A stretch of DNA of 64,000 bases from an uncultured bacterium (GTDB lineage Bacteria > Cyanobacteriota > Vampirovibrionia > Gastranaerophilales > Gastranaerophilaceae): contig CACZFL010000010.1 in the NCBI GenBank assembly GCA_902780525.1, positions 1 through 64,000 on the forward strand, read 5' to 3'. Shown one piece after another: positions 1-64,000 of the stretch. How positions within the stretch are numbered: position 1 is the stretch's first letter; the number at the start of each line of letters is the position of its first letter. The translations under genes and the position numbers were made by a program. The notes below the pieces were generated by a model. That model was not told where the DNA came from and searched no databases. It saw only the letters and a program-made list of their open reading frames with translations.

Positions 1-10
1 GTGTGGAATG

Positions 11-47
11 ATTTTACGAAAAGAACGTAAGTTCTTTGAAGTAAAAT
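11..47. other. two-tier hairpin in the upstream region of pilT
   Basis: Bases 11-17 pair with 41-47, and 20-26 pair with 31-37 around a GTAA loop. This gives 14 base pairs with a small internal bulge. No T-run follows on either strand, so it is not a classical intrinsic terminator. It could be the end of a structured transcript or an extragenic palindrome belonging to the gene to the left of the window. A frame open from base 2 to the stop at 104-106 exists, but it reads through the arginine-rich dispersed repeat and I do not accept it as coding. Confidence 0.4.
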
Positions 48-79
48 ACGCAGGCACGTTTAATGCGAGCGAGAAAGAC

Positions 80-101
80 GCGCGAGCGAGCAGAGTGCGA
101 A
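80..101 (+). repeat. dispersed intergenic repeat, copy A
   Basis: A GC-rich 22-base stretch in an otherwise AT-rich intergenic region. It matches 42317-42338 at 19 of 22 positions in the same orientation. Both copies lie in non-coding DNA next to hairpins. The function is unknown. See copy B. Confidence 0.4.
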
Positions 102-148
102 GGTAATATTTTAAGGTTCAATCAGCTGCTTAATATCTCGTCATATTA

Positions 149-177
149 TTGTCAAATAATATTGTAAATGATACGAT
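149..177 (+). promoter_or_regulatory. sigma70-type promoter of pilT-recO-gatD
   Basis: The -35 box is TTGTCA at 149-154. A 17-base spacer ends in TGA, giving an extended -10 element, and the -10 box is TACGAT at 172-177. Transcription would begin near 184, leaving a leader of about 20 bases that carries the GAGGAG Shine-Dalgarno sequence of pilT. Confidence 0.6.
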
Positions 178-203
178 TATAGAAGGGAAAGAGGAGATTT
201 TTA

Positions 204-1304
204 ATGGCTGAAGAACCGTTTAATATAATTAGTTTTTTAAAAAGTGCCGTTTCTGCAGGTGCTTCCGATGAACACTTAAAAGTAGGACATGCACCATATA
301 TCCGTAAAAACGGCTTTATAAAACGAACAAACATGAAGCCGCTCTCAAAAGAAGAATTGGATAATGCAATTTTAGAGATTGCTCCGACTGCAATAAGAGA
401 TGAAATTCTTACTATTTGCGATTTGGATTTCATGTATGAGATAAAAGGTTTTTCCAGATTCCGTGTTAATTACAACAGACAATTAGGACAGCCGGCTCTT
501 GTCATAAGGAACATAACATACAATATTCCTGAACTGAAAGATTTGTCATTGCCTGACATTTTACACTCTTTTGTAGAATATCAAAATGGGATTATTCTTG
601 TAACTGGCCCGACTGGAAGCGGAAAATCAACTACCATTGCTTCACTTATTAACCAGATTAATACGGTGTCTGCAAAGCATATTGTAACAATTGAAGACCC
701 TATTGAATACGTTTTTAACTGCAAAAAAAGTATTATTTCTCAAAGGCAGATCGGGGTTGATACAAAGAATTTTTCGGATGGTATTAAATATGCTTTGAGG
801 CAAGACCCTGACGTTATTTTTATCGGAGAAATCAGGGATAAAGAAACCATGGAAGCAGCCCTAAAGGCTTCAGAAACAGGACATTTGGTCTTATCGACAC
901 TGCACACAAACGACGCTGTTCAGACTATTAACAGAATTGTTAACATGTTTGATGAATCAAACAGATTTTTAATCAGACGACAACTATCTGAAACGTTAAG
1001 AGCAACCATTGCACAAAAGCTCATATATTCCGAGCATGATAACAAGAGATATCCGGCCTGCGAAATCATGGTTGTAACTTCTACAATTAAGGATTATATA
1101 ACAAAGGATAATACGGAAGAGATTTATGAACTGCTTCGTGATAACACAATTGATAATATGATATCAATGAATACATCACTTGCCGCACTTACAGAATACG
1201 GATATATATCGGAAGAGGAAGCGTTAAGCAATTCCAACGATGAAGCAGAACTTGAAAAAATATTCAGAGGTGTATATCAGGGAACAAAAGCTTATTATGA
1301 ATAA
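204..1304 (+). CDS. pilT: type IV pilus retraction ATPase PilT
   Basis: A cytoplasmic hexameric ATPase of the GspE/PilT secretion-ATPase family that powers pilus disassembly and twitching. The 366-residue length fits PilT rather than the longer extension ATPase PilB. Visible features are a Walker A motif (GPTGSGKS) near residues 135-142, an Asp-box region, a Walker B region with GEIRD near residue 208, the His box (TLHTND) and an AIRAQ-like segment (LRATIAQKL) near residue 270. The start is supported by GAGGAG seven bases upstream. It is first in an operon with recO (8-base overlap) and gatD, neither of which is functionally linked to pili. No other pilus gene lies in the window, so the assembly machinery must be elsewhere. 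Confidence 0.93.
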   Translation: MAEEPFNIISFLKSAVSAGASDEHLKVGHAPYIRKNGFIKRTNMKPLSKEELDNAILEIAPTAIRDEILTICDLDFMYEIKGFSRFRVNYNRQLGQPALVIRNITYNIPELKDLSLPDILHSFVEYQNGIILVTGPTGSGKSTTIASLINQINTVSAKHIVTIEDPIEYVFNCKKSIISQRQIGVDTKNFSDGIKYALRQDPDVIFIGEIRDKETMEAALKASETGHLVLSTLHTNDAVQTINRIVNMFDESNRFLIRRQLSETLRATIAQKLIYSEHDNKRYPACEIMVVTSTIKDYITKDNTEEIYELLRDNTIDNMISMNTSLAALTEYGYISEEEALSNSNDEAELEKIFRGVYQGTKAYYE

Positions 1305-2064
1305 TTACGTAACAGAAGCTATAAATTTAAAATCTTATAATCTTAATGACGCAGATAAAATTATTGTCATGTATTCAAAGGATAACGGACTTATTAAGGG
1401 CGTAGCAAAAGGTATAAAAAAGCCTAAAAGCAAACTCGGTGCAAGAATGGACTTGCTTGTTGCAAATACTCTTCAGCTTTTAAAAGGCCGCTCGCTGGAT
1501 ACGATTATTCAGGCTCAGACTGTTAACCATTTCAGAAAAACAAGAGAAGATTATGACAAATTAATGTTGTCGTCTTACGTTTCTGAAGTTGTAATGAACT
1601 TTGGCGAAGGTTCAGAGAGTGCATCTAAAGACATTTATGATATTTTGTACAAGGCTCTTAACAGAATTGCTGATACCAATAATAAAAAAGACATGCTGAT
1701 TGCTGTAATAAAATTTCAGTTAAAAATGCTTCTTATTATGGGATTTTGCGTAGAGCTAGATACCTGTCTATGCTGCGGAGAAAGAATACTTGATGAAGAC
1801 ATGTATTTTTCAACCAAAATGGGCGGAGTAATCTGCAAGGACTGCTGCGAACCTCTTGGAGTAAAACTAAAAATGCATCATAAAATAAGAGATTTTATGC
1901 AGGCAATGTTACAATTTGATTTTGATTATGAAAGCGATTATGACAAGAAAGCAACAGAAAAAGTTTGTCAGGTTTGTTTTGATTTATTGGATGAATACAT
2001 AAAAACACATACCAATAAACGTCAAAAGTCTGTTAAAATGATAAAAGAGGTCGCTTTAACATGA
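1297..2064 (+). CDS. recO: DNA repair protein RecO
   Basis: RecO works with RecF and RecR to load RecA on gapped DNA and anneals single strands. I place the start at the ATG at 1297, which overlaps the end of pilT by 8 bases and gives 255 residues, the usual RecO length. An in-frame ATG at 1240 would add 19 residues inside pilT that do not resemble RecO. The N-terminal OB fold begins with YVTEAINLKSYNL, and the segment GLIKGVAKGIKKPKS is typical of the family. A C-terminal four-cysteine zinc module (CLCCG and CKDCC) is intact. The stop overlaps the gatD start as ATGA, so the two genes are translationally coupled. Confidence 0.88.
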   Translation: MNNYVTEAINLKSYNLNDADKIIVMYSKDNGLIKGVAKGIKKPKSKLGARMDLLVANTLQLLKGRSLDTIIQAQTVNHFRKTREDYDKLMLSSYVSEVVMNFGEGSESASKDIYDILYKALNRIADTNNKKDMLIAVIKFQLKMLLIMGFCVELDTCLCCGERILDEDMYFSTKMGGVICKDCCEPLGVKLKMHHKIRDFMQAMLQFDFDYESDYDKKATEKVCQVCFDLLDEYIKTHTNKRQKSVKMIKEVALT

Positions 2065-2768
2065 AAAAGCTCAGAATAGGACATTTATATCCAAAACTTT
2101 TAAACATATACGGTGACGGAGGTAATATTATTACCCTGAAAAAACGTGCAGAGTGGCGAGGGATTGAGACCGAGGTTCATGAAATTAATTCCGGCGATGT
2201 ATGGCTTGGCGAACATGATATTTATTTTATAGGCGGCGGTCAGGATTTACAGCAAATAGAAGTTTCCAAGGAGCTGCAAAGACATAAAAAGTTTTTTACC
2301 TCAGAGCGTGACAGAGGTGCGGTATTTTTGGGAATATGCGGCGGCTATCAGCTTTTGGGACATTATTATCTGCCTCACGATGCTGAAAAACTGCCTGGGA
2401 TAAGTTTGTTAGATGCATACACCGTTGCAGGGAATCAGCGATTTATCGGAAACGTAACAATAAAAACAGATTACGATTTTGCCCCTGATTTGGTAGGGTT
2501 TGAAAACCACAGCGGGCTTACTTATATACAAGGGAAAACAAAGCCGATAGGAACAGTCGTTGTAGGAAATGGAAACAACGGTCAGGATAAAACAGAAGGA
2601 GCAAGATACAAAAACGTATTCGGAACGTATATGCACGGCTCTTTCTTACCGAAAAACCCAAAATTCGCAGATTATCTTTTAGAACTGGCATTAGGCGAAA
2701 AACTTGAACCATTAGATGACACGATTGAAGATAGTGCACACGATTCATTAATTAATAAAGCGTATTAA
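2061..2768 (+). CDS. gatD: GatD-type glutamine amidotransferase (lipid II amidation)
   Basis: A class I glutamine amidotransferase of the CobQ/GatD type. With the Mur-ligase-like MurT, GatD amidates the D-glutamate of lipid II. The N-terminal segment around NIYGDGGNII and the block GICGGYQLLG, with nucleophile Cys93, closely follow GatD as I remember it. The catalytic histidine is near residue 192 (GTYMHGSFLPKN). At 235 residues it has only the amidotransferase domain, so it is not a full cobyric acid synthase. MurT is normally the neighbour gene but is absent here, where gatD instead follows recO with a 4-base overlap. A partner must be encoded elsewhere, or the subunit has another role. Confidence 0.8.
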   Translation: MKKLRIGHLYPKLLNIYGDGGNIITLKKRAEWRGIETEVHEINSGDVWLGEHDIYFIGGGQDLQQIEVSKELQRHKKFFTSERDRGAVFLGICGGYQLLGHYYLPHDAEKLPGISLLDAYTVAGNQRFIGNVTIKTDYDFAPDLVGFENHSGLTYIQGKTKPIGTVVVGNGNNGQDKTEGARYKNVFGTYMHGSFLPKNPKFADYLLELALGEKLEPLDDTIEDSAHDSLINKAY

Positions 2769-2769
2769 A

Positions 2770-2798
2770 AAAAAGAGAACCAAAAAGGTTCTCTTTTT
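2770..2798. terminator. bidirectional intrinsic terminator between gatD and valS
   Basis: A 12-bp perfect stem (2770-2781 with 2787-2798) around an AAAAA loop. It has an A-run on the left and a T-run on the right, so it can end transcripts from both strands. It sits directly between two convergent genes. Confidence 0.85.
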
Positions 2799-2800
2799 AA

Positions 2801-5452
2801 TTATTTTAGCGACTCTATCAGGTCTTTAATTACACCTTCCTGAGCGGTTATTTCTTCGATTCTTGCATCGGTTTGTTCAACGAGTTCTTTTGGTGCATTA
2901 GCTACAAATTTTTCATTCTTCATTCTGCCTAATAATCCGTTTTTCTCGTTTGTAAGTTTTTCAAGTTTCTTTTCCTGACGCTTGATTTCTGCATCTAAAT
3001 CAATTAAATCTGCAAGCGGAACAATAAGTTTTGAAGTAGAAACGACAGCAGTCGCACTCTTTGGCGGAACAGGAGCGTCTGGCTCAGCATAAGATATATT
3101 ATTAACCTTAGCTAATCTGTGAATATAAGATTCGATTGCTTTAAATATTTCCTTTTCTCTGCCTTCGGAGCGGATTTCAACGTCAACAGTTGCAGAAGTT
3201 GAGATATTAAAGCTTTGTCTTACGTTACGAAGTGAAGTAATTGTATCAAATACAAGTTTCATCTCCTCAGCTTCTGTCGGGTAAGATAAATCATCTTTAT
3301 ATGTCGGATATTCTGCAATAATTAAAGCAGAAGTTTCTTTTGCCCCCGGCATAAGCTGCCATACGTATTCGGTAATATGCGGCATTACAGGGTGAAGCAT
3401 TCTGAGTGACATATCAAGAACGTATCTCAAAACTCTCTGTGTGTTGAGCTTAAGTTCAGGATCTTGCAATTGAATCTTTGCAATCTCAACATACCAGTCA
3501 CAGTATTCACTACGGAAGAAGTCATACAGCGTATGAGCAATCTCACCGATTCTGTATTCCTTCATATTATCGTTAACAAGTTTAGCCGTTTCATTAAGCT
3601 GATTCAAAATCCACTTGTCAACAAGAGTTAACTTGCTCTTATCTATCGGTTTATCATCAACACCTTCAAGGTTCATTAAAACAAATCTCGAAGCATTCCA
3701 GAGTTTGTTAGCAAAGTTTCTTCCATACTCAAATCTTTCATCAGATATTTTAATATCCTGACCGCCATAAGTACATAGAGAAGTCATTGTAAACCTTAAA
3801 GCATCACAACCGTATTTGTCAATAATCTCAACAGGGTCAATCGTGTTACCCTTAGATTTTGACATCTTCTGACCTTTTTCGTCACGGATAAGACCGTGGA
3901 TATAAACATCCTTAAACGGAGCTTTTCCAGTAAATTCTAAGCCCATTGTAATCATTCTTGCAACCCAGAAGAATATAATATCAAACCCTGTTACAAGAAC
4001 GCTCGTCGGATAGAACTTCTTGAAGTCATCCGTTTCAGAGTTTGGGAAACCCATAGTAGAAAACGGCCATAAGCCCGATGAGAACCATGTATCAAGACAA
4101 TCTGATTCCTGAACATATATATTCGGGTCAGGATTTTCTTTTGCAACTACCATTTCACCTGTCTGCTTATGATAATAAGCCGGAATCTGATGTCCCCACC
4201 AGATTTGACGGGAAATACACCAGTCACGGATATTTTCCATCCACCCTAAGTAGTTTTTAGTCCAACGATCAGGAATAAAGTTTATTCTTCCGTCTTTAAC
4301 TGCTGCAATAGCTTCTTTTGCAAGCGGTGCCATTTTAACAAACCATTGTTCAGATAAAAGTGGTTCGATAGTTGTATTACATCTCTGGCACTTGCCTACG
4401 TTGTGCTCGTGGTCTTTGACGCGGAGCAGGAAGTTATTATAAGAAAGCATTTCAACTACTTTCTTTCTTGCTTCATATCTGTCTAATCCCTGATATTCAG
4501 GCGGAACTTCAGCACAAGATTTCATCTTGCCTTCTTCATCAATAACCCATATAGGCTTGAATCCATGCCTGTTACCAACTTCAAAGTCGTTCGGGTCGTG
4601 AGCAGGAGTAATTTTAACCGCACCTGTACCAAATGATTTATCAACATATTCATCTGCAATAATCGGAATAACTCTGTTAGTCAGAGGTATCAAAACATTT
4701 TTACCGATAAGTTCGGAATACTTTTTATCACTTGGGTGAACAGCAATTGCAACGTCACCGAACATAGTTTCAGGACGTGTTGTATCAACAATAATTGCAC
4801 CCGGTTCGTTAACAAGCGGATAAGAGATTTCCCACAAATGTCCCTGTTCTGTTTCATATTCTGTTTCTATATCAGAAATAGCTGACTGACAGCGAGGACA
4901 CCAGTTAACAATGTATGCACCTTTATAAATAAGTCCTTTATTATACAAAGTAACAAAAACTTCTTTAACGGCTTCAGAGCAGCCTTCATCAAAAGTAAAT
5001 CTTTCTCTTGAACGGTCAAAAGAAGCTCCGAGTTTTTTCATCTGATCTAATATTCTGCTCTTGTGCTCATTAGTCCATTCCCAGGTTTTTTCAAGGAATT
5101 TTTCTCTACCCAAATCGTGACGTGACAAGCCTTGTTTTGCAAGTTGTTTTTCAACAACGTTTTGAGTTGCAAGACCAGCGTGGTCTGTTCCGGGAATCCA
5201 CAATGCTTCATAACCGCTCATTCTGTGATAACGGGTTAAGATATCCTGCAGAGTTTCATCAAGAGCGTGTCCCATATGAAGAACACCAGTTACGTTTGGC
5301 GGAGGAATTACGATTGTAAATGGAGGTTTATTTGAATGAGCATTTGCTTTAAAATACTCTCCATCTTCCCAAAATTTATACATTTTCTCTTCAGTAGATT
5401 TTGCATCATAAACGGTAGGTAAATCCTCTATCTTAGTCATTGTATCTGTCAT
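2801..5452 (-). CDS. valS: valyl-tRNA synthetase
   Basis: A class Ia aminoacyl-tRNA synthetase that charges tRNA-Val and edits mischarged threonine. The 883-residue length is standard for bacteria. The HIGH motif is in PNVTGVLHMGHALD near residue 55, and KMSKS is near residue 528. Two CxxC pairs (CPRC and CQRC) flank the editing region, and a DWCISRQIWWGH block precedes the second half of the Rossmann fold. The last 65 residues form the lysine- and glutamate-rich coiled-coil arm characteristic of ValRS. GAGGAA lies seven bases before the ATG. It stands alone, convergent with gatD. Confidence 0.97.
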   Translation of the reverse strand: MTDTMTKIEDLPTVYDAKSTEEKMYKFWEDGEYFKANAHSNKPPFTIVIPPPNVTGVLHMGHALDETLQDILTRYHRMSGYEALWIPGTDHAGLATQNVVEKQLAKQGLSRHDLGREKFLEKTWEWTNEHKSRILDQMKKLGASFDRSRERFTFDEGCSEAVKEVFVTLYNKGLIYKGAYIVNWCPRCQSAISDIETEYETEQGHLWEISYPLVNEPGAIIVDTTRPETMFGDVAIAVHPSDKKYSELIGKNVLIPLTNRVIPIIADEYVDKSFGTGAVKITPAHDPNDFEVGNRHGFKPIWVIDEEGKMKSCAEVPPEYQGLDRYEARKKVVEMLSYNNFLLRVKDHEHNVGKCQRCNTTIEPLLSEQWFVKMAPLAKEAIAAVKDGRINFIPDRWTKNYLGWMENIRDWCISRQIWWGHQIPAYYHKQTGEMVVAKENPDPNIYVQESDCLDTWFSSGLWPFSTMGFPNSETDDFKKFYPTSVLVTGFDIIFFWVARMITMGLEFTGKAPFKDVYIHGLIRDEKGQKMSKSKGNTIDPVEIIDKYGCDALRFTMTSLCTYGGQDIKISDERFEYGRNFANKLWNASRFVLMNLEGVDDKPIDKSKLTLVDKWILNQLNETAKLVNDNMKEYRIGEIAHTLYDFFRSEYCDWYVEIAKIQLQDPELKLNTQRVLRYVLDMSLRMLHPVMPHITEYVWQLMPGAKETSALIIAEYPTYKDDLSYPTEAEEMKLVFDTITSLRNVRQSFNISTSATVDVEIRSEGREKEIFKAIESYIHRLAKVNNISYAEPDAPVPPKSATAVVSTSKLIVPLADLIDLDAEIKRQEKKLEKLTNEKNGLLGRMKNEKFVANAPKELVEQTDARIEEITAQEGVIKDLIESLK

Positions 5453-5537
5453 AGTTATTCCTCATATAGTGTAAAATTATACATTTATAATAACATAAAC
5501 ATACAAGGGGTAAAGCTCTGGAAGGGTAAACCGATAT

Positions 5538-7334
5538 TTACTCATTTTTTGCTTTTACGGTTCTTTTCAATTTCCCGTATCTTGAGTTCAGGTCATTAAA
5601 AACATTTTCATAATAAGCTTTTGTATCAGCAGCCCTGTAATTAGAGTTGATAGCTTTAGCCTGAAGGATATCTTTATTTGCTTTTTCTATTAATCCGATT
5701 ATCTGCTTAACATCAAATATTCTTTTGCCGTTCTCGTCGCATTTTTTAAGCATATATCTTACGGTTTTTCTGTTTGAGCCGTTAATAAGCTCATAAAGTC
5801 TTGATGCATCTCTGTTTGAAACGATTGGTTTAATACCCTGAAGACGGTTTTGCGCTCTTACCGCTTTTATAGAATCAAAAATTTCAGGCAATAGATTTAA
5901 CCTTATCTTTGTCGCTTTTAATCTGTACGTGTCTTCCTGCTCATTATAAGTACGTTTGCCGAGTTTTGTTTTGATAATATCATTTACATCTTTAATCAAC
6001 TGAATTTTTTGAGCCGGTATATGATTATTGACTTTAAGTTTCGGATTTGATGCCATTCCCGATATAACAGGTGCTTCAGTTTTTGATTTGATATTATTGT
6101 ATATAAATATTCTTACCTTATTTTTAAAATAAGCATTTATTTTTCCAAAGAAACCGTAATCACTAATATTACCTTCCCTGTGCATAATTTTTGTTGTTCT
6201 TATTTGTTCGGGTACAAAGAAAGGATTTTCCAGCTCATTCAAAAGAGCATCATTTCTTATATCGCCTTCTGAAAGTGCAACTATTCTTTTTACATTATCA
6301 AAGAAATAATTTGCTTTACTCAGTTTTACACCCTTAATTACAGTGTTCATCTCTTCTGCAGAGTTTACTGCAAGACCGCGCTTAATTGAGTTTAATACAA
6401 ACTGTTTTGCCTCATTGTTTTGTTCAATCGTCTTAAAAAGTTTTTTGACTTCTTTTAATTCGCTGTAACATCTGTTTGCTGAAAAATCACAAAACTTATC
6501 TAAAATACCAAGTCTTAAGTCTATATTGTCAGAGTTTGTTGTTTTATAAATATTAACAACATCTTTTTTGTCCATATTTATTAGCTTTGCTTTATCATTT
6601 TGTAATTTATTTGAAAGGCGCCATAAAAGACGTTCCCCGTCTTTTGTATAATATTTGATTAAGTCTGTTTCGATTGTTTTTGCATAATCCCTTACAATCT
6701 TAAACTGCATCAATTGTTTTACGACAAGTTCTGCATCGTACCTTTTTCCGTCAAAACTATTTTTATCAATTATATGTTCAAGCTCTGTTAACGCTTTTGG
6801 GTTCTTTGAGTTAAGTTTAAAATATGACTTAAACTGTTCTGCTTTTTGCATAAACATCGGTTTATACTTTGAACTCAGCAGACCGATAATAATATTTGAC
6901 TGTTCCTGTTCTGCACCAAGTATATCTGTTTGAAGTTTTGACACAAAATCAAGGGTTTTATTATCCTGAGCAAGGCTAAAAATGTTTTTAAGACTACCGA
7001 AACCTTCCTGAGTTTTTCTCAATATGTCAAAATGAACCGGCTTAATATTTTTTATTGAATCAAAAATCTGAAATAATTCCTCTTTACTTTCCCATTTTGA
7101 TTTCGGAAGTTCCGCATTACGAAGATTAAATTTTCTTGCTAAATTTTTAAAAAATCTGATTCCTGTTTTGTTAGCACCATATAGAACCTGTTTTATGTCA
7201 GCAGGCTGTTCTTGAAGTAAATGGCTGACATAAGTACATGCAGATGCAAACTGTCTTTTTGACAGGCCCGTACAATCAAACCTGCTGACAGCTTTCGACG
7301 AAATACAACCATATATTATTTTATTACAATTCAT
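5538..7334 (-). CDS. hypothetical protein, 598 residues, lysine-rich and helical
   Basis: I do not recognise this protein. It has no signal peptide, membrane segment or known catalytic motif. It is rich in Lys, Asn and Ile and appears mostly alpha-helical. Loosely repeated helix pairs occur, for example around LYELINGSNRKTVRYML near residues 525-540 and EQNNEAKQFVLNSIKRG near residue 305. The ATG is the first possible one because an in-frame stop lies two codons upstream. An AGGAG sits 17 bases upstream, too far for a normal Shine-Dalgarno site, so initiation is unclear. It is probably lineage-specific. It lies downstream of the punA-yjbQ genes on the same strand but 63 bases away. Confidence 0.75.
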   Translation of the reverse strand: MNCNKIIYGCISSKAVSRFDCTGLSKRQFASACTYVSHLLQEQPADIKQVLYGANKTGIRFFKNLARKFNLRNAELPKSKWESKEELFQIFDSIKNIKPVHFDILRKTQEGFGSLKNIFSLAQDNKTLDFVSKLQTDILGAEQEQSNIIIGLLSSKYKPMFMQKAEQFKSYFKLNSKNPKALTELEHIIDKNSFDGKRYDAELVVKQLMQFKIVRDYAKTIETDLIKYYTKDGERLLWRLSNKLQNDKAKLINMDKKDVVNIYKTTNSDNIDLRLGILDKFCDFSANRCYSELKEVKKLFKTIEQNNEAKQFVLNSIKRGLAVNSAEEMNTVIKGVKLSKANYFFDNVKRIVALSEGDIRNDALLNELENPFFVPEQIRTTKIMHREGNISDYGFFGKINAYFKNKVRIFIYNNIKSKTEAPVISGMASNPKLKVNNHIPAQKIQLIKDVNDIIKTKLGKRTYNEQEDTYRLKATKIRLNLLPEIFDSIKAVRAQNRLQGIKPIVSNRDASRLYELINGSNRKTVRYMLKKCDENGKRIFDVKQIIGLIEKANKDILQAKAINSNYRAADTKAYYENVFNDLNSRYGKLKRTVKAKNE

Positions 7335-7397
7335 CTGTTATTTAGTTCGAACTCCTGTCTATTACAAAACAGGTGAAAAATTTTTTTGCTAAATATA

Positions 7398-7814
7398 TTA
7401 ATAAATAATCTGAACAGTTATGTTTCTTGAACGTTCTTTATTATCAAAATCAAGTAAAACAACCTGCTGCCAAGTGCCAAGGTTTAACAAACCGTCAACA
7501 AGTGCTATACAAACAGAACTACCCACAAGAGCAGAACGGACATGGGCATAACCGTTACCGTCATGCCAAATCTCATCGTGGTGGTATTCCTGACCGGAGG
7601 GAGCAATTCTGTCTAACGCTTCCTTCAAATCCTGTACCAAACCGTCTTCATACTCTATTGTTGTTACAGCAGAAGTACTTCCCTGTATTGATACACATAC
7701 AAAAGCGTCTTTTAATTCGTGCTTATAAACACAATTCTGAACGTGCTTAGTGATATTTATAATATCATTGTTTCCTCTTGTCTTAATTCCAAAATGTTCA
7801 TTAATTATTGGCAT
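7398..7814 (-). CDS. yjbQ: YjbQ family protein (UPF0047)
   Basis: A 138-residue single-domain protein of the YjbQ/UPF0047 family, annotated in databases as secondary thiamine-phosphate synthase, a role with thin support. Family signatures are visible: the HHDEIWHDGNGYAHVRS block carrying the conserved histidines and Asn, and the C-terminal LGTWQQVVLLDFD segment. The start overlaps the end of the dedA-like gene by 10 bases and has AGGAAA just upstream, so it is the last gene of a coupled operon. I cannot tell its substrate from sequence. Confidence 0.85.
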   Translation of the reverse strand: MPIINEHFGIKTRGNNDIINITKHVQNCVYKHELKDAFVCVSIQGSTSAVTTIEYEDGLVQDLKEALDRIAPSGQEYHHDEIWHDGNGYAHVRSALVGSSVCIALVDGLLNLGTWQQVVLLDFDNKERSRNITVQIIY

Positions 7815-8473
7815 ATTTCCTGCTCCAAATTTGTTTCATTATTATTTGATTTATTCTCTATTATTGTCTTGATATCTTTTGTATTGTCATCCTTCTTACC
7901 TGTTATAGAATGTCTTTTTTTGTATAAAATAACAAAAAATGCCACAAGCAATACGCTTACGCCTATTATAAAATAGTTCATATACTGTTTTATTGTTTCA
8001 CCAAAAAGCATAAGAACAATGCTTACAAAGAAAAACCTTCCACCTCTTCCCAAACAGCTTACAAACCAGAACTTAAATACATTCATTTTTGTAATTCCGC
8101 TGGCTATTGCAAATATATTGTATGGAATAGGTGAAAAAGCTGAGAAAAATACTGCAAAAGCACCATATTCTTCAAACAGCTTATCTACCATTTCAAGTTT
8201 ATCAGCTTTACTTCTAAACAAATGATAAAACAGCGGGCGACCTCCGAAACGTCCGACACAATAACCTATTAAAGCACCTGTTATAGAGCCTGTAGTACAA
8301 ATTAAAGCAATTAAAAGTGCTTTTTGAGGCATAGTAAGACACATTCCGATTAATAACACATCAGGCGGAAGAGGAAAGCCTGGTAAACAGCTTTCTATCA
8401 TTGCATTGGCAAACAATCCAGCCATACCCCAGGACTGAAATAAATTGCTTATACTTAATATTAAATCATGCAT
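7805..8473 (-). CDS. DedA/VTT-domain membrane protein (YqaA-like)
   Basis: An integral membrane protein of the DedA/SNARE-associated (VTT) family, whose members act in lipid carrier or phospholipid flipping and membrane homeostasis. The 222 residues include four to five hydrophobic segments. The family core is visible as ESCLPGFPLPPDVLL near residues 27-41, a GALIGYCVGRFGG block near residue 65, and the re-entrant FSAFSPIPYNIFAI near residue 115. A basic, Asn-rich cytoplasmic tail follows the last membrane segment near residue 190. AAGGAA lies nine bases before the ATG. It starts 15 bases after rqcP and overlaps yjbQ, so it is co-transcribed. The exact substrate is unknown. Confidence 0.8.
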   Translation of the reverse strand: MHDLILSISNLFQSWGMAGLFANAMIESCLPGFPLPPDVLLIGMCLTMPQKALLIALICTTGSITGALIGYCVGRFGGRPLFYHLFRSKADKLEMVDKLFEEYGAFAVFFSAFSPIPYNIFAIASGITKMNVFKFWFVSCLGRGGRFFFVSIVLMLFGETIKQYMNYFIIGVSVLLVAFFVILYKKRHSITGKKDDNTKDIKTIIENKSNNNETNLEQEICQ

Positions 8474-8488
8474 TATTTTCTATTCCTT

Positions 8489-8734
8489 TTAACTTATTGA
8501 CCTGTAAAGATTTGATGATTCCTGAATACTGACATTACCTTCAGGTACTATAAGAATCTCATATTTTTCGGTTTTTGAGGCGTATTCTATCTCTATAATA
8601 TCACCAGCTTTTAGTTGTTTTGCTGGTTTTGCCGGATTCCCGTTTACAAAAACACGTCCCATTTCGGAAACCGTATTTGCAACGGTTCTGCGTTTTATCA
8701 GTCTTGATACTTTTAGAAATTTATCCAGCCGCAT
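8489..8734 (-). CDS. rqcP: S4-domain RNA-binding protein RqcP
   Basis: An 81-residue S4-domain protein closely resembling B. subtilis RqcP (YabO). RqcP works with RqcH on stalled large ribosomal subunits to add C-terminal alanine tails. The opening MRLDKFLKVSRLIKRRT is almost the family consensus, followed by the S4 turn GRVFVNGNPAKP and the LKAGDIIEIEYA strand. The start overlaps the punA stop as TAATG, so the two are translationally coupled. The general Hsp15-like S4 family is an alternative, but the short length and N-terminus favour RqcP. RqcH is not in the window. Confidence 0.82.
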   Translation of the reverse strand: MRLDKFLKVSRLIKRRTVANTVSEMGRVFVNGNPAKPAKQLKAGDIIEIEYASKTEKYEILIVPEGNVSIQESSNLYRSIS

Positions 8735-9537
8735 TACAGTTTTTTTATTACCTCAACAACAAGATTTTTAAATTTATCCTTAGCTTTATTTGCTGCTTTA
8801 ATAACTTCTTCATGAGAAAGTCCTACCGTACTTACACCGGCAGCAGAGTTACAAATACAGCTGATACCCATAACTTTCATACCTGCCCAGCATGCAACCA
8901 TTGCTTCAGGAACAGTTGACATTCCGACAGCGTCGGCACCCAAAGTTCTTGCCATTCTGACCTCAGCCGGAGTTTCATAAGATGGGCCGGTTAAGGCAAG
9001 ATAAATACCCTCCTGAAGGTCAATTCCGATTTCACGCCCTGTTTTCTTAAGCAATTCTATATAATCAGGCTCATAAACTTCACTCATATCAGGAAATCTT
9101 ACGCCCATTGAATCGTCATTTAAGCCAATGAGCGGATTTTGTCCCATTAAATTGATATGGTCAGTAATAACCATTAAATCAGAGGGATTAAAAGACGGAT
9201 TAACACCACCGGCAGCATTAGTAATAATTAAAGTCTTTACCCCAAGCTTTTTAAGAACTTTTACCGGATAAACAACTTTTTGGATAGAATGACCTTCATA
9301 AAAATGAAAACGCCCCTGCATCATAACAACATTTTTACCGTTGATTTTTGCAAAAACCAGCCTTCCCTTATGCCCGCTTACGGTTGATACCTCAAAACCT
9401 GGAATTTCATTATAATTAATTGTTATGTCACAATATGTATCAGCAAGTTCCCCAAGCCCGGAGCCCAAAATAATAGCTATTTCAGGATTAAAATCCGCAA
9501 TTTTTTCTTTTATAAAATTAACCGTATTTTCTAACAT
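8734..9537 (-). CDS. punA: purine nucleoside phosphorylase (PNP-I, trimeric type)
   Basis: Catalyses phosphorolysis of purine (deoxy)nucleosides for base salvage. I start it at the ATG at 9535-9537, which has AAGGGG seven bases upstream. An upstream in-frame start would add ten residues without a ribosome site. The 267 residues carry the phosphate-binding GSGLGELAD near residue 23, the GRFHFYEGH block, TNAAGGVNPSF and the MSTVPEAMVA motif, all of the trimeric PNP family. The 3' end overlaps rqcP by one base. It is the first gene of the punA-rqcP-dedA-yjbQ operon. Confidence 0.92.
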   Translation of the reverse strand: MLENTVNFIKEKIADFNPEIAIILGSGLGELADTYCDITINYNEIPGFEVSTVSGHKGRLVFAKINGKNVVMMQGRFHFYEGHSIQKVVYPVKVLKKLGVKTLIITNAAGGVNPSFNPSDLMVITDHINLMGQNPLIGLNDDSMGVRFPDMSEVYEPDYIELLKKTGREIGIDLQEGIYLALTGPSYETPAEVRMARTLGADAVGMSTVPEAMVACWAGMKVMGISCICNSAAGVSTVGLSHEEVIKAANKAKDKFKNLVVEVIKKL

Positions 9538-9578
9538 TAAAAGCCCCTTAATCACAACCATAATCATTCTAACCCAAG

Positions 9579-9612
9579 AAAAAAACGCTGTACACTACAT
9601 ACAGCGTTTTTT
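9579..9612 (-). terminator. intrinsic terminator downstream of the small FKG-motif gene
   Basis: A 12-bp perfect stem, 9581-9592 with 9600-9611, and a 7-base loop. On the minus strand it is followed by a T-run of about seven. It ends the gene at 9637-9954 and insulates punA. The symmetric T-run on the plus strand would allow it to work both ways. Confidence 0.8.
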
Positions 9613-9636
9613 TACAAAACTATATAATTAATTTTA

Positions 9637-9954
9637 CTAGTCTGTACAATTAGGATAATACGGACTACGATCCTGATAATCATCTCCGCCATTATCTTCC
9701 TTTGACTTGCCGTATTCGCCGCCGGCAATAGCGCCTGTTCCCGCAAGAATAAACGGAATGAACAACCCTCCTGATATAATTGTTCCCACAGTACCACCTA
9801 TAACGGTTCCTGCTAAATAGCCCAAACTACCTTTCCAACCTTTAAAAGCTGGCTGTGTAGATTCCGGCTGGGTCTGTACATTTTTTACATTTGCTGTTCT
9901 CATCTTGTAATTCAAATTTCTGGGTTGTGCAACACTAATGGAGCTTACTCTCAT
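9637..9954 (-). CDS. small glycine-zipper protein with PAFKG motif
   Basis: A 105-residue protein I cannot assign. The ATG at 9952-9954 is chosen because GGAAAGGAG sits eight bases upstream. A GTG three codons earlier abuts the Shine-Dalgarno sequence. The N-terminal 35 residues are polar and likely disordered, ending in PAFKG (residues 35-39). A Gly-rich hydrophobic stretch follows (residues 45-80, GTVIGGTVGTIISGG and ILAGTGAIAGG) that looks like a membrane-inserting glycine zipper. The tail is acidic with one Cys. The motif and layout recur in other proteins of this window. It is monocistronic, with its own terminator. Confidence 0.75.
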   Translation of the reverse strand: MRVSSISVAQPRNLNYKMRTANVKNVQTQPESTQPAFKGWKGSLGYLAGTVIGGTVGTIISGGLFIPFILAGTGAIAGGEYGKSKEDNGGDDYQDRSPYYPNCTD

Positions 9955-10082
9955 AACACACACTCCTTTCCGTATTCTTTTCTTTCTTTATATCTCGGTA
10001 CTTTGTAAGGATAACTCCGAACAAAAAATTTGTCAATCATTCTAAAGTATGATTTTGGTCAGGTAAATATTTAGCTTAATCC

Positions 10083-11438
10083 TTAGAATAACAGCCTGAA
10101 CAATAAGAATCGTTTATTCAGTTTTTCGGAGAACTTCTTAAGATTAGAAACTGTTTCAGAAGTATCTTTTATTATCTGCTTAAGGTTTTCTTTGTTACCT
10201 TCTTTGCCGTTTATAGTTTCTAATGCATTAGTAACTTCGTACATCGTTACATTCATATTATCAATTGTAGTAACAATTTTTGTCTTAAGTTTTTCATCTT
10301 TTGTCATTTTGTTAACGGTTGTGGATATTTCATTCATATTAGTCATGATTGCATTCAAATCTTCTGCAAATTTTTTCGCATCAACAGAACCAATAACAGG
10401 AGCAAGTGCGTCAGATAATTTTGAGAATGATTCAGCTGTCTGGTACATCATAGGTTTAAATTTCTCATCACCTATAATGCCGTTAACGTTTGTAGCAAGC
10501 TTGTTAAAGCTGTTAGCAACATCACTTAGCATCCACAAAATAGTATCAATATCATTTCTTGAAGCATCAATAAGTTTTTCTGTTTTCTGCAATGTTGTAG
10601 TCGCCTGAGCTGTCAAGTCTTTAAAGTTAGAGACAGACTCTCTTATATCTGCAATCATCTTATCATTCATTAAGTCGTTAACCATTTTGCTCATCTCTGT
10701 AAGAGACTCAGCTGCCTGGAATTGTAAATCCATAAAATCAGCAATTCTTAATGGCTCAACAATCGTATATGGCGATGTCTGATGAGGATACGGAAGAGCA
10801 GAACCGTCAAGAGGGTTTACTCTAAGCTTCTTCACATCACCGACTGTAACTACTTCACCTTTCATAAAGTGCGGTAATTTTAACCCCGGAAGATTTACAA
10901 CATAATCAACTTTATATGCATACTGCGTTTTTACAGTATCAGCAAGTTCAAGCGGAACAAGCTTTGAAGACATAATCTGGGATTTTTTAACAAAACCTAC
11001 ATCATATAATTTGTCGTCAAGTTTTATCTCAACAGGCGCACCGTTTAAAACCAAATCCTGATTAATAACAGGAATATAAACCGTACGCAGTTTCGGAGGT
11101 GTAATTTCAAGGAATTGTTCACCAATAAGACCTGATTGCTGAATACTTAAAGTTGAAGCCTTTGGGATTTCTATTCCGGGCTGAGTAATAACGAATTTCA
11201 TTCTTACATAGCTTGATTCAGCATTAACTACAGGTGTAATTTCTTCTACCTGACCAACTCTCATACCCATCATCTGAACACCGGAACCCGGTCTCATTCC
11301 GTTAACATCCTTAAACTGAACCTCTATTCTTTTTGCGGAAGAAAAAGAACGGCCTTTTACCCACAAAATAGTAAATAAAAGTATAGCCAAAGATATTATA
11401 GTTAGGATACCGACTTTTAAAGCTGGTGAAATTTTCAT
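10083..11438 (-). CDS. mlaD: MlaD-like MCE-domain lipid-binding protein
   Basis: The periplasmic, membrane-anchored substrate-binding subunit of an Mla-type lipid ABC transporter. The ATG at 11436-11438 has GAGGAA eight bases upstream and gives 451 residues. Longer in-frame starts run into mlaF. A single membrane helix (residues 7-26) is followed by the MCE domain, with VQFKDVNGMRPGSGVQMMGMRVGQV near residues 38-62 and a GLIGEQFLEI core. The long C-terminal third is helical with repeated Asn/Thr/Lys-rich amphipathic stretches, as in cyanobacterial and plastid (TGD2) relatives rather than the short E. coli MlaD. It is the third gene of mlaE-mlaF-mlaD, starting 14 bases after mlaF. Confidence 0.85.
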   Translation of the reverse strand: MKISPALKVGILTIISLAILLFTILWVKGRSFSSAKRIEVQFKDVNGMRPGSGVQMMGMRVGQVEEITPVVNAESSYVRMKFVITQPGIEIPKASTLSIQQSGLIGEQFLEITPPKLRTVYIPVINQDLVLNGAPVEIKLDDKLYDVGFVKKSQIMSSKLVPLELADTVKTQYAYKVDYVVNLPGLKLPHFMKGEVVTVGDVKKLRVNPLDGSALPYPHQTSPYTIVEPLRIADFMDLQFQAAESLTEMSKMVNDLMNDKMIADIRESVSNFKDLTAQATTTLQKTEKLIDASRNDIDTILWMLSDVANSFNKLATNVNGIIGDEKFKPMMYQTAESFSKLSDALAPVIGSVDAKKFAEDLNAIMTNMNEISTTVNKMTKDEKLKTKIVTTIDNMNVTMYEVTNALETINGKEGNKENLKQIIKDTSETVSNLKKFSEKLNKRFLLFRLLF

Positions 11439-11452
11439 TATTACATTCCTCA

Positions 11453-12169
11453 TTATTTCATTTTCATTGGTCCGTCGATAGCTGCTTCGACAAACTGACG
11501 TGTATATGGAGTTTCTTCCCTGCACAGTTCATCAGGCGAACCTTCAAACACAGCATGTCCATTATACAACATTAATACCGAATCAGCCGTCCTACGAATA
11601 GTTGACATTTGGTGAGTTACTACAATTGACGCTGCGTGTGTTTCGTTTTTAAGTCTTACAATATAATCTTCTATGAGAGTTGAAGAGATCGGGTCTAAAC
11701 CGGCTGTAGGCTCATCGTACAATATAATCTTAGGCTCAGTAACAATTGCTCGGGCAAAACTCACACGCTTCTGCATACCACCTGATAATTCAGACGGAAA
11801 TTTATTTTCTATACCTGACAGACCAACAAGTTCAAGTTTTTCCGCAACAATTTTTTCAAGCTCTTTTCTTGTATATTTACCCCTCAAGTCTTTTCGTTCC
11901 TGAAGAGCAAAAGATATATTATCAAAAACATTAAGCGAATCAAATAAAGCCGAATATTGGAATACCATAGCAACATCTCCGCCGGTTGTTATAATATCAC
12001 CGGAATCTTTTTCAATCAGTCCGCTTATGAGTTTCAGAACCGTACTTTTTCCCGAACCGCTGAAACCTACGATAGATAATATTTTTCCGTCATCAACTTT
12101 GAATGATATATTATCAAGGATTACCCTTTCTCCGAATGTTTTAACTAAGTTTTTTACTTCTATTCCCAT
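11453..12169 (-). CDS. mlaF: Mla-type ABC transporter ATP-binding protein
   Basis: The cytoplasmic ATPase of the lipid transporter. The ATG at 12167-12169 is preferred because GGAG lies eight bases upstream. An in-frame ATG 12 codons earlier overlaps mlaE. The 238 residues show Walker A (GFSGSGKST) near residue 37, the ABC signature LSGGMQKR near residue 130, Walker B with IILYDEPTAGLDP near residue 150, and a H-loop (VVTHQM). The GGMQKR signature is typical of the MlaF/TGD3 branch. It lies 13 bases after the mlaE stop. Confidence 0.9.
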   Translation of the reverse strand: MGIEVKNLVKTFGERVILDNISFKVDDGKILSIVGFSGSGKSTVLKLISGLIEKDSGDIITTGGDVAMVFQYSALFDSLNVFDNISFALQERKDLRGKYTRKELEKIVAEKLELVGLSGIENKFPSELSGGMQKRVSFARAIVTEPKIILYDEPTAGLDPISSTLIEDYIVRLKNETHAASIVVTHQMSTIRRTADSVLMLYNGHAVFEGSPDELCREETPYTRQFVEAAIDGPMKMK

Positions 12170-12182
12170 TGTTTTCTCCAAA

Positions 12183-12983
12183 TTAATAGAAACATGCTGC
12201 CGCAAAAATCAAATCCACTATAACTATTGCAACAAATGACCAAACAACAGCTTTCGTAGTAGCACGTCCAACGCCTTTAGCACCGTCACGAGCCTGCATA
12301 CCCCACGAACAGCTTATTAATGTAATTACGAAACCAAAGGCAAATGATTTCATAATACAAACTTTTAAATCGTGCATGTGAAGTCCAAACCATACCGAGT
12401 CAAAATACGCTTTAAATGTTAAACCAGAAACAAGATTAGAGGCAACTGCTCCGCCTGCTATGCCGATAAGAGAGGAAATAATTACCACAACCGGCATCAT
12501 CAGTGTTCCTGCGATAATTCTGGGAGTAAAAAGATAATGAACAGGATTTACTTTCAGAACCTTCATTGCATCAATTTGTTCAGTAACCTTCATTGTAGCA
12601 AGCTCTGAAGCCATTGATGAACCAATCATTGATATTAACGCAAAACCGGCCATAATTGCAGCTTCTTCACGCACCATTAATATTGCTACCATCATTCCTA
12701 CGTAATTTCCGGCACCCTGTTTAACCATCTGACCTGCAACCTGCATTGCAACAATGATTGAAGTCATGCCGACAATTGATAATGTAATCGGTAAAGATGT
12801 TACGCCAAAACGATAGCACTGAAACATAAGTTCTTTGAAAGTTGTCGGTTTTGTTTTCAGACCTTTTAAGAACTCAATGCCGTGCATTACAATAATACCC
12901 AGAGTAGAAATAAGGCTTTCTGTCGTATTCCAAAGGATTCTGAGTATTTTATATGTATATGTTGCTTTATAATAAACTTTCAA
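12183..12983 (-). CDS. mlaE: MlaE permease of the Mla lipid transporter
   Basis: The inner-membrane permease of the MlaE family (DUF140). The 266 residues have an amphipathic N-terminal interface helix and about five membrane segments. The family hallmarks are visible: GMTSIIVAMQVAGQM near residue 72, the REEAAIMAGFALISMIGSSMASELATMKVTEQIDAM block near residues 105-140, and a C-terminal RDGAKGVGRATTKAVV segment. The start codon is TTG (12981-12983) with AGGGA about seven bases upstream. It is the first gene of the lipid-transport operon. The rpmE terminator lies upstream, so the promoter should be within 12984-13057. The outer-membrane partner is not in the window. Confidence 0.9.
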   Translation of the reverse strand: MKVYYKATYTYKILRILWNTTESLISTLGIIVMHGIEFLKGLKTKPTTFKELMFQCYRFGVTSLPITLSIVGMTSIIVAMQVAGQMVKQGAGNYVGMMVAILMVREEAAIMAGFALISMIGSSMASELATMKVTEQIDAMKVLKVNPVHYLFTPRIIAGTLMMPVVVIISSLIGIAGGAVASNLVSGLTFKAYFDSVWFGLHMHDLKVCIMKSFAFGFVITLISCSWGMQARDGAKGVGRATTKAVVWSFVAIVIVDLIFAAACFY

Positions 12984-13055
12984 AAAAATCCCTGCTTCTT
13001 TATTTATTATATTAACAAGACTATTATACCAAACAATTCAAAAATTGTTAAATAC

Positions 13056-13094
13056 AAAAAAGAACGGGGTCTGAAAATCAAATCCCGTTCTTTT
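13056..13094 (-). terminator. intrinsic terminator of rpmE
   Basis: An 11-bp stem, 13058-13068 with 13084-13094, around a 15-base loop. An A-run on the plus strand becomes a T-run downstream of rpmE. It separates rpmE from the mlaE operon on the same strand. Confidence 0.8.
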
Positions 13095-13113
13095 AATAAT
13101 TTTAACCAAATCG

Positions 13114-13314
13114 TTATTTTTGACCGTAACGTTTTTTGAATCTTTCAACACGTCCTTCAGAGTCAAGAATTTTTTGCTGACCTGTGTAGAACGGGTGGCA
13201 GTTTGAACAAATTTCAACTGTCAGATTATCAACAACTGAACCTGTTTCAATTTCGTTACCGCAAACACATTTAATAACGGTTTTCTTATATTCTGGGTGT
13301 AATCCGTCTTTCAT
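13114..13314 (-). CDS. rpmE: 50S ribosomal protein L31 (zinc-binding type)
   Basis: A 66-residue ribosomal protein at the central protuberance. It opens with [16 protein letters not shown], and the four zinc cysteines are intact at 16, 18, 36 and 39 (CVC and [10 protein letters not shown]). It is therefore the zinc-containing C+ form rather than the zinc-free paralogue induced by zinc starvation. GAAGG lies six bases before the ATG. It is monocistronic with its own terminator. Confidence 0.95.
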
Positions 13315-13452
13315 TTTAACCTTCTTTCTTCAAGATTCCAAACTTGATTCAATATTTCGACCTAATTAATTCTATATTGCTGAAAAAAAAAATACAAGTA
13401 GCGAAGTAAATACACTTAACCATATAACTTACGACCACATTTGCCCCTACCC

Positions 13453-15996
13453 CTACATTTTTTTAATTTCTGTAAGTGTCGGATCAAGAAGTCTGCGTCC
13501 TATATTTTCAAAGTTAATTGAAAACAGGGTTTTGGTACCGTATTTAATCATTTTTTCCACAATACCGTTACCGTATTTTGCGTGAACAACCGCATCTCCC
13601 TGCTGAATGGAGTCACTTATTACCATATCTTCCTGCGGTATATCCGCATCATAAACAGGAACAATTGGTGTATCAGAATCTCTTTTTTCAAGAATTTCAG
13701 GACTTCTCTGTGCAGGCTGCTTTTCGGGAATAATACTTTCCTGAGGCTGCTCCAGAATATCACCTGAGTATTCTTCTATAAGACTATCACCTTCATCATC
13801 GCTATTAAGCTCATCTATGAAATCCAAATCAGAATCTGAGATATCACTGTCATCGGACTCTTTTATTGTCGTATAAACTTTATCAACATCTTCTACAATT
13901 TGTCTGTCAACATCCTCATCAATATTTATATTTTCCTCATCGGATATGTCAATAATGATGTCATTTTCACCGCTTTCTTCAGGGTCAAGCTCAACAATAT
14001 CATCTAACTCAGTTGTTATATTATCGTCAGACATCAAATCATCAATACTTATCTCTTCTCTCTCAGAAAGTGAATCATCTGAGATTTCTTCTGAAACAAA
14101 TTCTTCATTAATACCGGAATCAAAATCGGATAATGTTACGGTGTCATCAGATTCTAAGATATCCAAATCTGAGGTCAAAGTTTCTTCCAGACCGATTTCT
14201 TCACTCTGTGGTTCAAGAGTTAATTCTGAAATTGCTTCATTGTCAATTTCGAGATTTTGATTATTATCAACTAAGTCAACGGCTTCAAGACTTTCATCTT
14301 GATATAAAACCGTATCCTTTTCATCAACATCAGTGCTGCCTGAAAAAGAAAGATCAACCGCTTCAGACATTGTATCCTGCTGGTTTAGCTCTTTAATTTC
14401 AGAGTCCTGAGATTCTTCAATTTCATCGTTTTCTAATACAGGAACATTCTCGTCATCGCTGACCGTTTCCTCTGTAATCTCATTGTACTCAGGCTCAATA
14501 ACATCTTCTTCGTCCGGTTCATCTTCTATGACAATATCTACTGATTCATTTTCAGTATCATCAACATCATAGTCAGTGTCATCGTCTTCGTTTTCTTCAT
14601 CAGTAAAAAGATTTACACTTTGTATATCTTCAGTGTCTTCAGAGAATGAGTCAATTATTTCATCTGATTTTTGTTCAATGTTAGCAATAATTTCATCTTT
14701 TGATAAAACATCTTCCTGCCCATCTTCAGCAGTATTTTCATAATTTCCTTCAGAAGCAGGTACATCTTCAATCTGAGTGTCGCAAGCATCTTCTACATAT
14801 TCACTTTCTGCTGCAGGAGAAACAACGTCATCAATAACAACAGCTCTTGATATTACAGGAATATAGTTAATTCCCTCACCTGTTATAAGGTAAGTATCAT
14901 TTTCCATTGACGATAAGAAAGAGTTGTACACATAAAATACTGACTTATTATCAATTGTCGGTTCAATAATAAAATTGTCAAACATTGATTTTATGTCATT
15001 GATGTACCTGTATTTCGGGTTAACAATGAGTGTTGTCGGAATATCTGATTCAGATATAACCATTTTTAAACTTTTCTTGGAAACAATATTTGAGGTCTCC
15101 ATCATTACCTGGTATTTATCAGCATTGAGCTTAGAATAAATATATTCCAGGTAATAATTCTGAAAAGCTGAATCAAGCGATGAAATATCAATTACAGGAT
15201 TTTTTGACTCCAGAATCTTACCAAGGCTGTCAGCTTCTGCTGTATTTTCTGCAAAGTATCCTAATTTGCTCAAGAACGATAATTTATTTTTGAGTACAAA
15301 AAGCCTAAATACATGCTGCTTGTCAACCATATCATCAACGACTGATTTGAATACACCAAACGGCACAAACGGAACAGAGTCAAAGTATTCGCTGATATCA
15401 TCAAATACACTTGCTATCATCTGTCTGCTGTCAGGAGTAGCTTCATTCAAACAAGCCTGACACAGGTACTGTAAAGAAACTTTGTTTAGAGGAAGCTTAA
15501 AATCTTTTCCTGCTGTATATTTTTGAGATTTTACAATTTTGCTTGTATCTATAATAACAGTATTTAACCCCAGATTTTCAAACTGCTTTGTAAGGTTTGA
15601 AACTAACAAGTTGTTGAGGTTAATGTCATCAACGCTTATAAGCATTTTTTTGTTAAATGCAGATAAATCCATAATAACATTACCTGAGTTATCAAGAGTT
15701 TTTCCTGTAATAACCGGTTTTTTAGCATTTATTGAGTTGTTAAGAATATCAAGTGTGAACGGTTTAATTTCAGCATCCTGTTCAGGATCAGTGTTGTCAT
15801 AATTATACAGAAGTTCATCACGCATTATGAACAATATTTTTGCATAAGCAATTCTTATATTATTGACTTTTTTAAGGCTGTTGATTTGGGCGATATAATC
15901 TTTACCCGTGCCAGAAACGCGCACAAATGAAGACAGGTAAATGTTTTCATCAGCCGCTATTTTTATAAAACCGTCTCTTACTTCTGTAATCTTCAT
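13453..15996 (-). CDS. HerA-like pseudo-ATPase with acidic linker and PcrA/UvrD-type Tudor domain
   Basis: An 847-residue protein of unknown role. The ATG at 15994-15996 follows GAGG by seven bases; a TTG directly before it is less likely. Residues 1-75 look like a HAS-type barrel as in HerA ATPases (SSFVRVSGTGKDYIAQI). Residues 110-390 resemble a HerA fold, for example VIDISSLDSAFQNYYLEYIYSKL near residue 270, but the Walker A position reads MLISVDDINLNNLLV with no GKS/T, so ATP hydrolysis is unlikely. Residues 415-790 are a disordered, Asp/Glu-rich linker. The last 55 residues (QQGDAVVHAKYGNGIVEKM through RRLLDPTLTEIKKM) match the C-terminal Tudor domain of PcrA/UvrD, known to bind RNA polymerase. 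The fold assignments are inferred by eye. Confidence 0.7.
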   Translation of the reverse strand: MKITEVRDGFIKIAADENIYLSSFVRVSGTGKDYIAQINSLKKVNNIRIAYAKILFIMRDELLYNYDNTDPEQDAEIKPFTLDILNNSINAKKPVITGKTLDNSGNVIMDLSAFNKKMLISVDDINLNNLLVSNLTKQFENLGLNTVIIDTSKIVKSQKYTAGKDFKLPLNKVSLQYLCQACLNEATPDSRQMIASVFDDISEYFDSVPFVPFGVFKSVVDDMVDKQHVFRLFVLKNKLSFLSKLGYFAENTAEADSLGKILESKNPVIDISSLDSAFQNYYLEYIYSKLNADKYQVMMETSNIVSKKSLKMVISESDIPTTLIVNPKYRYINDIKSMFDNFIIEPTIDNKSVFYVYNSFLSSMENDTYLITGEGINYIPVISRAVVIDDVVSPAAESEYVEDACDTQIEDVPASEGNYENTAEDGQEDVLSKDEIIANIEQKSDEIIDSFSEDTEDIQSVNLFTDEENEDDDTDYDVDDTENESVDIVIEDEPDEEDVIEPEYNEITEETVSDDENVPVLENDEIEESQDSEIKELNQQDTMSEAVDLSFSGSTDVDEKDTVLYQDESLEAVDLVDNNQNLEIDNEAISELTLEPQSEEIGLEETLTSDLDILESDDTVTLSDFDSGINEEFVSEEISDDSLSEREEISIDDLMSDDNITTELDDIVELDPEESGENDIIIDISDEENINIDEDVDRQIVEDVDKVYTTIKESDDSDISDSDLDFIDELNSDDEGDSLIEEYSGDILEQPQESIIPEKQPAQRSPEILEKRDSDTPIVPVYDADIPQEDMVISDSIQQGDAVVHAKYGNGIVEKMIKYGTKTLFSINFENIGRRLLDPTLTEIKKM

Positions 15997-16077
15997 CAAA
16001 CAACCTCAATGTAATATTATCATGAACATGCCATATTTTTTACGTTAGTTTACATCAAAATTTACAATTTGAAAAAA

Positions 16078-16106
16078 TTAAGACAAATCAGTTTTTGTGA
16101 TACAAT
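16078..16106 (+). promoter_or_regulatory. promoter directly before the M16 gene (leaderless)
   Basis: An extended -10 element, TGA followed by TACAAT at 16101-16106, with a weak -35 (TTAAGA, 16078-16083) at 17 bases. The predicted start of transcription coincides with the ATG at 16113. No Shine-Dalgarno sequence precedes that ATG, which suggests a leaderless mRNA. Confidence 0.5.
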
Positions 16107-16112
16107 CAATGT

Positions 16113-17315
16113 ATGAGAGAATTTATTTTAAAAAACGGAATCAAAACTTGTATTAAACAAAACAAAAACACACCGAGAGTTGCCTTAACTCTTAATATTT
16201 CAATATACAAAGACGAAAAATATGCTGGCGAATATTCAATAATGAACCGACTTTTGCTCAAAGGAACAAAAAAATATTCGTCTGAGGAACTGGCTGCAAT
16301 TCTTGATGAGAATGCAATAGAACTGATAACTGAAATGAAATCGGATTACCTTCGTTTCAGGTTCACATGCCTTAACGAAGACTTTGAACAAGCTTTATCA
16401 ATTTTAAGTGACATTATTTTGAACTCTACTTTTGAAGAATACGACAAAGAAGTTGTCAAATTCAAAGGCGAGCTGATGGCAGAACTTGATTCAGCCAAGG
16501 TTAAGCTTTCGGATTTGTTTACAAAAACAATATACAAAAATCATTTTTACGGCCACAGCTACACAAAGATTCTTGAAGAGATTGACAATGTCACAAAAGA
16601 AGATGTACAGGAATCATTCAGGACAATCCTTGAAACAGGGAAGAAATCTCTTGTACTAGCGGGTGATATTGAAGAAAACGGACTTCTTGAAAAATATCTG
16701 GGATGTATTCCTGAAGCAAAAGACAATAGTATGGATATATCAGTACCGCAGAGTTTAACGAAAGATTACGCAGAAATTATAAAAGAAGACGCTAATCAGG
16801 CTCAAATACTTCAGGGGTGGCATGTTGCTACGATTGAAGACAAAGAATATCCTGTTCTTATGCTCATGAATATCATTCTGGGTGCAAGCGGACTCAGTTC
16901 AAGATTATTTCTTGAACTAAGAGAGAAAAAAGGACTTGCATATACTGTAAGAACTTCTTATGAAACACACTTAAAATCTGCAGTATTCAGTATTTATATA
17001 GGGACTGAGCCTGGAAATATTCAGACTTCAATAGACGGTTTCAAAGAAGAAATAGAAAAAATCAAAACAATTCCTGTAAGCGAAGAAGAATTGCATAATG
17101 CAAAAAATAATTTAATCGGAAAACAGCAATACCTGTTTGAAACAAATTCGCAACAGGCAAACATTATGGCATATTATTCTATTTTAGGTAAAAATTTTAA
17201 TTACAGAGATACCGTAATTGAACAGGTTAAGCAGGTAACAGCACAGGATATTCTGGACTGCGCAAACAAATATTTTACGGATGATTATGTATTAACCGTT
17301 ATTAAACCTGAATAA
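16113..17315 (+). CDS. M16 family peptidase homologue lacking the zinc site
   Basis: A 400-residue protein with the two-lobe layout of M16 peptidase subunits (N-terminal peptidase-like lobe, C-terminal lobe with SSRLFLELREKKGLAYTV near residues 268-287). The inverted zinc motif HxxEH, expected just before LLLKGT at residues 47-52, is replaced by EYSIMN. It therefore cannot bind zinc in the usual way. In heterodimeric M16 enzymes such an inactive subunit supplies the Arg/Tyr pair and pairs with an active HxxEH partner; the Arg and Tyr are present here. No active partner lies in the window. It is first in an operon with the M14 gene and uppS. Confidence 0.85.
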   Translation: MREFILKNGIKTCIKQNKNTPRVALTLNISIYKDEKYAGEYSIMNRLLLKGTKKYSSEELAAILDENAIELITEMKSDYLRFRFTCLNEDFEQALSILSDIILNSTFEEYDKEVVKFKGELMAELDSAKVKLSDLFTKTIYKNHFYGHSYTKILEEIDNVTKEDVQESFRTILETGKKSLVLAGDIEENGLLEKYLGCIPEAKDNSMDISVPQSLTKDYAEIIKEDANQAQILQGWHVATIEDKEYPVLMLMNIILGASGLSSRLFLELREKKGLAYTVRTSYETHLKSAVFSIYIGTEPGNIQTSIDGFKEEIEKIKTIPVSEEELHNAKNNLIGKQQYLFETNSQQANIMAYYSILGKNFNYRDTVIEQVKQVTAQDILDCANKYFTDDYVLTVIKPE

Positions 17316-17335
17316 TAAAGCGGGAGAAAGCAAAA

Positions 17336-17917
17336 TTGGATATTCAACTTAAAGGAAATAGCAAATCACCCGTAATTATTATAGGCTGTTTTCACGGAGA
17401 TGAACCTCAGGGTAAATACCTTACGGAAAAATATCTGGCTAACAAACCAGATACAAGCTTGTTATTTATTCCATGCCTAAACGAATACGGATTTAAACAC
17501 AATATCCGGACAAACTCTAACGGGGTAGATTTAAACAGAAATTTTCCCACAAAAAACTGGATTGAATCCGAAAAAGACAATTTTTACGGCGGGAAAGAAC
17601 CGGCAAGTGAGGAAGAGACAAGATTTGTTATTGATACAATAGAAAGAGTCAAACCAAAACTTATTCTTACACTGCACGCACCATATAAAGTTGTAAACTA
17701 TGACGGTCCGGCGAGTGAAATTTCTGAAAAAATTTCAGAGATAATCGGTTATCCGGTTGAAGAATCTATCGGTTACCCAACACCGGGAAGTTTTGGAACC
17801 TGGGCAGGTGTTGAGCGAAATATACCGACAATTACTCTTGAACTTGATGAAGAGGCAGATATAAAAGAGCTGGAAGAACCTGTTTTTAAAATATTTGAAC
17901 TTTTAGAAAATTATTAA
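17336..17917 (+). CDS. M14 family zinc carboxypeptidase (MpaA/succinylglutamate desuccinylase-like)
   Basis: A compact 193-residue M14 peptidase. The zinc ligands are His20 and Glu23 (CFHGDEPQG) and His114 (TLHAPYK). The substrate-binding NSNGVDLNRNFP block (residues 61-72) is the classic carboxypeptidase Asn-Arg signature, and the likely general base is Glu173 in TLELDEE. Size and sequence resemble MpaA, the murein tripeptide amidase that recycles cell-wall peptides, which would suit its place before uppS. The start is a TTG with GGGAG about nine bases upstream; no ATG is available in frame near the 5' end. It lacks a signal peptide, so it acts in the cytoplasm. Confidence 0.8.
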   Translation: MDIQLKGNSKSPVIIIGCFHGDEPQGKYLTEKYLANKPDTSLLFIPCLNEYGFKHNIRTNSNGVDLNRNFPTKNWIESEKDNFYGGKEPASEEETRFVIDTIERVKPKLILTLHAPYKVVNYDGPASEISEKISEIIGYPVEESIGYPTPGSFGTWAGVERNIPTITLELDEEADIKELEEPVFKIFELLENY

Positions 17918-17926
17918 GGATAAAAT

Positions 17927-18631
17927 ATGGAAGATATAAAAAAAATCGTTGAAGAATGTAACTTAAAACATATTGCAATAATTATGGACGGTAACAGACG
18001 CTGGGCAAAAAAAAGAAATCTGCCCTCAATGGTAGGACACAAAAAAGGAGTTGAAGCACTCAAAACAACAATGAGAGCATTTGACGATTTTGGGATAAAA
18101 TACCTTACCGTTTACGCTTTTTCTACAGAAAACTGGAACAGGAAGCCGGAAGAAGTAAATTTTCTTATGGACCTGCTTGCCCAAACACTTAAGAACGAAC
18201 TGAATGAAATGAATGAAAATAATGTTGTAATATCCTTCATAGGCGATACAACAAAACTGAGCGATAAACTGCAAAAGATTTTGGCTAATGCTGTTGAGAC
18301 AACAAAAAACAATACCGGAGTTAATTTGCAAATTGCATTCAATTACGGTTCCAGAGATGAAATTGTTCACGCCGTTAAGAATATTATAGATGAAGGAATT
18401 ACGGATATTACAGAAGATACGATATCTGAACACCTTTACACAAAAAATATCCCCGACCCTGATTTGCTAATCAGAACAGGCGGAGAGATGAGAATATCAA
18501 ATTACCTTTTATGGCAGATTGCGTACTCGGAGTTCATTGTAATACCTGAGTTCTGGCCGGAGTTTAACAAAGAAAAATTAGCGGAATGTGTGTTAGAATA
18601 CAAAAGAAGAAATCGTCGTTTTGGCAAATAA
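17927..18631 (+). CDS. uppS: undecaprenyl diphosphate synthase (isoprenyl transferase)
   Basis: A cis-prenyltransferase making the undecaprenyl carrier for peptidoglycan and envelope glycans. The 234 residues contain the catalytic Asp21 in IIMDGNRRWAKKRN, the YAFSTENWNRKPEEV block near residue 66, the NYGSRDEI segment and the C-terminal LLIRTGGEMRISNYLLWQ motif near residue 182. AAGGA lies seven bases before the ATG. It starts nine bases after the M14 gene, so M16-M14-uppS form one operon. The stop TAA is immediately followed by a copy of the GGGGTAAA word. Confidence 0.96.
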   Translation: MEDIKKIVEECNLKHIAIIMDGNRRWAKKRNLPSMVGHKKGVEALKTTMRAFDDFGIKYLTVYAFSTENWNRKPEEVNFLMDLLAQTLKNELNEMNENNVVISFIGDTTKLSDKLQKILANAVETTKNNTGVNLQIAFNYGSRDEIVHAVKNIIDEGITDITEDTISEHLYTKNIPDPDLLIRTGGEMRISNYLLWQIAYSEFIVIPEFWPEFNKEKLAECVLEYKRRNRRFGK

Positions 18632-18690
18632 GGGGTAAATGCTTACATTGACGAGCGACGCAATCTTCATTTAGAATAACATTAGAAAAT

Positions 18691-18764
18691 CTCCTTGTAG
18701 CTCAGACGGATAGAGCGTTGGTCTCCGAAGCCAAAGGCCGTGGGTTCGACTCCCGCCAAGGAGG
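18691..18764 (+). tRNA. tRNA-Arg (anticodon CCG)
   Basis: A 74-base cloverleaf. The acceptor stem CTCCTTG pairs perfectly with CAAGGAG (18757-18763), followed by discriminator G. The D-stem is GCTC/GAGC. The anticodon stem TTGGT/GCCAA holds loop CTCCGAA with anticodon CCG, reading CGG. The T-arm is GTGGG-TTCGACT-CCCGC. CCA is not encoded. It lies between uppS and the GGDEF gene. Confidence 0.93.
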
Positions 18765-18793
18765 TTTATTATAAAAATGCTTCTCAGTGAGTA

Positions 18794-18822
18794 TTTACGG
18801 CATCTGCATAATATGTTATAAT
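18794..18822 (+). promoter_or_regulatory. promoter of the GGDEF-HD gene
   Basis: The -35 TTTACG (18794-18799) and -10 TATAAT (18817-18822) are 17 bases apart, with TGT making an extended -10. Transcription would start near 18830, about 23 bases before the TTG start codon. It lies just after the tRNA gene. Confidence 0.65.
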
Positions 18823-18852
18823 ACATCAGTACTGGCAATTTGAGGTAATAAT

Positions 18853-20754
18853 TTGGGCTTCTTCGACAGTTTAAAAAATTTTAAATCCCAACTCGACGCG
18901 GTCGATTCATCTGTATATTACGGAAGCAAAACTTTGCTCGAAGTATATGAACGAAACGCCAAACTTGAGGCTGAAATTGAACAGAGAACAAAAGAACTCG
19001 ACAGAGCAAACAAACAAATGCTCACCCTTCAGCACATCTGGAATATGATGAACTCTTCAGAGCCCCTTTCTAACGTACTTAACGCAATTGTTAACAGTCT
19101 GCAGGGCGAACTGGGATACATTTACAGTTTTATTATAAAACCGCAGATTAAAAATAACGAAAGTTATATCCAAGTTGCCGCTTCATCAAGGCAGGATTTT
19201 TCAGAAAAATTTGCAAAATTATTTCACTGCAAACTTTCTGATTACAAGTTGGTTTACCCGGGAATAGAAGCCTTAAAAAATGCTGTAATTAACAACACAA
19301 TTTATCAGTCTTCAAATATAACTGAACTCATTACGGGCTTTATACCTGATTTAGATAAGGAACGGCTTGAAAAATTTCTGCAGGAAACAGAAATGAAGTC
19401 ATACATTCTTGTTCCGCTTATGTCAAAAGATATTCATTTTGGCTCACTTATAGTATTTTCTTCACGAGAAAAAGTCAGCGGAAATGAGTTAAATTTTTTA
19501 AGTCTTTTTGCAAAACAGATTGAACTTGCAATCACAATTGCCGACCTGTTCCAGGCTGTAAAAGAGCAGGCTGTAACGGACAGTATGACAGGTTTGTTCA
19601 ACAGAAGATATTTTGAAGAGTTTATCAAAAAAGAAGCTATCCGTGCAGAACGACAAAACCAGCATTTTACCGTTATCGGACTGGATTTGGACCACTTAAA
19701 ACAGATTAATGACGTTTATGGTCACAATTACGGAGATATTGCCATTAAGGCAATTGCAGAGGTGCTGAAAAGCAATGCACGTTCTATTGATATTGCAGCA
19801 AGAATGGGCGGTGAAGAGTTTAACCTAATTCTTCCGGGCATTGATTCGGCTGGTGGCCTTGTCGCTGCGGAACGTATCAGAAAAGCTATTGAAGGGATTG
19901 AACTTGAAAAGATAGGACATATTACAGCAAGTGTTGGTGTTGCAACTTATCTGGAACATTCTGACGACCTTGATGAACTTTTGGAACTTACGGACCAGGC
20001 TATGTATGAGTCAAAAAGAAAGGGCAGAAACAGAGTTACGCTTGCAAAACAGTCAAAAGAAACCTCTTGGCAGGATATTGCTATCAAAACATATATTGAT
20101 ATTCTTACAAAACACAGAATACCTGTCGAAGAAACAACGGCAAAACTTTTAACGATGAAGCTTAAAGAAATGAACTTCAGTAACGATAAACTTTATCAGG
20201 TAGCAGATGCTCTTGTATCGACATACAACCCTGACCACAATGACGGAAGCATCAAACATAAAGTCCAGCTTGCAACACTTCTGGCAAAACGATTTGACTT
20301 ACCGAAAGAACAAATTGACAAACTAAAAATTGCAGTTCTGTTGTACGATATTGGTAATACAATGCTTCCAAAGAACCTGCTGAATAAAACAGAGCCTTTA
20401 AGCGATGAAGATAAAGAATCCATTAAACAACATCCGATTATTGCAGCAAGAGAAATTCTTAAACCAATATCCAAAGTTCCTGATATCACAGATATTATTC
20501 CGATTATAGAAAAACACCACGAAAACTGGAACGGGAGCGGGTACCCAAATCATATTGCGGGCGATGATATCCCGATTGAATCACAGATTATTCTGATTAT
20601 TGACTCATATTTTGCACTTCTTGAAAACAGACCTTATCGTGATGCAAAAACAAAAGATGCAGCTCTGAAAATTATAATCAGCGAAATCAACTCCAAATGG
20701 AGCGAAAAACTGGCACACGAATTTATCTCAATCGTTAAAAACGACCTTGATTAA
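18853..20754 (+). CDS. GAF-GGDEF diguanylate cyclase with degenerate HD-GYP domain
   Basis: A 633-residue cytoplasmic signalling protein. A coiled coil (residues 25-60) leads into a GAF-like sensor (about 65-230), then a GGDEF domain. The active site is GGEEF at 319-323 and an RxxD inhibitory site (RSID) lies five residues before it, so it should make cyclic-di-GMP and be product-inhibited. The C-terminal third resembles HD-GYP (NGSGYP near 560-565), but the HD dyad is Tyr498-Asp499 (LLYDIGN), so metal-dependent hydrolysis is probably lost. The start codon is TTG with GAGG seven bases upstream. It is monocistronic and convergent, 10 bases from the next gene. Confidence 0.88.
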   Translation: MGFFDSLKNFKSQLDAVDSSVYYGSKTLLEVYERNAKLEAEIEQRTKELDRANKQMLTLQHIWNMMNSSEPLSNVLNAIVNSLQGELGYIYSFIIKPQIKNNESYIQVAASSRQDFSEKFAKLFHCKLSDYKLVYPGIEALKNAVINNTIYQSSNITELITGFIPDLDKERLEKFLQETEMKSYILVPLMSKDIHFGSLIVFSSREKVSGNELNFLSLFAKQIELAITIADLFQAVKEQAVTDSMTGLFNRRYFEEFIKKEAIRAERQNQHFTVIGLDLDHLKQINDVYGHNYGDIAIKAIAEVLKSNARSIDIAARMGGEEFNLILPGIDSAGGLVAAERIRKAIEGIELEKIGHITASVGVATYLEHSDDLDELLELTDQAMYESKRKGRNRVTLAKQSKETSWQDIAIKTYIDILTKHRIPVEETTAKLLTMKLKEMNFSNDKLYQVADALVSTYNPDHNDGSIKHKVQLATLLAKRFDLPKEQIDKLKIAVLLYDIGNTMLPKNLLNKTEPLSDEDKESIKQHPIIAAREILKPISKVPDITDIIPIIEKHHENWNGSGYPNHIAGDDIPIESQIILIIDSYFALLENRPYRDAKTKDAALKIIISEINSKWSEKLAHEFISIVKNDLD

Positions 20755-20764
20755 GCGCAATTAA

Positions 20765-21211
20765 TTATTCTACATCATATTCATAGAAGCGCAATTTAGT
20801 ACCTGCACTCGGAACACATTGTTCTACGTCTTCTTTTGTTGCAGGGTTTGTATCGTCATAACTTCTGTTAAATACTTTTAATGCACCTTCTTTTATTCCA
20901 AAACGTTTTTTAATCTGATATACAGTTTCTTTCCCGTTGCATGTATATTCATAATATGCATGTTCTACGTTAGGTGGTAATTTAATAATACCCAGGAGAT
21001 ATGACTGCTTTACCGTTTCTTTATGATATACAAGCCTTCCGAATTTTTGTTTTTCATCAACTTGCATAGCCTTATATCTTTCGTGCGCCGTTTGCGAAGA
21101 GTTAACCATATTGTCTCCCTGTCCGAAAACAGAAATCATTACCTCGGGCGCTCTTGCTCCGGAATAATATATTTGCGATGCTTCATAATTACTTTCTATT
21201 CGTAATGACAT
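20765..21211 (-). CDS. hypothetical protein with a LysM-like C-terminal domain
   Basis: A 148-residue protein without signal peptide or membrane segment. The last 65 residues (YEYTCNGKETVYQIKKRFGI, a polar link, then AGTKLRFYEYD) follow the pattern of a LysM domain, a small carbohydrate- or peptidoglycan-binding fold. The match is weak and the loop is enlarged. The N-terminal part is polar and rich in Ser, Gln and Asn. GAGGA lies eight bases before the ATG. It stands alone, convergent with the GGDEF gene. How it would leave the cell is not visible, so an intracellular role is possible. Confidence 0.65.
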   Translation of the reverse strand: MSLRIESNYEASQIYYSGARAPEVMISVFGQGDNMVNSSQTAHERYKAMQVDEKQKFGRLVYHKETVKQSYLLGIIKLPPNVEHAYYEYTCNGKETVYQIKKRFGIKEGALKVFNRSYDDTNPATKEDVEQCVPSAGTKLRFYEYDVE

Positions 21212-21305
21212 AGAACTATCCTCGTTTCCTACTTATATTAAGTATTTTTCTTCTGAGAAATTGCCTTATTGTTAAAAAATGTATCAGGGGGTAAATATTT
21301 TGAAT

Positions 21306-21335
21306 TTGTTAAAATATGTATCGATATGATATAAT
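21306..21335 (+). promoter_or_regulatory. promoter directly before padR (leaderless)
   Basis: The -35 is TTGTTA (21306-21311) and the -10 is TATAAT (21330-21335), with an 18-base spacer. The -10 ends six bases before the ATG, so the transcript would start on the start codon. There is no Shine-Dalgarno sequence. Confidence 0.6.
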
Positions 21336-21341
21336 TATTTT

Positions 21342-21854
21342 ATGATTGAATTACTAATTTTATTTGAACTGAATAAAACTGTTTTAACTATGTACGGCGT
21401 ATCAAAAGAGATTAGAGGCGATTTTTCCGTACTGACAACTCCGAGTTACGGAACAATAAAGCCTGCACTCAGAAGGTTAGAAAACGGCGGTTTTGTTAAA
21501 ACACAAAAATCAATCTCCGAAGGCGGAAGACCTTCCACTTATTACTCAATAACTAAAGACGGAGTAACTGAGTTAAAGCGATTAATTATGGAAGAACCTC
21601 TTGAAAACCCTATTCAGTTTTTGCCCATGGCAAGAATTAAACTTGCCTGCACGGAGATTTTAAACAAAGATGAGCAGGCGATTATGCTTAAAGCTCTTAA
21701 GACAAAAGCAGAAAGCGTTATTATAGATACAAAAAATTTGATGACATTCAAGGATTTGCCAGGTTGTCAAAGGCTGGTTTTTGATAATCTGATATGCGAA
21801 TACAACAATTTTATCTCGCTTTTGGAAGGATTTGAAAATGCCTGCGCTGGTTAG
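21342..21854 (+). CDS. PadR family transcriptional regulator
   Basis: A 170-residue winged-helix regulator. The PadR N-terminal domain occupies residues 1-80, with TTPSYGTIKPALRRLENGGFVK as the recognition-helix and wing region and RPSTYYSITKDGVTELK as the wing. A helical C-terminal dimerisation domain follows (PadR C-terminal type). It overlaps the following DUF512 gene by 17 bases, so it probably regulates its own operon. No palindromic operator is obvious near the promoter. The ATG lies at the predicted transcription start. Confidence 0.88.
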   Translation: MIELLILFELNKTVLTMYGVSKEIRGDFSVLTTPSYGTIKPALRRLENGGFVKTQKSISEGGRPSTYYSITKDGVTELKRLIMEEPLENPIQFLPMARIKLACTEILNKDEQAIMLKALKTKAESVIIDTKNLMTFKDLPGCQRLVFDNLICEYNNFISLLEGFENACAG

Positions 21855-23094
21855 TGACGTTATTAGCGGTTCAATAGCTGAAGAACTTGAAATTACAAGG
21901 GGAGACGTAATTTTATCAATCGACGGCGAAAAAATGCAGGATATGATTGATTATAAGTTCTTGTGTAAAAACGAACTTATAACAGTTGAAGTTCAAAAAA
22001 CAAACGGCGAGATTGAAGAAATAGAACTTGAAAAAGATTTTGATGAAGATTTGGGAATAATCTTTGAAAGTGCGGTTTTTGACAAAGTTAAACCTTGTTT
22101 AAATAATTGTATTTTTTGCTTTGTAGCCCAGCAGCCCAAAGGACTCAGAGATACTTTGTATGTAAAAGACGACGATTACAGGCTTTCATATCTTCAGGGA
22201 ACTTATATTACAACTACAAACCTGACAGAAAAAGACAAAGAGAGAATCGCAAAACTTCATCTCGGACCGTTTTACATATCAGTACATACAACAAACCCTG
22301 AACTAAGGACTAAAATGCTCAGGAATCCGAATGGGGGTAAAATATTAGAGAATTTGAGATGGTTCTGCGATAACGATATCCCTTTTCATGTTCAGATAGT
22401 ACTCTGCCCCGGATATAATGACGGTAAAGAGCTGGAAAGAACTCTTTCAGACCTTTCTTCACTCGGAGATTGCCTGCTTTCTGTCGCTATTGTTCCTGTC
22501 GGAGTTACTCAGTTCCGAAGCGAAGAACTTAAAACCGTTGATAAAAATGTCGCAGAAGAAACTCTTAAAACAGCTTTCAAATACGAAAAAGTATGCTGTT
22601 CTGATGAGTTTTTCCTGCTGGCAGAAAAAAACATTCCTGAAAATGATTACTACGGCAACTTTTCCCAGCTTGATGACGGAGTAGGTTCACTTAGAACAAT
22701 TATGGACGATTTTGACTGCCTTGATTTACCCGATAAAATTGATAAACCGCTTACAATTTGTTTTGCCTGCTCGGTTGCTGCAAAAACAGCTTTTGAATAT
22801 ATTGCGGAAGGTTTAAACAAGATTGAAAACCTGACAGTTATTGTAAACCCCGTAAAATCGACATACTGGGGTAAAAACATTACGGTTGCAGGATTAATCA
22901 CATCAGAAGATTTGATCAACTCCATAAAAGATATTAAAGCTGATTACGTAATTGTCCCTTCGATTATGCTGAAACCATACACAAACCTTTTCCTTGACGG
23001 AAACTCTTTAGACTTTGTCAAAGAAAAAACAGGAAAAAATATAATCGTATTTGAAGACAACTATTCAGTTGCGGAAGTCCTGGAGTTGTTATGA
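21838..23094 (+). CDS. PDZ-radical SAM-DUF512 protein
   Basis: A 418-residue protein of the DUF512 family, of unknown biochemical function. The N-terminal PDZ-like domain (residues 1-60) is followed by a radical SAM core with the cluster-binding cysteines at about 87, 91 and 94 (CLNNCIFC, then FVAQQPKGLR) and by the DUF512 domain. The ATG at 21838 has GGAAGGA eight bases upstream; the TTG two codons earlier is less likely. In many bacteria this gene neighbours der; here der is about 39 kb away. It overlaps padR and is coupled to alkD through ATGA. Confidence 0.87.
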   Translation: MPALVSDVISGSIAEELEITRGDVILSIDGEKMQDMIDYKFLCKNELITVEVQKTNGEIEEIELEKDFDEDLGIIFESAVFDKVKPCLNNCIFCFVAQQPKGLRDTLYVKDDDYRLSYLQGTYITTTNLTEKDKERIAKLHLGPFYISVHTTNPELRTKMLRNPNGGKILENLRWFCDNDIPFHVQIVLCPGYNDGKELERTLSDLSSLGDCLLSVAIVPVGVTQFRSEELKTVDKNVAEETLKTAFKYEKVCCSDEFFLLAEKNIPENDYYGNFSQLDDGVGSLRTIMDDFDCLDLPDKIDKPLTICFACSVAAKTAFEYIAEGLNKIENLTVIVNPVKSTYWGKNITVAGLITSEDLINSIKDIKADYVIVPSIMLKPYTNLFLDGNSLDFVKEKTGKNIIVFEDNYSVAEVLELL

Positions 23095-23729
23095 ACCTAG
23101 AAGATATAAAAAAAGGACTAACAAATATTAAACGAACAACTTTTGGAATATCGATTCACGAACTTAGGAAATTTGCAAAAAAAGTAGCAAAACAAGATTA
23201 TAAATATTTTTTAGAAAATAATGATTTTTCTTCTTTTGAGCTAAAGCTTCTTCATGCATTTGTTATAGGGTATGCAAAAGATGACATAAAAACGATACTT
23301 AAATACTTTAAAACATTTATACCTCATGTTGATGACTGGGCTGTTAATGACTCACTCTGCCAAAACTTCAGAATATCAAGAAAATATCCTGACATTGTTT
23401 GGAATTTTTTAATGAAATATAAAAACTCAAAAAAAGAGTTTGAAAGCAGAATTGTAGCAACTGTGCTATTGTCACATTATCTGAATGACAGCTATATTAA
23501 TAAAGTTATAGAAGTTCTTGATTCATTAAACACTGATAAATATTACGCACAAATGGGAGTTGCATGGGCAATAGCAACAGTAATGGGAAAATACCCCGAA
23601 AAATGTTTAGAATACCTAAAATCAAAAAACTGCCATCTCGATGAGATTACTCTTAAACGCACAAAACAAAAAATAAGAGAATCATATAGGGTATCCAACG
23701 AAATAAAACTACTTACAAAAGCTTTGTAG
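23091..23729 (+). CDS. AlkD-like DNA alkylation repair protein
   Basis: A 212-residue all-helical HEAT-like repeat protein of the AlkC/AlkD family. Members excise bulky or positively charged alkylated bases as DNA glycosylases. The conserved Asp/Trp segment VDDWAVNDSLC near residues 80-90 matches the catalytic region, and AQMGVAWAIATVMGKYPEK near residues 160-178 matches the conserved C-terminal helix. It is translationally coupled to the DUF512 gene (ATGA). An unexplained pairing with a radical SAM enzyme and a PadR regulator suggests stress-responsive expression. Confidence 0.83.
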   Translation: MNLEDIKKGLTNIKRTTFGISIHELRKFAKKVAKQDYKYFLENNDFSSFELKLLHAFVIGYAKDDIKTILKYFKTFIPHVDDWAVNDSLCQNFRISRKYPDIVWNFLMKYKNSKKEFESRIVATVLLSHYLNDSYINKVIEVLDSLNTDKYYAQMGVAWAIATVMGKYPEKCLEYLKSKNCHLDEITLKRTKQKIRESYRVSNEIKLLTKAL

Positions 23730-23789
23730 AGGTTCTAATATATCTACAACTATCAGTATAAGAGTGGGTAATTTAACGTGACAGATATA

Positions 23790-23813
23790 TTTACCCCTTT
23801 ACCCCTTTACCCC
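23790..23813. repeat. three tandem TTTACCCC octamers
   Basis: Three perfect head-to-tail copies of TTTACCCC lie immediately before the flgC stop codon, in the gap between the convergent alkD and flgC genes. The reverse form, GGGGTAAA, recurs singly at other gene ends in the window (5507, 18632, 21288, 61933). Function unknown. Confidence 0.6.
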
Positions 23814-24260
23814 TTAGCCTCTTCCGATTTCAACAGCTTTTGCAGCCATTGAACGAGAAATGTTTACAAGTGCAAGGTTAGCTTCATAAGCTCTTTGTGC
23901 CATTATAGCGTCTGCCATATCAACCATTGCGTTTACGTTTGATGAACGGATATATCCGTTAGCATCAGCATCAGGATGGCCCGGAGCATAAATTCTTTCC
24001 CCGATGGTAGGATCTTCCACACATCCATTAAATACAACACCGCCCTGCAAATAAGGAAGCGTACCTGAACCAAATACGTCTTCTTTCATTACATTCATAA
24101 CGCCCTGAAAAGATATATCCTCAGTTGCGTTTAATACAGGGATTTTTCTTACGTAGTTCGGAGTATCAACGTTTGCAATGTTTTTTGCATGTATATCAAG
24201 TCTTAAACCGTGCGTCTTTAATGCGTTTGCACCGATATTAATTGCTTCCATTATACTCAT
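23814..24260 (-). CDS. flgC: flagellar basal-body rod protein FlgC
   Basis: A proximal rod protein in the periplasm, exported by the flagellar type III apparatus. At 148 residues it has the standard FlgC length. The N-terminal rod motif HAKNIANVDTPNYVRK (residues 24-39) and the C-terminal DMADAIMAQRAYEANLALVN helix are diagnostic. GGAAG lies seven bases before the ATG. It is the last gene of flgF-flgG-flgB-flgC, 80 bases after flgB, an unusually long gap for this pair. There is no obvious terminator before the octamer repeats. Confidence 0.93.
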   Translation of the reverse strand: MSIMEAINIGANALKTHGLRLDIHAKNIANVDTPNYVRKIPVLNATEDISFQGVMNVMKEDVFGSGTLPYLQGGVVFNGCVEDPTIGERIYAPGHPDADANGYIRSSNVNAMVDMADAIMAQRAYEANLALVNISRSMAAKAVEIGRG

Positions 24261-24340
24261 AATTTCACTTCCTTTCAGGGTGGGGTAATAAATGTATATT
24301 TTTTTTGTCTTATTTCTTTGCCTATATTATCCTGTTATTC

Positions 24341-24691
24341 CTATTTTCCGACGTTAATTACTGTTTTCATCTGTGTAATTATATTTGACATTCTTCTTGT
24401 TGCAACTGTATATAAAAGTGAGTTTTTTTGAATCTCTGCAAATTCTTCTGCGATATCAATTTCTGTTCTTGTTCTGTCTTCGATTACGGCAGAAGGGCCA
24501 AGTTTTTGCGATAACTGAGTTTCAAGCGGACTGTTCATATTACCCAGATATGTAGAAAAATCGATATCACGTCTTACGTACCCAGGGGTGTCAACGTTTG
24601 CAATGTTTGAACCTAACGCTCTTTGCCGTTGAGAGATTAAATCCATCATTAAATTTGTTTTTCCTAATGCATCTAAACTTGTGTAACTCAT
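24341..24691 (-). CDS. flgB: flagellar basal-body rod protein FlgB
   Basis: A proximal rod subunit next to FliE at the base of the rod. The 116 residues include the N-terminal rod motif SNIANVDTPGYVRRDIDF (residues 28-45) and the C-terminal helix ending in ITQMKTVINVGK. It is slightly short for FlgB (usually 125-140) through a reduced central region. GAGG lies eight bases before the ATG. It starts 14 bases after flgG. Confidence 0.92.
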   Translation of the reverse strand: MSYTSLDALGKTNLMMDLISQRQRALGSNIANVDTPGYVRRDIDFSTYLGNMNSPLETQLSQKLGPSAVIEDRTRTEIDIAEEFAEIQKNSLLYTVATRRMSNIITQMKTVINVGK

Positions 24692-24705
24692 TATATTACC
24701 TCATC

Positions 24706-25419
24706 CTACTGCTGCAGGTTTATACCTTTTGTGTACATATCATTTGCAACCTTCATTAAATTTAGGCTGGCAATCATTGAAGCATTAAGCCTCATCATCG
24801 TATTAAGTTCGTCATATATATTAACGTTTGAAACTTCTACCGCATTTTGTCTTATACTGTCAGGATCTTTCACCATTTTGGGGTCACCTGATTCGCTGTT
24901 ATAAACAACTTTGTTATTATGTCCCTGCTCGAGTGCCTCCGGATTATCAAACTGTACTATGGGAATAGTACCGATTTTTTCAGGCAGCGAACCTGCTTTA
25001 TCATAGCTCATAACATCACCATTTGGTTTAATCTCGATTCTGTATGAGTTTGGCGGTATCTGAATACCATCGCCTACCATCCAATCATCAACGGTAACAA
25101 GGTATCCGTTTGCACCCAGTTTTAATGAGCCATCACGCGTGTACTGGATTTCACCGTCTTTTGATACAACAGGAATGTATCCTTCACCGTCAATTGCTAT
25201 GTCATACGGATTACTGCTTACACGGATTGAACCCTGAAGAGTATTCTTTCTGATAGCACCGTCAACGTACCCGTCTTCCCTTAATAACTGTTCAAATGCA
25301 ACACTTTTATAACCAATTGTAGTATAGTTGGCCAAATTTGACGCTACGTAGCCTAATTTATCAAATTGCATTGTTGCATTGTTTATACATCTGTTTGTTA
25401 TTGCGGACATATTATACAT
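24706..25419 (-). CDS. flgG: flagellar rod protein FlgG-like
   Basis: A distal-rod/hook family protein of 237 residues. The N-terminal motif VASNLANYTTIGYKSV (residues 25-40), the FlgG/FlgF core DIAIDGEGYIPV (residues 79-90) and a C-terminal SNVNIYDELNTMMRLNASMIASLNLM segment place it in the FlgG/FlgF family. Canonical FlgG is about 260 residues, so the middle domain is trimmed. I call it FlgG over FlgF because it is the second of the pair, but the two may be swapped. AGGAG lies eight bases before the ATG, 10 bases after flgF. Confidence 0.8.
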   Translation of the reverse strand: MYNMSAITNRCINNATMQFDKLGYVASNLANYTTIGYKSVAFEQLLREDGYVDGAIRKNTLQGSIRVSSNPYDIAIDGEGYIPVVSKDGEIQYTRDGSLKLGANGYLVTVDDWMVGDGIQIPPNSYRIEIKPNGDVMSYDKAGSLPEKIGTIPIVQFDNPEALEQGHNNKVVYNSESGDPKMVKDPDSIRQNAVEVSNVNIYDELNTMMRLNASMIASLNLMKVANDMYTKGINLQQ

Positions 25420-25429
25420 AATTTTTCTC

Positions 25430-26128
25430 CTAGCTTACAGAACCGAGCTGACTTATTACTTTTTGCAGATTATTGCTTTCTATTAAGAAAATTTGCCTGT
25501 TTGCTTCAAAATTATTAACAACCGGCTTAACTCTCAAAAACTCGTTCTGCAAAGATACATTTGAATATTCATTATAACCCTGTTTTACATCAGGATTTGT
25601 AACTGCAACACCGTTAGCATCAACAACACCGAGAATTCCTGCATCTGCTAAAGAATTAGTTGTTTTGTCGTAAACACTGACTTTACCTTCAGAATCTACA
25701 ACAACTTTATCAATGTTATCCGGAACTACAGGAAGCTGAATAGGCATACCGGCGTCAGACAAAACAGGAAAATCCTCAAGTGAAAGTAAGTTACCATCTT
25801 TATCCAGTTTAAATCTTCCGTCTCTTGTAAGTTTTACCCCATTTGGAGTCTGAACCTGAAAATAACCTTTATTAGCAAGTGCTATATCAAGCGGATTATT
25901 TGATACCATGATACGCCCGACCTGGTCATCAATCGTTGTTGACAGACCGTGCACTCCAAGGTACTCGGTCATAGAAGAAACTACACCTTCTTTTCTCTGA
26001 TAACCGACTTTATCAAAACCGGCTACGTTTTCGTTAATCATACCTATTAATTGTGTCTGAACGTGCATCGCCCTTATTGATGCGCGCATCCCGTGTTCAC
26101 AAAATCTGACACCGCCATTGATTTGCAT
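25430..26128 (-). CDS. flgF: flagellar rod protein FlgF-like
   Basis: A 232-residue member of the FlgF/FlgG family, the first gene of the flgF-flgG-flgB-flgC operon. It shows the N-terminal rod domain ending in ENVAGFDKVGYQRKE, the core PLDIALANKGYFQVQTPNG near residues 75-93 and a C-terminal helical tail. The N-terminal Asn-x-Ala-Asn motif is altered compared with FlgB and FlgC. GAGG lies nine bases before the ATG. The rod genes are 17 kb away from the fliE-flhA block, so the flagellar genes are scattered. Confidence 0.8.
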   Translation of the reverse strand: MQINGGVRFCEHGMRASIRAMHVQTQLIGMINENVAGFDKVGYQRKEGVVSSMTEYLGVHGLSTTIDDQVGRIMVSNNPLDIALANKGYFQVQTPNGVKLTRDGRFKLDKDGNLLSLEDFPVLSDAGMPIQLPVVPDNIDKVVVDSEGKVSVYDKTTNSLADAGILGVVDANGVAVTNPDVKQGYNEYSNVSLQNEFLRVKPVVNNFEANRQIFLIESNNLQKVISQLGSVS

Positions 26129-26278
26129 AGTTATACCTCTTTTTATTGAGTTTATCGGATAATTCAGCTAAATAATTTAATATTTACACCTAAAATCATC
26201 CATTTAATGTAGTTTTACTATGTTTATAATGGCAACAACGAAAAAGTCAACAAAATGACTTTTGTATATTTTATGAGT

Positions 26279-29200
26279 TTAATTTATCCACTTGAAACTT
26301 CTTACGTAATTATCGCCGTTAATATTACCGTTAATTTCAGCTATAAATTTACGAAAAGCTTTACTGTTAAGCTCTAATCCGGGGATTCTGTTAATTCTTT
26401 CCAAAAGTTTTGAATCCTTTGACAAATCTACTCCGGGTACAATATTAAACAATGTATTTATTGAAACATTACCTATTGGACCAAGCATAGTAGATATATT
26501 CTTTGACAAAAGACCGAGAACTTCCATTTCAGCATTTGAAGTTCCAAAGTTATAACTTCCTGTTATAAACAAACTTAAATCCTTACCTCTGGAAGATATT
26601 TCAATATCGTCCGTTACACCGTTCTTAACTGTCATTTGACCGTAAATCTCAGAAAAGTTACCCGTTTTTAGAGGAACAAGTACATCTATAACATTATTAA
26701 GCGAAAGACTTGTCAAGCCGCCTTTTATAAGGTTTCCAGCTTTTAAAAGATATTCAAGTGAACCCAGTTTTGGCATTCTTCCGTCGATTACATCAAAAAC
26801 AACCGAGCCGTTTAATGTATTCATGCATTTATCAAAATCTGTACCATTACAAGACAATTTGACATTTCCGGTCAGGTCGCCATATATTTGGTTTCCTAAA
26901 CCAAACATTGCAATTGCCATATCATTTGCATCAATATTTTTTGTATTCAAATGAATCCAAGCATTATTATTTAACAGATTATAAGAGAATTTTCCATCAA
27001 TACTTCCGTGCGCTGCATTAAATTTAACTTTATCAACATTAAAAACTTTTTTCTCATTTACAGATATATTCGCATCAACATTTGATACTGTCATATTCCT
27101 CAATATTACACGATCAGCTTTTATTTTAAGATTTTTGATAACAACATTATTAATATCAAATGCCGCAAACGAATCAAGCGAGGAAACATCACTTGCCTGA
27201 ACGGTTTTCAGTCTGTTTGTTATATAGTTTACATCAATGTCTTTTGTATATGCTTCTGCATTTTCTATATAATAAGGCTGAGTTAATTTATTTCTGAATA
27301 AACCTTTAAAAATAATATCATTCCCAAGAACCTCTCCTTTTGATGACAATTCAATAGTTTTGTCTTTAAAAACAAGAGAAATTGTTTTCATTGTTGTATC
27401 AAAAAACGGAATATTAGTTTCTGAAATACTGAAAATCCCTGTCGGATGAGGATTTGTCATTGTTCCGTTAATACGTAAATCCGAAGAGAACTGCCCCTGT
27501 TTAATATTTGGTTTCTTAAATAAAATATTCAGAATTCTGACATCGGTAGGATGACTTGTTTTCAGCCTCAAATCACGAAACAGAATGTCGTTATTTAAAA
27601 TATCAATTCCACCTGATGCCTTCAGCATATTTAAATTTGTACGTTTTTTTGCCTGAGAATCTATTATTTTATCGTAAGAGAATTCCTTTATTTTTATCAT
27701 TGTATTATTGATAACATTCATATCCAAGTCTAAAGTAATTGCATTTTCAATGTCACCAACTGTTGCACCCAAATAATAAATACTGGAGTCTTTTGCAAGA
27801 TTAACTTCCGATTCCAGATTAAAGTTATCCGCCGTGCCTCTCATCCTTGCAAGACAAATAATATCGCCTCTCAGTTTGATAGGATAAATCCTGTTATTAT
27901 TTACGTATTTATCTACGAAAGTTTGTTTTGGTTTTGTATTTACGTATAAATTAAAATCCTGTTTTGCAAATATATTATTTATTCCGCCGTCTGTCAAAAT
28001 AGGCATATCGTCTGCCATAAGGTTAATCTTATTTAATCCGAGATAATTTTTTCTTATATAAATGCTTCCGTTTATTACTTTTACAGGGAGCTCAAGCGGT
28101 GTATAAACAAACTCAATCCCGCCAATATCGGTTGATGCATTAACATTGTTATTAGCGATTTTAGCATTTAAGTTTATTTTACCCTTTTCAAACCTTATAA
28201 GATTTATCATTTTGCTGATATTTTCAGGTATAAAACTGGATTCTGCCAAAGAATTAATCAAAAATAGTTCAAAATCTTGCAATTGAATATTTCCGTTTAA
28301 AACAGGATTAGATGAAATCTTATCAGCGCGGAAATTTAGCTTGAACGAACTTTTTGTATTATCAAAACTGCCGTTAACATTTTTTACAACAAGTTTATCG
28401 TCTTTAAGAGAGATTTTTCCGTTTGATAATTTTAACCTGTTAGTTTTTGCTACATTTAAAATTTGAGCATCAAACTCTGCTTTATCGTACTCAATCTTAT
28501 CCAGTCTGCCTCTATATTTTGCATTAATTTTCACAAAAATATCAGAGATTTCCTGTGCAAATTTATCATTTTTAGGAACAATATCGCGCAGATTGAGTTG
28601 TGGAATACTTACAGCTATATCAGCATACTTATCATTAATAACAGCACTCAGATTCAGTGGAGAATAACCGACAAAAGAAGCTATTTGCATCTGAATATTT
28701 GTATTTTCAAAGTTTATAATACCTGAAACATTGTGCGTAACAATGTTTTGGAGTTTAAATGCGTTGTTGAGAAGTTCCATAGAACCTTTTGAATAAAAGT
28801 TTTTATTAAATTTTGCATCTTCAATATTTTTAATACTGCCATATACTTTTAATTTAAGATTCGTCAATCCCTGAACCATATCAAACGGCGGGATCATATT
28901 TTTTATCTCATCAATCATTGTTGATGTCTTAACAGCTTTGTATAAATCGTCAAGTTTTTGATTGTTTGTAAGCACATCAAAATCAAATTTACCTGACAGA
29001 TTACAAGTTCCGTCGATATGAAAATCTTTGCCGTTGACAAGCCCTTTTTGAAGGTTAAATACAGCATTCTCATCATCAAATTTCAGTACGGCATCAGCAT
29101 TTGTAAGTACAAGGTCAGGAATTTCAAGAAAATGCGTCGTTACATTTTTAAAGTTTAAAACACCCCAGATATGAGGTTTTTTTCTGTTACCTTTAACGAT

Positions 29201-30625
29201 GATATCTATATTACCCTTACCCTTTATATCCATAATCGGCACAGGACCGATAACAAAGTTTAGAATCTCGTGAATCGGAACAACTTTTTCTTCAGCTGTA
29301 GCAAGGTTAACATTCTGAGTACTCCATACCCGCATATCTGAGTACTTAACATTGTATAATTCAACTCCGCCTCTGACATTAACTTTTTCATTATACCCGG
29401 CAGGAACAACTACATCAAAATTTAAGTATTTACCTTTAAAGTCAAGCTTAACACCGGCTCCTGACGCATTTGGAATTGGCTTGGTCAATATACCGTTGTT
29501 TACAAAAATATGTCCGTTTACAGAAGGTTCAAGATTATCTCCTTTTACAGAGAAATTACCTATTATGTCTCCATAGAATTTGTACTTTTTCAATTTATAT
29601 GCATCAATGTCTTCTGTTTTAAAAGGAGGAAGCATTCCGATAAAGTCTTCAATTTTTGATTTGTTAAGCCTTACATTTATGTTGTATTCAGGAATTGGGC
29701 GATCCAGATAATCCGAAATCGTACCGTTTAAAACTGTATCAATATTTGCTGACCTAATTTCTGCATTATTAAAGGCAATTGCCTTTCTCGTTAAATCTAA
29801 ACCTGATGTAATATTTAATTTTTCCGGAAAAACTATGGATTTTGCTTCATCTTTTCGTCTGATTTCAATACCTTTTAATAAAGCTGATAAGTGTTGTTTA
29901 TCAATATCAGCATCAATAGTTCCTTTGGCATATACAAAATCCTGCGGCATATAATTTTTTAAATAATCTGCTATCGGTGATATATCCAGATTTAAAATAT
30001 GAATATTTATTATACTTTTTTTGACATTGTTATTTTTTGGCAAAAAAATGTTTATATCTTCTTTTGAGACGGCATTATTTATATTAAACTCGCTTTTTAA
30101 ATTAAACTTAACAAATCTCCCATTGTTTATATAAAATATATTTTCTGCGGTACATAAAGCCTTTTGACCGGTTTCTTTTTGAGTTAAAATTGTCCTAATA
30201 TTTTTTATATCAATGGAATCACATATTACCCTGGTTTTGTTTATAAGTTTAAGAATTTTTTTATCGGGCTTTGAATTTACATCTAATATCGCATTTAAGT
30301 TGAAATTATCGGCAAGAATATTATCTATATGAATCCTTCCTGAAAACAGAGGCAAAATTCTGATTTTGAGATTAAGATTATCAACCTGCAAACTGTCATC
30401 ATTATTTTTAGATTTTACGGAAATATTTTTTGCTTCTAATGTAGCAATGGGAATTATATTGAGATGCAGACGTGGCTTTTCAATTTTAACCTCATATTGT
30501 GTGTTGTAGGATAAATTCTCGCATATAACGTGAACTATCCTCGAAAAAAATAACGGAATAATACATAACCAAAATATTAAAACACTTATTGTTAATACTG
30601 TATATTTATATAAATCTCGTCTCAT
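26279..30625 (-). CDS. AsmA/TamB-like giant envelope protein
   Basis: A 1,448-residue protein anchored by one N-terminal membrane helix (residues 8-32) with the rest in the periplasm. The body is a long succession of beta-strand-rich, Asn/Lys-rich segments starting with the AsmA-type opening (IEKPRLHLNIIPIATLEAKNISV near residues 48-70). It ends with an AsmA-like C-terminal domain (GDLTGNVKLSCNGTD near residue 1250). Such bridge-like repeating-beta-groove proteins carry phospholipid to the outer membrane. The ATG at 30623-30625 has no clear Shine-Dalgarno sequence; a GTG two codons earlier is possible. It follows the TPR gene by 47 bases and is the last of a long same-strand run. No TamA partner is visible. 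Confidence 0.78.
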   Translation of the reverse strand: MRRDLYKYTVLTISVLIFWLCIIPLFFSRIVHVICENLSYNTQYEVKIEKPRLHLNIIPIATLEAKNISVKSKNNDDSLQVDNLNLKIRILPLFSGRIHIDNILADNFNLNAILDVNSKPDKKILKLINKTRVICDSIDIKNIRTILTQKETGQKALCTAENIFYINNGRFVKFNLKSEFNINNAVSKEDINIFLPKNNNVKKSIINIHILNLDISPIADYLKNYMPQDFVYAKGTIDADIDKQHLSALLKGIEIRRKDEAKSIVFPEKLNITSGLDLTRKAIAFNNAEIRSANIDTVLNGTISDYLDRPIPEYNINVRLNKSKIEDFIGMLPPFKTEDIDAYKLKKYKFYGDIIGNFSVKGDNLEPSVNGHIFVNNGILTKPIPNASGAGVKLDFKGKYLNFDVVVPAGYNEKVNVRGGVELYNVKYSDMRVWSTQNVNLATAEEKVVPIHEILNFVIGPVPIMDIKGKGNIDIIVKGNRKKPHIWGVLNFKNVTTHFLEIPDLVLTNADAVLKFDDENAVFNLQKGLVNGKDFHIDGTCNLSGKFDFDVLTNNQKLDDLYKAVKTSTMIDEIKNMIPPFDMVQGLTNLKLKVYGSIKNIEDAKFNKNFYSKGSMELLNNAFKLQNIVTHNVSGIINFENTNIQMQIASFVGYSPLNLSAVINDKYADIAVSIPQLNLRDIVPKNDKFAQEISDIFVKINAKYRGRLDKIEYDKAEFDAQILNVAKTNRLKLSNGKISLKDDKLVVKNVNGSFDNTKSSFKLNFRADKISSNPVLNGNIQLQDFELFLINSLAESSFIPENISKMINLIRFEKGKINLNAKIANNNVNASTDIGGIEFVYTPLELPVKVINGSIYIRKNYLGLNKINLMADDMPILTDGGINNIFAKQDFNLYVNTKPKQTFVDKYVNNNRIYPIKLRGDIICLARMRGTADNFNLESEVNLAKDSSIYYLGATVGDIENAITLDLDMNVINNTMIKIKEFSYDKIIDSQAKKRTNLNMLKASGGIDILNNDILFRDLRLKTSHPTDVRILNILFKKPNIKQGQFSSDLRINGTMTNPHPTGIFSISETNIPFFDTTMKTISLVFKDKTIELSSKGEVLGNDIIFKGLFRNKLTQPYYIENAEAYTKDIDVNYITNRLKTVQASDVSSLDSFAAFDINNVVIKNLKIKADRVILRNMTVSNVDANISVNEKKVFNVDKVKFNAAHGSIDGKFSYNLLNNNAWIHLNTKNIDANDMAIAMFGLGNQIYGDLTGNVKLSCNGTDFDKCMNTLNGSVVFDVIDGRMPKLGSLEYLLKAGNLIKGGLTSLSLNNVIDVLVPLKTGNFSEIYGQMTVKNGVTDDIEISSRGKDLSLFITGSYNFGTSNAEMEVLGLLSKNISTMLGPIGNVSINTLFNIVPGVDLSKDSKLLERINRIPGLELNSKAFRKFIAEINGNINGDNYVRSFKWIN

Positions 30626-30672
30626 TACCACAAGTCTTGTACAATAGAATTAATACACATTCCCAGTCCCCA

Positions 30673-31458
30673 TCAAATAATCGACAGCGGAAAATCTTTG
30701 ATGTTAATAGTTTTATCCAAAATCGAAACACCGTCTTCGGGTATATAAGAAGATATTGACTTTGCCTTATTTATATCCTCAAGAGCACCCTGTGTATCGC
30801 CATTTCTCTTTTTAAAATACGAACGTTCCATAAAAACAACTTCACTGTTTGGTTTCAACTCGGCAAGGTAATCATACAACTGCAATGCAGAGTCAACATC
30901 TCCTGATTTTTCATATACATATGCTCTGCACACATATCCGGACACAGCTTTGCTGCTCTTGACTAATATCGTTTTGCAATAAGTTTCCGCTTCTTTAAAT
31001 TTGGATTCATCAGCCAATAATATTGCCATACGCAGATTATCATTTGTATCCGGATTTTTAATAGCCTGCAAATCTGTTAATGCTCCTTTTTTATCACCAT
31101 AATAAAGTTTTATCAACGCAGCATCCTTGTATAGCAGTGACAAATTACCATTTTCCGGGCTTCCAGAGAAGGATGCAATTGCTCTGTCAATTTCTCTGTA
31201 CGCAGGAGCTGGATTTTTGGGATAAGCCTTTGTAAGATAAACGGCATTGTTTCTGTAATGAATATATTCCGGAGTTTTATTAATATGCAATACCCTTAGT
31301 ACGCTGTATAAGATGTTATCAGCCCAGTAGCAAGACTGGATAAAACCGCTGTAATTCGGATAAAACAACCACACCATAAATATAATAAAAATTACAAAAC
31401 CATATTTGTTTTTGGAGTTCTCCTGAAGTTTTTTTTGATAATCAAATAATGATGACAT
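30673..31458 (-). CDS. membrane-anchored TPR protein
   Basis: A 261-residue protein with a basic N-terminus, one membrane helix near residues 20-37 (FVIFIIFMVWLFY), then three to four tetratricopeptide repeats in the periplasm. Recognisable repeats include KDAALIKLYYGDKKGALTDL, ADESKFKEAETYCKTIL and CRAYVYEKSGDVDSALQLYDYL. TPRs mediate protein contacts. The position before the AsmA-like gene and after the HExxH gene suggests an envelope-assembly role, but that is inference. AGGAG lies about eight bases before the ATG. Confidence 0.8.
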   Translation of the reverse strand: MSSLFDYQKKLQENSKNKYGFVIFIIFMVWLFYPNYSGFIQSCYWADNILYSVLRVLHINKTPEYIHYRNNAVYLTKAYPKNPAPAYREIDRAIASFSGSPENGNLSLLYKDAALIKLYYGDKKGALTDLQAIKNPDTNDNLRMAILLADESKFKEAETYCKTILVKSSKAVSGYVCRAYVYEKSGDVDSALQLYDYLAELKPNSEVVFMERSYFKKRNGDTQGALEDINKAKSISSYIPEDGVSILDKTINIKDFPLSII

Positions 31459-31522
31459 GCCGAACTCTCCTCTTATTTACCTACTTCTATAATACATAAA
31501 TCTTGGCAAAAAATAAAGTCTT

Positions 31523-32299
31523 TTAATGAAAAATATTATTAAGTTTTTTTATATAAGGATTATCTGACTTCCTTATAACAGAAGTTGCCAAAGGTGCAGC
31601 CTCTGAAGTATATTCCGGATTTGTATAATATGAAGCAATAAACCTTGCAAATAATTCCGAAGGACTATTATAGTACTTGTTTAACCTTGATATTTTGGAA
31701 TTAATTCTACTAATAGCTCTCTGTTTTGATTTTATAAGCAAGTATAAAATTTCCTCTTCGCTGAGCGGATAATCATTAAGCTTATCGACAGAATAAAGCT
31801 TTCCGTCAAATTTTACACGATCATACTTTAAAAGGTATCTAAACGGATAACTTATTCTTTCATATTCCTTATGTTTTTCAGACAATTTAAAATTCGGCTC
31901 ATAACATTTTATATTTTTTACGAGAGTTTTTATTTCTTCACTCAAAACGTTTTTTTTTGTATAAAGAGCAGACGCAAAATCTTTTGGAACTTCATTAACA
32001 GTAATTTTTATGAGTTCTTCTTTTATATCGTCATTAAAATTATCAAAGAAAAAATCAAGCGATTTAAGAGTTCTGTCACCCAAATAATGGATATAGTGCG
32101 CAAACTCATGTAAAACTACAGAAATAATATTATCTTCTAATACATTATCAGATATATCAATCCTGTAATTATTATAGCTGCGCATAAAAATACCTTTATG
32201 CCCGCGGGCTTTATTTTTTCCTATATTTAAGCTTATACCCAGAGAAGACAAATACTCTTTCAGGATTAAGATTAAGATTCTGTTTCTTTCACAAGCCAT
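31523..32299 (-). CDS. putative zinc metallopeptidase (HEFAH motif)
   Basis: A 258-residue protein with HEFAH at residues 64-68, a gluzincin-type zinc site. A candidate third ligand is Glu215 in SPSELFARFIASYY. The spacing of about 145 residues and the surrounding helices resemble IrrE/ImmA or SprT-like peptidases, but I cannot place it in a named family. It has no signal peptide and is Lys/Tyr-rich. The ATG lies inside the 3' end of cutA (28-base overlap) and only a weak TGAAG precedes it, so translation probably depends on coupling. Confidence 0.7.
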   Translation of the reverse strand: MACERNRILILILKEYLSSLGISLNIGKNKARGHKGIFMRSYNNYRIDISDNVLEDNIISVVLHEFAHYIHYLGDRTLKSLDFFFDNFNDDIKEELIKITVNEVPKDFASALYTKKNVLSEEIKTLVKNIKCYEPNFKLSEKHKEYERISYPFRYLLKYDRVKFDGKLYSVDKLNDYPLSEEEILYLLIKSKQRAISRINSKISRLNKYYNSPSELFARFIASYYTNPEYTSEAAPLATSVIRKSDNPYIKKLNNIFH

Positions 32300-32589
32300 T
32301 TCAAATAATCTTCACTGCAATCTACAACAGGTAGTGCAATAATTTCAGGGACTGTATATGAGTGCATATCCTCAATTACAAGTTTTACTTTTCCGTAATT
32401 TGCCCTTCTTGTTTTTATCATCAGAAGAATTTCTTTTTCTTCGTTTATTTCTCCGTCCCAAGAAAATGTAGAACGAACATTTTCTATCTGACTGACACAT
32501 GCAGCCAACTTATGCTTTAATAAAACTTTTGTAATTTCTTTTGCCAATTTTTTTTCAGGCACCGTGCAATATATCACTATAATATCCAT
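32272..32589 (-). CDS. cutA: CutA family protein
   Basis: A small trimeric protein of the CutA1 family, historically linked to divalent cation tolerance; the true function is unsettled. The 105 residues show the typical VIYCTVPEKKLAKEIT opening, LAACVSQIENVRSTFSWDG near residues 31-49 and the EEKEILLMIKT strand. The ATG at 32587-32589 has AAGGGG seven bases upstream; an ATG two codons earlier abuts the Shine-Dalgarno sequence. It follows glcD by 11 bases and overlaps the peptidase gene. Confidence 0.92.
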   Translation of the reverse strand: MDIIVIYCTVPEKKLAKEITKVLLKHKLAACVSQIENVRSTFSWDGEINEEKEILLMIKTRRANYGKVKLVIEDMHSYTVPEIIALPVVDCSEDYLKWLVKETES

Positions 32590-32600
32590 AAACATACCCC

Positions 32601-33989
32601 TTACATTTTAAAAATTTTTCCCGGATTTAATATACCGGCAGGATCTAAAAGCGTCTTTATTTTGCGCATTTGCTCAATAACATCATTGCCTAATATTTTT
32701 TCTGTGTACGATATCTTTTCAATACCGACACCGTGTTCAGCTGAAATAGTACCGCCTAAAGAGATTGCCAATGCATAAATCTCACTTTTTGCACTCATCA
32801 AATTTCTATATTCTTCTTCTTTCTCAAGATTTAACGCAATCTGCGGATGAACGTTACCATCACCAACATGACCTACTATACAAACCTGAAGATTATACTT
32901 ATTGCAAATATCCCTGCAGCCACATACCATTTTTGATAACGCAGACCTTGGAACAATAACATCATCCGTTACAACATCCGGTGCCAACTTTGCAGTAGCA
33001 CCGTAACTTGCACGTCTTGCAGTCCATACAGCTTCCATTTCATCCTTGTTAAATACTGATACAATATCAGAAGCCCCGTTCTCACGCAATGCATTTTCGA
33101 CACGGTTTAACTGAGTTCCCATTGAAGAAGCAAAACCGTCAACTTCTATTAAAAGCATACACTCTTTGTCCGTTTTTAAACCGCTTGGTATAAATCTTTC
33201 AACTGTATTTATTGCATTTTTATCCATAAAATCAATTGTCGAAGGGAAAATTCTTGCCCTGATTATTCCATTGACACCTGATACAGCTTTTTCTATACTG
33301 TCAAAGTAAGCTGTAATAAGGGCATTCGCTTCAGGTTTCGGAATAAGTTTCAGTTCTGCCTCAACAACTACTGCAAGAGTGCCTTCGCTGCCTATTATTA
33401 GCTGATTTAAATGATATCCTACCGCATCTTTTATTGTACCCGAACCCAGACGTAAAAGAGTTCCATCTGCCAAAACAACCTTGAGACTTAATATATAATC
33501 TTTTGTTGTACCATACTTAAATGATTTTGCACCGCCTGAAGACTGAGCAATACTTCCGCCGATTGTTGAAACTTTAAAATTTGCAGGGTCCGGCGGGTAA
33601 AACAACCCGGCAGATTCCGCCATATTTTTAATATCCGCTAATACAACACCCGGCTGCACTCTCATGGTCATGTCATCAGGGTTAAATTCCAATATTTTAT
33701 TCATTTTGGAAAAGTTTAAAACGATTCCACCTTCAGTACAAACACAGGAACCCACCATATTTGTCCCGGCACCTCTTGATATAATAGGGATATTATGAAT
33801 ATTTGCATATTTTACTATATTTTGAACATCTTCTATCGTTTCAGCAAAAACAACAATATCAGGAAGTTTTGTTGACTTGCTCAAGTTTGCTGAATCTTCG
33901 GCGTAACAATATCTCTCCTCTTCTGTGAAAAGGATATTGTCTTTTGCTAATACTTTTTTTAAATCATTTATACTATTTTTCAACAACAT
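32601..33989 (-). CDS. glcD: FAD-linked oxidase, GlcD/D-lactate dehydrogenase family
   Basis: A 462-residue flavoprotein of the VAO/PCMH family oxidising D-2-hydroxy acids such as glycolate or D-lactate. Visible are the FAD-binding segment IPIISRGAGTNMVGSC near residues 67-82, STIGGSIAQSSGGAKSFKYG near 140-159, and the C-terminal VGHVGDGNVHPQIALN and GTISAEHGVGIEK blocks. It lacks a membrane anchor. The partner subunits GlcE/GlcF are not adjacent. It overlaps the end of the giant coiled-coil gene by 17 bases, an odd pairing with no functional explanation. Confidence 0.9.
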   Translation of the reverse strand: MLLKNSINDLKKVLAKDNILFTEEERYCYAEDSANLSKSTKLPDIVVFAETIEDVQNIVKYANIHNIPIISRGAGTNMVGSCVCTEGGIVLNFSKMNKILEFNPDDMTMRVQPGVVLADIKNMAESAGLFYPPDPANFKVSTIGGSIAQSSGGAKSFKYGTTKDYILSLKVVLADGTLLRLGSGTIKDAVGYHLNQLIIGSEGTLAVVVEAELKLIPKPEANALITAYFDSIEKAVSGVNGIIRARIFPSTIDFMDKNAINTVERFIPSGLKTDKECMLLIEVDGFASSMGTQLNRVENALRENGASDIVSVFNKDEMEAVWTARRASYGATAKLAPDVVTDDVIVPRSALSKMVCGCRDICNKYNLQVCIVGHVGDGNVHPQIALNLEKEEEYRNLMSAKSEIYALAISLGGTISAEHGVGIEKISYTEKILGNDVIEQMRKIKTLLDPAGILNPGKIFKM

Positions 33990-36900
33990 TTGATGCTATT
34001 TTTTCAATGCTCTTATTTAACTTAGCGAGCTGTTTATCCATTCCGCCGACTTTTTTTGTAAGCTGAGCCGTATCTTTATTATCCACCAAAGATACAACTT
34101 CTTCCAGTTTTGTTTCCAAAGAACTTATTTTATCTTGCTGGGATACAAATTTTTCTTCCATAACTGATAAAAATTTATTCAGAGCGTCTTCTATCGGTTT
34201 TGAATCTGCTTTTGATTTTTTAGAATTTACGTTGGACGCTACAATTATTTTATCCAGTTTAGCTTCCAATGAAGAAATGCGTTTTGCCTGTTTGTCAAAA
34301 ACCTGCTCCAGTGCATTTACAAGTTCTGCAGAATTTTCATTATCCTGAGATTCAGCTCTTAAATCCTCAAGCATAACTCTAATCTGACCTATATCGTCAA
34401 GTGTTTCGACCTTGTCAGAAATTGATGCAAGCTGCTCACCTGCTTTATCAACCCATTCTGCAAGATATTCAAACACCTGGTTAAATACCTGGTTTGTCTG
34501 CGCTCCGTTTTGTATCATCGTATTAATTGCTGCAAGCTTGTAATCAAGTTTATCAATGCCGGATTCGTGTGCAAAATTTCTTGTACGTTCGTCTAAATCG
34601 TCTATTACAAGCTTAAAGTCCTGTAAATTATCCTGAAGAGTTTTATATGATTCGTCAGATGTAAGAATAAGTTTGTTTGTACGTGTGCTTATACTTACTA
34701 TGTCTTCTGCAAGAGTACTGAACTCTTTTTTAAACTCATCTGCCTCAAATTTCGGCATTTCAGACTTTATTGTTTCAACTATTTGGTAAATACCGTTTGT
34801 TGAGCTTATCAGTTCCTCAAATTCTTTTGATTTATTATCGGCTTTCATTTCATTCATTGCAATACGTAGATTTGCAATATCCGATTCCAAATCCTGGAAG
34901 CTGTAAACATAGTCAATCTCACCATCAGAAGACATAATTGAAGTTAATTTTTCATTTATCAAATCAATATCTTCTTTTAATTCATCAAGCTTATTATCAA
35001 CTATTGCAACATTTTCTTTTACATCACCGATATCACCTGTCGTTGTTACTATATGACTTAATATTGTAATAAGTTCAGAGTGTTTTTCCTGTATAAAATC
35101 AAGTATTTCTTCCTGCTCGGTAATGAACGATATCTGGTTGAAAATATCGATAAATTGAGTAATTATATCAGATTTCAAATCTCCAAGCTGCTTAGTTATT
35201 GAATTAACTGAATCATCCTGAACGCCAAGCTTATCTGATATTTCTGCCAATGATTTAGTTATATTGTGTTTTACAAGCGTATTCATTTCCATTATTTCAG
35301 GAAGACTTGTACCGCAAACTTCGTTTATATCTTCAAGAAATCCTAACTGATCATTAACAAGATTTTCCAATCCTCTTATCTGATTGCGTACAGACTCATG
35401 GAACGCTTCATCAAAAGATTTATTCATTATTTGTGCTTTTAAATCTGCAAAGCTTAATTTTAACTCATCAACGGATTTATTGATGCCGCCTACAAGAGTT
35501 TTAAGATTATTATTGATTTCGTCTTTTGAATCAGTAAATCTTACCACTAGCTCTGTTACAGATGTTGAGATTTGTTCAAAAGATTTATTATACTGAGTTG
35601 AAAGAACCTTAACTTCTTCGTATTTGTCAACAATTGTGTCTGTAAACTTCTTATCAAGTAATCCGAATTTTTCATCAAGTTTTTCTGAAACATTTGCTTT
35701 TATAAATTCCTGAAGCTGAGAGTTTAGCTTTTCTGACATTGAATTAATCAGAATTTCGTTTGTTGTTCGAAGATCAGATATACTATCCGCAAACACACTC
35801 GCCTGAAGAAGCTTATTAATATTTTCAGTTGTATCATCAACTGTTTTAACAAGCTCTGACCTCAAAGAATCAATTTTTGCATCAAGAACAGTTGCATCGG
35901 TTTTTATATCCAGATATGATTTTAAATCATTAACCGCATCTATAATGTATCCTGAAATACTTCCTTCAATAGATGTTGAAAGTCTGGTTAAATCATCTTT
36001 TTGAGCATCTTTAAGTGAATTCAAATCTTCAGTCAATTCCCCAAGAAGTATATCTGTTTCTTTTTCTATTTCAGTTTTAAGAAGTTTGGAATGTTCCTCT
36101 ACAAGCTTTACTATTACTTCTTTGCAAACATTTGAATTTTGCTTAATATTTTCAAGTTGATTTTCTAACTCAAAAGTTTTTTCCTCAAGAGATTTTCCTA
36201 TATTATCATATCCTTCGGCAGCTGAAGTATTAAGTAAATCTGCAGATGAAAGAATATCTGCCTTCACATTATCTTTCAATTCATCAGCTATCTTATTAAA
36301 CTCAGCCTGCATTTCCTTTAACTGAGCTTGCTGTATGCTGAGCCTTGTTAACTCATCTTTATCAAGACGTTCATTTATTGATAATAAATCATTTCTGAAT
36401 TCTGAAAGTCCTGCAGATATATCTTCTGACAGTTTTGAATTGGAATTTGTATATTGTGTAACAAATGTAAGCATATTCTCGTCAAAGAATATTCGCAGCT
36501 TTTCATTTATATTATCAAATCCCGGTTTAAGTTCCTCTTCAATTATTGAATGTAATTTTTCTCCTAACTGAGCAAAGCTTGAGTCATATTTACCGCTAAC
36601 AGCAGCAAACCCGGGTTTTATTTCATTCTCAACTATTGAATGTAATCCATTTTCGATGCGTACAAATTTTGAATCATTATTTTCATTTACGGAAGCAAAT
36701 CCCGGTTTAAGTTCTTCTTCAATTATTGAATGTAACTTTTCTTCTATGCTTGCAAATTTAGAGTTACTATTTTCATTTACTGAAGCAAATTCCGGTTTAA
36801 GCTCTTCTATTACTGAATGTAACTTAAGCTCTTCTATTACTGAATGTAACTTTTCTTCTATGCTTGCAAACTTAGAATCATTATTTTCATTTATGGAAAC

Positions 36901-39900
36901 AAATCCGGGCTTAAGCTCCTCGTCTATTATTGCATTTAATTTTTCTTCATACAAAGACGTTTTTGCATCAAATTTTTCATCTGAGTTTATTAATGCAGTC
37001 TGAATATCAGATACTTTAGTATTTAACTCATTATCAAATTCACGTACAGTTGAAATTACTTTTTGCACACCAGATGAAATATCATCAAATGCAGAATTAA
37101 CTTCCTGCGCCTGAATATCGAGATTTGAATCAACAAACTTCGCCACGTCATCTAGCTGCGCTCTGATTGTATCAACCAATACGTTATTCTGACGTTCCAC
37201 TCTTTCAATGAATTCTCCGAGTTTAACTTTTAAATCACTGTAGTCAGCAGATGTAGCATCTACGTTTTCACGTATCATTTCTTTGAGATGATTACCGATA
37301 TCCTCTAACTGAATAACGGCATTCTTTCCTTGTTTATCAAGTGTATCTGCCAAAACATTATTAAGCTCTAAAGCACGCTCTTTGATAAATTCTGCCTGCT
37401 CGTTATTCTTATCCTGAAGCCCTTCAAAGAGATCGGAAATTTGTACTTTATACTGTTCCAGCTCTTCTGATAACGCCTGGCTCATTTGAGCTGATGCACC
37501 GTTTAATTCTTTTTTAATACGATCACCCAATGTATCTGTAGCCTGATTCATAACATCTACAAGCATGAGATTCAGAGATTCAAAACTGCCTTCTATTATT
37601 GATATCTGACGTGCCAAATCTTCATCAACCATTTTATCAACGTCGGTAAGTTTTCTCTTTAGCATATCAAAATCTTTGCGTAACTCATCAGAATTTTCCT
37701 TCATTCTTGCCGCAGACTTTTCATCAAAGCTATCGAGTGAAGCATTGAGAGAAGAAAAATTTTCGAGCATTTTTGTAAGAGTACTTGTTAAAGAGTTTGT
37801 TGTTTCTTTTGATAAAACATTTACGGAATTTTCAAGTTTGGTAAATCCGCCTACAACATCCAAAACTTTGTTATCTATTTCGGATAAGACATCTGCAGTA
37901 TTTGTTTTTATTGAATCTACAGAGTTATAAACTTCAGTAGTAAAATCATTTTTGACAAAATCAATAACTTCTTTGTTGGCTCCTTCTATTTTTAAAGAAG
38001 TACCTGAAACCATCTCTGACAAGCCAAGAATATTTAGTTTTAATGCCTCTATAATACCTGCAATTTCTGCTTTTAGTTCATTTTTTAAATCAACAGTCTG
38101 TTGGAAAGCTTTAGCTTGTATGGTTTCAGCATTAAACTTTAACTCGCTCATATTATCGGCATTTTCACAAGTAAAATCTCTTTTAAACTCAGTGACTTTA
38201 TCTATAAGTGACTGTTTTAAAGCCTCCATTTTAGAGTCAAACGCCTCTTTAAGCATATCTGCGGATGACATTATCTCAGCAACACGACCCGTTACACCGT
38301 CATTATTACTTTTGATAGTTTCACTTAATATACCGACATCACCTTTGATTGCATCAAGTTTATCATATGCGGCTTTCATATCCTGCTGCATTGATTTTTT
38401 GACATCTGTAACAGATGAGGTGATTTTTTGCAGTCTTCCTTCGGACTCTGCTCCCATAAGTTTTAAATCTTCGTCAATATGTTCTTTAATGGCGTCAACT
38501 ACATCACGAACGCTGTCTATATAATTCAGATTACTGTCCTGAATATATCTTACGGTTTGTTCAAGTTTTTCATCAAACGCCTGAGTACTTGTTTCTTTTG
38601 ATGTACTTACATAAGATAAGATATCTACAATTGATGCGGATATATTTGAAAGAACTTCATCAAACGATTTAACTGCTTCTGCCTGAGCAAACTTAATCTG
38701 ATCTTCTACGCTGTCTATTTTGCTGACAAGAAGTTCGTATTTGCCAAACAAATCTTTAGTAAGAGTCTCTGATAAATCTGATTCAGAACCTTCAATTGCT
38801 GTAGATAAATCTTCTTTTACGGCATACAACTCAGCCTTTACATCCTTTACTGCATCAACGAAGTCCAGCGCAAGAAGTTTATTTACAGCCTCTGTAAGTT
38901 CTTTGTACTCTTTTTTGGTATTACCAAACTCAATAGCATTTGAGTCCAGTTTGTAATCAATACCGTCTGTAATATCTTTGATATTTGATATTTGCTCAAA
39001 AATATTAGCAGAAGAACCTGATACATAATCTTCCTGCTTTTCAAGAGATGTCTTCAGACTGTTTTCAAAAATAGCAAGCCTGTCAGTAATATTTGAGAAT
39101 ATTGCATTATTTGCAGAAACATTGTTTTCATCTAACTGAGCAACAACTTCTTTTAATCCGGATAAACCCTCGCTTACTTCTTCAAAACTTTTTTCGCACA
39201 ATCCTGAAATAGCAACGTGAGATTCTTTAATTCTTGTATTTAAAACCTCAGCATTAGAAGAAATTTCCTTAATGGTTCTGGTAACATCAGCTTCTAATAG
39301 CTGAGATAATTTATCGGTTTCTGTTGCAAATTTTTCTTTTACATCTTCACCGATTTTTTCCATTTCTTCGGATATACTGTTAAAACCTGATGTCATATCT
39401 AAAGATTTAAGGTCACCGCCCAATTTGTTTATCTTTTCAAGAGCAGAATCAAGAGAACCTCTAAGTTGTTCTGAACCTTTTGAAATTTCACCGAAAACTT
39501 CCTGCAAAGATTTTTTAAATTCTTCAAATTCGCTGTTATCGGAAATAACTTTTATTGAACCCTCTAGTTCTGAAAGTTTTTCCAGTACAGCTGACTTTAC
39601 TCCGTCATCTTTATCTTCAATCTCTGCTTTTAAACCGGCAATTATATTTACGGAAGCATCAATTTTTTCCGCCAGAGTATCCATTTTGTATGATTTTTGA
39701 ACAAGTGAGTCAACAAGGTTTGCAAGTTCCTGACTGTTAGCAGCAAGGTCAACTATACCTTTTTTAATACTTGTTGTATCCTCTTGTGTTGCAAGTCCTT
39801 CGAATGCCTGCTCAAAGTTTGTATTTTTTTTGTCGATAAGCTGTATTGCAGAAAGAATAGTATTTGAAGATGTTATAATATCATTTATTTGTTCAGTAAA

Positions 39901-40485
39901 ACCTTTGATAGCTTCCGATTGATCAACCTCGGATATTGTTTTCAGAACTGTTTTAAAGTTTTCATTAAGACTTATAACAATAGAGTCAAAACCGTTGTTA
40001 ACTTTTTCTATATCATTTCTGACTGTCGATATGCTCTTTATGATATCCTTTTTCTGACTGTCATCCGAGCGCATTGCATCAAGTCTTAGGGTAATATCAT
40101 TAAGTCTTTCTTTTTGGTCAACAACTTCTCTTGAGAATACAGACAAGTTGGTTGCAACAATATCAAAAAGTTCCTGGAGTTCTGTCTTTTTAACAGCATC
40201 TGTACTGTTTTTGAGAAGATTTGAAAACAAGGATTCAATTGCGCCGAATTTAGAGATTAAAACATCATGCCTTTCATCCAAATTTTTCTTTAACTCGGAT
40301 AAAAATGCTTTGATTAAATCAATATCCTCTTCTGTATTAATTTTATCCAGCTTAGAGTTAATGCCTTCAAGCAGTTTATCAACGTCTGAAGTATTCAAAA
40401 TACCCTGCGCCCTGATTGAGTTTAACAAAGTTTTTATCGTATCAAAATTATCTTTTATATCCGAAAAATCATTTGGTTCTGCCAT
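33973..40485 (-). CDS. 2,170-residue coiled-coil protein with internal repeats
   Basis: A very long, acidic protein of unknown function. It has no signal peptide, membrane helix, nucleotide-binding motif or globular domain that I can see. Almost the whole length has heptad-like hydrophobic spacing with abundant Lys, Glu, Asp, Ser and Asn and very few Cys, so it should form extended coiled coil. A region near residues 1180-1330 holds about five degenerate 32-33-residue repeats (core SKFASIEEKLHSIIEEELKPGF). A structural, spacer or cytoskeletal role is plausible but unproven. It is the first gene of a six-gene same-strand run ending in the AsmA-like gene. Confidence 0.8.
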   Translation of the reverse strand: MAEPNDFSDIKDNFDTIKTLLNSIRAQGILNTSDVDKLLEGINSKLDKINTEEDIDLIKAFLSELKKNLDERHDVLISKFGAIESLFSNLLKNSTDAVKKTELQELFDIVATNLSVFSREVVDQKERLNDITLRLDAMRSDDSQKKDIIKSISTVRNDIEKVNNGFDSIVISLNENFKTVLKTISEVDQSEAIKGFTEQINDIITSSNTILSAIQLIDKKNTNFEQAFEGLATQEDTTSIKKGIVDLAANSQELANLVDSLVQKSYKMDTLAEKIDASVNIIAGLKAEIEDKDDGVKSAVLEKLSELEGSIKVISDNSEFEEFKKSLQEVFGEISKGSEQLRGSLDSALEKINKLGGDLKSLDMTSGFNSISEEMEKIGEDVKEKFATETDKLSQLLEADVTRTIKEISSNAEVLNTRIKESHVAISGLCEKSFEEVSEGLSGLKEVVAQLDENNVSANNAIFSNITDRLAIFENSLKTSLEKQEDYVSGSSANIFEQISNIKDITDGIDYKLDSNAIEFGNTKKEYKELTEAVNKLLALDFVDAVKDVKAELYAVKEDLSTAIEGSESDLSETLTKDLFGKYELLVSKIDSVEDQIKFAQAEAVKSFDEVLSNISASIVDILSYVSTSKETSTQAFDEKLEQTVRYIQDSNLNYIDSVRDVVDAIKEHIDEDLKLMGAESEGRLQKITSSVTDVKKSMQQDMKAAYDKLDAIKGDVGILSETIKSNNDGVTGRVAEIMSSADMLKEAFDSKMEALKQSLIDKVTEFKRDFTCENADNMSELKFNAETIQAKAFQQTVDLKNELKAEIAGIIEALKLNILGLSEMVSGTSLKIEGANKEVIDFVKNDFTTEVYNSVDSIKTNTADVLSEIDNKVLDVVGGFTKLENSVNVLSKETTNSLTSTLTKMLENFSSLNASLDSFDEKSAARMKENSDELRKDFDMLKRKLTDVDKMVDEDLARQISIIEGSFESLNLMLVDVMNQATDTLGDRIKKELNGASAQMSQALSEELEQYKVQISDLFEGLQDKNNEQAEFIKERALELNNVLADTLDKQGKNAVIQLEDIGNHLKEMIRENVDATSADYSDLKVKLGEFIERVERQNNVLVDTIRAQLDDVAKFVDSNLDIQAQEVNSAFDDISSGVQKVISTVREFDNELNTKVSDIQTALINSDEKFDAKTSLYEEKLNAIIDEELKPGFVSINENNDSKFASIEEKLHSVIEELKLHSVIEELKPEFASVNENSNSKFASIEEKLHSIIEEELKPGFASVNENNDSKFVRIENGLHSIVENEIKPGFAAVSGKYDSSFAQLGEKLHSIIEEELKPGFDNINEKLRIFFDENMLTFVTQYTNSNSKLSEDISAGLSEFRNDLLSINERLDKDELTRLSIQQAQLKEMQAEFNKIADELKDNVKADILSSADLLNTSAAEGYDNIGKSLEEKTFELENQLENIKQNSNVCKEVIVKLVEEHSKLLKTEIEKETDILLGELTEDLNSLKDAQKDDLTRLSTSIEGSISGYIIDAVNDLKSYLDIKTDATVLDAKIDSLRSELVKTVDDTTENINKLLQASVFADSISDLRTTNEILINSMSEKLNSQLQEFIKANVSEKLDEKFGLLDKKFTDTIVDKYEEVKVLSTQYNKSFEQISTSVTELVVRFTDSKDEINNNLKTLVGGINKSVDELKLSFADLKAQIMNKSFDEAFHESVRNQIRGLENLVNDQLGFLEDINEVCGTSLPEIMEMNTLVKHNITKSLAEISDKLGVQDDSVNSITKQLGDLKSDIITQFIDIFNQISFITEQEEILDFIQEKHSELITILSHIVTTTGDIGDVKENVAIVDNKLDELKEDIDLINEKLTSIMSSDGEIDYVYSFQDLESDIANLRIAMNEMKADNKSKEFEELISSTNGIYQIVETIKSEMPKFEADEFKKEFSTLAEDIVSISTRTNKLILTSDESYKTLQDNLQDFKLVIDDLDERTRNFAHESGIDKLDYKLAAINTMIQNGAQTNQVFNQVFEYLAEWVDKAGEQLASISDKVETLDDIGQIRVMLEDLRAESQDNENSAELVNALEQVFDKQAKRISSLEAKLDKIIVASNVNSKKSKADSKPIEDALNKFLSVMEEKFVSQQDKISSLETKLEEVVSLVDNKDTAQLTKKVGGMDKQLAKLNKSIEKIASNVVEK
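36797..36850 (-). repeat. perfect 27-bp tandem duplication inside the coiled-coil gene
   Basis: Bases 36797-36823 and 36824-36850 are identical. The duplication repeats nine residues (LHSVIEELK) in frame within the 32-33-residue repeat region. Perfect identity implies a recent event and a likely site of length variation between strains. Confidence 0.9.
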
Positions 40486-40590
40486 ATCGCTCTTGTTTCC
40501 CCTATATATTCTTTTCTCCTGACCTTAATCTTTTCCTTGCTGTAAAGAAAAAACGGCAATACTCCTTTTAATTATATAATAATATAAACA

Positions 40591-40619
40591 TGGTGACAAA
40601 TACTATTTTTTTTCATAAT
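40591..40619 (+). promoter_or_regulatory. possible promoter directly before spmA
   Basis: The -10 candidate CATAAT (40614-40619) ends eight bases before the spmA ATG. A -35 candidate TGGTGA/GTGACA lies 15-17 bases upstream. No Shine-Dalgarno sequence precedes the ATG, consistent with a leaderless or very short leader transcript. Confidence 0.4.
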
Positions 40620-40627
40620 ATTAAGTT

Positions 40628-41212
40628 ATGAATTACGTATTTATAATACTGATTGCAGGTTCATTGATTATAGGTGTTTTAAACGGCACGCTGGGTGATG
40701 TTACAAACGCCATGCTTGAAGCATGCAATTTAGCAGTTAAAATAGCGTTTTCTCTAATAGGAATAATGGCTTTTTGGCTTGGTATGATGCGTATTGCGGA
40801 AAAATCAGGTCTTGTTAAGTTTTTGGCAAAAATTCTTGAACCTTTTGCAAAATTGTTATTTAAGGACAAAGGAAATAATGAGCATGTAACCGGTGATATT
40901 GCGATGAGTATTGCAGCAAATGCACTCGGTCTGACAAATGCTGCAACTCCTATCGGTCTTAAAGTTATGAAGGAGCTGCAGGAGGATAATCCTGACAAAA
41001 ATTCCGCAACGGACTCTATGTGCATGTTTTTAGGAATGAATACTGCAGGATTTCAGATTATACCCGCAACTGTTATTGCGGTACTCGTGGGCGCAGGTGC
41101 AAAAAATCCGACAGAGATTATTCTTCCGACACTCATTGTTACAACTCTTGCTTTTTTAACTGCAATTTTTACGGCACTTATTCTTAAAAAATTCTGGAGG
41201 AAGCATGGATAA
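40628..41212 (+). CDS. spmA: SpmA-like nucleoside-recognition (Gate) membrane protein
   Basis: A 194-residue integral membrane protein of the SpmA type. It has an N-terminal membrane segment, the MAFWLGMMRIAEKSGLVKFL block near residues 47-66, and the Gate-domain core NALGLTNAATPIGLKVMKEL near residues 98-117. In Bacillus, SpmA and SpmB affect spore-core dehydration, but homologues occur in many non-sporulating bacteria where the role is unknown. It overlaps spmB by eight bases. There are no sporulation genes nearby. Confidence 0.88.
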   Translation: MNYVFIILIAGSLIIGVLNGTLGDVTNAMLEACNLAVKIAFSLIGIMAFWLGMMRIAEKSGLVKFLAKILEPFAKLLFKDKGNNEHVTGDIAMSIAANALGLTNAATPIGLKVMKELQEDNPDKNSATDSMCMFLGMNTAGFQIIPATVIAVLVGAGAKNPTEIILPTLIVTTLAFLTAIFTALILKKFWRKHG

Positions 41213-41738
41213 GATTTCACTTTACATACTTCCTTTAATGATAATCGGAATACTCCTGGCCGGTATTGTTAAAAAAGTACCCGTTTACGAAGAGTTTGTT
41301 GAAGGCGCAAAAGACGGTTTTAAAGTTTCGGTAACAATTATTCCGTATCTGGTAGCAATAATCGTAGGTATCGCAATGTTTAAAGCATCAGGTGCAATAG
41401 ATATAATAACTGCTGCCTGCGGCGGACTATTACAAAAGCTCTCTGTCCCGACAGACATAATTCCTATTATGATAACCCGCTCACTTTCAGGCTCGGCAAC
41501 GCTGGGATTATTCTCAGATATAGTTACAACTCACGGAACTGACTGTTATTTAACAAAACTTGCAGCAATAATGGTCGGAAGCTCGGAAACAACTTTTTAC
41601 GTACTTGCAGTATATTTTGGCTCAGTCGGAATAAAAAAATACAGATACGCATTATTAACAGGAATTATAGCTGATATTACCGGGATAATACTGGCAGTTT
41701 TGGTAGCTCGTGCATTTTTTCTTGCCAGCATCGTGTAG
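41205..41738 (+). CDS. spmB: SpmB-like nucleoside-recognition (Gate) membrane protein
   Basis: A 177-residue membrane protein, partner of SpmA. It contains the PVYEEFVEGAKDGFKVSVTIIPYLVAI block (residues 26-52) and the Gate signature ITRSLSGSATLG with HGTDCYLTKLAAIMVGSSETTFYVLAVYF. GGAGG lies before the ATG inside spmA. Its last 62 bases overlap the 3' end of the zinc-ribbon gene on the opposite strand, so there is no room for a private terminator. Confidence 0.9.
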   Translation: MDKISLYILPLMIIGILLAGIVKKVPVYEEFVEGAKDGFKVSVTIIPYLVAIIVGIAMFKASGAIDIITAACGGLLQKLSVPTDIIPIMITRSLSGSATLGLFSDIVTTHGTDCYLTKLAAIMVGSSETTFYVLAVYFGSVGIKKYRYALLTGIIADITGIILAVLVARAFFLASIV

Positions 41739-42078
41739 TACAACCGACAACCTCATCCTCTGCTTCGGTTTTTAAAAGTGCAGCAAAATTAATATCAATA
41801 AAGTTAATTTTTTCAACTTTCTCTACACAAAATTCTTCACCGCCGCAATTTGAACAGTAGTGATCCTGGGGTACAATTTGTCCGTTTTTTACCATAGCTT
41901 TCATCTTCACTCCACAGCACGAACATCTCGTTATATACCATTCATTTTTAATAAGCTTTCCGCAGTCAGGACAATAAGCCTGTTCAACATCGGGACGCAC
42001 TTTATCGTGTGTGCATTTTACCGAAAAAGTAGGTAGAAATATTCTTGATAATTGTAATAAAACATCAGTTAAACTCAT
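41677..42078 (-). CDS. small zinc-ribbon protein
   Basis: A 133-residue Cys-rich protein with several CxxC-type knuckles: YCPDCGKLI near residue 35, RCSCCGVKM near 51 and YCSNCGGEEF near 73. It therefore likely binds one or two zinc ions as rubredoxin-like ribbons. No enzymatic motif is visible. The C-terminal 50 residues lie partly in the overlap with spmB and have two further cysteines. GAGG lies five bases before the ATG. Zinc ribbons of this type often mediate RNA, DNA or protein contacts, but no specific role can be given. Confidence 0.75.
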   Translation of the reverse strand: MSLTDVLLQLSRIFLPTFSVKCTHDKVRPDVEQAYCPDCGKLIKNEWYITRCSCCGVKMKAMVKNGQIVPQDHYCSNCGGEEFCVEKVEKINFIDINFAALLKTEAEDEVVGCTTRCWQEKMHELPKLPVLSR

Positions 42079-42291
42079 ATAAACCTCACTAATTGTTTAT
42101 TAATAAACTTTTTTGGAATGTCAAAATATATGCTTAACATATTGTTACATTTAGTCAATTCCGAAAAAGAGAATCACTTTATATATATACAAGGGATATT
42201 TAATTTTTCACGGGATAAATCAAATACATAATCATTGATTGCTAATCAACATATACATACACATACTACACTTCACACATTAAAAGTTTTT

Positions 42292-42316
42292 AGAGTCGAT
42301 AAGACTCTTTTTTTTT
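42292..42316 (+). terminator. intrinsic terminator without an assigned gene
   Basis: AGAGTC (42292-42297) pairs with GACTCT (42303-42308) around GATAA, followed by an unbroken run of nine T. The plus strand has no gene between 41738 and here, so it either ends a small RNA starting near 42190 or serves the spmA-spmB transcript about 550 bases downstream. Confidence 0.6.
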
Positions 42317-42338
42317 GCGCGAGTGAGCGGAGGGCGAA
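42317..42338 (+). repeat. dispersed intergenic repeat, copy B
   Basis: Matches bases 80-101 at 19 of 22 positions, same orientation, and directly follows the T-run of a terminator. It is GC-rich against an AT-rich background. Two copies are too few to define the unit. Confidence 0.4.
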
Positions 42339-42446
42339 ACATTTGTTTGGCTTGTGTTGGCAAGGCAAACAAATATGTGCAGACCCGTTTTTTGTACAGG
42401 TAACCAAACGGGCTATAATAAACTAGATATATTTACCCACACACAT

Positions 42447-42476
42447 AAAAAAAAGCTTTTGAAAAAATCAAAAGCT
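42447..42476 (-). terminator. intrinsic terminator of the 81-residue gene
   Basis: A 9-bp perfect stem (42454-42462 with 42468-42476) around AAAAA, followed on the minus strand by eight T. It lies 50 bases downstream of the small gene. Confidence 0.8.
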
Positions 42477-42525
42477 AAACTTTTAGTAAGATGTAAGATT
42501 ATAAGAGAGTATGTATAATTTAATA

Positions 42526-42771
42526 TTATGCTGCATTATCTGATACTGAGTATTTTGCGGATTTTGCCACAACACCGTAGCAAACCATTGTTAAACGTTG
42601 ATTTAATAAAAGCATGTTGCGGTAATTATTAGCTGACGTATTCATTGCATTAAGCATATCATTTGCCGATACTTTTGATGTCATTGCATCTGCATCGTGG
42701 TTATCGACTTTTTCCTGTGAATATTTTTCAACTAAAAGTTTGTCAATATAATCCCTTGCTCCGACTGCCAT
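42526..42771 (-). CDS. hypothetical protein, 81 residues
   Basis: A small protein that I do not recognise. The first 55 residues are polar with helical character, rich in Asn, Asp and Ala. The C-terminal part (NMLLLNQRLTMVCYGVVAKSAKYSV) is moderately hydrophobic but too charged for a clear membrane helix. CGGAG lies six bases before the ATG, and a strong terminator follows. It lies 207 bases beyond flhA on the same strand, so it may be a separate unit or the tail of the flagellar operon. Confidence 0.7.
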   Translation of the reverse strand: MAVGARDYIDKLLVEKYSQEKVDNHDADAMTSKVSANDMLNAMNTSANNYRNMLLLNQRLTMVCYGVVAKSAKYSVSDNAA

Positions 42772-42978
42772 TTTATACTCCGTTTTTATACTCTGTCACA
42801 ACAAAGATTTTATATCTTTAATATCTTTGTTATATATATAAAGTATTTACAAAATCAAAAATTGCCTTTTGGGATACTAAATATTAAAAAATATTAAGAA
42901 GCTGAGTGTGAGAAAATCTTTTCGAAAAATGACAATTTTCCGAACAGATTTTAATTTTTTCGGCAAACGCAATTATTT

Positions 42979-45063
42979 TTAAACACTTTCTCCTATTGTA
43001 TCAACAGCTTCGACTTTGATATCAGTTATAAGCTCTGAGTAAGAAATTACAACAATTGTCGGAATATGTCTTTCAAGAAGCTGATACAAGGGTAAACGTA
43101 TTCTAGGAGAGCAGAGTATTACAGGCTGCTGACCAATTTGCTGATGGGCGCGCATTAAAGTCATTGCTGTTGATTCTATCAAATCCTGAACCTGCATCGG
43201 GTTAAGCAAAAACATCGTTCCGAGCTCTGTTCTTTGACAGCTGTCATCAAGTGTTTTTTCCCATTCCGGTGAAAGTGTAAGAGCATACAAAATATGGTCC
43301 CTGTCAACATTACTCAAACAGATTTGTCTTCCAAGAGCCGCTCTCAGACGTTCTGAAAGGATATCAGGCTCTTTTGAAAATCTTGCGTAATCGCACAGAC
43401 GTTCAAATACAAATATAATATCTTTTATAGAAACTTTTTCTCTTATGAGGTTTACGAAAATCTTTCTCAAATCAGAAGTAGAAATAATAGCCGGAACAAG
43501 GTCATTAACAAGCGTCGGGTCTTGAGAACGAACAAGTTCCATAAGTTTAAGGACGTCAGTTTTTGTCATAACTTCGTCAACGTGTTTTCTTACGCATTCC
43601 TGAAGATGAGTAACAAGAACATCCGTAGCATCAACAGCAGTAACGTTTTTGGTTTCTTTTGCATCCTGCTGAGAAATCCAGTATGCCTGAGTTTGATAAG
43701 TCGGGTCAACGCCAACAATTGCATCTTCCGGAATTGTTTTCTTAACGGAATCCCACTGGTCGGCAATAACCATATATTTGCCGGGATATACATAACCTGA
43801 TGCAACTACATTGTTTCTGATTGCGATTACATACTCATTAGCTTCCAAGGCTGAAGAGTCCATAATACGTATATTAGGTAAGATATAACCGAGTTCGTCC
43901 GTTACTCTTTGACGCAGGGCAGCTATTTTTGCAAGTAACTGACCTTCCTGATCAGGGTCAGCAATTACCAACAGACCGGCACCGACCTGTAAACTCAATA
44001 CGTCAACACCAAGCCTTTCGTACATCTTATTCGGGTTAACCAAATCCTGCATATTTTGTCTTACACTTTCCAATTGTCCTAATTGAGATTGAACATCGGC
44101 GTTAACCAATACTGAGAATCCTGCAAGAGCAAGAATTATAGTAAATATCAGAAATGGTAAGAACGGTAAACCTGTTATAGGACAAGTTACCGTAATTAAG
44201 CCTAAGAAAAGCGCTGCAAAGAACAAAGAGTACGGCTTTGCCATAATCTGAGTAGTTAAATCACCACCTAATGACATATTACCGGCAGAAGCACGTGTCA
44301 TGACAATACCGGCTGCAATTGACATCAATAATGACGGAAGCTGTGATGCTAAACCGTCACCAATTGTTAATACTGTATATTTGCTGACTGCATCTGCTAT
44401 CGGCATCTGATTCATAAGACAACCGATACACAAACCGCCGATAATGTTTATTAATACAATAATAATACCTGCGATAGTATCACCTTTAACAAACTTCATA
44501 GAACCGTCCATTGAACCGAACAAACTTGATTCTCTTTGCAAATCTTCACGCTTTTTAACAGCTTCTTCCGGAGATATCAGACCTGCGTTAAAGTCGGCAT
44601 CAATAGTCATTTGTTTACCGGGCATTGCATCTAAGGCAAAACGAGCAGCAACTTCTGCGATACGTTCGGCACCCTTTGTAATTACCATAAATTGGACAAC
44701 CGTAATAATTAAGAAAATTACGCCACCTACTACCATATTTCCACCTGTTACGAAGGTTCCAAATGCATGAATAACTTCACCTGCATCACCTTTTGCAAGA
44801 ATAAGACGGGTTGATGCAATAGAAAGGCACAGCCTGAACATCGTTCCGATAAGGATAATTGACGGAAATGCAGCAAGTTCAAGAGGTTTCTGGACATACA
44901 ATGATATCATCAAGAGAACAATACCGAGGGTTATATTAAGTGAAATAGAAAAATTAATAACCCAGTTTGGCATCTCTATAATAAGGATTAATATTAAGAC
45001 CATTACAAAGAGTGCCAATAATATTTCTGATATAGGTTTGCTCTGTGATTGTTCGCCTGCCAT
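42979..45063 (-). CDS. flhA: flagellar export gate protein FlhA
   Basis: The inner-membrane export-gate nonamer of the flagellar type III secretion system. The 694 residues match the family. There are eight predicted membrane helices in residues 15-330, with the FHIPEP signature region RLCLSIASTRLIL near residue 80 and the ALDAMPGKQMTIDADFNAGLI loop near 145-165. A cytoplasmic domain follows, with VLVTHLQECVRKHVDEVMTK near 480 and the C-terminal LSPEWEKTLDD segment. It overlaps the fliH stop by TAATG. No FlhB, FliP, FliQ or FliR genes lie nearby. Confidence 0.95.
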   Translation of the reverse strand: MAGEQSQSKPISEILLALFVMVLILILIIEMPNWVINFSISLNITLGIVLLMISLYVQKPLELAAFPSIILIGTMFRLCLSIASTRLILAKGDAGEVIHAFGTFVTGGNMVVGGVIFLIITVVQFMVITKGAERIAEVAARFALDAMPGKQMTIDADFNAGLISPEEAVKKREDLQRESSLFGSMDGSMKFVKGDTIAGIIIVLINIIGGLCIGCLMNQMPIADAVSKYTVLTIGDGLASQLPSLLMSIAAGIVMTRASAGNMSLGGDLTTQIMAKPYSLFFAALFLGLITVTCPITGLPFLPFLIFTIILALAGFSVLVNADVQSQLGQLESVRQNMQDLVNPNKMYERLGVDVLSLQVGAGLLVIADPDQEGQLLAKIAALRQRVTDELGYILPNIRIMDSSALEANEYVIAIRNNVVASGYVYPGKYMVIADQWDSVKKTIPEDAIVGVDPTYQTQAYWISQQDAKETKNVTAVDATDVLVTHLQECVRKHVDEVMTKTDVLKLMELVRSQDPTLVNDLVPAIISTSDLRKIFVNLIREKVSIKDIIFVFERLCDYARFSKEPDILSERLRAALGRQICLSNVDRDHILYALTLSPEWEKTLDDSCQRTELGTMFLLNPMQVQDLIESTAMTLMRAHQQIGQQPVILCSPRIRLPLYQLLERHIPTIVVISYSELITDIKVEAVDTIGESV

Positions 45064-45848
45064 TACATTCCCTCTAAAGCCTTTTTAATAATTTCTAACT
45101 GAGTGTCAATGGAAGCATCAACTATTCCGTTTGCAGTCTGGAAAATACAACCGCCTTCTTCAACTGAAGGATCAGCAATAACACTAATTTTTGCCTCAAT
45201 TCCGTACTGATAGGTAACGGTAGGCAAAGTGTCCTTTACAAACTGCGCACTCTGCGGACGAACCCTAATATTAATTTTTGGTTCATTCTTAGATATTGTT
45301 TTTAGAACATCCGTTATAGTATTTATCAGAACCTGTGGATCTGACTCAACTTCTTTCTTTATAATTTTTTTTGCAATATCAATACTGATTTCAAGAATAT
45401 CAGGAGCAATATATTCAAACACTTCTTTTGTTGCACCTAGGAATTTTGTCATATTTGTTCTCAGGTTTTCAATATCAGTATTTGCCTGATTAATTCCATT
45501 TCTGTAACCTTCTTCAAAGGCTGATTTTTTAATATTTTCAGCTTCTTCCTGTGCTCGAGAAACAAGGTTGCGGTCATCAATACGGCGATATCCTCTTCTT
45601 CTCGTTCCTCTCCTTCTTTCCTGGCGCTGATTAAAATCAATATTTTGTATATCAAATAAATCAATCTCCGGTTCTGGTGAAATAGCGGATTCCGTTGATT
45701 GAATATTTTCAAAATCATTACTTACAGAATTTTGGAGTGGAACCTCTTCATGAATTTCAGCAGCTGAATACTCATCCGGCTTATCTACAGCCTGATGCAC
45801 AGATTTATTTTCCTCCCACTGCTTAATTTTATTCTTCTTAATAATCAT
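45063..45848 (-). CDS. fliH: flagellar assembly protein FliH
   Basis: A 261-residue stator of the export ATPase. Residues 1-90 are polar and low-complexity, with an Arg-rich RRGTRRRGYRR stretch. A helical region with ESAFEEGYRNGINQANTDI-like periodicity follows, and the C-terminal FliH/V-ATPase-E-type domain ends in GIVDASIDTQLEIIKKALEGM. The start lacks a Shine-Dalgarno sequence but follows the fliG-like stop by only 12 bases. FliH normally precedes the ATPase gene fliI; here flhA follows instead, coupled by TAATG. Confidence 0.85.
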   Translation of the reverse strand: MIIKKNKIKQWEENKSVHQAVDKPDEYSAAEIHEEVPLQNSVSNDFENIQSTESAISPEPEIDLFDIQNIDFNQRQERRRGTRRRGYRRIDDRNLVSRAQEEAENIKKSAFEEGYRNGINQANTDIENLRTNMTKFLGATKEVFEYIAPDILEISIDIAKKIIKKEVESDPQVLINTITDVLKTISKNEPKINIRVRPQSAQFVKDTLPTVTYQYGIEAKISVIADPSVEEGGCIFQTANGIVDASIDTQLEIIKKALEGM

Positions 45849-45860
45849 GATTTACAAATA

Positions 45861-46901
45861 TTATATACTATCCTCCACATATTGCGCAACAATATCAGCG
45901 ACCTGTAACGGCAGTCCCGAATATTCACCGTCATATGCCTGCGAAATAAATCTTTTTACGAGCGGACGTTCGTTTTTAATAATTTTCTCTATTTTTTCGC
46001 GCGGATTTGCACGGTATAAACGAAGTAAATCGCCCATAACATTTTCCTGTGTAAGCTTCCTCTTTGCGGGGATATAGTTTTTCATTTCCTTAAGACTGTT
46101 TAACAATATATCACCGTCTATCTGGGATTCCAGGTTAGCCATACCCATATAGTTTAATATCAGCTTATTGTCACCATCATCAAAGTTTGACATAATAGCT
46201 TTTGCTTTATCAGGAGAAAGAATCCTCATAACGAGCGCCAAAGACATTAATCTCATATTTCTTACTGTAACTGTACCGGCTGTTGCTTCCAGCTCTTTTT
46301 CTATTCTACGCTGCTTTCTTTCTTCTTCACGCCGTTTTTGAGCCTGTTTTCTTCTGTTATCTGTTTCTTCAAGCTGTGCTTCTTTTTGCTTTATCTGTTC
46401 CTGAGCAGCTTGTTTTGCCATTTCATCAATATTAGATTGATTTTCGGCAAGCTCTTTTACTTCTTCATCTATTACACCGCGCTTTTCAAGATCCTCAATG
46501 CACTTTTTATATACTTTAACAACGTGCATTTCAACAGCCTGAAGCAGTTGTTCCTGCTGAATATTTCTTATTACGCCCTGCTTTGCAACTTCAAAGATGG
46601 TAAATGCAATTTTTTGCATAATGGTATCCCAGTATTCACGGTTAATCCCTGAATGAATTAAGTCGATAGATTTATGGAATGACCATTCTGCGATAATTTG
46701 TGTAATAAAAACGGCTTGCTCCGGAGTTAGTTGAAGGCTTTCATCATTATAAATAGCTTCTCCAGCCATAAGGGTAAAATTACCGAGAGTATTTACTATA
46801 TATTCCTGTTCATCAGGCTGCAAATCTTTCGGAACAAGTTCTTTTGCCTGTTCCGCCATAGACTGAGCAAATACTTTATAATCGAAGCCGTCAATAGCCA
46901 T
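45861..46901 (-). CDS. divergent FliG-like protein in the fliF-fliH interval
   Basis: A 346-residue protein at the place where fliG is expected, between fliF and fliH. The N-terminal 160 residues are helical and unfamiliar. A Lys/Glu/Arg/Gln-rich coiled coil spans residues 160-205. The C-terminal part has FliG-like helical repeats: ALVMRILSPDKAKAIMSNF near residue 222 resembles the FliG N-domain, and NVMGDLLRLYRANPREKIEKII near 288 resembles the repeated FliG motif. I do not see the charged torque helix (a MFxFEDL-like stretch) of the FliG C-domain. It may be a strongly remodelled FliG. AAAGGA lies eight bases before the ATG. Confidence 0.6.
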   Translation of the reverse strand: MAIDGFDYKVFAQSMAEQAKELVPKDLQPDEQEYIVNTLGNFTLMAGEAIYNDESLQLTPEQAVFITQIIAEWSFHKSIDLIHSGINREYWDTIMQKIAFTIFEVAKQGVIRNIQQEQLLQAVEMHVVKVYKKCIEDLEKRGVIDEEVKELAENQSNIDEMAKQAAQEQIKQKEAQLEETDNRRKQAQKRREEERKQRRIEKELEATAGTVTVRNMRLMSLALVMRILSPDKAKAIMSNFDDGDNKLILNYMGMANLESQIDGDILLNSLKEMKNYIPAKRKLTQENVMGDLLRLYRANPREKIEKIIKNERPLVKRFISQAYDGEYSGLPLQVADIVAQYVEDSI

Positions 46902-46941
46902 TTATTTTCCTTTATATTTATCAGACCGGGTTTATTCTTCC

Positions 46942-48609
46942 CTAGCCCTCTATCCAGCTGCGGATTCTTTCCCCAGCTTCAGTGTCATCGGTTCCGTCGA
47001 TTTCACGTTTTAATTCTCTTAATGCCTCTCTGATTTCGGCAGCTGAAACAGGAATTGCCGCAGGTTTGCTTTGCTGTTCCAAAAGTCCCTGTTGAAGCTG
47101 ATTTTGATTTTTAATCAGATTTGCAGCATTAACGCTTAAGTCTTTTATTTGTTTTTCCTGGGATTCATTTTGTTCTCTGAGCTTTATGAGTTCTTCTTCC
47201 TGAGCTTCTTTTGCTGCTTTGATTTTGTTAGTCAAAACATTATGACCGAATAATAGTCCGAAGAACAGAAGAACTATTGCCAACCACCAAGGGTTACCGT
47301 GAGAAGCTTTAATCGGAGCTTTAACATTCTTATCACCTGCCATAAATGGATCAAGACTGTCAGCAAATGCGATTGTTACATTTTCTGCCTTTGCTTTTGG
47401 GCTTGCTGCGTGAGCAACAAGGTCTTTTAATTCTTCAAGCGTAAGTTCTACAGGCAACGCATCTTTTTCAAGGGTAACTGCGATAGAGATTTCTTCAACT
47501 GCACCCGGTGCTATATATTCGTTTGTCTGGACTTTTGTTACACCATATTGAACTTCACGTGCAGTACGCTGATAGCTTCTGTTTTGCGTTGAATCAGAGC
47601 TTCCTGCAGGTAAACCATTTGGAAGATATACACTTACAGCATTTGTATTTTTATTGTTATCAGTTGTATGGTCGCCTAACCCTTCAGAGAAAACCTGCTC
47701 ATTAACGGCTGTTTTGCTTTCAGGGTCATAAGATATTGTGAATTTTTCAACAGGAGCTTGTTTAAGGAATGTAGAAACAGTTGCAACATACTTGCCGCTT
47801 CCTACTAATCTGTTCAGCTGAGCCTGTACTTTTTCCTGCATATATTTATCATTCTGTTGTATTCTTTCAATCATCTCTGATTGAGCATCAACCATACTGT
47901 TATAAACATGTCCGTTAGTATCGGTTATAGAAATGTTTGAAGCGGTAAGACCTGAAACACTTCCCAAAAGAAGGTTAGAAACTGCTTTAATTGTACTCAT
48001 ACTTAAAGTCTGCCCAACAGAAACAGTAAGCTGAACTGTTGCTGTTACAGGCTTTTGGTTTTGAGAAAACATTGTCTGTTCCGGAATTGATATAAACACG
48101 GAGGCATCCTGAATTCCGTCAATTCTTTTTATAAGACGGGCAAGTTCACCGTTCATTGCACGAACAAGTCTTATTTTTTTATCTTCTTTTGTTGAAGTAA
48201 AATCACCTTTATCAAAGATTTCAAGACCGACGTTTTGGTCATAAAGTCCGCTTTCTACAATTACCATAATTGCACGATCGCGCTGCTCGGTTGTACATTT
48301 TCTCATACCCGGAGTACAGTCACCTTTTTTCAGTCTTAAAACTGATTTTGTACCGTCAACCAAACGTGCGGCAACAATGTTATTTTTAGCTAACAGGGCT
48401 TGAATTTCGAGGGCTTTTCCCATGTTATCCGTTGTTAATAAATCAACATCCTCTTTTAAAGGTTCTTTACTAACATCAACACCATCTTTATCAGCTTTAT
48501 TAGATGCTGCAATTGTACCGCTTATAATAAATATTATAAGAAGTAAGACAATTGCACCTGCAACTGACGCCAGAAGAACTTTATTTTCAAGTAATTTTTT
48601 AAAATCCAT
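46942..48609 (-). CDS. fliF: flagellar MS-ring protein FliF
   Basis: The 555-residue MS-ring protein of the inner membrane. It has an N-terminal membrane helix (residues 12-34), ring-building motifs with NIVAARLVDG near residue 75 and IDGIQDASVFISIPEQTMF near 160-178, then the GLTASNISITDTNG block. A second membrane helix lies near residues 443-462 (WWLAIVLLFFGLLFG). The cytoplasmic tail is coiled and ends in AGERIRSWIEG, like the canonical FliG-binding tail. It has two Cys in a CTPGMRKC loop near residue 100, unusual for FliF. GCAGGA lies before the ATG. It starts 47 bases after fliE. Confidence 0.95.
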   Translation of the reverse strand: MDFKKLLENKVLLASVAGAIVLLLIIFIISGTIAASNKADKDGVDVSKEPLKEDVDLLTTDNMGKALEIQALLAKNNIVAARLVDGTKSVLRLKKGDCTPGMRKCTTEQRDRAIMVIVESGLYDQNVGLEIFDKGDFTSTKEDKKIRLVRAMNGELARLIKRIDGIQDASVFISIPEQTMFSQNQKPVTATVQLTVSVGQTLSMSTIKAVSNLLLGSVSGLTASNISITDTNGHVYNSMVDAQSEMIERIQQNDKYMQEKVQAQLNRLVGSGKYVATVSTFLKQAPVEKFTISYDPESKTAVNEQVFSEGLGDHTTDNNKNTNAVSVYLPNGLPAGSSDSTQNRSYQRTAREVQYGVTKVQTNEYIAPGAVEEISIAVTLEKDALPVELTLEELKDLVAHAASPKAKAENVTIAFADSLDPFMAGDKNVKAPIKASHGNPWWLAIVLLFFGLLFGHNVLTNKIKAAKEAQEEELIKLREQNESQEKQIKDLSVNAANLIKNQNQLQQGLLEQQSKPAAIPVSAAEIREALRELKREIDGTDDTEAGERIRSWIEG

Positions 48610-48656
48610 AATCCTGCCCTACTTTATTATACACTTTTATCGGTTTTATGAGAAGT

Positions 48657-48995
48657 CTAAATCTGTATTTGCATTATTTTATCATACGCTTGTATGACTT
48701 TTCCGACAGCTGTTGTTGCAATATTAACTGAAATTTCCGCTTTGGACATTGCAACCATAACGTCGTGAATATCAACATTTTCGGAACCCATCATTACATC
48801 TTTCAGCATATTATCCGGCGCATTCATTGACTCATTCATACCTTCAACAAGCCCTGACATAACGCTTTTAAAATCCGTTGTTGACGGTTCTTCCACTCTG
48901 CTCATTCTTGAAGACGGAATATTTCCCCAGCTGTCCAGCTTTGTATGCTGAATCCTGGCTTCCAAATCATAATTGGGTGTAAAACCATTTATCAT
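48657..48995 (-). CDS. fliE: flagellar hook-basal body protein FliE
   Basis: The MS-ring/rod junction protein of 112 residues. The C-terminal half has the family signature SENVDIHDVMVAMSKAEISVNIATTAV followed by VIQAYDKIMQIQI. GAGGTGA lies before the ATG. It is the first gene of the operon fliE-fliF-fliG-like-fliH-flhA; the promoter should be in 48996-49137. Confidence 0.93.
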   Translation of the reverse strand: MINGFTPNYDLEARIQHTKLDSWGNIPSSRMSRVEEPSTTDFKSVMSGLVEGMNESMNAPDNMLKDVMMGSENVDIHDVMVAMSKAEISVNIATTAVGKVIQAYDKIMQIQI

Positions 48996-49137
48996 AAAAT
49001 CACCTCATTTATTAATTATTTGTTATTGTTATCGGATTTTCAGGTAAATTCTTAACAATTTGCCCATAAAATCATACGTTTGTAGTACGTTTTTAATTAT
49101 GATTAAAGAAATGTCAAAATTTGACGATTAATTTTTT

Positions 49138-49299
49138 ATGAATTTACATGAAGAATGTTTACTTAAATATTTAGTTAACCCCCTTGAACTTTTTTACACA
49201 ACAGAATTGCTAAAAAGCAATAACGAGCTGTTGAGTAAAAGTTTTGACGAACTTAATGAAATTGCAAAACAAGGTGAAATTAACTATAATAAGATTTAG
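49138..49299 (+). CDS. possible small protein, 53 residues
   Basis: A short open frame from ATG at 49138 to TAG at 49297-49299 whose composition looks coding (MNLHEECLLKYLVNPLELFY at the start, Glu/Lys/Asn-rich helix afterwards). There is no Shine-Dalgarno site and no clear promoter. It lies in the 404-base gap between divergent fliE and the CHASE2 gene. Nothing else in that gap apart from the inverted repeat at 49308-49377 is evident. Confidence 0.4.
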   Translation: MNLHEECLLKYLVNPLELFYTTELLKSNNELLSKSFDELNEIAKQGEINYNKI

Positions 49300-49307
49300 A
49301 AGTTTTT

Positions 49308-49377
49308 GTTGGGTTGTAAACCCAGCCTACACAAATTTAGTATATATAAGTCTGTAGGTCGGTTTTACAAAACCGGC
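49308..49377. repeat. 70-bp inverted-repeat element upstream of the CHASE2 gene
   Basis: The left arm 49308-49331 (24 bases) and right arm 49353-49377 (25 bases) are imperfect inverted repeats sharing GTAAA and the inner CCTACA/TGTAGG. Each arm is itself a small palindrome. The spacer is 21 AT-rich bases. The structure resembles a MITE or a REP-type element, but it could be a leader structure of the gene that starts 22 bases downstream. Confidence 0.5.
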
Positions 49378-49399
49378 ATATTTATTATATGGAGAGATT

Positions 49400-51217
49400 A
49401 TGAAAAATTTAACTAAAACTAAATGGTTTATCTTTGGAACATATATATTGCTTGTACTGGCAACATTATTAATCGGTTTTGTATTACTTCAAAATAACAA
49501 CACCTTAAAAAACGTTTTCAGATTATTTTTCTCCGTTGCTGAAAACAGAACTTTTGATTACAGACAAACAATTCAGGTATTGCATAAAAGACCTGTTCCA
49601 AATAAAGACATTGTAATTCTTGCGATTGATGATGCAAGCCTTGAAGCAATATGGGATAAATACGGCGAATGGCCGATGCCGAGAAACATCTACGGTGACG
49701 TAATTAATTACATTGAGGCAGAAAAACCGCAGGCAATTGTTTTTGATATGATGTTTATCAAAGCAATCCGTTCCGACAAATCAGCTGACAGTTATTTTAC
49801 AGAAACAATGAATAAGTATAATAATATATATACAGGTCTGAATTTTGATAATTTACCGGCTGACGTAAGAAAACCTGCAGATTTGCCTGAACGCATCAAA
49901 CTTAATATCGACAACAACTCAAAAATAAATTATAAAGCAAAATACAACTTCCCGAATTGCCGTCTTATACTTCCGGAGCTTATAAACGGAAAAGTTCAGA
50001 TTGGTCTTACAAATGTAATAAGAAGCAACGATGGTATTATCAGGTTTATATCACCTGTCCTTGCTTACAAAAATGAATACTATCCGTATCTTGCTTTTAA
50101 AGTAGGCGGAGATTTCCTTAAATCAAAACAGGACAACAATTACACAATAGATAAAAACAGAAATTTAATTGCAGGTTATACAAAAATCCCGCTAAATAAA
50201 GATGGTGAAGCAATACTTAACTGGTACGGCGAAGGAGGTACACATACCATAGTTCCTCTATACAAAATTATTCAGGAAATGGAAGGTAAAAACCTGAACA
50301 AATTTGACTTCAAAGACAAAATCGTTATCGTCGGAACTACCGCACAGTCACTCCACGATACAAAAAGTATTCCTATTCAGTCAGAAACATATCCGGGAGC
50401 AGAAATACATGCAACATTTATTAATAATATGATTGATAATAATTTTATCAGACAGACAAGTACAACTGTTAATATACTGATATTGGCAGGAGTAATTGCA
50501 CTTGTTGGCGGAATTGCAATGTTTTCTACTTCAACTTTATTTGCAATTCTTTCAACAGCACTGTTTACAATTGCATATTTACTGATTGCATATTACACAA
50601 TGGAATATTACAACTTATGGATACCTGTTGTATTTCCTGTAATTGCAATTATTGCGGCATTTACTTTCTCGCTTATTGCAAAATACCTGATGAAGTCACG
50701 TGATTTTGAATACCAGTACAAACTTGCAACAATTGACGGTTTAACAGAACTCTATAATCACAGATACTTCCAAGATACGCTCAAAAAGCAAATCGAAATA
50801 TCCAGACGTTATAATCAGCCTGTTTCACTTATAATCTGCGACATTGATTTCTTCAAAAAATTCAATGATACATACGGCCATCAGGCGGGTGATGCGGTCT
50901 TAAGACAGGTTGCCCAAACTCTCAAGAAAAACTCAAGAACAACTGATTATGTATGCAGATACGGCGGTGAAGAAATGAGCATAATTCTTCCTAATACAAA
51001 AGCAGAAGAAGCGTTAATGCTTGCAAACAGAATTTGCTCAGCTGTTTCAGAAAAACCTTTCCACCTGACTCCCGTAGATACTGCAGAAGTGACAATAAGT
51101 CTTGGCGTAGCAACGTTTCCTGAAAATGCACAAACCCCTCAGGATTTAATTGAGTGGGCTGATAAAGGTTTGTATTACGCAAAAGAACATGGAAGAAACC
51201 AAGTCGGAAGATACTAG
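49400..51217 (+). CDS. CHASE2-GGDEF diguanylate cyclase
   Basis: A 605-residue membrane sensor. An N-terminal membrane helix (residues 8-30) precedes a periplasmic CHASE2 domain (about 40-345), with NKDIVILAIDDASLEAIW near 68-85 and the KIVIVGTTAQSLHD and YPGAEIHATFINNM blocks. Three membrane helices follow (about 355-430), then a GGDEF domain with GGEEM at residues 522-526 and an RxxD inhibitory site (RTTD) five residues before it. The Phe-to-Met change at the fifth motif position is tolerated in some cyclases. It likely makes cyclic-di-GMP in response to an envelope signal. GGAGAG lies before the ATG. Confidence 0.9.
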   Translation: MKNLTKTKWFIFGTYILLVLATLLIGFVLLQNNNTLKNVFRLFFSVAENRTFDYRQTIQVLHKRPVPNKDIVILAIDDASLEAIWDKYGEWPMPRNIYGDVINYIEAEKPQAIVFDMMFIKAIRSDKSADSYFTETMNKYNNIYTGLNFDNLPADVRKPADLPERIKLNIDNNSKINYKAKYNFPNCRLILPELINGKVQIGLTNVIRSNDGIIRFISPVLAYKNEYYPYLAFKVGGDFLKSKQDNNYTIDKNRNLIAGYTKIPLNKDGEAILNWYGEGGTHTIVPLYKIIQEMEGKNLNKFDFKDKIVIVGTTAQSLHDTKSIPIQSETYPGAEIHATFINNMIDNNFIRQTSTTVNILILAGVIALVGGIAMFSTSTLFAILSTALFTIAYLLIAYYTMEYYNLWIPVVFPVIAIIAAFTFSLIAKYLMKSRDFEYQYKLATIDGLTELYNHRYFQDTLKKQIEISRRYNQPVSLIICDIDFFKKFNDTYGHQAGDAVLRQVAQTLKKNSRTTDYVCRYGGEEMSIILPNTKAEEALMLANRICSAVSEKPFHLTPVDTAEVTISLGVATFPENAQTPQDLIEWADKGLYYAKEHGRNQVGRY

Positions 51218-51274
51218 GGAGCGGAGAAAATATAATTTCGGCGGGTTGAACACTCAAGGAGCTTAACGAAAATT

Positions 51275-52639
51275 ATGCTTGAAGTTAAGATTATCGGCGC
51301 AGGATTAGCAGGAAGTGAAGCAGCTCTGCAACTTGCAAAACAAGGAATTAAAGTTAAACTTTATGAGATGCGCCCTGTAAAGATGACAGGAGCGCATGTA
51401 GGGGACGATTGTGCAGAGTTTGTTTGTTCAAACAGCCTTGGTTCCTCTGATGTTACAAATGCCAGCGGACTTTTGAAAAAAGAAATGGAACTCCTGGGCG
51501 GAGAACTAATAAAAATTGCGTATGAACATGCCGTTCCGGCCGGGAACGCTTTGGCAATAGCAAGAGAAGATTTTTCCGCTGCTGTAACACAAAAAATTAA
51601 AGAAAATCCTTTAATTGAACTTATAAAGGAAGAAATCACTGAAATACCGGAAGGTAATGTAATTATTACATCAGGTCCACTGACAAGTGATGAGCTTGCA
51701 AAAAGTATTCAAAAGTTTACTAAGACAGAACATCTTCACTTTTTTGATGCTATCGCACCAATAGTTGAGATTGATTCAATTAACTTTGATAAGGCATTTT
51801 GGGGAGCAAGATATGACAAGGGCGAAGCTTCATACATTAACTGTCCCATGAACAGAGAAGAATACGAGAAGTTTTATAATATACTAATTAATGCTCCGAG
51901 AATCGAACAGCATAACGCAGATAAAGATGCAAAATTTTTTGAATCATGCCTTCCGGTTGAAGTTCTTGGATCACGCGGAGTTGACACACTAAGATACGGA
52001 CCGATGAAACCTGTCGGACTAATTGATAAAAGAACGGGGATTGAAAACTACGCTGTTGTCCAATTAAGACAGGATAACTCCGCAAAAACTCTGTTTAATC
52101 TAGTAGGATTTCAGACAAATCTCAAATGGGGTGCGCAAAAAGAACTTGTTCATGCCATACCCGGGCTTGAAAACGCAAATATTGTAAGATATGGTGTCAT
52201 GCACAGAAATACCTTTATAAACTCTTCTCAGGTTCTCGAACCGACATTTGAATCCCGAGAAAGAAAAGGATTATTTTTTGCAGGACAAATAACGGGAACT
52301 GAAGGATACACAGAATCTATTGCTGGCGGTCTTCTTGCAGGAATAAACATGGCTCGCAGGATTCAGGGAAAAGAGTTGTTTATTCTTCCACAAGAAACCA
52401 TGCTCGGAGCATTGGCAAACTACATAACCGATAAAGCACATCTTGCTCATACAAGCAAAAGAGATGGTTCGCTCAGATATTTACCCCCTCAGCCAATCAA
52501 CTCAAACTGGGCTATTGTATCACCAATAGAACTGTCAAAAAATGAGCGCAAAAACAAAAAATTAAAAACAGAATTATTATCAAAAAGGTCACTTAATACA
52601 ATTAATAAATTAATTCTGTCAACCGACATAACCGGCTAA
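51275..52639 (+). CDS. trmFO: tRNA (uracil-54-C5)-methyltransferase, folate-dependent TrmFO
   Basis: A flavoprotein that makes ribothymidine at position 54 of tRNA using methylene-tetrahydrofolate. The 454 residues open with the FAD-binding IIGAGLAGSEAALQLA (residues 6-21). The family segment AEFVCSNSLGSSD has Cys near residue 51, and RYGPMKPVGLIDKRTG near 237 and GYTESIAGGLLAGINMARR near 345 also match. GGAG lies 12 bases before the ATG. It starts 57 bases after the CHASE2-GGDEF gene on the same strand. Confidence 0.95.
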   Translation: MLEVKIIGAGLAGSEAALQLAKQGIKVKLYEMRPVKMTGAHVGDDCAEFVCSNSLGSSDVTNASGLLKKEMELLGGELIKIAYEHAVPAGNALAIAREDFSAAVTQKIKENPLIELIKEEITEIPEGNVIITSGPLTSDELAKSIQKFTKTEHLHFFDAIAPIVEIDSINFDKAFWGARYDKGEASYINCPMNREEYEKFYNILINAPRIEQHNADKDAKFFESCLPVEVLGSRGVDTLRYGPMKPVGLIDKRTGIENYAVVQLRQDNSAKTLFNLVGFQTNLKWGAQKELVHAIPGLENANIVRYGVMHRNTFINSSQVLEPTFESRERKGLFFAGQITGTEGYTESIAGGLLAGINMARRIQGKELFILPQETMLGALANYITDKAHLAHTSKRDGSLRYLPPQPINSNWAIVSPIELSKNERKNKKLKTELLSKRSLNTINKLILSTDITG

Positions 52640-52778
52640 AACATGGCGTTTTGGCAAAACACATACAGATTAAGAATGTTAAGTTTTGTTAATAAACATT
52701 TAACAAAAAGGCAATTCTATCCAACAAAAAAACTTTATCTAAGTAGGAATGATTTTACGAGGAAAAAAGGAGAATATT

Positions 52779-55262
52779 ATGAGTGACGAGATGAATGTTA
52801 AAATTTCTGAAATCAAAGCTAAATTTATCAAAAATGAAGCAAAATTAGTTGATAAATACTTTGGTAATGGGGACGGAAGCATTGACAAAACAGAAGGCGC
52901 AAAATTAGCCCAAGTTTTAAGCGGAGATTTAGAAAGCAAGAAAAATCAGAAAAAACTTGAAAAAGAATCTGATGAAGTAAAAGCAATTTTTGGTTTAAAA
53001 GTTTCAACACCGATTGAAAGAACTCAGGCAACTCCTGTTACAAAGCCAGTTGTTGATAAAGCAAACGAAGCAGTAAGCGAAGCTTCTCAAAAAACTTTCA
53101 AAACACCGCTGCAGGAATTAAAAGCAAGATTCCATGAAGTAATGGGATATGATAGTGAAACAAATACTTCAAACGGCACAACAGCAAAAGAAGCATACAA
53201 AGCTGTTAAAAAAGAATTCAAAGGCAGAGGTAAAGAATACGACGAAGCTATTAAAGATTTGAAAGATTATGCTAAACATGAATTTTCAAATATGAGACAT
53301 CAAAAAACATTAGCATCTATTCAGGCTTATGACGGAAACGGAAATCTTGTTAATGCTGATAACTTACAGTATGACTCTTCTAAAAAAGTTAATAAAAGAG
53401 AAAGAGAACTTACCAAAGCTAATAACAATGGTGTAAAAGACAGCTGGGCACTTAAAGCAATCCGTAATAACAACACCAGTGCTTTAAAAAGAGGTGTACG
53501 TTGGATTAGCGGTAACGATTCAGCAGGTAAAACAGATCAAAAAGGCGTTGCTGCAGGTAACAGAGCAGTAAATATCAGAGAAAATAAGACATTTTCAAAA
53601 GAAGCAATTACAGATGCCTTAGGCAAAAAGAATCCGCTGGTTCAACCATATACTGACAAAAACGGTGTAACGTATGATAACATACTAGCAGCAACCGGAT
53701 TAATCACAAAAGCTCCAAACGGCGAATATATTGTTAAAAACCTTTCTAAAGTTGTTGGCGAAGCAGTCGGTGCTGATAATACATTGAATGACCACAATAA
53801 CCATAACGAAAGTGAACTTCAGGCTGTTCTTACAAAGCTTTATCAATCTATGAGAGCTAACGGTTCAGGTAAATTTAAAACAAGTGAACTGTCTGATAAA
53901 GATGTCCGCAGATTAGTAAAATTCCTTGGTTACAGAGATGACAGAATGCAATTAATGGCAGTAAGAATGTGGCAGCATCTCTGGAAAGGGGTTGGCGCAG
54001 GAGCAGCGTCTGGAGCTGCAGCAGGTTTAATGCAGGGCAGCTGGGCTGTTGATATTAAACAACATCAGGAAGTAAATATCAGTTTAGATGGTTTCTCGGA
54101 AGAAAGCAAAGCTGATTTTATAAATGCTCTTAAAGCAGAAAATAATTTAAACAACCTTCCTGTTAGTACAGACTACGGTTCAGGTTTGATTGAAACTACT
54201 ATCGGCAGTCTCACAGAAACAGCTCTCGGAATATATGTAGCACAAGACCAAATGGTAAACGGTGAAATTGTATCGTTACTTAAGTCAATCGCAATGGGTG
54301 CTCTTGCAGGTGCCGGTGTTGGTGCAGCAGTCGGTATAATTGAAGGACTTTTGAGTAAAGCACAGGAAAAAGAAGTTCTGGGTATGGTGTTTGACTGTGA
54401 TTCAACTTACGAAGAAATTCTTGATACAATTGATAATGCATACAGTGATAAACACTTATCACCGGAGTTAAAAACTGCATTAAAAGAGATTGCAAAACTC
54501 GGTATCGTAACAACTGTTGACCCGAAAACAGGTGCAAGAAAAGCAGTTCTTGATAAAGATTGCAATACTCAATGGGATTACTGCACATTCATTGAAAAAT
54601 ACAATGAAATCAGAGGTAACCAGATATTAAATGCAGCTGAAGTAAGAGCAGCAGCAAGAACATCTGATAAGCACAAAATTGAAATACCTGAATGCGGACA
54701 AGGAACAGAAGAAGTAACTGAAGAATGTCCTACTTGCAACGGAATAGTCGGCGATAAAACATTCAAGATACCTCCTCACGCTTGGGAAAGAAAAGGCGGA
54801 GAATCCTGGTTGGCAATTGTCAAAGCTAAATATCCTTGCTTAGTTGAAGAACTTGCAAAAGCAGGCATAGATGCATACAGCAAAAACGGTGCTATCAAAG
54901 TTATGCAAAGAGAATTGGCAACTGATGAGAACGGAACATTCCATGCAGACAAATATAAAGGTATAACAGGTGGAGACATTCCTAAACACTTAGACTTCCC
55001 TGATGAAATTACAATTACTGTTAACGGCAAAACAATTGTCTGCAAATACGAAGACAACGAAGTTGAACGTGTATCACAAAAGAAACTCGGCGCAGGTGCA
55101 AAAAATAATAACGGCCGTTATGGATACGGAAGAAACGGAAATAACAAAACATATACAGATGACTGCCACCCGGCAATCGTCGGCGAAGGCAAAACAGATG
55201 CTGAAGCAAAAGCAGATTTTAACAAAAAAGTTCAAGATGCCGAAGCAGCAGCAACAAAATAA
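52779..55262 (+). CDS. 827-residue hypothetical protein with two glycine-zipper segments
   Basis: A lineage-type protein with no assigned family. The ATG at 52779 has AAAGGAG six bases upstream. Residues near 25-40 (YFGNGDGSIDKTEG) fit an EF-hand-like calcium loop lacking the first Asp. The next 370 residues are polar. Two Gly/Ala-rich hydrophobic segments near residues 403-420 and 505-525 look able to enter membranes. A CPTC pair is at 650-653. The region PPHAWERKGGESWLAIVKAKYPCLVEELAK near 665-695 resembles a LysM-type repeat. There is no N-terminal signal peptide. The layout is reminiscent of secreted or pore-forming surface proteins, but function is unknown. It is monocistronic with its own terminator. 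Confidence 0.75.
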   Translation: MSDEMNVKISEIKAKFIKNEAKLVDKYFGNGDGSIDKTEGAKLAQVLSGDLESKKNQKKLEKESDEVKAIFGLKVSTPIERTQATPVTKPVVDKANEAVSEASQKTFKTPLQELKARFHEVMGYDSETNTSNGTTAKEAYKAVKKEFKGRGKEYDEAIKDLKDYAKHEFSNMRHQKTLASIQAYDGNGNLVNADNLQYDSSKKVNKRERELTKANNNGVKDSWALKAIRNNNTSALKRGVRWISGNDSAGKTDQKGVAAGNRAVNIRENKTFSKEAITDALGKKNPLVQPYTDKNGVTYDNILAATGLITKAPNGEYIVKNLSKVVGEAVGADNTLNDHNNHNESELQAVLTKLYQSMRANGSGKFKTSELSDKDVRRLVKFLGYRDDRMQLMAVRMWQHLWKGVGAGAASGAAAGLMQGSWAVDIKQHQEVNISLDGFSEESKADFINALKAENNLNNLPVSTDYGSGLIETTIGSLTETALGIYVAQDQMVNGEIVSLLKSIAMGALAGAGVGAAVGIIEGLLSKAQEKEVLGMVFDCDSTYEEILDTIDNAYSDKHLSPELKTALKEIAKLGIVTTVDPKTGARKAVLDKDCNTQWDYCTFIEKYNEIRGNQILNAAEVRAAARTSDKHKIEIPECGQGTEEVTEECPTCNGIVGDKTFKIPPHAWERKGGESWLAIVKAKYPCLVEELAKAGIDAYSKNGAIKVMQRELATDENGTFHADKYKGITGGDIPKHLDFPDEITITVNGKTIVCKYEDNEVERVSQKKLGAGAKNNNGRYGYGRNGNNKTYTDDCHPAIVGEGKTDAEAKADFNKKVQDAEAAATK

Positions 55263-55286
55263 TGCAAACTATGGTTGTTTTCTTAA

Positions 55287-55316
55287 AAAGCGGCGGATTG
55301 TTTAATCCGCCGCTTT
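55287..55316 (+). terminator. intrinsic terminator of the 827-residue protein gene
   Basis: A 13-bp perfect stem (55287-55299 with 55304-55316), rich in GC, around a GTTT loop. It begins 24 bases after the stop codon. The T-tract is interrupted but follows within a few bases. Confidence 0.8.
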
Positions 55317-55331
55317 GATTTTATATATTAA

Positions 55332-55365
55332 AAAAAAACAAAAGCGGAATAAAAATTATTCCGCT
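55332..55365 (-). terminator. intrinsic terminator of the internal-lipobox coiled-coil gene
   Basis: AGCGGAATAA (55343-55352) pairs with TTATTCCGCT (55356-55365). On the minus strand the stem is followed by T-rich sequence. It stands 46 bases beyond the minus-strand gene end and is back-to-back with the plus-strand terminator. Confidence 0.75.
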
Positions 55366-55411
55366 CTTATTGTCATTATATATGCACCCGCATTTATAAA
55401 ATGTTACTCTA

Positions 55412-57232
55412 CTAACCGATAATATCGATTATACCTTCATCAACTGCCTGGTTGTGATCGCAATCACATTTGCAGTTACATTCAAATTTGAAGTTTTCCA
55501 TTAAGTCAATAATCTTATTGAGTTTTTCTGTATAATCCGGAGCTGTCGGATCCATAGCTTTGATTCTTGCAAGGATATCAGCCAACAATTTGTTACTTGT
55601 TCCCTGGAAGTCAACAAGATTTTCGTTAATAGCTTTTAACAAGTCTTTGATGTTTTCAAATTCTGCAGGATCAATACCGGCTGCCTTAATCAAATCACCG
55701 TAGTATTTTTGATTGTTTGCATCGTGAGTAGATAACATTATATCAAACTCATCAACGGTAGGTATTCTGTCTAATTTTACAGAAATTTCATCTGCCTGAT
55801 CTTGCAAACCCTTAAGGTATTCAATTATTACATCACGTTTTTTATCTGCAGTTTTGCCTTGTTCAATCAATTCATCTAATTTTTTATCAACATTCTTGAA
55901 CTCAGATTTGATACCGTTTAATGCGTCCATTTCTTCTGCGTGAGCATCTACTGCAAATTTTGCGTGTAAATTGAATGATGTTGTAAGAGCTTTTACAGCT
56001 GCAATTAATTCATCAAGTTTGTCATTGATACCTTTAAGACCTTCTAAATTAACCCCGATATTGTTAATTGCTTCAATGACGTCATTGCTTACTATGTAGT
56101 TCAATTTAGCAATTAATTTATTAGTTTCTTCGAGGTCAGCAGCCATACCATCCTGTTTGTTGATAAATTCATCCATTTTAGCGATAATTTCTTCTTTTGA
56201 CATATTCTGAGTTGCATTAATTTTCTTAAGTAATGCCTGAATTTCAGAATCATCAAATTTTACACCCTTTTGGATTTCTGCTTTGATTTCTTTTAAATCA
56301 ACTGTCATACCCTTGATATCTTTTGACATTGATAAAGCTGCATCAGCAAAGTTTTTAACATCAGTTCTTAATTTTTGAACTTCTTCTTTTGTTGCTTTTT
56401 GTTCTACTTTAATATCCTTAGCTAATGCTTTAATTTCAGCCATATCATTATCATATTTGTTGAAATGATTATTAAGTTTTTCTCTGATATCTTTAAGGAT
56501 ATCATTATTTTCTTTTAACAATGCCTGGATTTTAGCCATTGCAGTCTGGAAATCTATTTTTCCGCTTTCATAAGCTGTTAAAATTGAAGATACAACAGAT
56601 ATAGCAGCGTCTTCTGTAATACCCTGAAGTTTAATAATTGCTTCTAAAATCGCAGATCTTTGTAATTCGCCGTTATCCATTTTGCCTAAAACCAAAGTTT
56701 TGAAATCTTCAATTGATAAAGTTTGGTTTTTAACTTCGGTCTGGATCTTATATAATACATTAAGCGCGTTATTTAATGCCTGAAGCATTTCTTTTTCACG
56801 TTCTGTTTGTGCATTATTATTTGCTTTAATTTCTTCTCTCAATGCATTAATTGCATCTACAACTGCTTTTAAATCAACATTCACTTCCTGTGTTTGACTC
56901 ATCTTGATATCTTTTTCGCAAGATGAAAGTGCAATTGCTGATAATGCAATCAAACCAGCAGGAAGCATCTGTGCAAATTTTTTACCTGCATCAAATTTAC
57001 CTTGGAAAGTAATATTTGATGAATATGGAGCAGATGTGTTATTCATAACTCCTACTTCTTTTGCCAATTTAGGATCAGCCATTAAATTTTTCATACCCAT
57101 AAATGATAAAGCCTTCATACCTTCCTGAGGCTTCTCTGTTGAAGGAACTGGTGCCTGAGCTGAAGTATTTCCTGCATCTTCCTTCATAAATTTGTTGTCC
57201 AACATCAACATGTTTGTCTTCATAATGTTCAT
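55412..57232 (-). CDS. coiled-coil protein with internal lipobox and FQG motif
   Basis: A 606-residue protein of unknown function. The first 78 residues are polar and end in ITFQG (74-78), with a similar LSFMG at 42-46. Then comes a signal-peptide-like segment: GKK (83-85), hydrophobic stretch 88-104 and LSSC with Cys105 followed by Glu, a lipobox at an unusual internal position. Residues 115-580 are long helices with heptad spacing, rich in Lys, Glu, Asp and Asn. The tail has four alternating Cys (585, 587, 589, 591), a possible metal or disulfide cluster. The first ATG (57232) follows AAAGGAG by ten bases. It is monocistronic. A trimmed lipoprotein with a helical spacer is my best guess. 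Confidence 0.7.
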   Translation of the reverse strand: MNIMKTNMLMLDNKFMKEDAGNTSAQAPVPSTEKPQEGMKALSFMGMKNLMADPKLAKEVGVMNNTSAPYSSNITFQGKFDAGKKFAQMLPAGLIALSAIALSSCEKDIKMSQTQEVNVDLKAVVDAINALREEIKANNNAQTEREKEMLQALNNALNVLYKIQTEVKNQTLSIEDFKTLVLGKMDNGELQRSAILEAIIKLQGITEDAAISVVSSILTAYESGKIDFQTAMAKIQALLKENNDILKDIREKLNNHFNKYDNDMAEIKALAKDIKVEQKATKEEVQKLRTDVKNFADAALSMSKDIKGMTVDLKEIKAEIQKGVKFDDSEIQALLKKINATQNMSKEEIIAKMDEFINKQDGMAADLEETNKLIAKLNYIVSNDVIEAINNIGVNLEGLKGINDKLDELIAAVKALTTSFNLHAKFAVDAHAEEMDALNGIKSEFKNVDKKLDELIEQGKTADKKRDVIIEYLKGLQDQADEISVKLDRIPTVDEFDIMLSTHDANNQKYYGDLIKAAGIDPAEFENIKDLLKAINENLVDFQGTSNKLLADILARIKAMDPTAPDYTEKLNKIIDLMENFKFECNCKCDCDHNQAVDEGIIDIIG

Positions 57233-57265
57233 ACGTTTTATGCTCCTTTTTATACGTGATAGTTA

Positions 57266-57295
57266 TACATACTTATATGTCTATTAAAGTATGTA
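57266..57295. promoter_or_regulatory. 9-bp inverted repeat upstream of the coiled-coil gene
   Basis: TACATACTT (57266-57274) and AAGTATGTA (57287-57295) are exact inverted repeats with a 12-base spacer, starting 34 bases upstream of the minus-strand start codon at 57232. They could be an operator for a dimeric regulator or a leader hairpin. Confidence 0.35.
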
Positions 57296-57404
57296 AAAAA
57301 TCTTTTTGCTATTAATCCCATGATAAAAAACAAAATATTTACAAAAATTAACATTATTCTTAATGACGATATTTTAAATTAAATATAAATATACAAAAGA
57401 ATGC

Positions 57405-57433
57405 TTGCCATCCTTCATGCTTCAAGCTATAAT
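57405..57433 (+). promoter_or_regulatory. promoter of lysC
   Basis: A -35 TTGCCA (57405-57410) and a consensus -10 TATAAT (57428-57433) with an exact 17-base spacer. Transcription would start near 57440, giving a leader of about 19 bases. No riboswitch or attenuator is present in this short leader, so lysine control is presumably allosteric. Confidence 0.7.
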
Positions 57434-57458
57434 AACAAATGGACAAACAGGTAATAAA

Positions 57459-58724
57459 ATGAAAGATATAGTAGTACAGAAGTTCGGCGGAACATCTGTC
57501 GCAGATACAGATAAAATTAAAAATGTAGCACAGGCTATAATTAGGGAGAAGAATAAAGGACACGACATAGTAGTTGTTGTGTCTGCAATGGGGCATACAA
57601 CTGATTATCTCGTCAAAATGGCACATGAAATATCAGCCAATCCTTCTTCCAGAGAGATGGACATGCTGCTTTCGACAGGAGAAGGCGTTTCAATTGCACT
57701 TCTTGCTATGGCACTTCAGGAGCAGGGCTGTCCTGCTGTAAGTATGAATGCTATGCAGATTGGAATTATGACAGAAAAAGTCCACTCAAAAGCAAGAATT
57801 ATTGATATAAAAACAGAAAAGATAAAAAGCTATCTGGAACAGGGTAAAGTTGTTGTTGTCGCTGGTTTTCAGGGTATAACAGAAGATTTGGAAATAACGA
57901 CACTGGGCAGAGGTGGTTCTGATACATCGGCTGTTGCACTTGCCGGAGCATTAAACGCAATAAGATGCGACATTTATACAGATGTTGAAGGCGTTTACAC
58001 AACCGACCCGAGAATTGTACCAAATGCTTCAAGACTGGAACAAATATCTTACGGTGAAATGCTTGAACTGGCAAGAGTCGGAGCTAACGTTCTTCACCCG
58101 AGAGCAGTAGAAACTGCAAAACAATACGAAGTTCCCGTAAGAGTCAGAAGTACTTTTAAACTTGATAATTTAGGAACCTTAATTTTAGGAGTTGAAAAAA
58201 TGGAATTACACAAACCGGTAACAGGCGTTGCCTCTGATTTATCACAATTAAGAATCGTTGTATGCGATGTAAAGGATAATCCGGGAACTGCGGCAATCCT
58301 GTTTAACGGACTTGCTATTGCGAATATATCTGTTGATATGATTATTCAGTCTTATGCAAGAAGAGAATTGAACACAAACGACATTGCATTCACAATTGAT
58401 AAAGGTGATTTAAAACAAACATTGAGCATTTTGGAAAAAGTTAAAGCACAGCTTGAGTTTTCGAATGTCTTTGTTGATGACAAAATAGCAAAAATATCAA
58501 TTGTCGGTGCGGGCATGATTGACCGCCCCGGTATAGCCGCAAAAATGTTTAAAACATTAGCAGATAATAATATAAATATCAAAATGATTGCAACCAGTGA
58601 AATTAAAATCAGTTGTATCGTAGATGAAAATGATGCGAAAAAATCGGTTGAAAGCCTGCATGAAGCATTCCATCTTGAATCTGATGAGATTGCAGAGGTT
58701 AGAGGCACTTTACCTGACGTATAA
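57459..58724 (+). CDS. lysC: aspartate kinase
   Basis: The first enzyme of the aspartate pathway (lysine, threonine, methionine, diaminopimelate). The ATG at 57459 gives 421 residues; an upstream ATG would overlap the promoter. KFGGTSVADTDKIKN opens the kinase domain (residues 7-21). The GFQGITEDLEITTLGRGGSDTSAVALAGAL block (about 130-160) and the YTTDPRIVPNA segment are conserved. Two C-terminal ACT domains (about 255-400) bind effectors. It is a monofunctional enzyme, not fused to homoserine dehydrogenase. Only a weak CAGG Shine-Dalgarno site is visible. Confidence 0.95.
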   Translation: MKDIVVQKFGGTSVADTDKIKNVAQAIIREKNKGHDIVVVVSAMGHTTDYLVKMAHEISANPSSREMDMLLSTGEGVSIALLAMALQEQGCPAVSMNAMQIGIMTEKVHSKARIIDIKTEKIKSYLEQGKVVVVAGFQGITEDLEITTLGRGGSDTSAVALAGALNAIRCDIYTDVEGVYTTDPRIVPNASRLEQISYGEMLELARVGANVLHPRAVETAKQYEVPVRVRSTFKLDNLGTLILGVEKMELHKPVTGVASDLSQLRIVVCDVKDNPGTAAILFNGLAIANISVDMIIQSYARRELNTNDIAFTIDKGDLKQTLSILEKVKAQLEFSNVFVDDKIAKISIVGAGMIDRPGIAAKMFKTLADNNINIKMIATSEIKISCIVDENDAKKSVESLHEAFHLESDEIAEVRGTLPDV

Positions 58725-58773
58725 TGAACAATTATTATTTACACCTCGTTTTATAAACAGAAAGGGTTGTATT

Positions 58774-59244
58774 ATGAAAAAAATATTATTAACGATATTA
58801 ACCGTATTATTTGTTTCATTATCGGTACTGGCCGATGATAAGCAGGAAGCTTTAAACGCATTCAATAACTATATTCAGCTGGCAAACAGCTATAAAACTG
58901 AAGTAACAACATTTTATACTCCAAATGCAAAGATAATAAGACAGGTAATAAAACCGGACGGAACACTTGTTAATGTTTATACAGATTCTTCAACGTACGT
59001 AACACAGCTGAAAATTGGACAGGCAGGTGCAAAATTAAAAAACTACAAAAACAATTATACTAACGTTGTTGTAACACCGCTTGGACCAGGCAAGGTTAAG
59101 ATTTCAAGCGTTCGCCACCCTTCAGTTGATAATGACAGTCTGAAAGCATATATGGTATTTCAGAAGCAATCTAACGGAAGATGGATGATTGTTGAAGAGT
59201 TAATGCAGACAAGACAGCAAATTTTCTTAAAATATGCAAAATAA
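58774..59244 (+). CDS. small secreted protein, 156 residues
   Basis: The ATG at 58774 follows AAAGGG by eight bases and opens a clear Sec signal peptide (MKKILLTILTVLFVSLSVLA, cleavage before DDKQ near residue 21). The mature part has alternating beta strands (TEVTTFYTPNAKIIRQVIKPDG, then VVVTPLGPGKVKISSVRH) resembling a small NTF2-like or similar periplasmic fold; I cannot assign it. It lies 49 bases after lysC on the same strand, so it may be partly co-transcribed although functionally unrelated. A longer in-frame ORF starts inside lysC but lacks a signal. Confidence 0.75.
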   Translation: MKKILLTILTVLFVSLSVLADDKQEALNAFNNYIQLANSYKTEVTTFYTPNAKIIRQVIKPDGTLVNVYTDSSTYVTQLKIGQAGAKLKNYKNNYTNVVVTPLGPGKVKISSVRHPSVDNDSLKAYMVFQKQSNGRWMIVEELMQTRQQIFLKYAK

Positions 59245-59264
59245 TTATATATTTATCACGGCTC

Positions 59265-59293
59265 TTTACAAATATTTTTGAGCATTATAGAAT
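59265..59293 (+). promoter_or_regulatory. promoter of the omega-like gene
   Basis: A -35 TTTACA (59265-59270) and -10 TAGAAT (59288-59293) with a 17-base spacer. Transcription would start near 59300; a GAGG Shine-Dalgarno site precedes the ATG at 59329. Confidence 0.5.
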
Positions 59294-59328
59294 TAAATTA
59301 ATTGTTAATATCTTAGTCGAGGTAACAA

Positions 59329-59574
59329 ATGGATCAAATTATTAAAATAGCATGGGAACTGAACGAAAAAACAGACAATCGCTATAAATTAGTATATGAA
59401 ATAGCAGAACTGGCTAAAAAGTTAGTTGATGAGACACAAATGAAGAAAGCCCGAGAAGAGTTTGGTTACGAAGAAGCGGCAGTTAACGAAAATCCTTACA
59501 AGAAGGAAAATCCTGTAGAACACGCCATTATGGTTAAAGCTTCCGAATCAGACGATACTGAGTTAGTGGGCTAG
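59329..59574 (+). CDS. rpoZ: RNA polymerase omega subunit-like protein
   Basis: An 81-residue protein matching the size and pattern of the omega subunit, which helps beta-prime folding and assembly. The core NRYKLVYEIAELAKKLVDE (residues 17-35) corresponds to the conserved omega helix, and NPVEHAIMVKASE (62-74) to the following helix. The usual Arg-Ala-Arg after the first helix is changed to Leu-Ala-Lys-Lys, so it is divergent. GAGG lies eight bases before the ATG. It is monocistronic with a strong terminator. An unrelated helical protein is the alternative. Confidence 0.6.
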   Translation: MDQIIKIAWELNEKTDNRYKLVYEIAELAKKLVDETQMKKAREEFGYEEAAVNENPYKKENPVEHAIMVKASESDDTELVG

Positions 59575-59598
59575 GTTCAAAAAAGAGATTTTAAAAAG

Positions 59599-59630
59599 AA
59601 AACTTCCGCCATTTAGAGCGGAAGTTTTTT
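59599..59630 (+). terminator. intrinsic terminator of the omega-like gene
   Basis: AAAACTTCCGC-type stem (59599-59609 with 59618-59628), an 8-base loop and a run of six T from 59625. It begins 25 bases after the stop. Confidence 0.85.
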
Positions 59631-59701
59631 ATTGTAAAAGTTTCTTAACAATTAGTCAATTTTTGGTATTCACGTGTTTTAAAAAGAAAGAAGGTCGAAG
59701 T

Positions 59702-59749
59702 ATGAATAAACAAACTCAAAAGTTAATGAACTTGATATGGGGGCTGTAA
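59702..59749 (+). CDS. possible 15-residue leader peptide
   Basis: ATG at 59702 with AAGG about ten bases upstream reads MNKQTQKLMNLIWGL and stops at 59747-59749, two bases before the next ATG. It could be a translationally coupled leader or a chance frame. Confidence 0.25.
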   Translation: MNKQTQKLMNLIWGL

Positions 59750-59751
59750 TT

Positions 59752-61122
59752 ATGGCAAACGTTGCAGCAATATTTTCAACATTAGGGAATCCTAACTCTC
59801 TTATACCCCTTGCAGTAAAAGATATTTCTTCTACTACTGCAATTACTGCAAGTTCTTTCTTAACAGGCAAAGAAGAAGGACAAGACAGACTTATTGATGA
59901 AGTCGGTACGCAAATTATATGGCTTTTGGGTATTCCGGCATTCAAATGGTTATTTGATAAAACCATTTTTAAAGCGTATGACTTAGATTCCGGTTTTGAT
60001 GTAAGAAACCTGAAAAATAAAGATATTTTTGAAAAAATTAAAGAATATGCACCTACCGACGAAGTAAGGAATAGTCTTGAAAAAATCGGGAAAAAGCAGG
60101 GTGTGTTTAAAAATGTTGCGCTGTACAAATTTTTCTTTGCGACAGGTGCTACTATTGCAAGTTATATAGGCTTAACAAGAGCAAAACAGCATTATACAGA
60201 AAATAAAATCAAACAAAACCTGATAAAAGAGTATAATTCAAAACAAGAAAAAGAAAACAAAACTTCGACATCAAAAGGAAAAAATCTAAACTTTAAAGGT
60301 CTGGGTGAAATAGTTAAAAACTTCGCCTTTTCACCCGTTAAAAACATGTGGATATTAGATGGTGCAATTACAGGAGAAAGACTTGCTGATTCGAGAAGTC
60401 CGCAGGAATTTGCAGGATACTCAATAAAAGAAGGTTTATACCTTTTCTTTATGTATTATGCAGGAAACAAAATCCAAAAAGCACTTGAAAACAGAGCGGA
60501 TAAAAAATTCCAGAAATCTATCGGACTTGATGCAAGAGTAATCGAAGGCGGAAAGTTACAAAAAGCCTTTGAAGACGGTTCTGTTAAAAATAGTCTTGAG
60601 GCTTTTGCAAAAATAAAAGACAAGCCTGATGTAGAAATTTATGAGTTTTTACACAAAAATCCTGAAAACGAGATTGTAAAAGTTGCCAAAGATTCGAATA
60701 TTATATCTGTTTTTGAAAAAACAGACAAAATTGATACGAGAAAATTTATCGACCTTAATGATATTAAGAAAACGTATGAGAAGATAGACAAATTGTACAA
60801 ACAATTTTTAGAAGCTACCTCCGGTTATGATAAGCTCTTGGTACAAATATCGAATGCAAAAGCAAAAGGTAATTCAGAGCTTGCACAATCACTTGAAAAC
60901 TTAGCAAAAAATAAATCTCCAGAGCAATTCTTTAAAGGGGTTAAAAAACTGAAAAGACATTCGATTATTACAAATATAGGAACATGTATTTTTGCTCTTA
61001 GTATTGTAACACCGGCAGCTATGCTCGCAAAAAGACTTTTAGGTAAAGATAATGCAGAGTTTCAAACGAAGAAAGAAATCAGAGAACAGCTGATTAAAGA
61101 AGGTGTTATTGCTGAAGCTTAA
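59752..61122 (+). CDS. hypothetical membrane protein with LNFKG motif
   Basis: A 456-residue protein typical of this lineage and without an assigned family. The ATG at 59752 has GGGGGC nine bases upstream; an ATG five codons earlier is also possible. Hydrophobic segments lie near residues 52-68, 128-143 and 410-428, so it is likely membrane-associated with a large hydrophilic middle. LNFKGLGE is at about 179-186, followed by NMWILDGAITGERLADSR, which looks like a conserved core, and long Lys-rich helices. It shares the aromatic-Lys-Gly motif with other proteins here. Confidence 0.72.
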   Translation: MANVAAIFSTLGNPNSLIPLAVKDISSTTAITASSFLTGKEEGQDRLIDEVGTQIIWLLGIPAFKWLFDKTIFKAYDLDSGFDVRNLKNKDIFEKIKEYAPTDEVRNSLEKIGKKQGVFKNVALYKFFFATGATIASYIGLTRAKQHYTENKIKQNLIKEYNSKQEKENKTSTSKGKNLNFKGLGEIVKNFAFSPVKNMWILDGAITGERLADSRSPQEFAGYSIKEGLYLFFMYYAGNKIQKALENRADKKFQKSIGLDARVIEGGKLQKAFEDGSVKNSLEAFAKIKDKPDVEIYEFLHKNPENEIVKVAKDSNIISVFEKTDKIDTRKFIDLNDIKKTYEKIDKLYKQFLEATSGYDKLLVQISNAKAKGNSELAQSLENLAKNKSPEQFFKGVKKLKRHSIITNIGTCIFALSIVTPAAMLAKRLLGKDNAEFQTKKEIREQLIKEGVIAEA

Positions 61123-61154
61123 ACTAATTTCAAATAGATTTTTGTAATTAACTG

Positions 61155-61163
61155 TGTTATAAT
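61155..61163 (+). promoter_or_regulatory. extended -10 promoter element of the small secreted gene
   Basis: TGTTATAAT is a perfect extended -10 (TGnTATAAT). No good -35 is visible. It lies 20 bases before the ATG at 61183, leaving room for the AAAGGAG Shine-Dalgarno site. Confidence 0.5.
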
Positions 61164-61182
61164 GTTCCAAAAAGGAGTCAGT

Positions 61183-61497
61183 ATGAAAAAAATAGCATTA
61201 TTATTAGTTTTGACATTTTGTGTAAACTCTGTTATGGCAGACAATTTATTCCAGGACACAAATCCATTTCCGCAGACAAATCCTGAAAAATTGAATAATA
61301 TATACGAAGCGGAACAGTCAACTCTTATCCAGGAAGTAAAACAGGAAAAAAAATCCAGGATTAAAAAAGGAAAAAATATTCAGGAACAAGAGATTAAAAA
61401 TAACGAAAAACTTCTATACACATACCCGCCTAATGCCGGTACAAATGCAGGTACAAATGAGGGAGTTCAAAACGGAAGTTTTTATATGTTCAAATAA
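61183..61497 (+). CDS. small secreted protein, 104 residues
   Basis: The ATG at 61183 follows AAAGGAG by seven bases. A Sec signal peptide (MKKIALLLVLTFCVNSVMA, cleavage before DNLF near residue 20) leads to a short, polar, Asn/Gln/Lys-rich mature chain of about 85 residues, probably disordered, with the repeat NAGTNAGTNEG near the C-terminus. It contains no lipobox. Function unknown. It has its own terminator. Confidence 0.72.
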   Translation: MKKIALLLVLTFCVNSVMADNLFQDTNPFPQTNPEKLNNIYEAEQSTLIQEVKQEKKSRIKKGKNIQEQEIKNNEKLLYTYPPNAGTNAGTNEGVQNGSFYMFK

Positions 61498-61504
61498 ATT
61501 AAAT

Positions 61505-61540
61505 AAAAAACAGGAAGTGAAAATCACTTCCTGTTTTTTT
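61505..61540 (+). terminator. intrinsic terminator of the small secreted gene
   Basis: A 16-bp perfect stem (61505-61520 with 61524-61539), a 3-base AAA loop and a T-run of nine. It begins seven bases after the stop codon. Confidence 0.9.
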
Positions 61541-61603
61541 TTACGCCCTTTTTAGCAAAAATTATTTTTAGCCGGTTTATTAATAACACAGGAGAAAATA
61601 ATA

Positions 61604-61939
61604 ATGCAAATTCAAAACACTCAGACTTCATTCACTTCAACATACAGAATACCTCTTGTTGAACAAAATATATCGGTAGCAAAAAGGGAAGCCTTAAAAA
61701 AATTAGCTTCTAAATACCAAAATAATATGTACCCAAATGGAAACAAAGGAAATGTAAGACTTTCAATAAGAAAACGACTTGACGAAGATTTTGAGCAAAA
61801 ATTGAAGCAGATAGGATTTAAAGTATTCCAGAAGTTTGAAAAACACAATATTCCAAAAACAAACGGAATAATGGATGATTATATCAAGGAAGAGTTAAAG
61901 AACGGTAACTATAAACAATTCGGTAAACAAAAGGGGTAA
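61604..61939 (+). CDS. hypothetical protein, 111 residues, TSFTSTYRI N-terminus
   Basis: A small basic protein. GGAG lies nine bases before the ATG. The polar start QIQNTQTSFTSTYRIPL (residues 2-18) belongs to the aromatic-x motif group seen in other small proteins of the lineage as I remember them. The rest is helical and Lys-rich, with RLSIRKRLDEDFEQKLKQIGF near residues 52-72. It has no signal peptide or membrane helix. The stop lies inside a GGGGTAAA copy. Function unknown. Confidence 0.65.
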   Translation: MQIQNTQTSFTSTYRIPLVEQNISVAKREALKKLASKYQNNMYPNGNKGNVRLSIRKRLDEDFEQKLKQIGFKVFQKFEKHNIPKTNGIMDDYIKEELKNGNYKQFGKQKG

Positions 61940-61986
61940 ATAGAAGTGGTAAAAGAAAGGGGTATGCGCAAAAAACTGTTTTCCCA

Positions 61987-63333
61987 TTACCCTTTAGATT
62001 TTTTTTCTGAACGTTCTCTGACCGCTATTCTTATAGGTGTTCCCAAAAAGCCAAAAGCTTCGCGAAGTTTATTTTCCATATACCTTTTATAATGGTCTTT
62101 TAACAATTTTTCATCATTAACAAACAAAATAAATGTCGGCGGTTCTGTTGCGGCCTGAGTTGAATACATAATTTTCAAACGCTTATTTCTTATTGTTTGG
62201 GGAGGATTAAGGGCATACGCTTCATTTATAACTTTATTCAACAGCCCCGTTGAAACGCGTTTTGAATGTTCTGCCTGTACTTCAACAACACGAGTAAATA
62301 TATTATTCAGCCTTTGATGAGTAACAGCACTTATATAAATCTTTGGAACATAATCCAAAAACGGAATTTCATTCGCTAATTTTTTCTCAAACTTATTTAC
62401 GGTATTTGCCTTTTTATCCTCAATCAAATCCCATTTGTTAATAGCAATTACCATACCCTTGCCGGCTTCTGTAATAATGGAAGCAATCTTTTTATCCTGG
62501 TCTGATATACCATCAACAGCTTCTGTTGCGTCTATTACCAAAAGTGCAACATCACATTCTTTGATTGAGCGAATTGCCCTGTCTACTGCAAATTTTTCAA
62601 CGCCATAATCCACTTTTGCTTTTTTTCTGATACCGGCTGTATCTACAATTACGAATTCCTGTTCGTTGTATGTAAGACGGGAGTCTATGCTGTCACGAGT
62701 TGTTCCTGAAACATCAGAAACTATAACTCTTTTTTCGCCCAACAGCGCATTTACGATAGATGATTTACCTGCATTTGGCCTGCCGACAATTGCAAGTTTT
62801 ATTGAACCGTCCTCAGTTTTTGTATCATCCTGTTCAAAATCTTTTGTAATCTCATCTAACAAATCACCGACACCACCTGAGCCATGAAGTGCAGATATTG
62901 CGATGGGTTCTCCGACTGCAAGGGAATAAAAATCACTTATCATAGTAATTTGATTGTGAGAGTCAACTTTGTTCACAGCGAGAAATATCGGTTTATCAGA
63001 CTGTCTTAAAATATTTGCAATATCCTCATCAACCGGAGTAACTCCGTCAATTCCGTCAACGAGAAATATAATTTTATCAGCTTCTTCACAGGCAATTTTG
63101 GCCTGGTCATAAATCGAAAGCATTATTTCATCTTCATCACCCGGAACAATACCACCTGTATCAATAACGGTAAATTGTTTGTGCTGCCATTCAACATCAA
63201 AATATATTCTGTCCCTGGTAACTCCGGGAAGATCATCAACGATAGACTGCCTTTTACCGACAAGTCTGTTTACAAAGGTAGATTTACCAACGTTTGGTCG
63301 TCCTACTACTGCAATAATCGGTTTTCTGTTCAT
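61987..63333 (-). CDS. der: ribosome biogenesis GTPase Der (EngA)
   Basis: A double-GTPase assembling the 50S subunit, 448 residues. The first G-domain has VVGRPNVGKSTFVNRL (residues 9-24) and DTGG; the second has IVGRPNAGKSSIVNALLG near residue 183, DTAGIRKK and NKWD. A C-terminal KH-like domain follows (TFILFVNDEKLLKDHYKRYMEN near 396-417). The tail is Arg/Lys-rich. There is no good Shine-Dalgarno sequence. It is convergent with the 111-residue gene. Confidence 0.97.
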   Translation of the reverse strand: MNRKPIIAVVGRPNVGKSTFVNRLVGKRQSIVDDLPGVTRDRIYFDVEWQHKQFTVIDTGGIVPGDEDEIMLSIYDQAKIACEEADKIIFLVDGIDGVTPVDEDIANILRQSDKPIFLAVNKVDSHNQITMISDFYSLAVGEPIAISALHGSGGVGDLLDEITKDFEQDDTKTEDGSIKLAIVGRPNAGKSSIVNALLGEKRVIVSDVSGTTRDSIDSRLTYNEQEFVIVDTAGIRKKAKVDYGVEKFAVDRAIRSIKECDVALLVIDATEAVDGISDQDKKIASIITEAGKGMVIAINKWDLIEDKKANTVNKFEKKLANEIPFLDYVPKIYISAVTHQRLNNIFTRVVEVQAEHSKRVSTGLLNKVINEAYALNPPQTIRNKRLKIMYSTQAATEPPTFILFVNDEKLLKDHYKRYMENKLREAFGFLGTPIRIAVRERSEKKSKG

Positions 63334-63408
63334 AATAAAGTCAGTTTATCACAAATAGTGGTAAATGTAAAAAGGGAGATATATCCGATAAGTTATGAAG
63401 TAATATTA

Positions 63409-63999
63409 TTACTTCATAAATCCATAAATTTCCGACTGAATAGAATTTGCTCTTGCAATATACTTTGAAAGCTGCTCATATTTTTCAGCGGCTTCTCCAT
63501 AGGGATAGCGGCTGTTCATGAGTTCATCAACACTTTTATTAATACTTTCTAATGTTTCCAAGGATTGTTTAACCTCAATTATTGAAGACACCTTCCCAGG
63601 AATTTTTGAAAGTATAAACAAAAAGAAAGCTGAAATTTTCCTTCCGATATTTATAATTTTTTCTTTAATTTTTGAAGTTAAATCATCCGAGATTTTAGCG
63701 GAAAGACTTGCTTCATTGTACATATCCTTTAATAAAGAAAGTTCTTTTACCAATTGCTCTTTTGTTGATTTTAATTTATCTGCCTGAAAGTAATCGTGAA
63801 TTTCCTCAGCCATTTTTATCTGTTTGGTAAGTTCAGCCAGCTCAATTTCCTGTTTTGATATTTTATACTCAAGCTTAAAGAGTTCATCATTAACTTCTTT
63901 GTACGCATCTTCACGGAGAATATTTGCATCGTAATCATTAATACGACGGAGCGGTTGTGTCTGCGGTAACTTTGAGAAATTGACGGATTCACTTTGCAT
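63409..63999 (-). CDS. coiled-coil protein with one hydrophobic segment, possibly truncated by window end
   Basis: At least 196 residues. An ATG lies at 63997-63999, but the frame may continue beyond the window and no ribosome site can be seen. Residues 30-110 are coiled coil (EYKISKQEIELAELTKQIKMAEE-like heptads). A hydrophobic stretch near 124-138 (ISAFFLFILSKIPG) may contact a membrane. The C-terminal 60 residues are helical. No family is recognised. Confidence 0.65.
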   Translation of the reverse strand: MQSESVNFSKLPQTQPLRRINDYDANILREDAYKEVNDELFKLEYKISKQEIELAELTKQIKMAEEIHDYFQADKLKSTKEQLVKELSLLKDMYNEASLSAKISDDLTSKIKEKIINIGRKISAFFLFILSKIPGKVSSIIEVKQSLETLESINKSVDELMNSRYPYGEAAEKYEQLSKYIARANSIQSEIYGFMK

Positions 64000-64000
64000 A

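Follow-up and report, generated by a model that had tools for sequence, protein, structure and literature searches.

HerA is known from DNA repair and phage defence as a motor that pumps DNA and binds its partners by its HAS barrel, as in HerA-NurA, and the Tudor domain of UvrD helicases docks on RNA polymerase and repair proteins. In B. subtilis, the Tudor of PcrA recognises a TGE hairpin found in the SI1 region of RpoB and in UvrB (PMC8318588), and Mfd and CarD bind RNA polymerase at its beta1 region (PMC5397179). PcrA-type Tudors are already known on other proteins such as the mycobacterial Y-family polymerase DinX, where a PcrA-like Tudor (DUF3553) is flanked by disorder and RNA polymerase docking has been proposed (PMC6511836). 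Degenerate ATPases of the FtsK/HerA type are likewise known, as in the DUF domain of EccC in type VII secretion, which keeps a degenerate fold of this superfamily as a structural part (PMC11154593). Within the literature searched, we found no described protein that combines HerA, an acidic linker and a Tudor, just as the initial annotation of the locus described here had supposed; literature linking HerA and Tudor led to BREX, where the two lie on different proteins. As far as this literature shows, the combination of a dead HerA with a Tudor, near-universal in a bacterial order, is new.

The window is the whole stretch of 64,000 nucleotides that was analysed, from an uncultured member of the Gastranaerophilaceae. 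Its minus strand carries an open reading frame that runs from an ATG at 15996 to a last sense codon at 13456 and a stop codon at 13453-13455, encoding a protein of 847 aa (pI ca. 4; 5.1 for the N-terminal domain) with the following parts:

13453-15996 (stop codon included), minus strand: whole gene of 847 aa, pseudo-HerA, acidic linker and Tudor; open reading frame with homologues in 55 of 57 relatives
15751-15996, minus strand: N-terminal beta barrel of seven strands, equivalent to the HerA HAS barrel (residues 1-82; AlphaFold2 model, VIA alignment to HerA)
14821-15750, minus strand: catalytically degenerate RecA-like core of HerA type, with a helical insertion (residues 83-392; fold, DUF87 matches in homologues, HMM alignment to 4d2i)
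15607-15630, minus strand: P-loop position, reading DDINLNNL (residues 123-130; HMM alignment to SsoHerA, column counts in 55 and 27 sequences, 48 homologues)
15088-15108, minus strand: expected place of Walker B, reading VMMETSN, at the end of strand 295-300 (residues 297-303; AlphaFold2 secondary structure and column counts, equivalence by fold)
15697-15705, minus strand: decoy "GKT" within a beta strand that corresponds to HerA "iriGsl" (residues 98-100; AlphaFold2 model, HMM alignment)
13609-14820, minus strand: acidic linker, predicted to be intrinsically disordered (residues 393-796; composition, pLDDT <50 over most of it)
13804-13917, minus strand: conserved linker motif VDKVYTT...ISDSDLDFIDELN (residues 694-731; identity, alignment, two predicted short helices)
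13651-13662, minus strand: short motif VPVY preceding the Tudor (residues 779-782; two alignments)
13456-13608, minus strand: PcrA/UvrD-type Tudor of five strands (residues 797-847; PF21196 in 30 of 30 members, PDB profile matches, pLDDT ca. 90)

NCBIfam and PADLOC searches assigned this protein to no family, and Pfam detected only the C-terminal Tudor on it, below the cut-off (18.7 versus 23.9 bits), so that the HerA call of the initial annotation came without family support and had to be tested. An AlphaFold2 model of residues 1-392, built from 55 natural sequences, has a pLDDT of 91.5 and a pTM of 0.86. Its leading Foldseek matches in the PDB are all HerA (best E 1.5e-15), and VIA-align superposes model residues 1-390 on Sulfolobus HerA with a Z of 24.5 and an rmsd of 3.6 over 372 residues, with VirB4 and FtsK-type motors scoring below HerA. 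The family profile independently agrees with the fold by matching Sulfolobus HerA (SsoHerA, 4d2i; E 1.6e-7). Pfam DUF87 (PF01935, "Helicase HerA, central domain") is found in 7 of 30 members at E <=0.1 (best 6.5e-9), several of which exceed its curated cut-off, with every match beginning beyond the P-loop segment of the model. The window protein itself gives no PF01935 match, and the profile match is thus one at the level of the family only. No SF1 helicase core is present in the protein, which has a HerA-like N-terminal domain instead. The HAS barrel and ATPase fold first read from the sequence were borne out by all of these comparisons, which returned a HerA fold for the N-terminal domain, a Tudor for the C-terminus and no unrelated fold.

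Over its whole length the N-terminal domain thus resembles HerA translocases (4d2i; SIR2-HerA, DUF4297-HerA, HerA-NurA) in its HAS barrel, its RecA-like core with helical insertion and its profile-level sequence similarity. Unlike them, pseudo-HerA lacks Walker A, a recognisable D-E pair of Walker B and a NurA or effector neighbour, and it has the 400-residue acidic linker in place of the final part of HerA, plus the Tudor. Nothing in the folded domain corresponds to the C-terminal stretch of HerA past chain residue ca. 465, an absence that may weaken ring formation. The EccC domain differs in being a membrane secretion component within a chain of several ATPases, with neither Tudor nor acidic linker, and DinX, which shares the presence of a PcrA-type Tudor on a non-helicase, is an active polymerase as opposed to the dead ATPase seen here. 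Compared to PcrA and UvrD themselves, the Tudor agrees in family (PF21196), five strands, partner-binding residues, a preceding disordered linker and its place at the extreme C-terminus, but it is attached to a HerA-like fold and not to an SF1 helicase, and it ends in GRRLLDP where the UvrD of the order has GKKAMDA. Fold, profile and composition confirm the overall layout of HerA-like half, acidic run and Tudor tail, and the assignment of the protein as a putatively dead HerA core joined to a UvrD-type docking domain is well supported by sequence and model together.

In the HMM profile alignment, the HerA sequence ATGSGKSN falls onto residues 123-130 (DDINLNNL-type sequence) with the length of the loop kept. 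Columns 125, 127, 128 and 129 are not G, G, K and S/T, so that both glycines, the lysine and the Ser/Thr are not kept across 55 sequences, and a profile search for homologues with a retained motif found no true Walker A at the aligned place among 48. The Walker A loop had been described as missing; its motif is indeed lost, but the loop was replaced at equal length. Going by the alignments, the change in the P-loop is a substitution and not a deletion, and the other ATPase motifs are gone too: no D-E pair is conserved at strand 295-300, the place of Walker B expected by fold equivalence, where the strand of the window protein ends in E-T-S. A cryptic P-loop elsewhere was considered and rejected, given that the sole Walker-A-like string in the 48 homologues, APVIIGKT of one protein (L002), corresponds to residues 93-100 of the window protein, in a beta strand that precedes the true position of the P-loop, and is not conserved; the same holds for the "GKT" at residues 98-100, which falls in this upstream strand and is not conserved outside the genus. 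Nucleotide binding by an unusual site or a role as DNA-binding translocase would fit with the lysine found at the Walker A lysine column in 10 of 27 sequences of a diverse set; in other families of the order, a lysine is frequent at this column but the glycines are missing. The loss throughout of the glycines and the Ser/Thr of the P-loop, the lack of a D-E pair where Walker B is expected and the strong acidity of the protein, its N-terminal domain included, make this reading highly improbable. Pseudo-HerA works unlike HerA and should not be classed as an active HerA.

The absence of a P-loop extends to homologues in a second family of the class (f9). In a wider profile search of this class, the family was detected in 193 of 289 genomes, comprising 15/15 of the genus, 170/173 other members of the family, 5/5 other members of the order and three f9 genomes. 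The gene is thus carried by 185 of the 188 genomes of the window's family, in a single copy per genome in these scans, and one of the three lacking it (G304) has a contig-end fragment that fits its C-terminus. Named records with homologues are Candidatus Gastranaerophilales or Melainabacteria from animal guts. Being single-copy and near-core in the order, this is a gene of Gastranaerophilales and not a decaying pseudogene. The three f9 proteins (L200, L201 and L202) show the same order of parts, with barrel, HerA-like core without P-loop, long linker and a Tudor above the Pfam cut-off (26.6 bits). Conservation across the order and recurrence in a second family of the class place the architecture far beyond chance, and because the loss of the P-loop is common to both families it seems to be older than their split, barring two separate losses or a transfer of the gene from one family to the other. 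Weak f9 matches to ATPases of 400 aa were set aside as other HerA/FtsK-type motors with intact P-loops that do not belong to the pseudo-HerA family. No member of the family was found in other Cyanobacteriota in a phylum-wide sample. Intact HerA is present in Cyanobacteriia and one class-level genome (G056), and the family profile does not score these proteins as near relatives. The search in cyanobacteria gave no closely related intact HerA as a parent, though the lack of a stronger match does not amount to exclusion.

A profile search detected no intact HerA in this genome, and NurA, of which the initial annotation had noted no neighbouring gene, is not detected genome-wide either and present in just one of 37 genomes (this one and 36 relatives). 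An M16 peptidase gene and uppS lie upstream in the window and rpmE downstream. Within the genus, the gene lies next to those of an M16 and an M14 peptidase and to uppS; other genera of the family have nadD-yqeK in this place, other families of the order comM and the gene of a 153-aa protein of no recognised family, and f9 has ileS and rarA. These differing housekeeping genes give no shared functional clue or repair context across genera and families, and together with the absence of NurA and intact HerA they argue against a repair motor and against a defence HerA. An anti-phage HerA system was accordingly rejected, with no match to PADLOC defence models and a single-copy near-core gene in a housekeeping context. 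A pseudo-ATPase that still uses its HAS barrel to bring in an effector, NurA-like or unrelated, in the manner of the HerA of repair and defence complexes, would explain why a HAS-like barrel is retained; yet the near-absence of NurA, the lack of a PADLOC match and of a conserved effector or nuclease neighbour at the loci compared, and a barrel identity of 47% in the genus that is not above that of the core make it very unlikely.

Several features of the neighbourhood are recorded here in their own right. In other families of the order, the gene of the 153-aa protein immediately precedes that of pseudo-HerA in the same orientation (L029:2962-3420, with equivalents in L021, L026, L030 and L034), and its product is a possible functional partner. 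In the window, a small open reading frame reading like ribosomal protein L31 (rpmE; 13114-13314, minus strand) lies just downstream on the same strand, and rpsT-like genes follow in other genera; the pseudo-HerA gene may share a transcript with genes for ribosomal proteins.

The acidic linker spans about 400 residues, somewhat more than the 370 or so Asp/Glu-rich residues originally reported, with 37% D+E, 3% K+R and a net charge of ca. -131. It is predicted by AlphaFold2 to be disordered (pLDDT mostly <50), and its composition is kept while its sequence is not. Residues 694-731, including DLDFIDELN, stand out with a mean identity of 68% in the genus versus 25% for the rest of the linker and with predicted helices at 694-709 and 721-731; this region is likely a binding site for a partner. 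DLDFIDELN is an acidic-aromatic motif within an otherwise unconserved acidic linker (window 13804-13917). Closer to the C-terminus, P780 and Y782 of the VPVY motif are invariant in the alignments.

The Tudor is the most conserved part of the protein (84% identity in the genus, compared with ca. 50% in the core and 25% in the linker), and its PcrA/UvrD type, proposed from the outset, holds for residues 797-847. PF21196 was matched by all 30 members scanned (best 5.9e-7), the Tudor profile matches the Tudor structures of UvrD1, UvrD and PcrA in the PDB (best E 9.7e-8), and the model has five strands with a pLDDT of ca. 90. H681, W684, K712 and L714 of G. stearothermophilus PcrA are needed for RNA polymerase binding, which is reduced by their mutation (PMC5397179). 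They correspond to H805, Y808, R834 or R835 and L836 or L837, all invariant or nearly so; the last two equivalents shift by one between alignments, with a basic residue and a leucine in either register, and the exchanges of W684 for Tyr and K712 for R are conservative. A tree built on 50 Tudor columns is consistent with the fused Tudor having arisen once, a grouping seen in 58% of bootstraps.

Searching the genome with the strict helicase-interaction motif of PMC8318588, we found the TGE motif IDHLTGEIL in UvrB and no match to an SI1-type TGE motif in RpoB. UvrB is therefore at least as good a candidate partner as RpoB. RpoB keeps the common beta1 sequence EIKEQEVYIGDIP, so that RNA polymerase, from these sequences, appears a plausible Tudor partner. 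A non-ATPase tether specific for RNA polymerase, with the Tudor on the beta subunit (at beta1 like CarD and Mfd or at a diverged TGE loop) and pseudo-HerA recruiting another factor, would draw on this beta1 sequence in the Mfd/CarD region, on the retained PcrA residues and on weak matches to the CarD/TRCF RID profile in 24 of 30 members. These matches fall below the profile's cut-off, however, RpoB lacks the SI1-type motif, and PcrA binds SI1 and not the Mfd site (PMC8318588), and we regard such a tether as conceivable but on the unlikely side.

The true UvrD is a separate gene in this genome (G000:C5) that keeps its own Tudor, encoded at G000:C5:163238-163381 (L057), and each genome examined with both genes has two Tudor proteins, UvrD and pseudo-HerA. 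In the tree, a long branch leads to the UvrD Tudors of the order, and those of the window's genus have lost the W684-equivalent aromatic residue to Leu (HEKLG), where the fused Tudor keeps Tyr. Pseudo-HerA could hence be a regulator whose better-conserved Tudor competes with UvrD for UvrB or RNA polymerase, restraining or redirecting the helicase, much as RNA polymerase and UvrB compete for a single Tudor surface in B. subtilis (PMC8318588). Against this, the two Tudors share only 31% identity in the genus and differ in their conserved tails (GRRLLDP versus GKKAMDA), which means that their partners may differ, and we consider this regulator unlikely.

Our tentative preference, held with a little less than even confidence, is that pseudo-HerA is a catalytically dead HerA-family protein turned into a non-motor scaffold that docks via its Tudor on UvrB or RNA polymerase. 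The pseudo-HerA domain would still oligomerise, perhaps as a HerA-like ring, and display several Tudor domains on long arms, which an acidic tether with a net charge of ca. -130 would hold extended and off the DNA. Targets of these arms would be TGE-hairpin proteins that act in transcription and nucleotide excision repair, with UvrB the most likely and RNA polymerase a possible one; the arms would either gather these partners or compete with UvrD for them. A Tudor is retained also by UvrD, and docking is in consequence not unique to pseudo-HerA, which speaks against the scaffold, as do the missing SI1-type motif of RpoB and neighbourhoods that vary between genera without a link to repair. A bolder version of it, in which the HerA ring minus its motor forms a multivalent transcription-repair hub whose several Tudor arms bring UvrB and RNA polymerase together or compete for them, replacing the docking by a UvrD whose own Tudor has drifted in the order, strikes us as quite doubtful.

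A whole bacterial order thus keeps, as a near-core gene, a motor-dead HerA joined to a UvrD docking domain. If docking is real, the non-motor scaffold would represent a new way of organising transcription-coupled repair and a clean example of a hexameric ATPase turned scaffold, and it would give a testable function to an uncultured gut-bacterial gene that curated family models leave unnamed.

Elsewhere in the window, an open reading frame of 2170 aa on the minus strand (33976-40485) is of no recognised nature. The lineage consists mostly of non-motile gut bacteria in which flagellar genes are unexpected; by eye, open reading frames at 24709-26128 and 42982-48609 (minus strand) resemble flagellar rod/hook proteins, FlhA, FliG and FliF.
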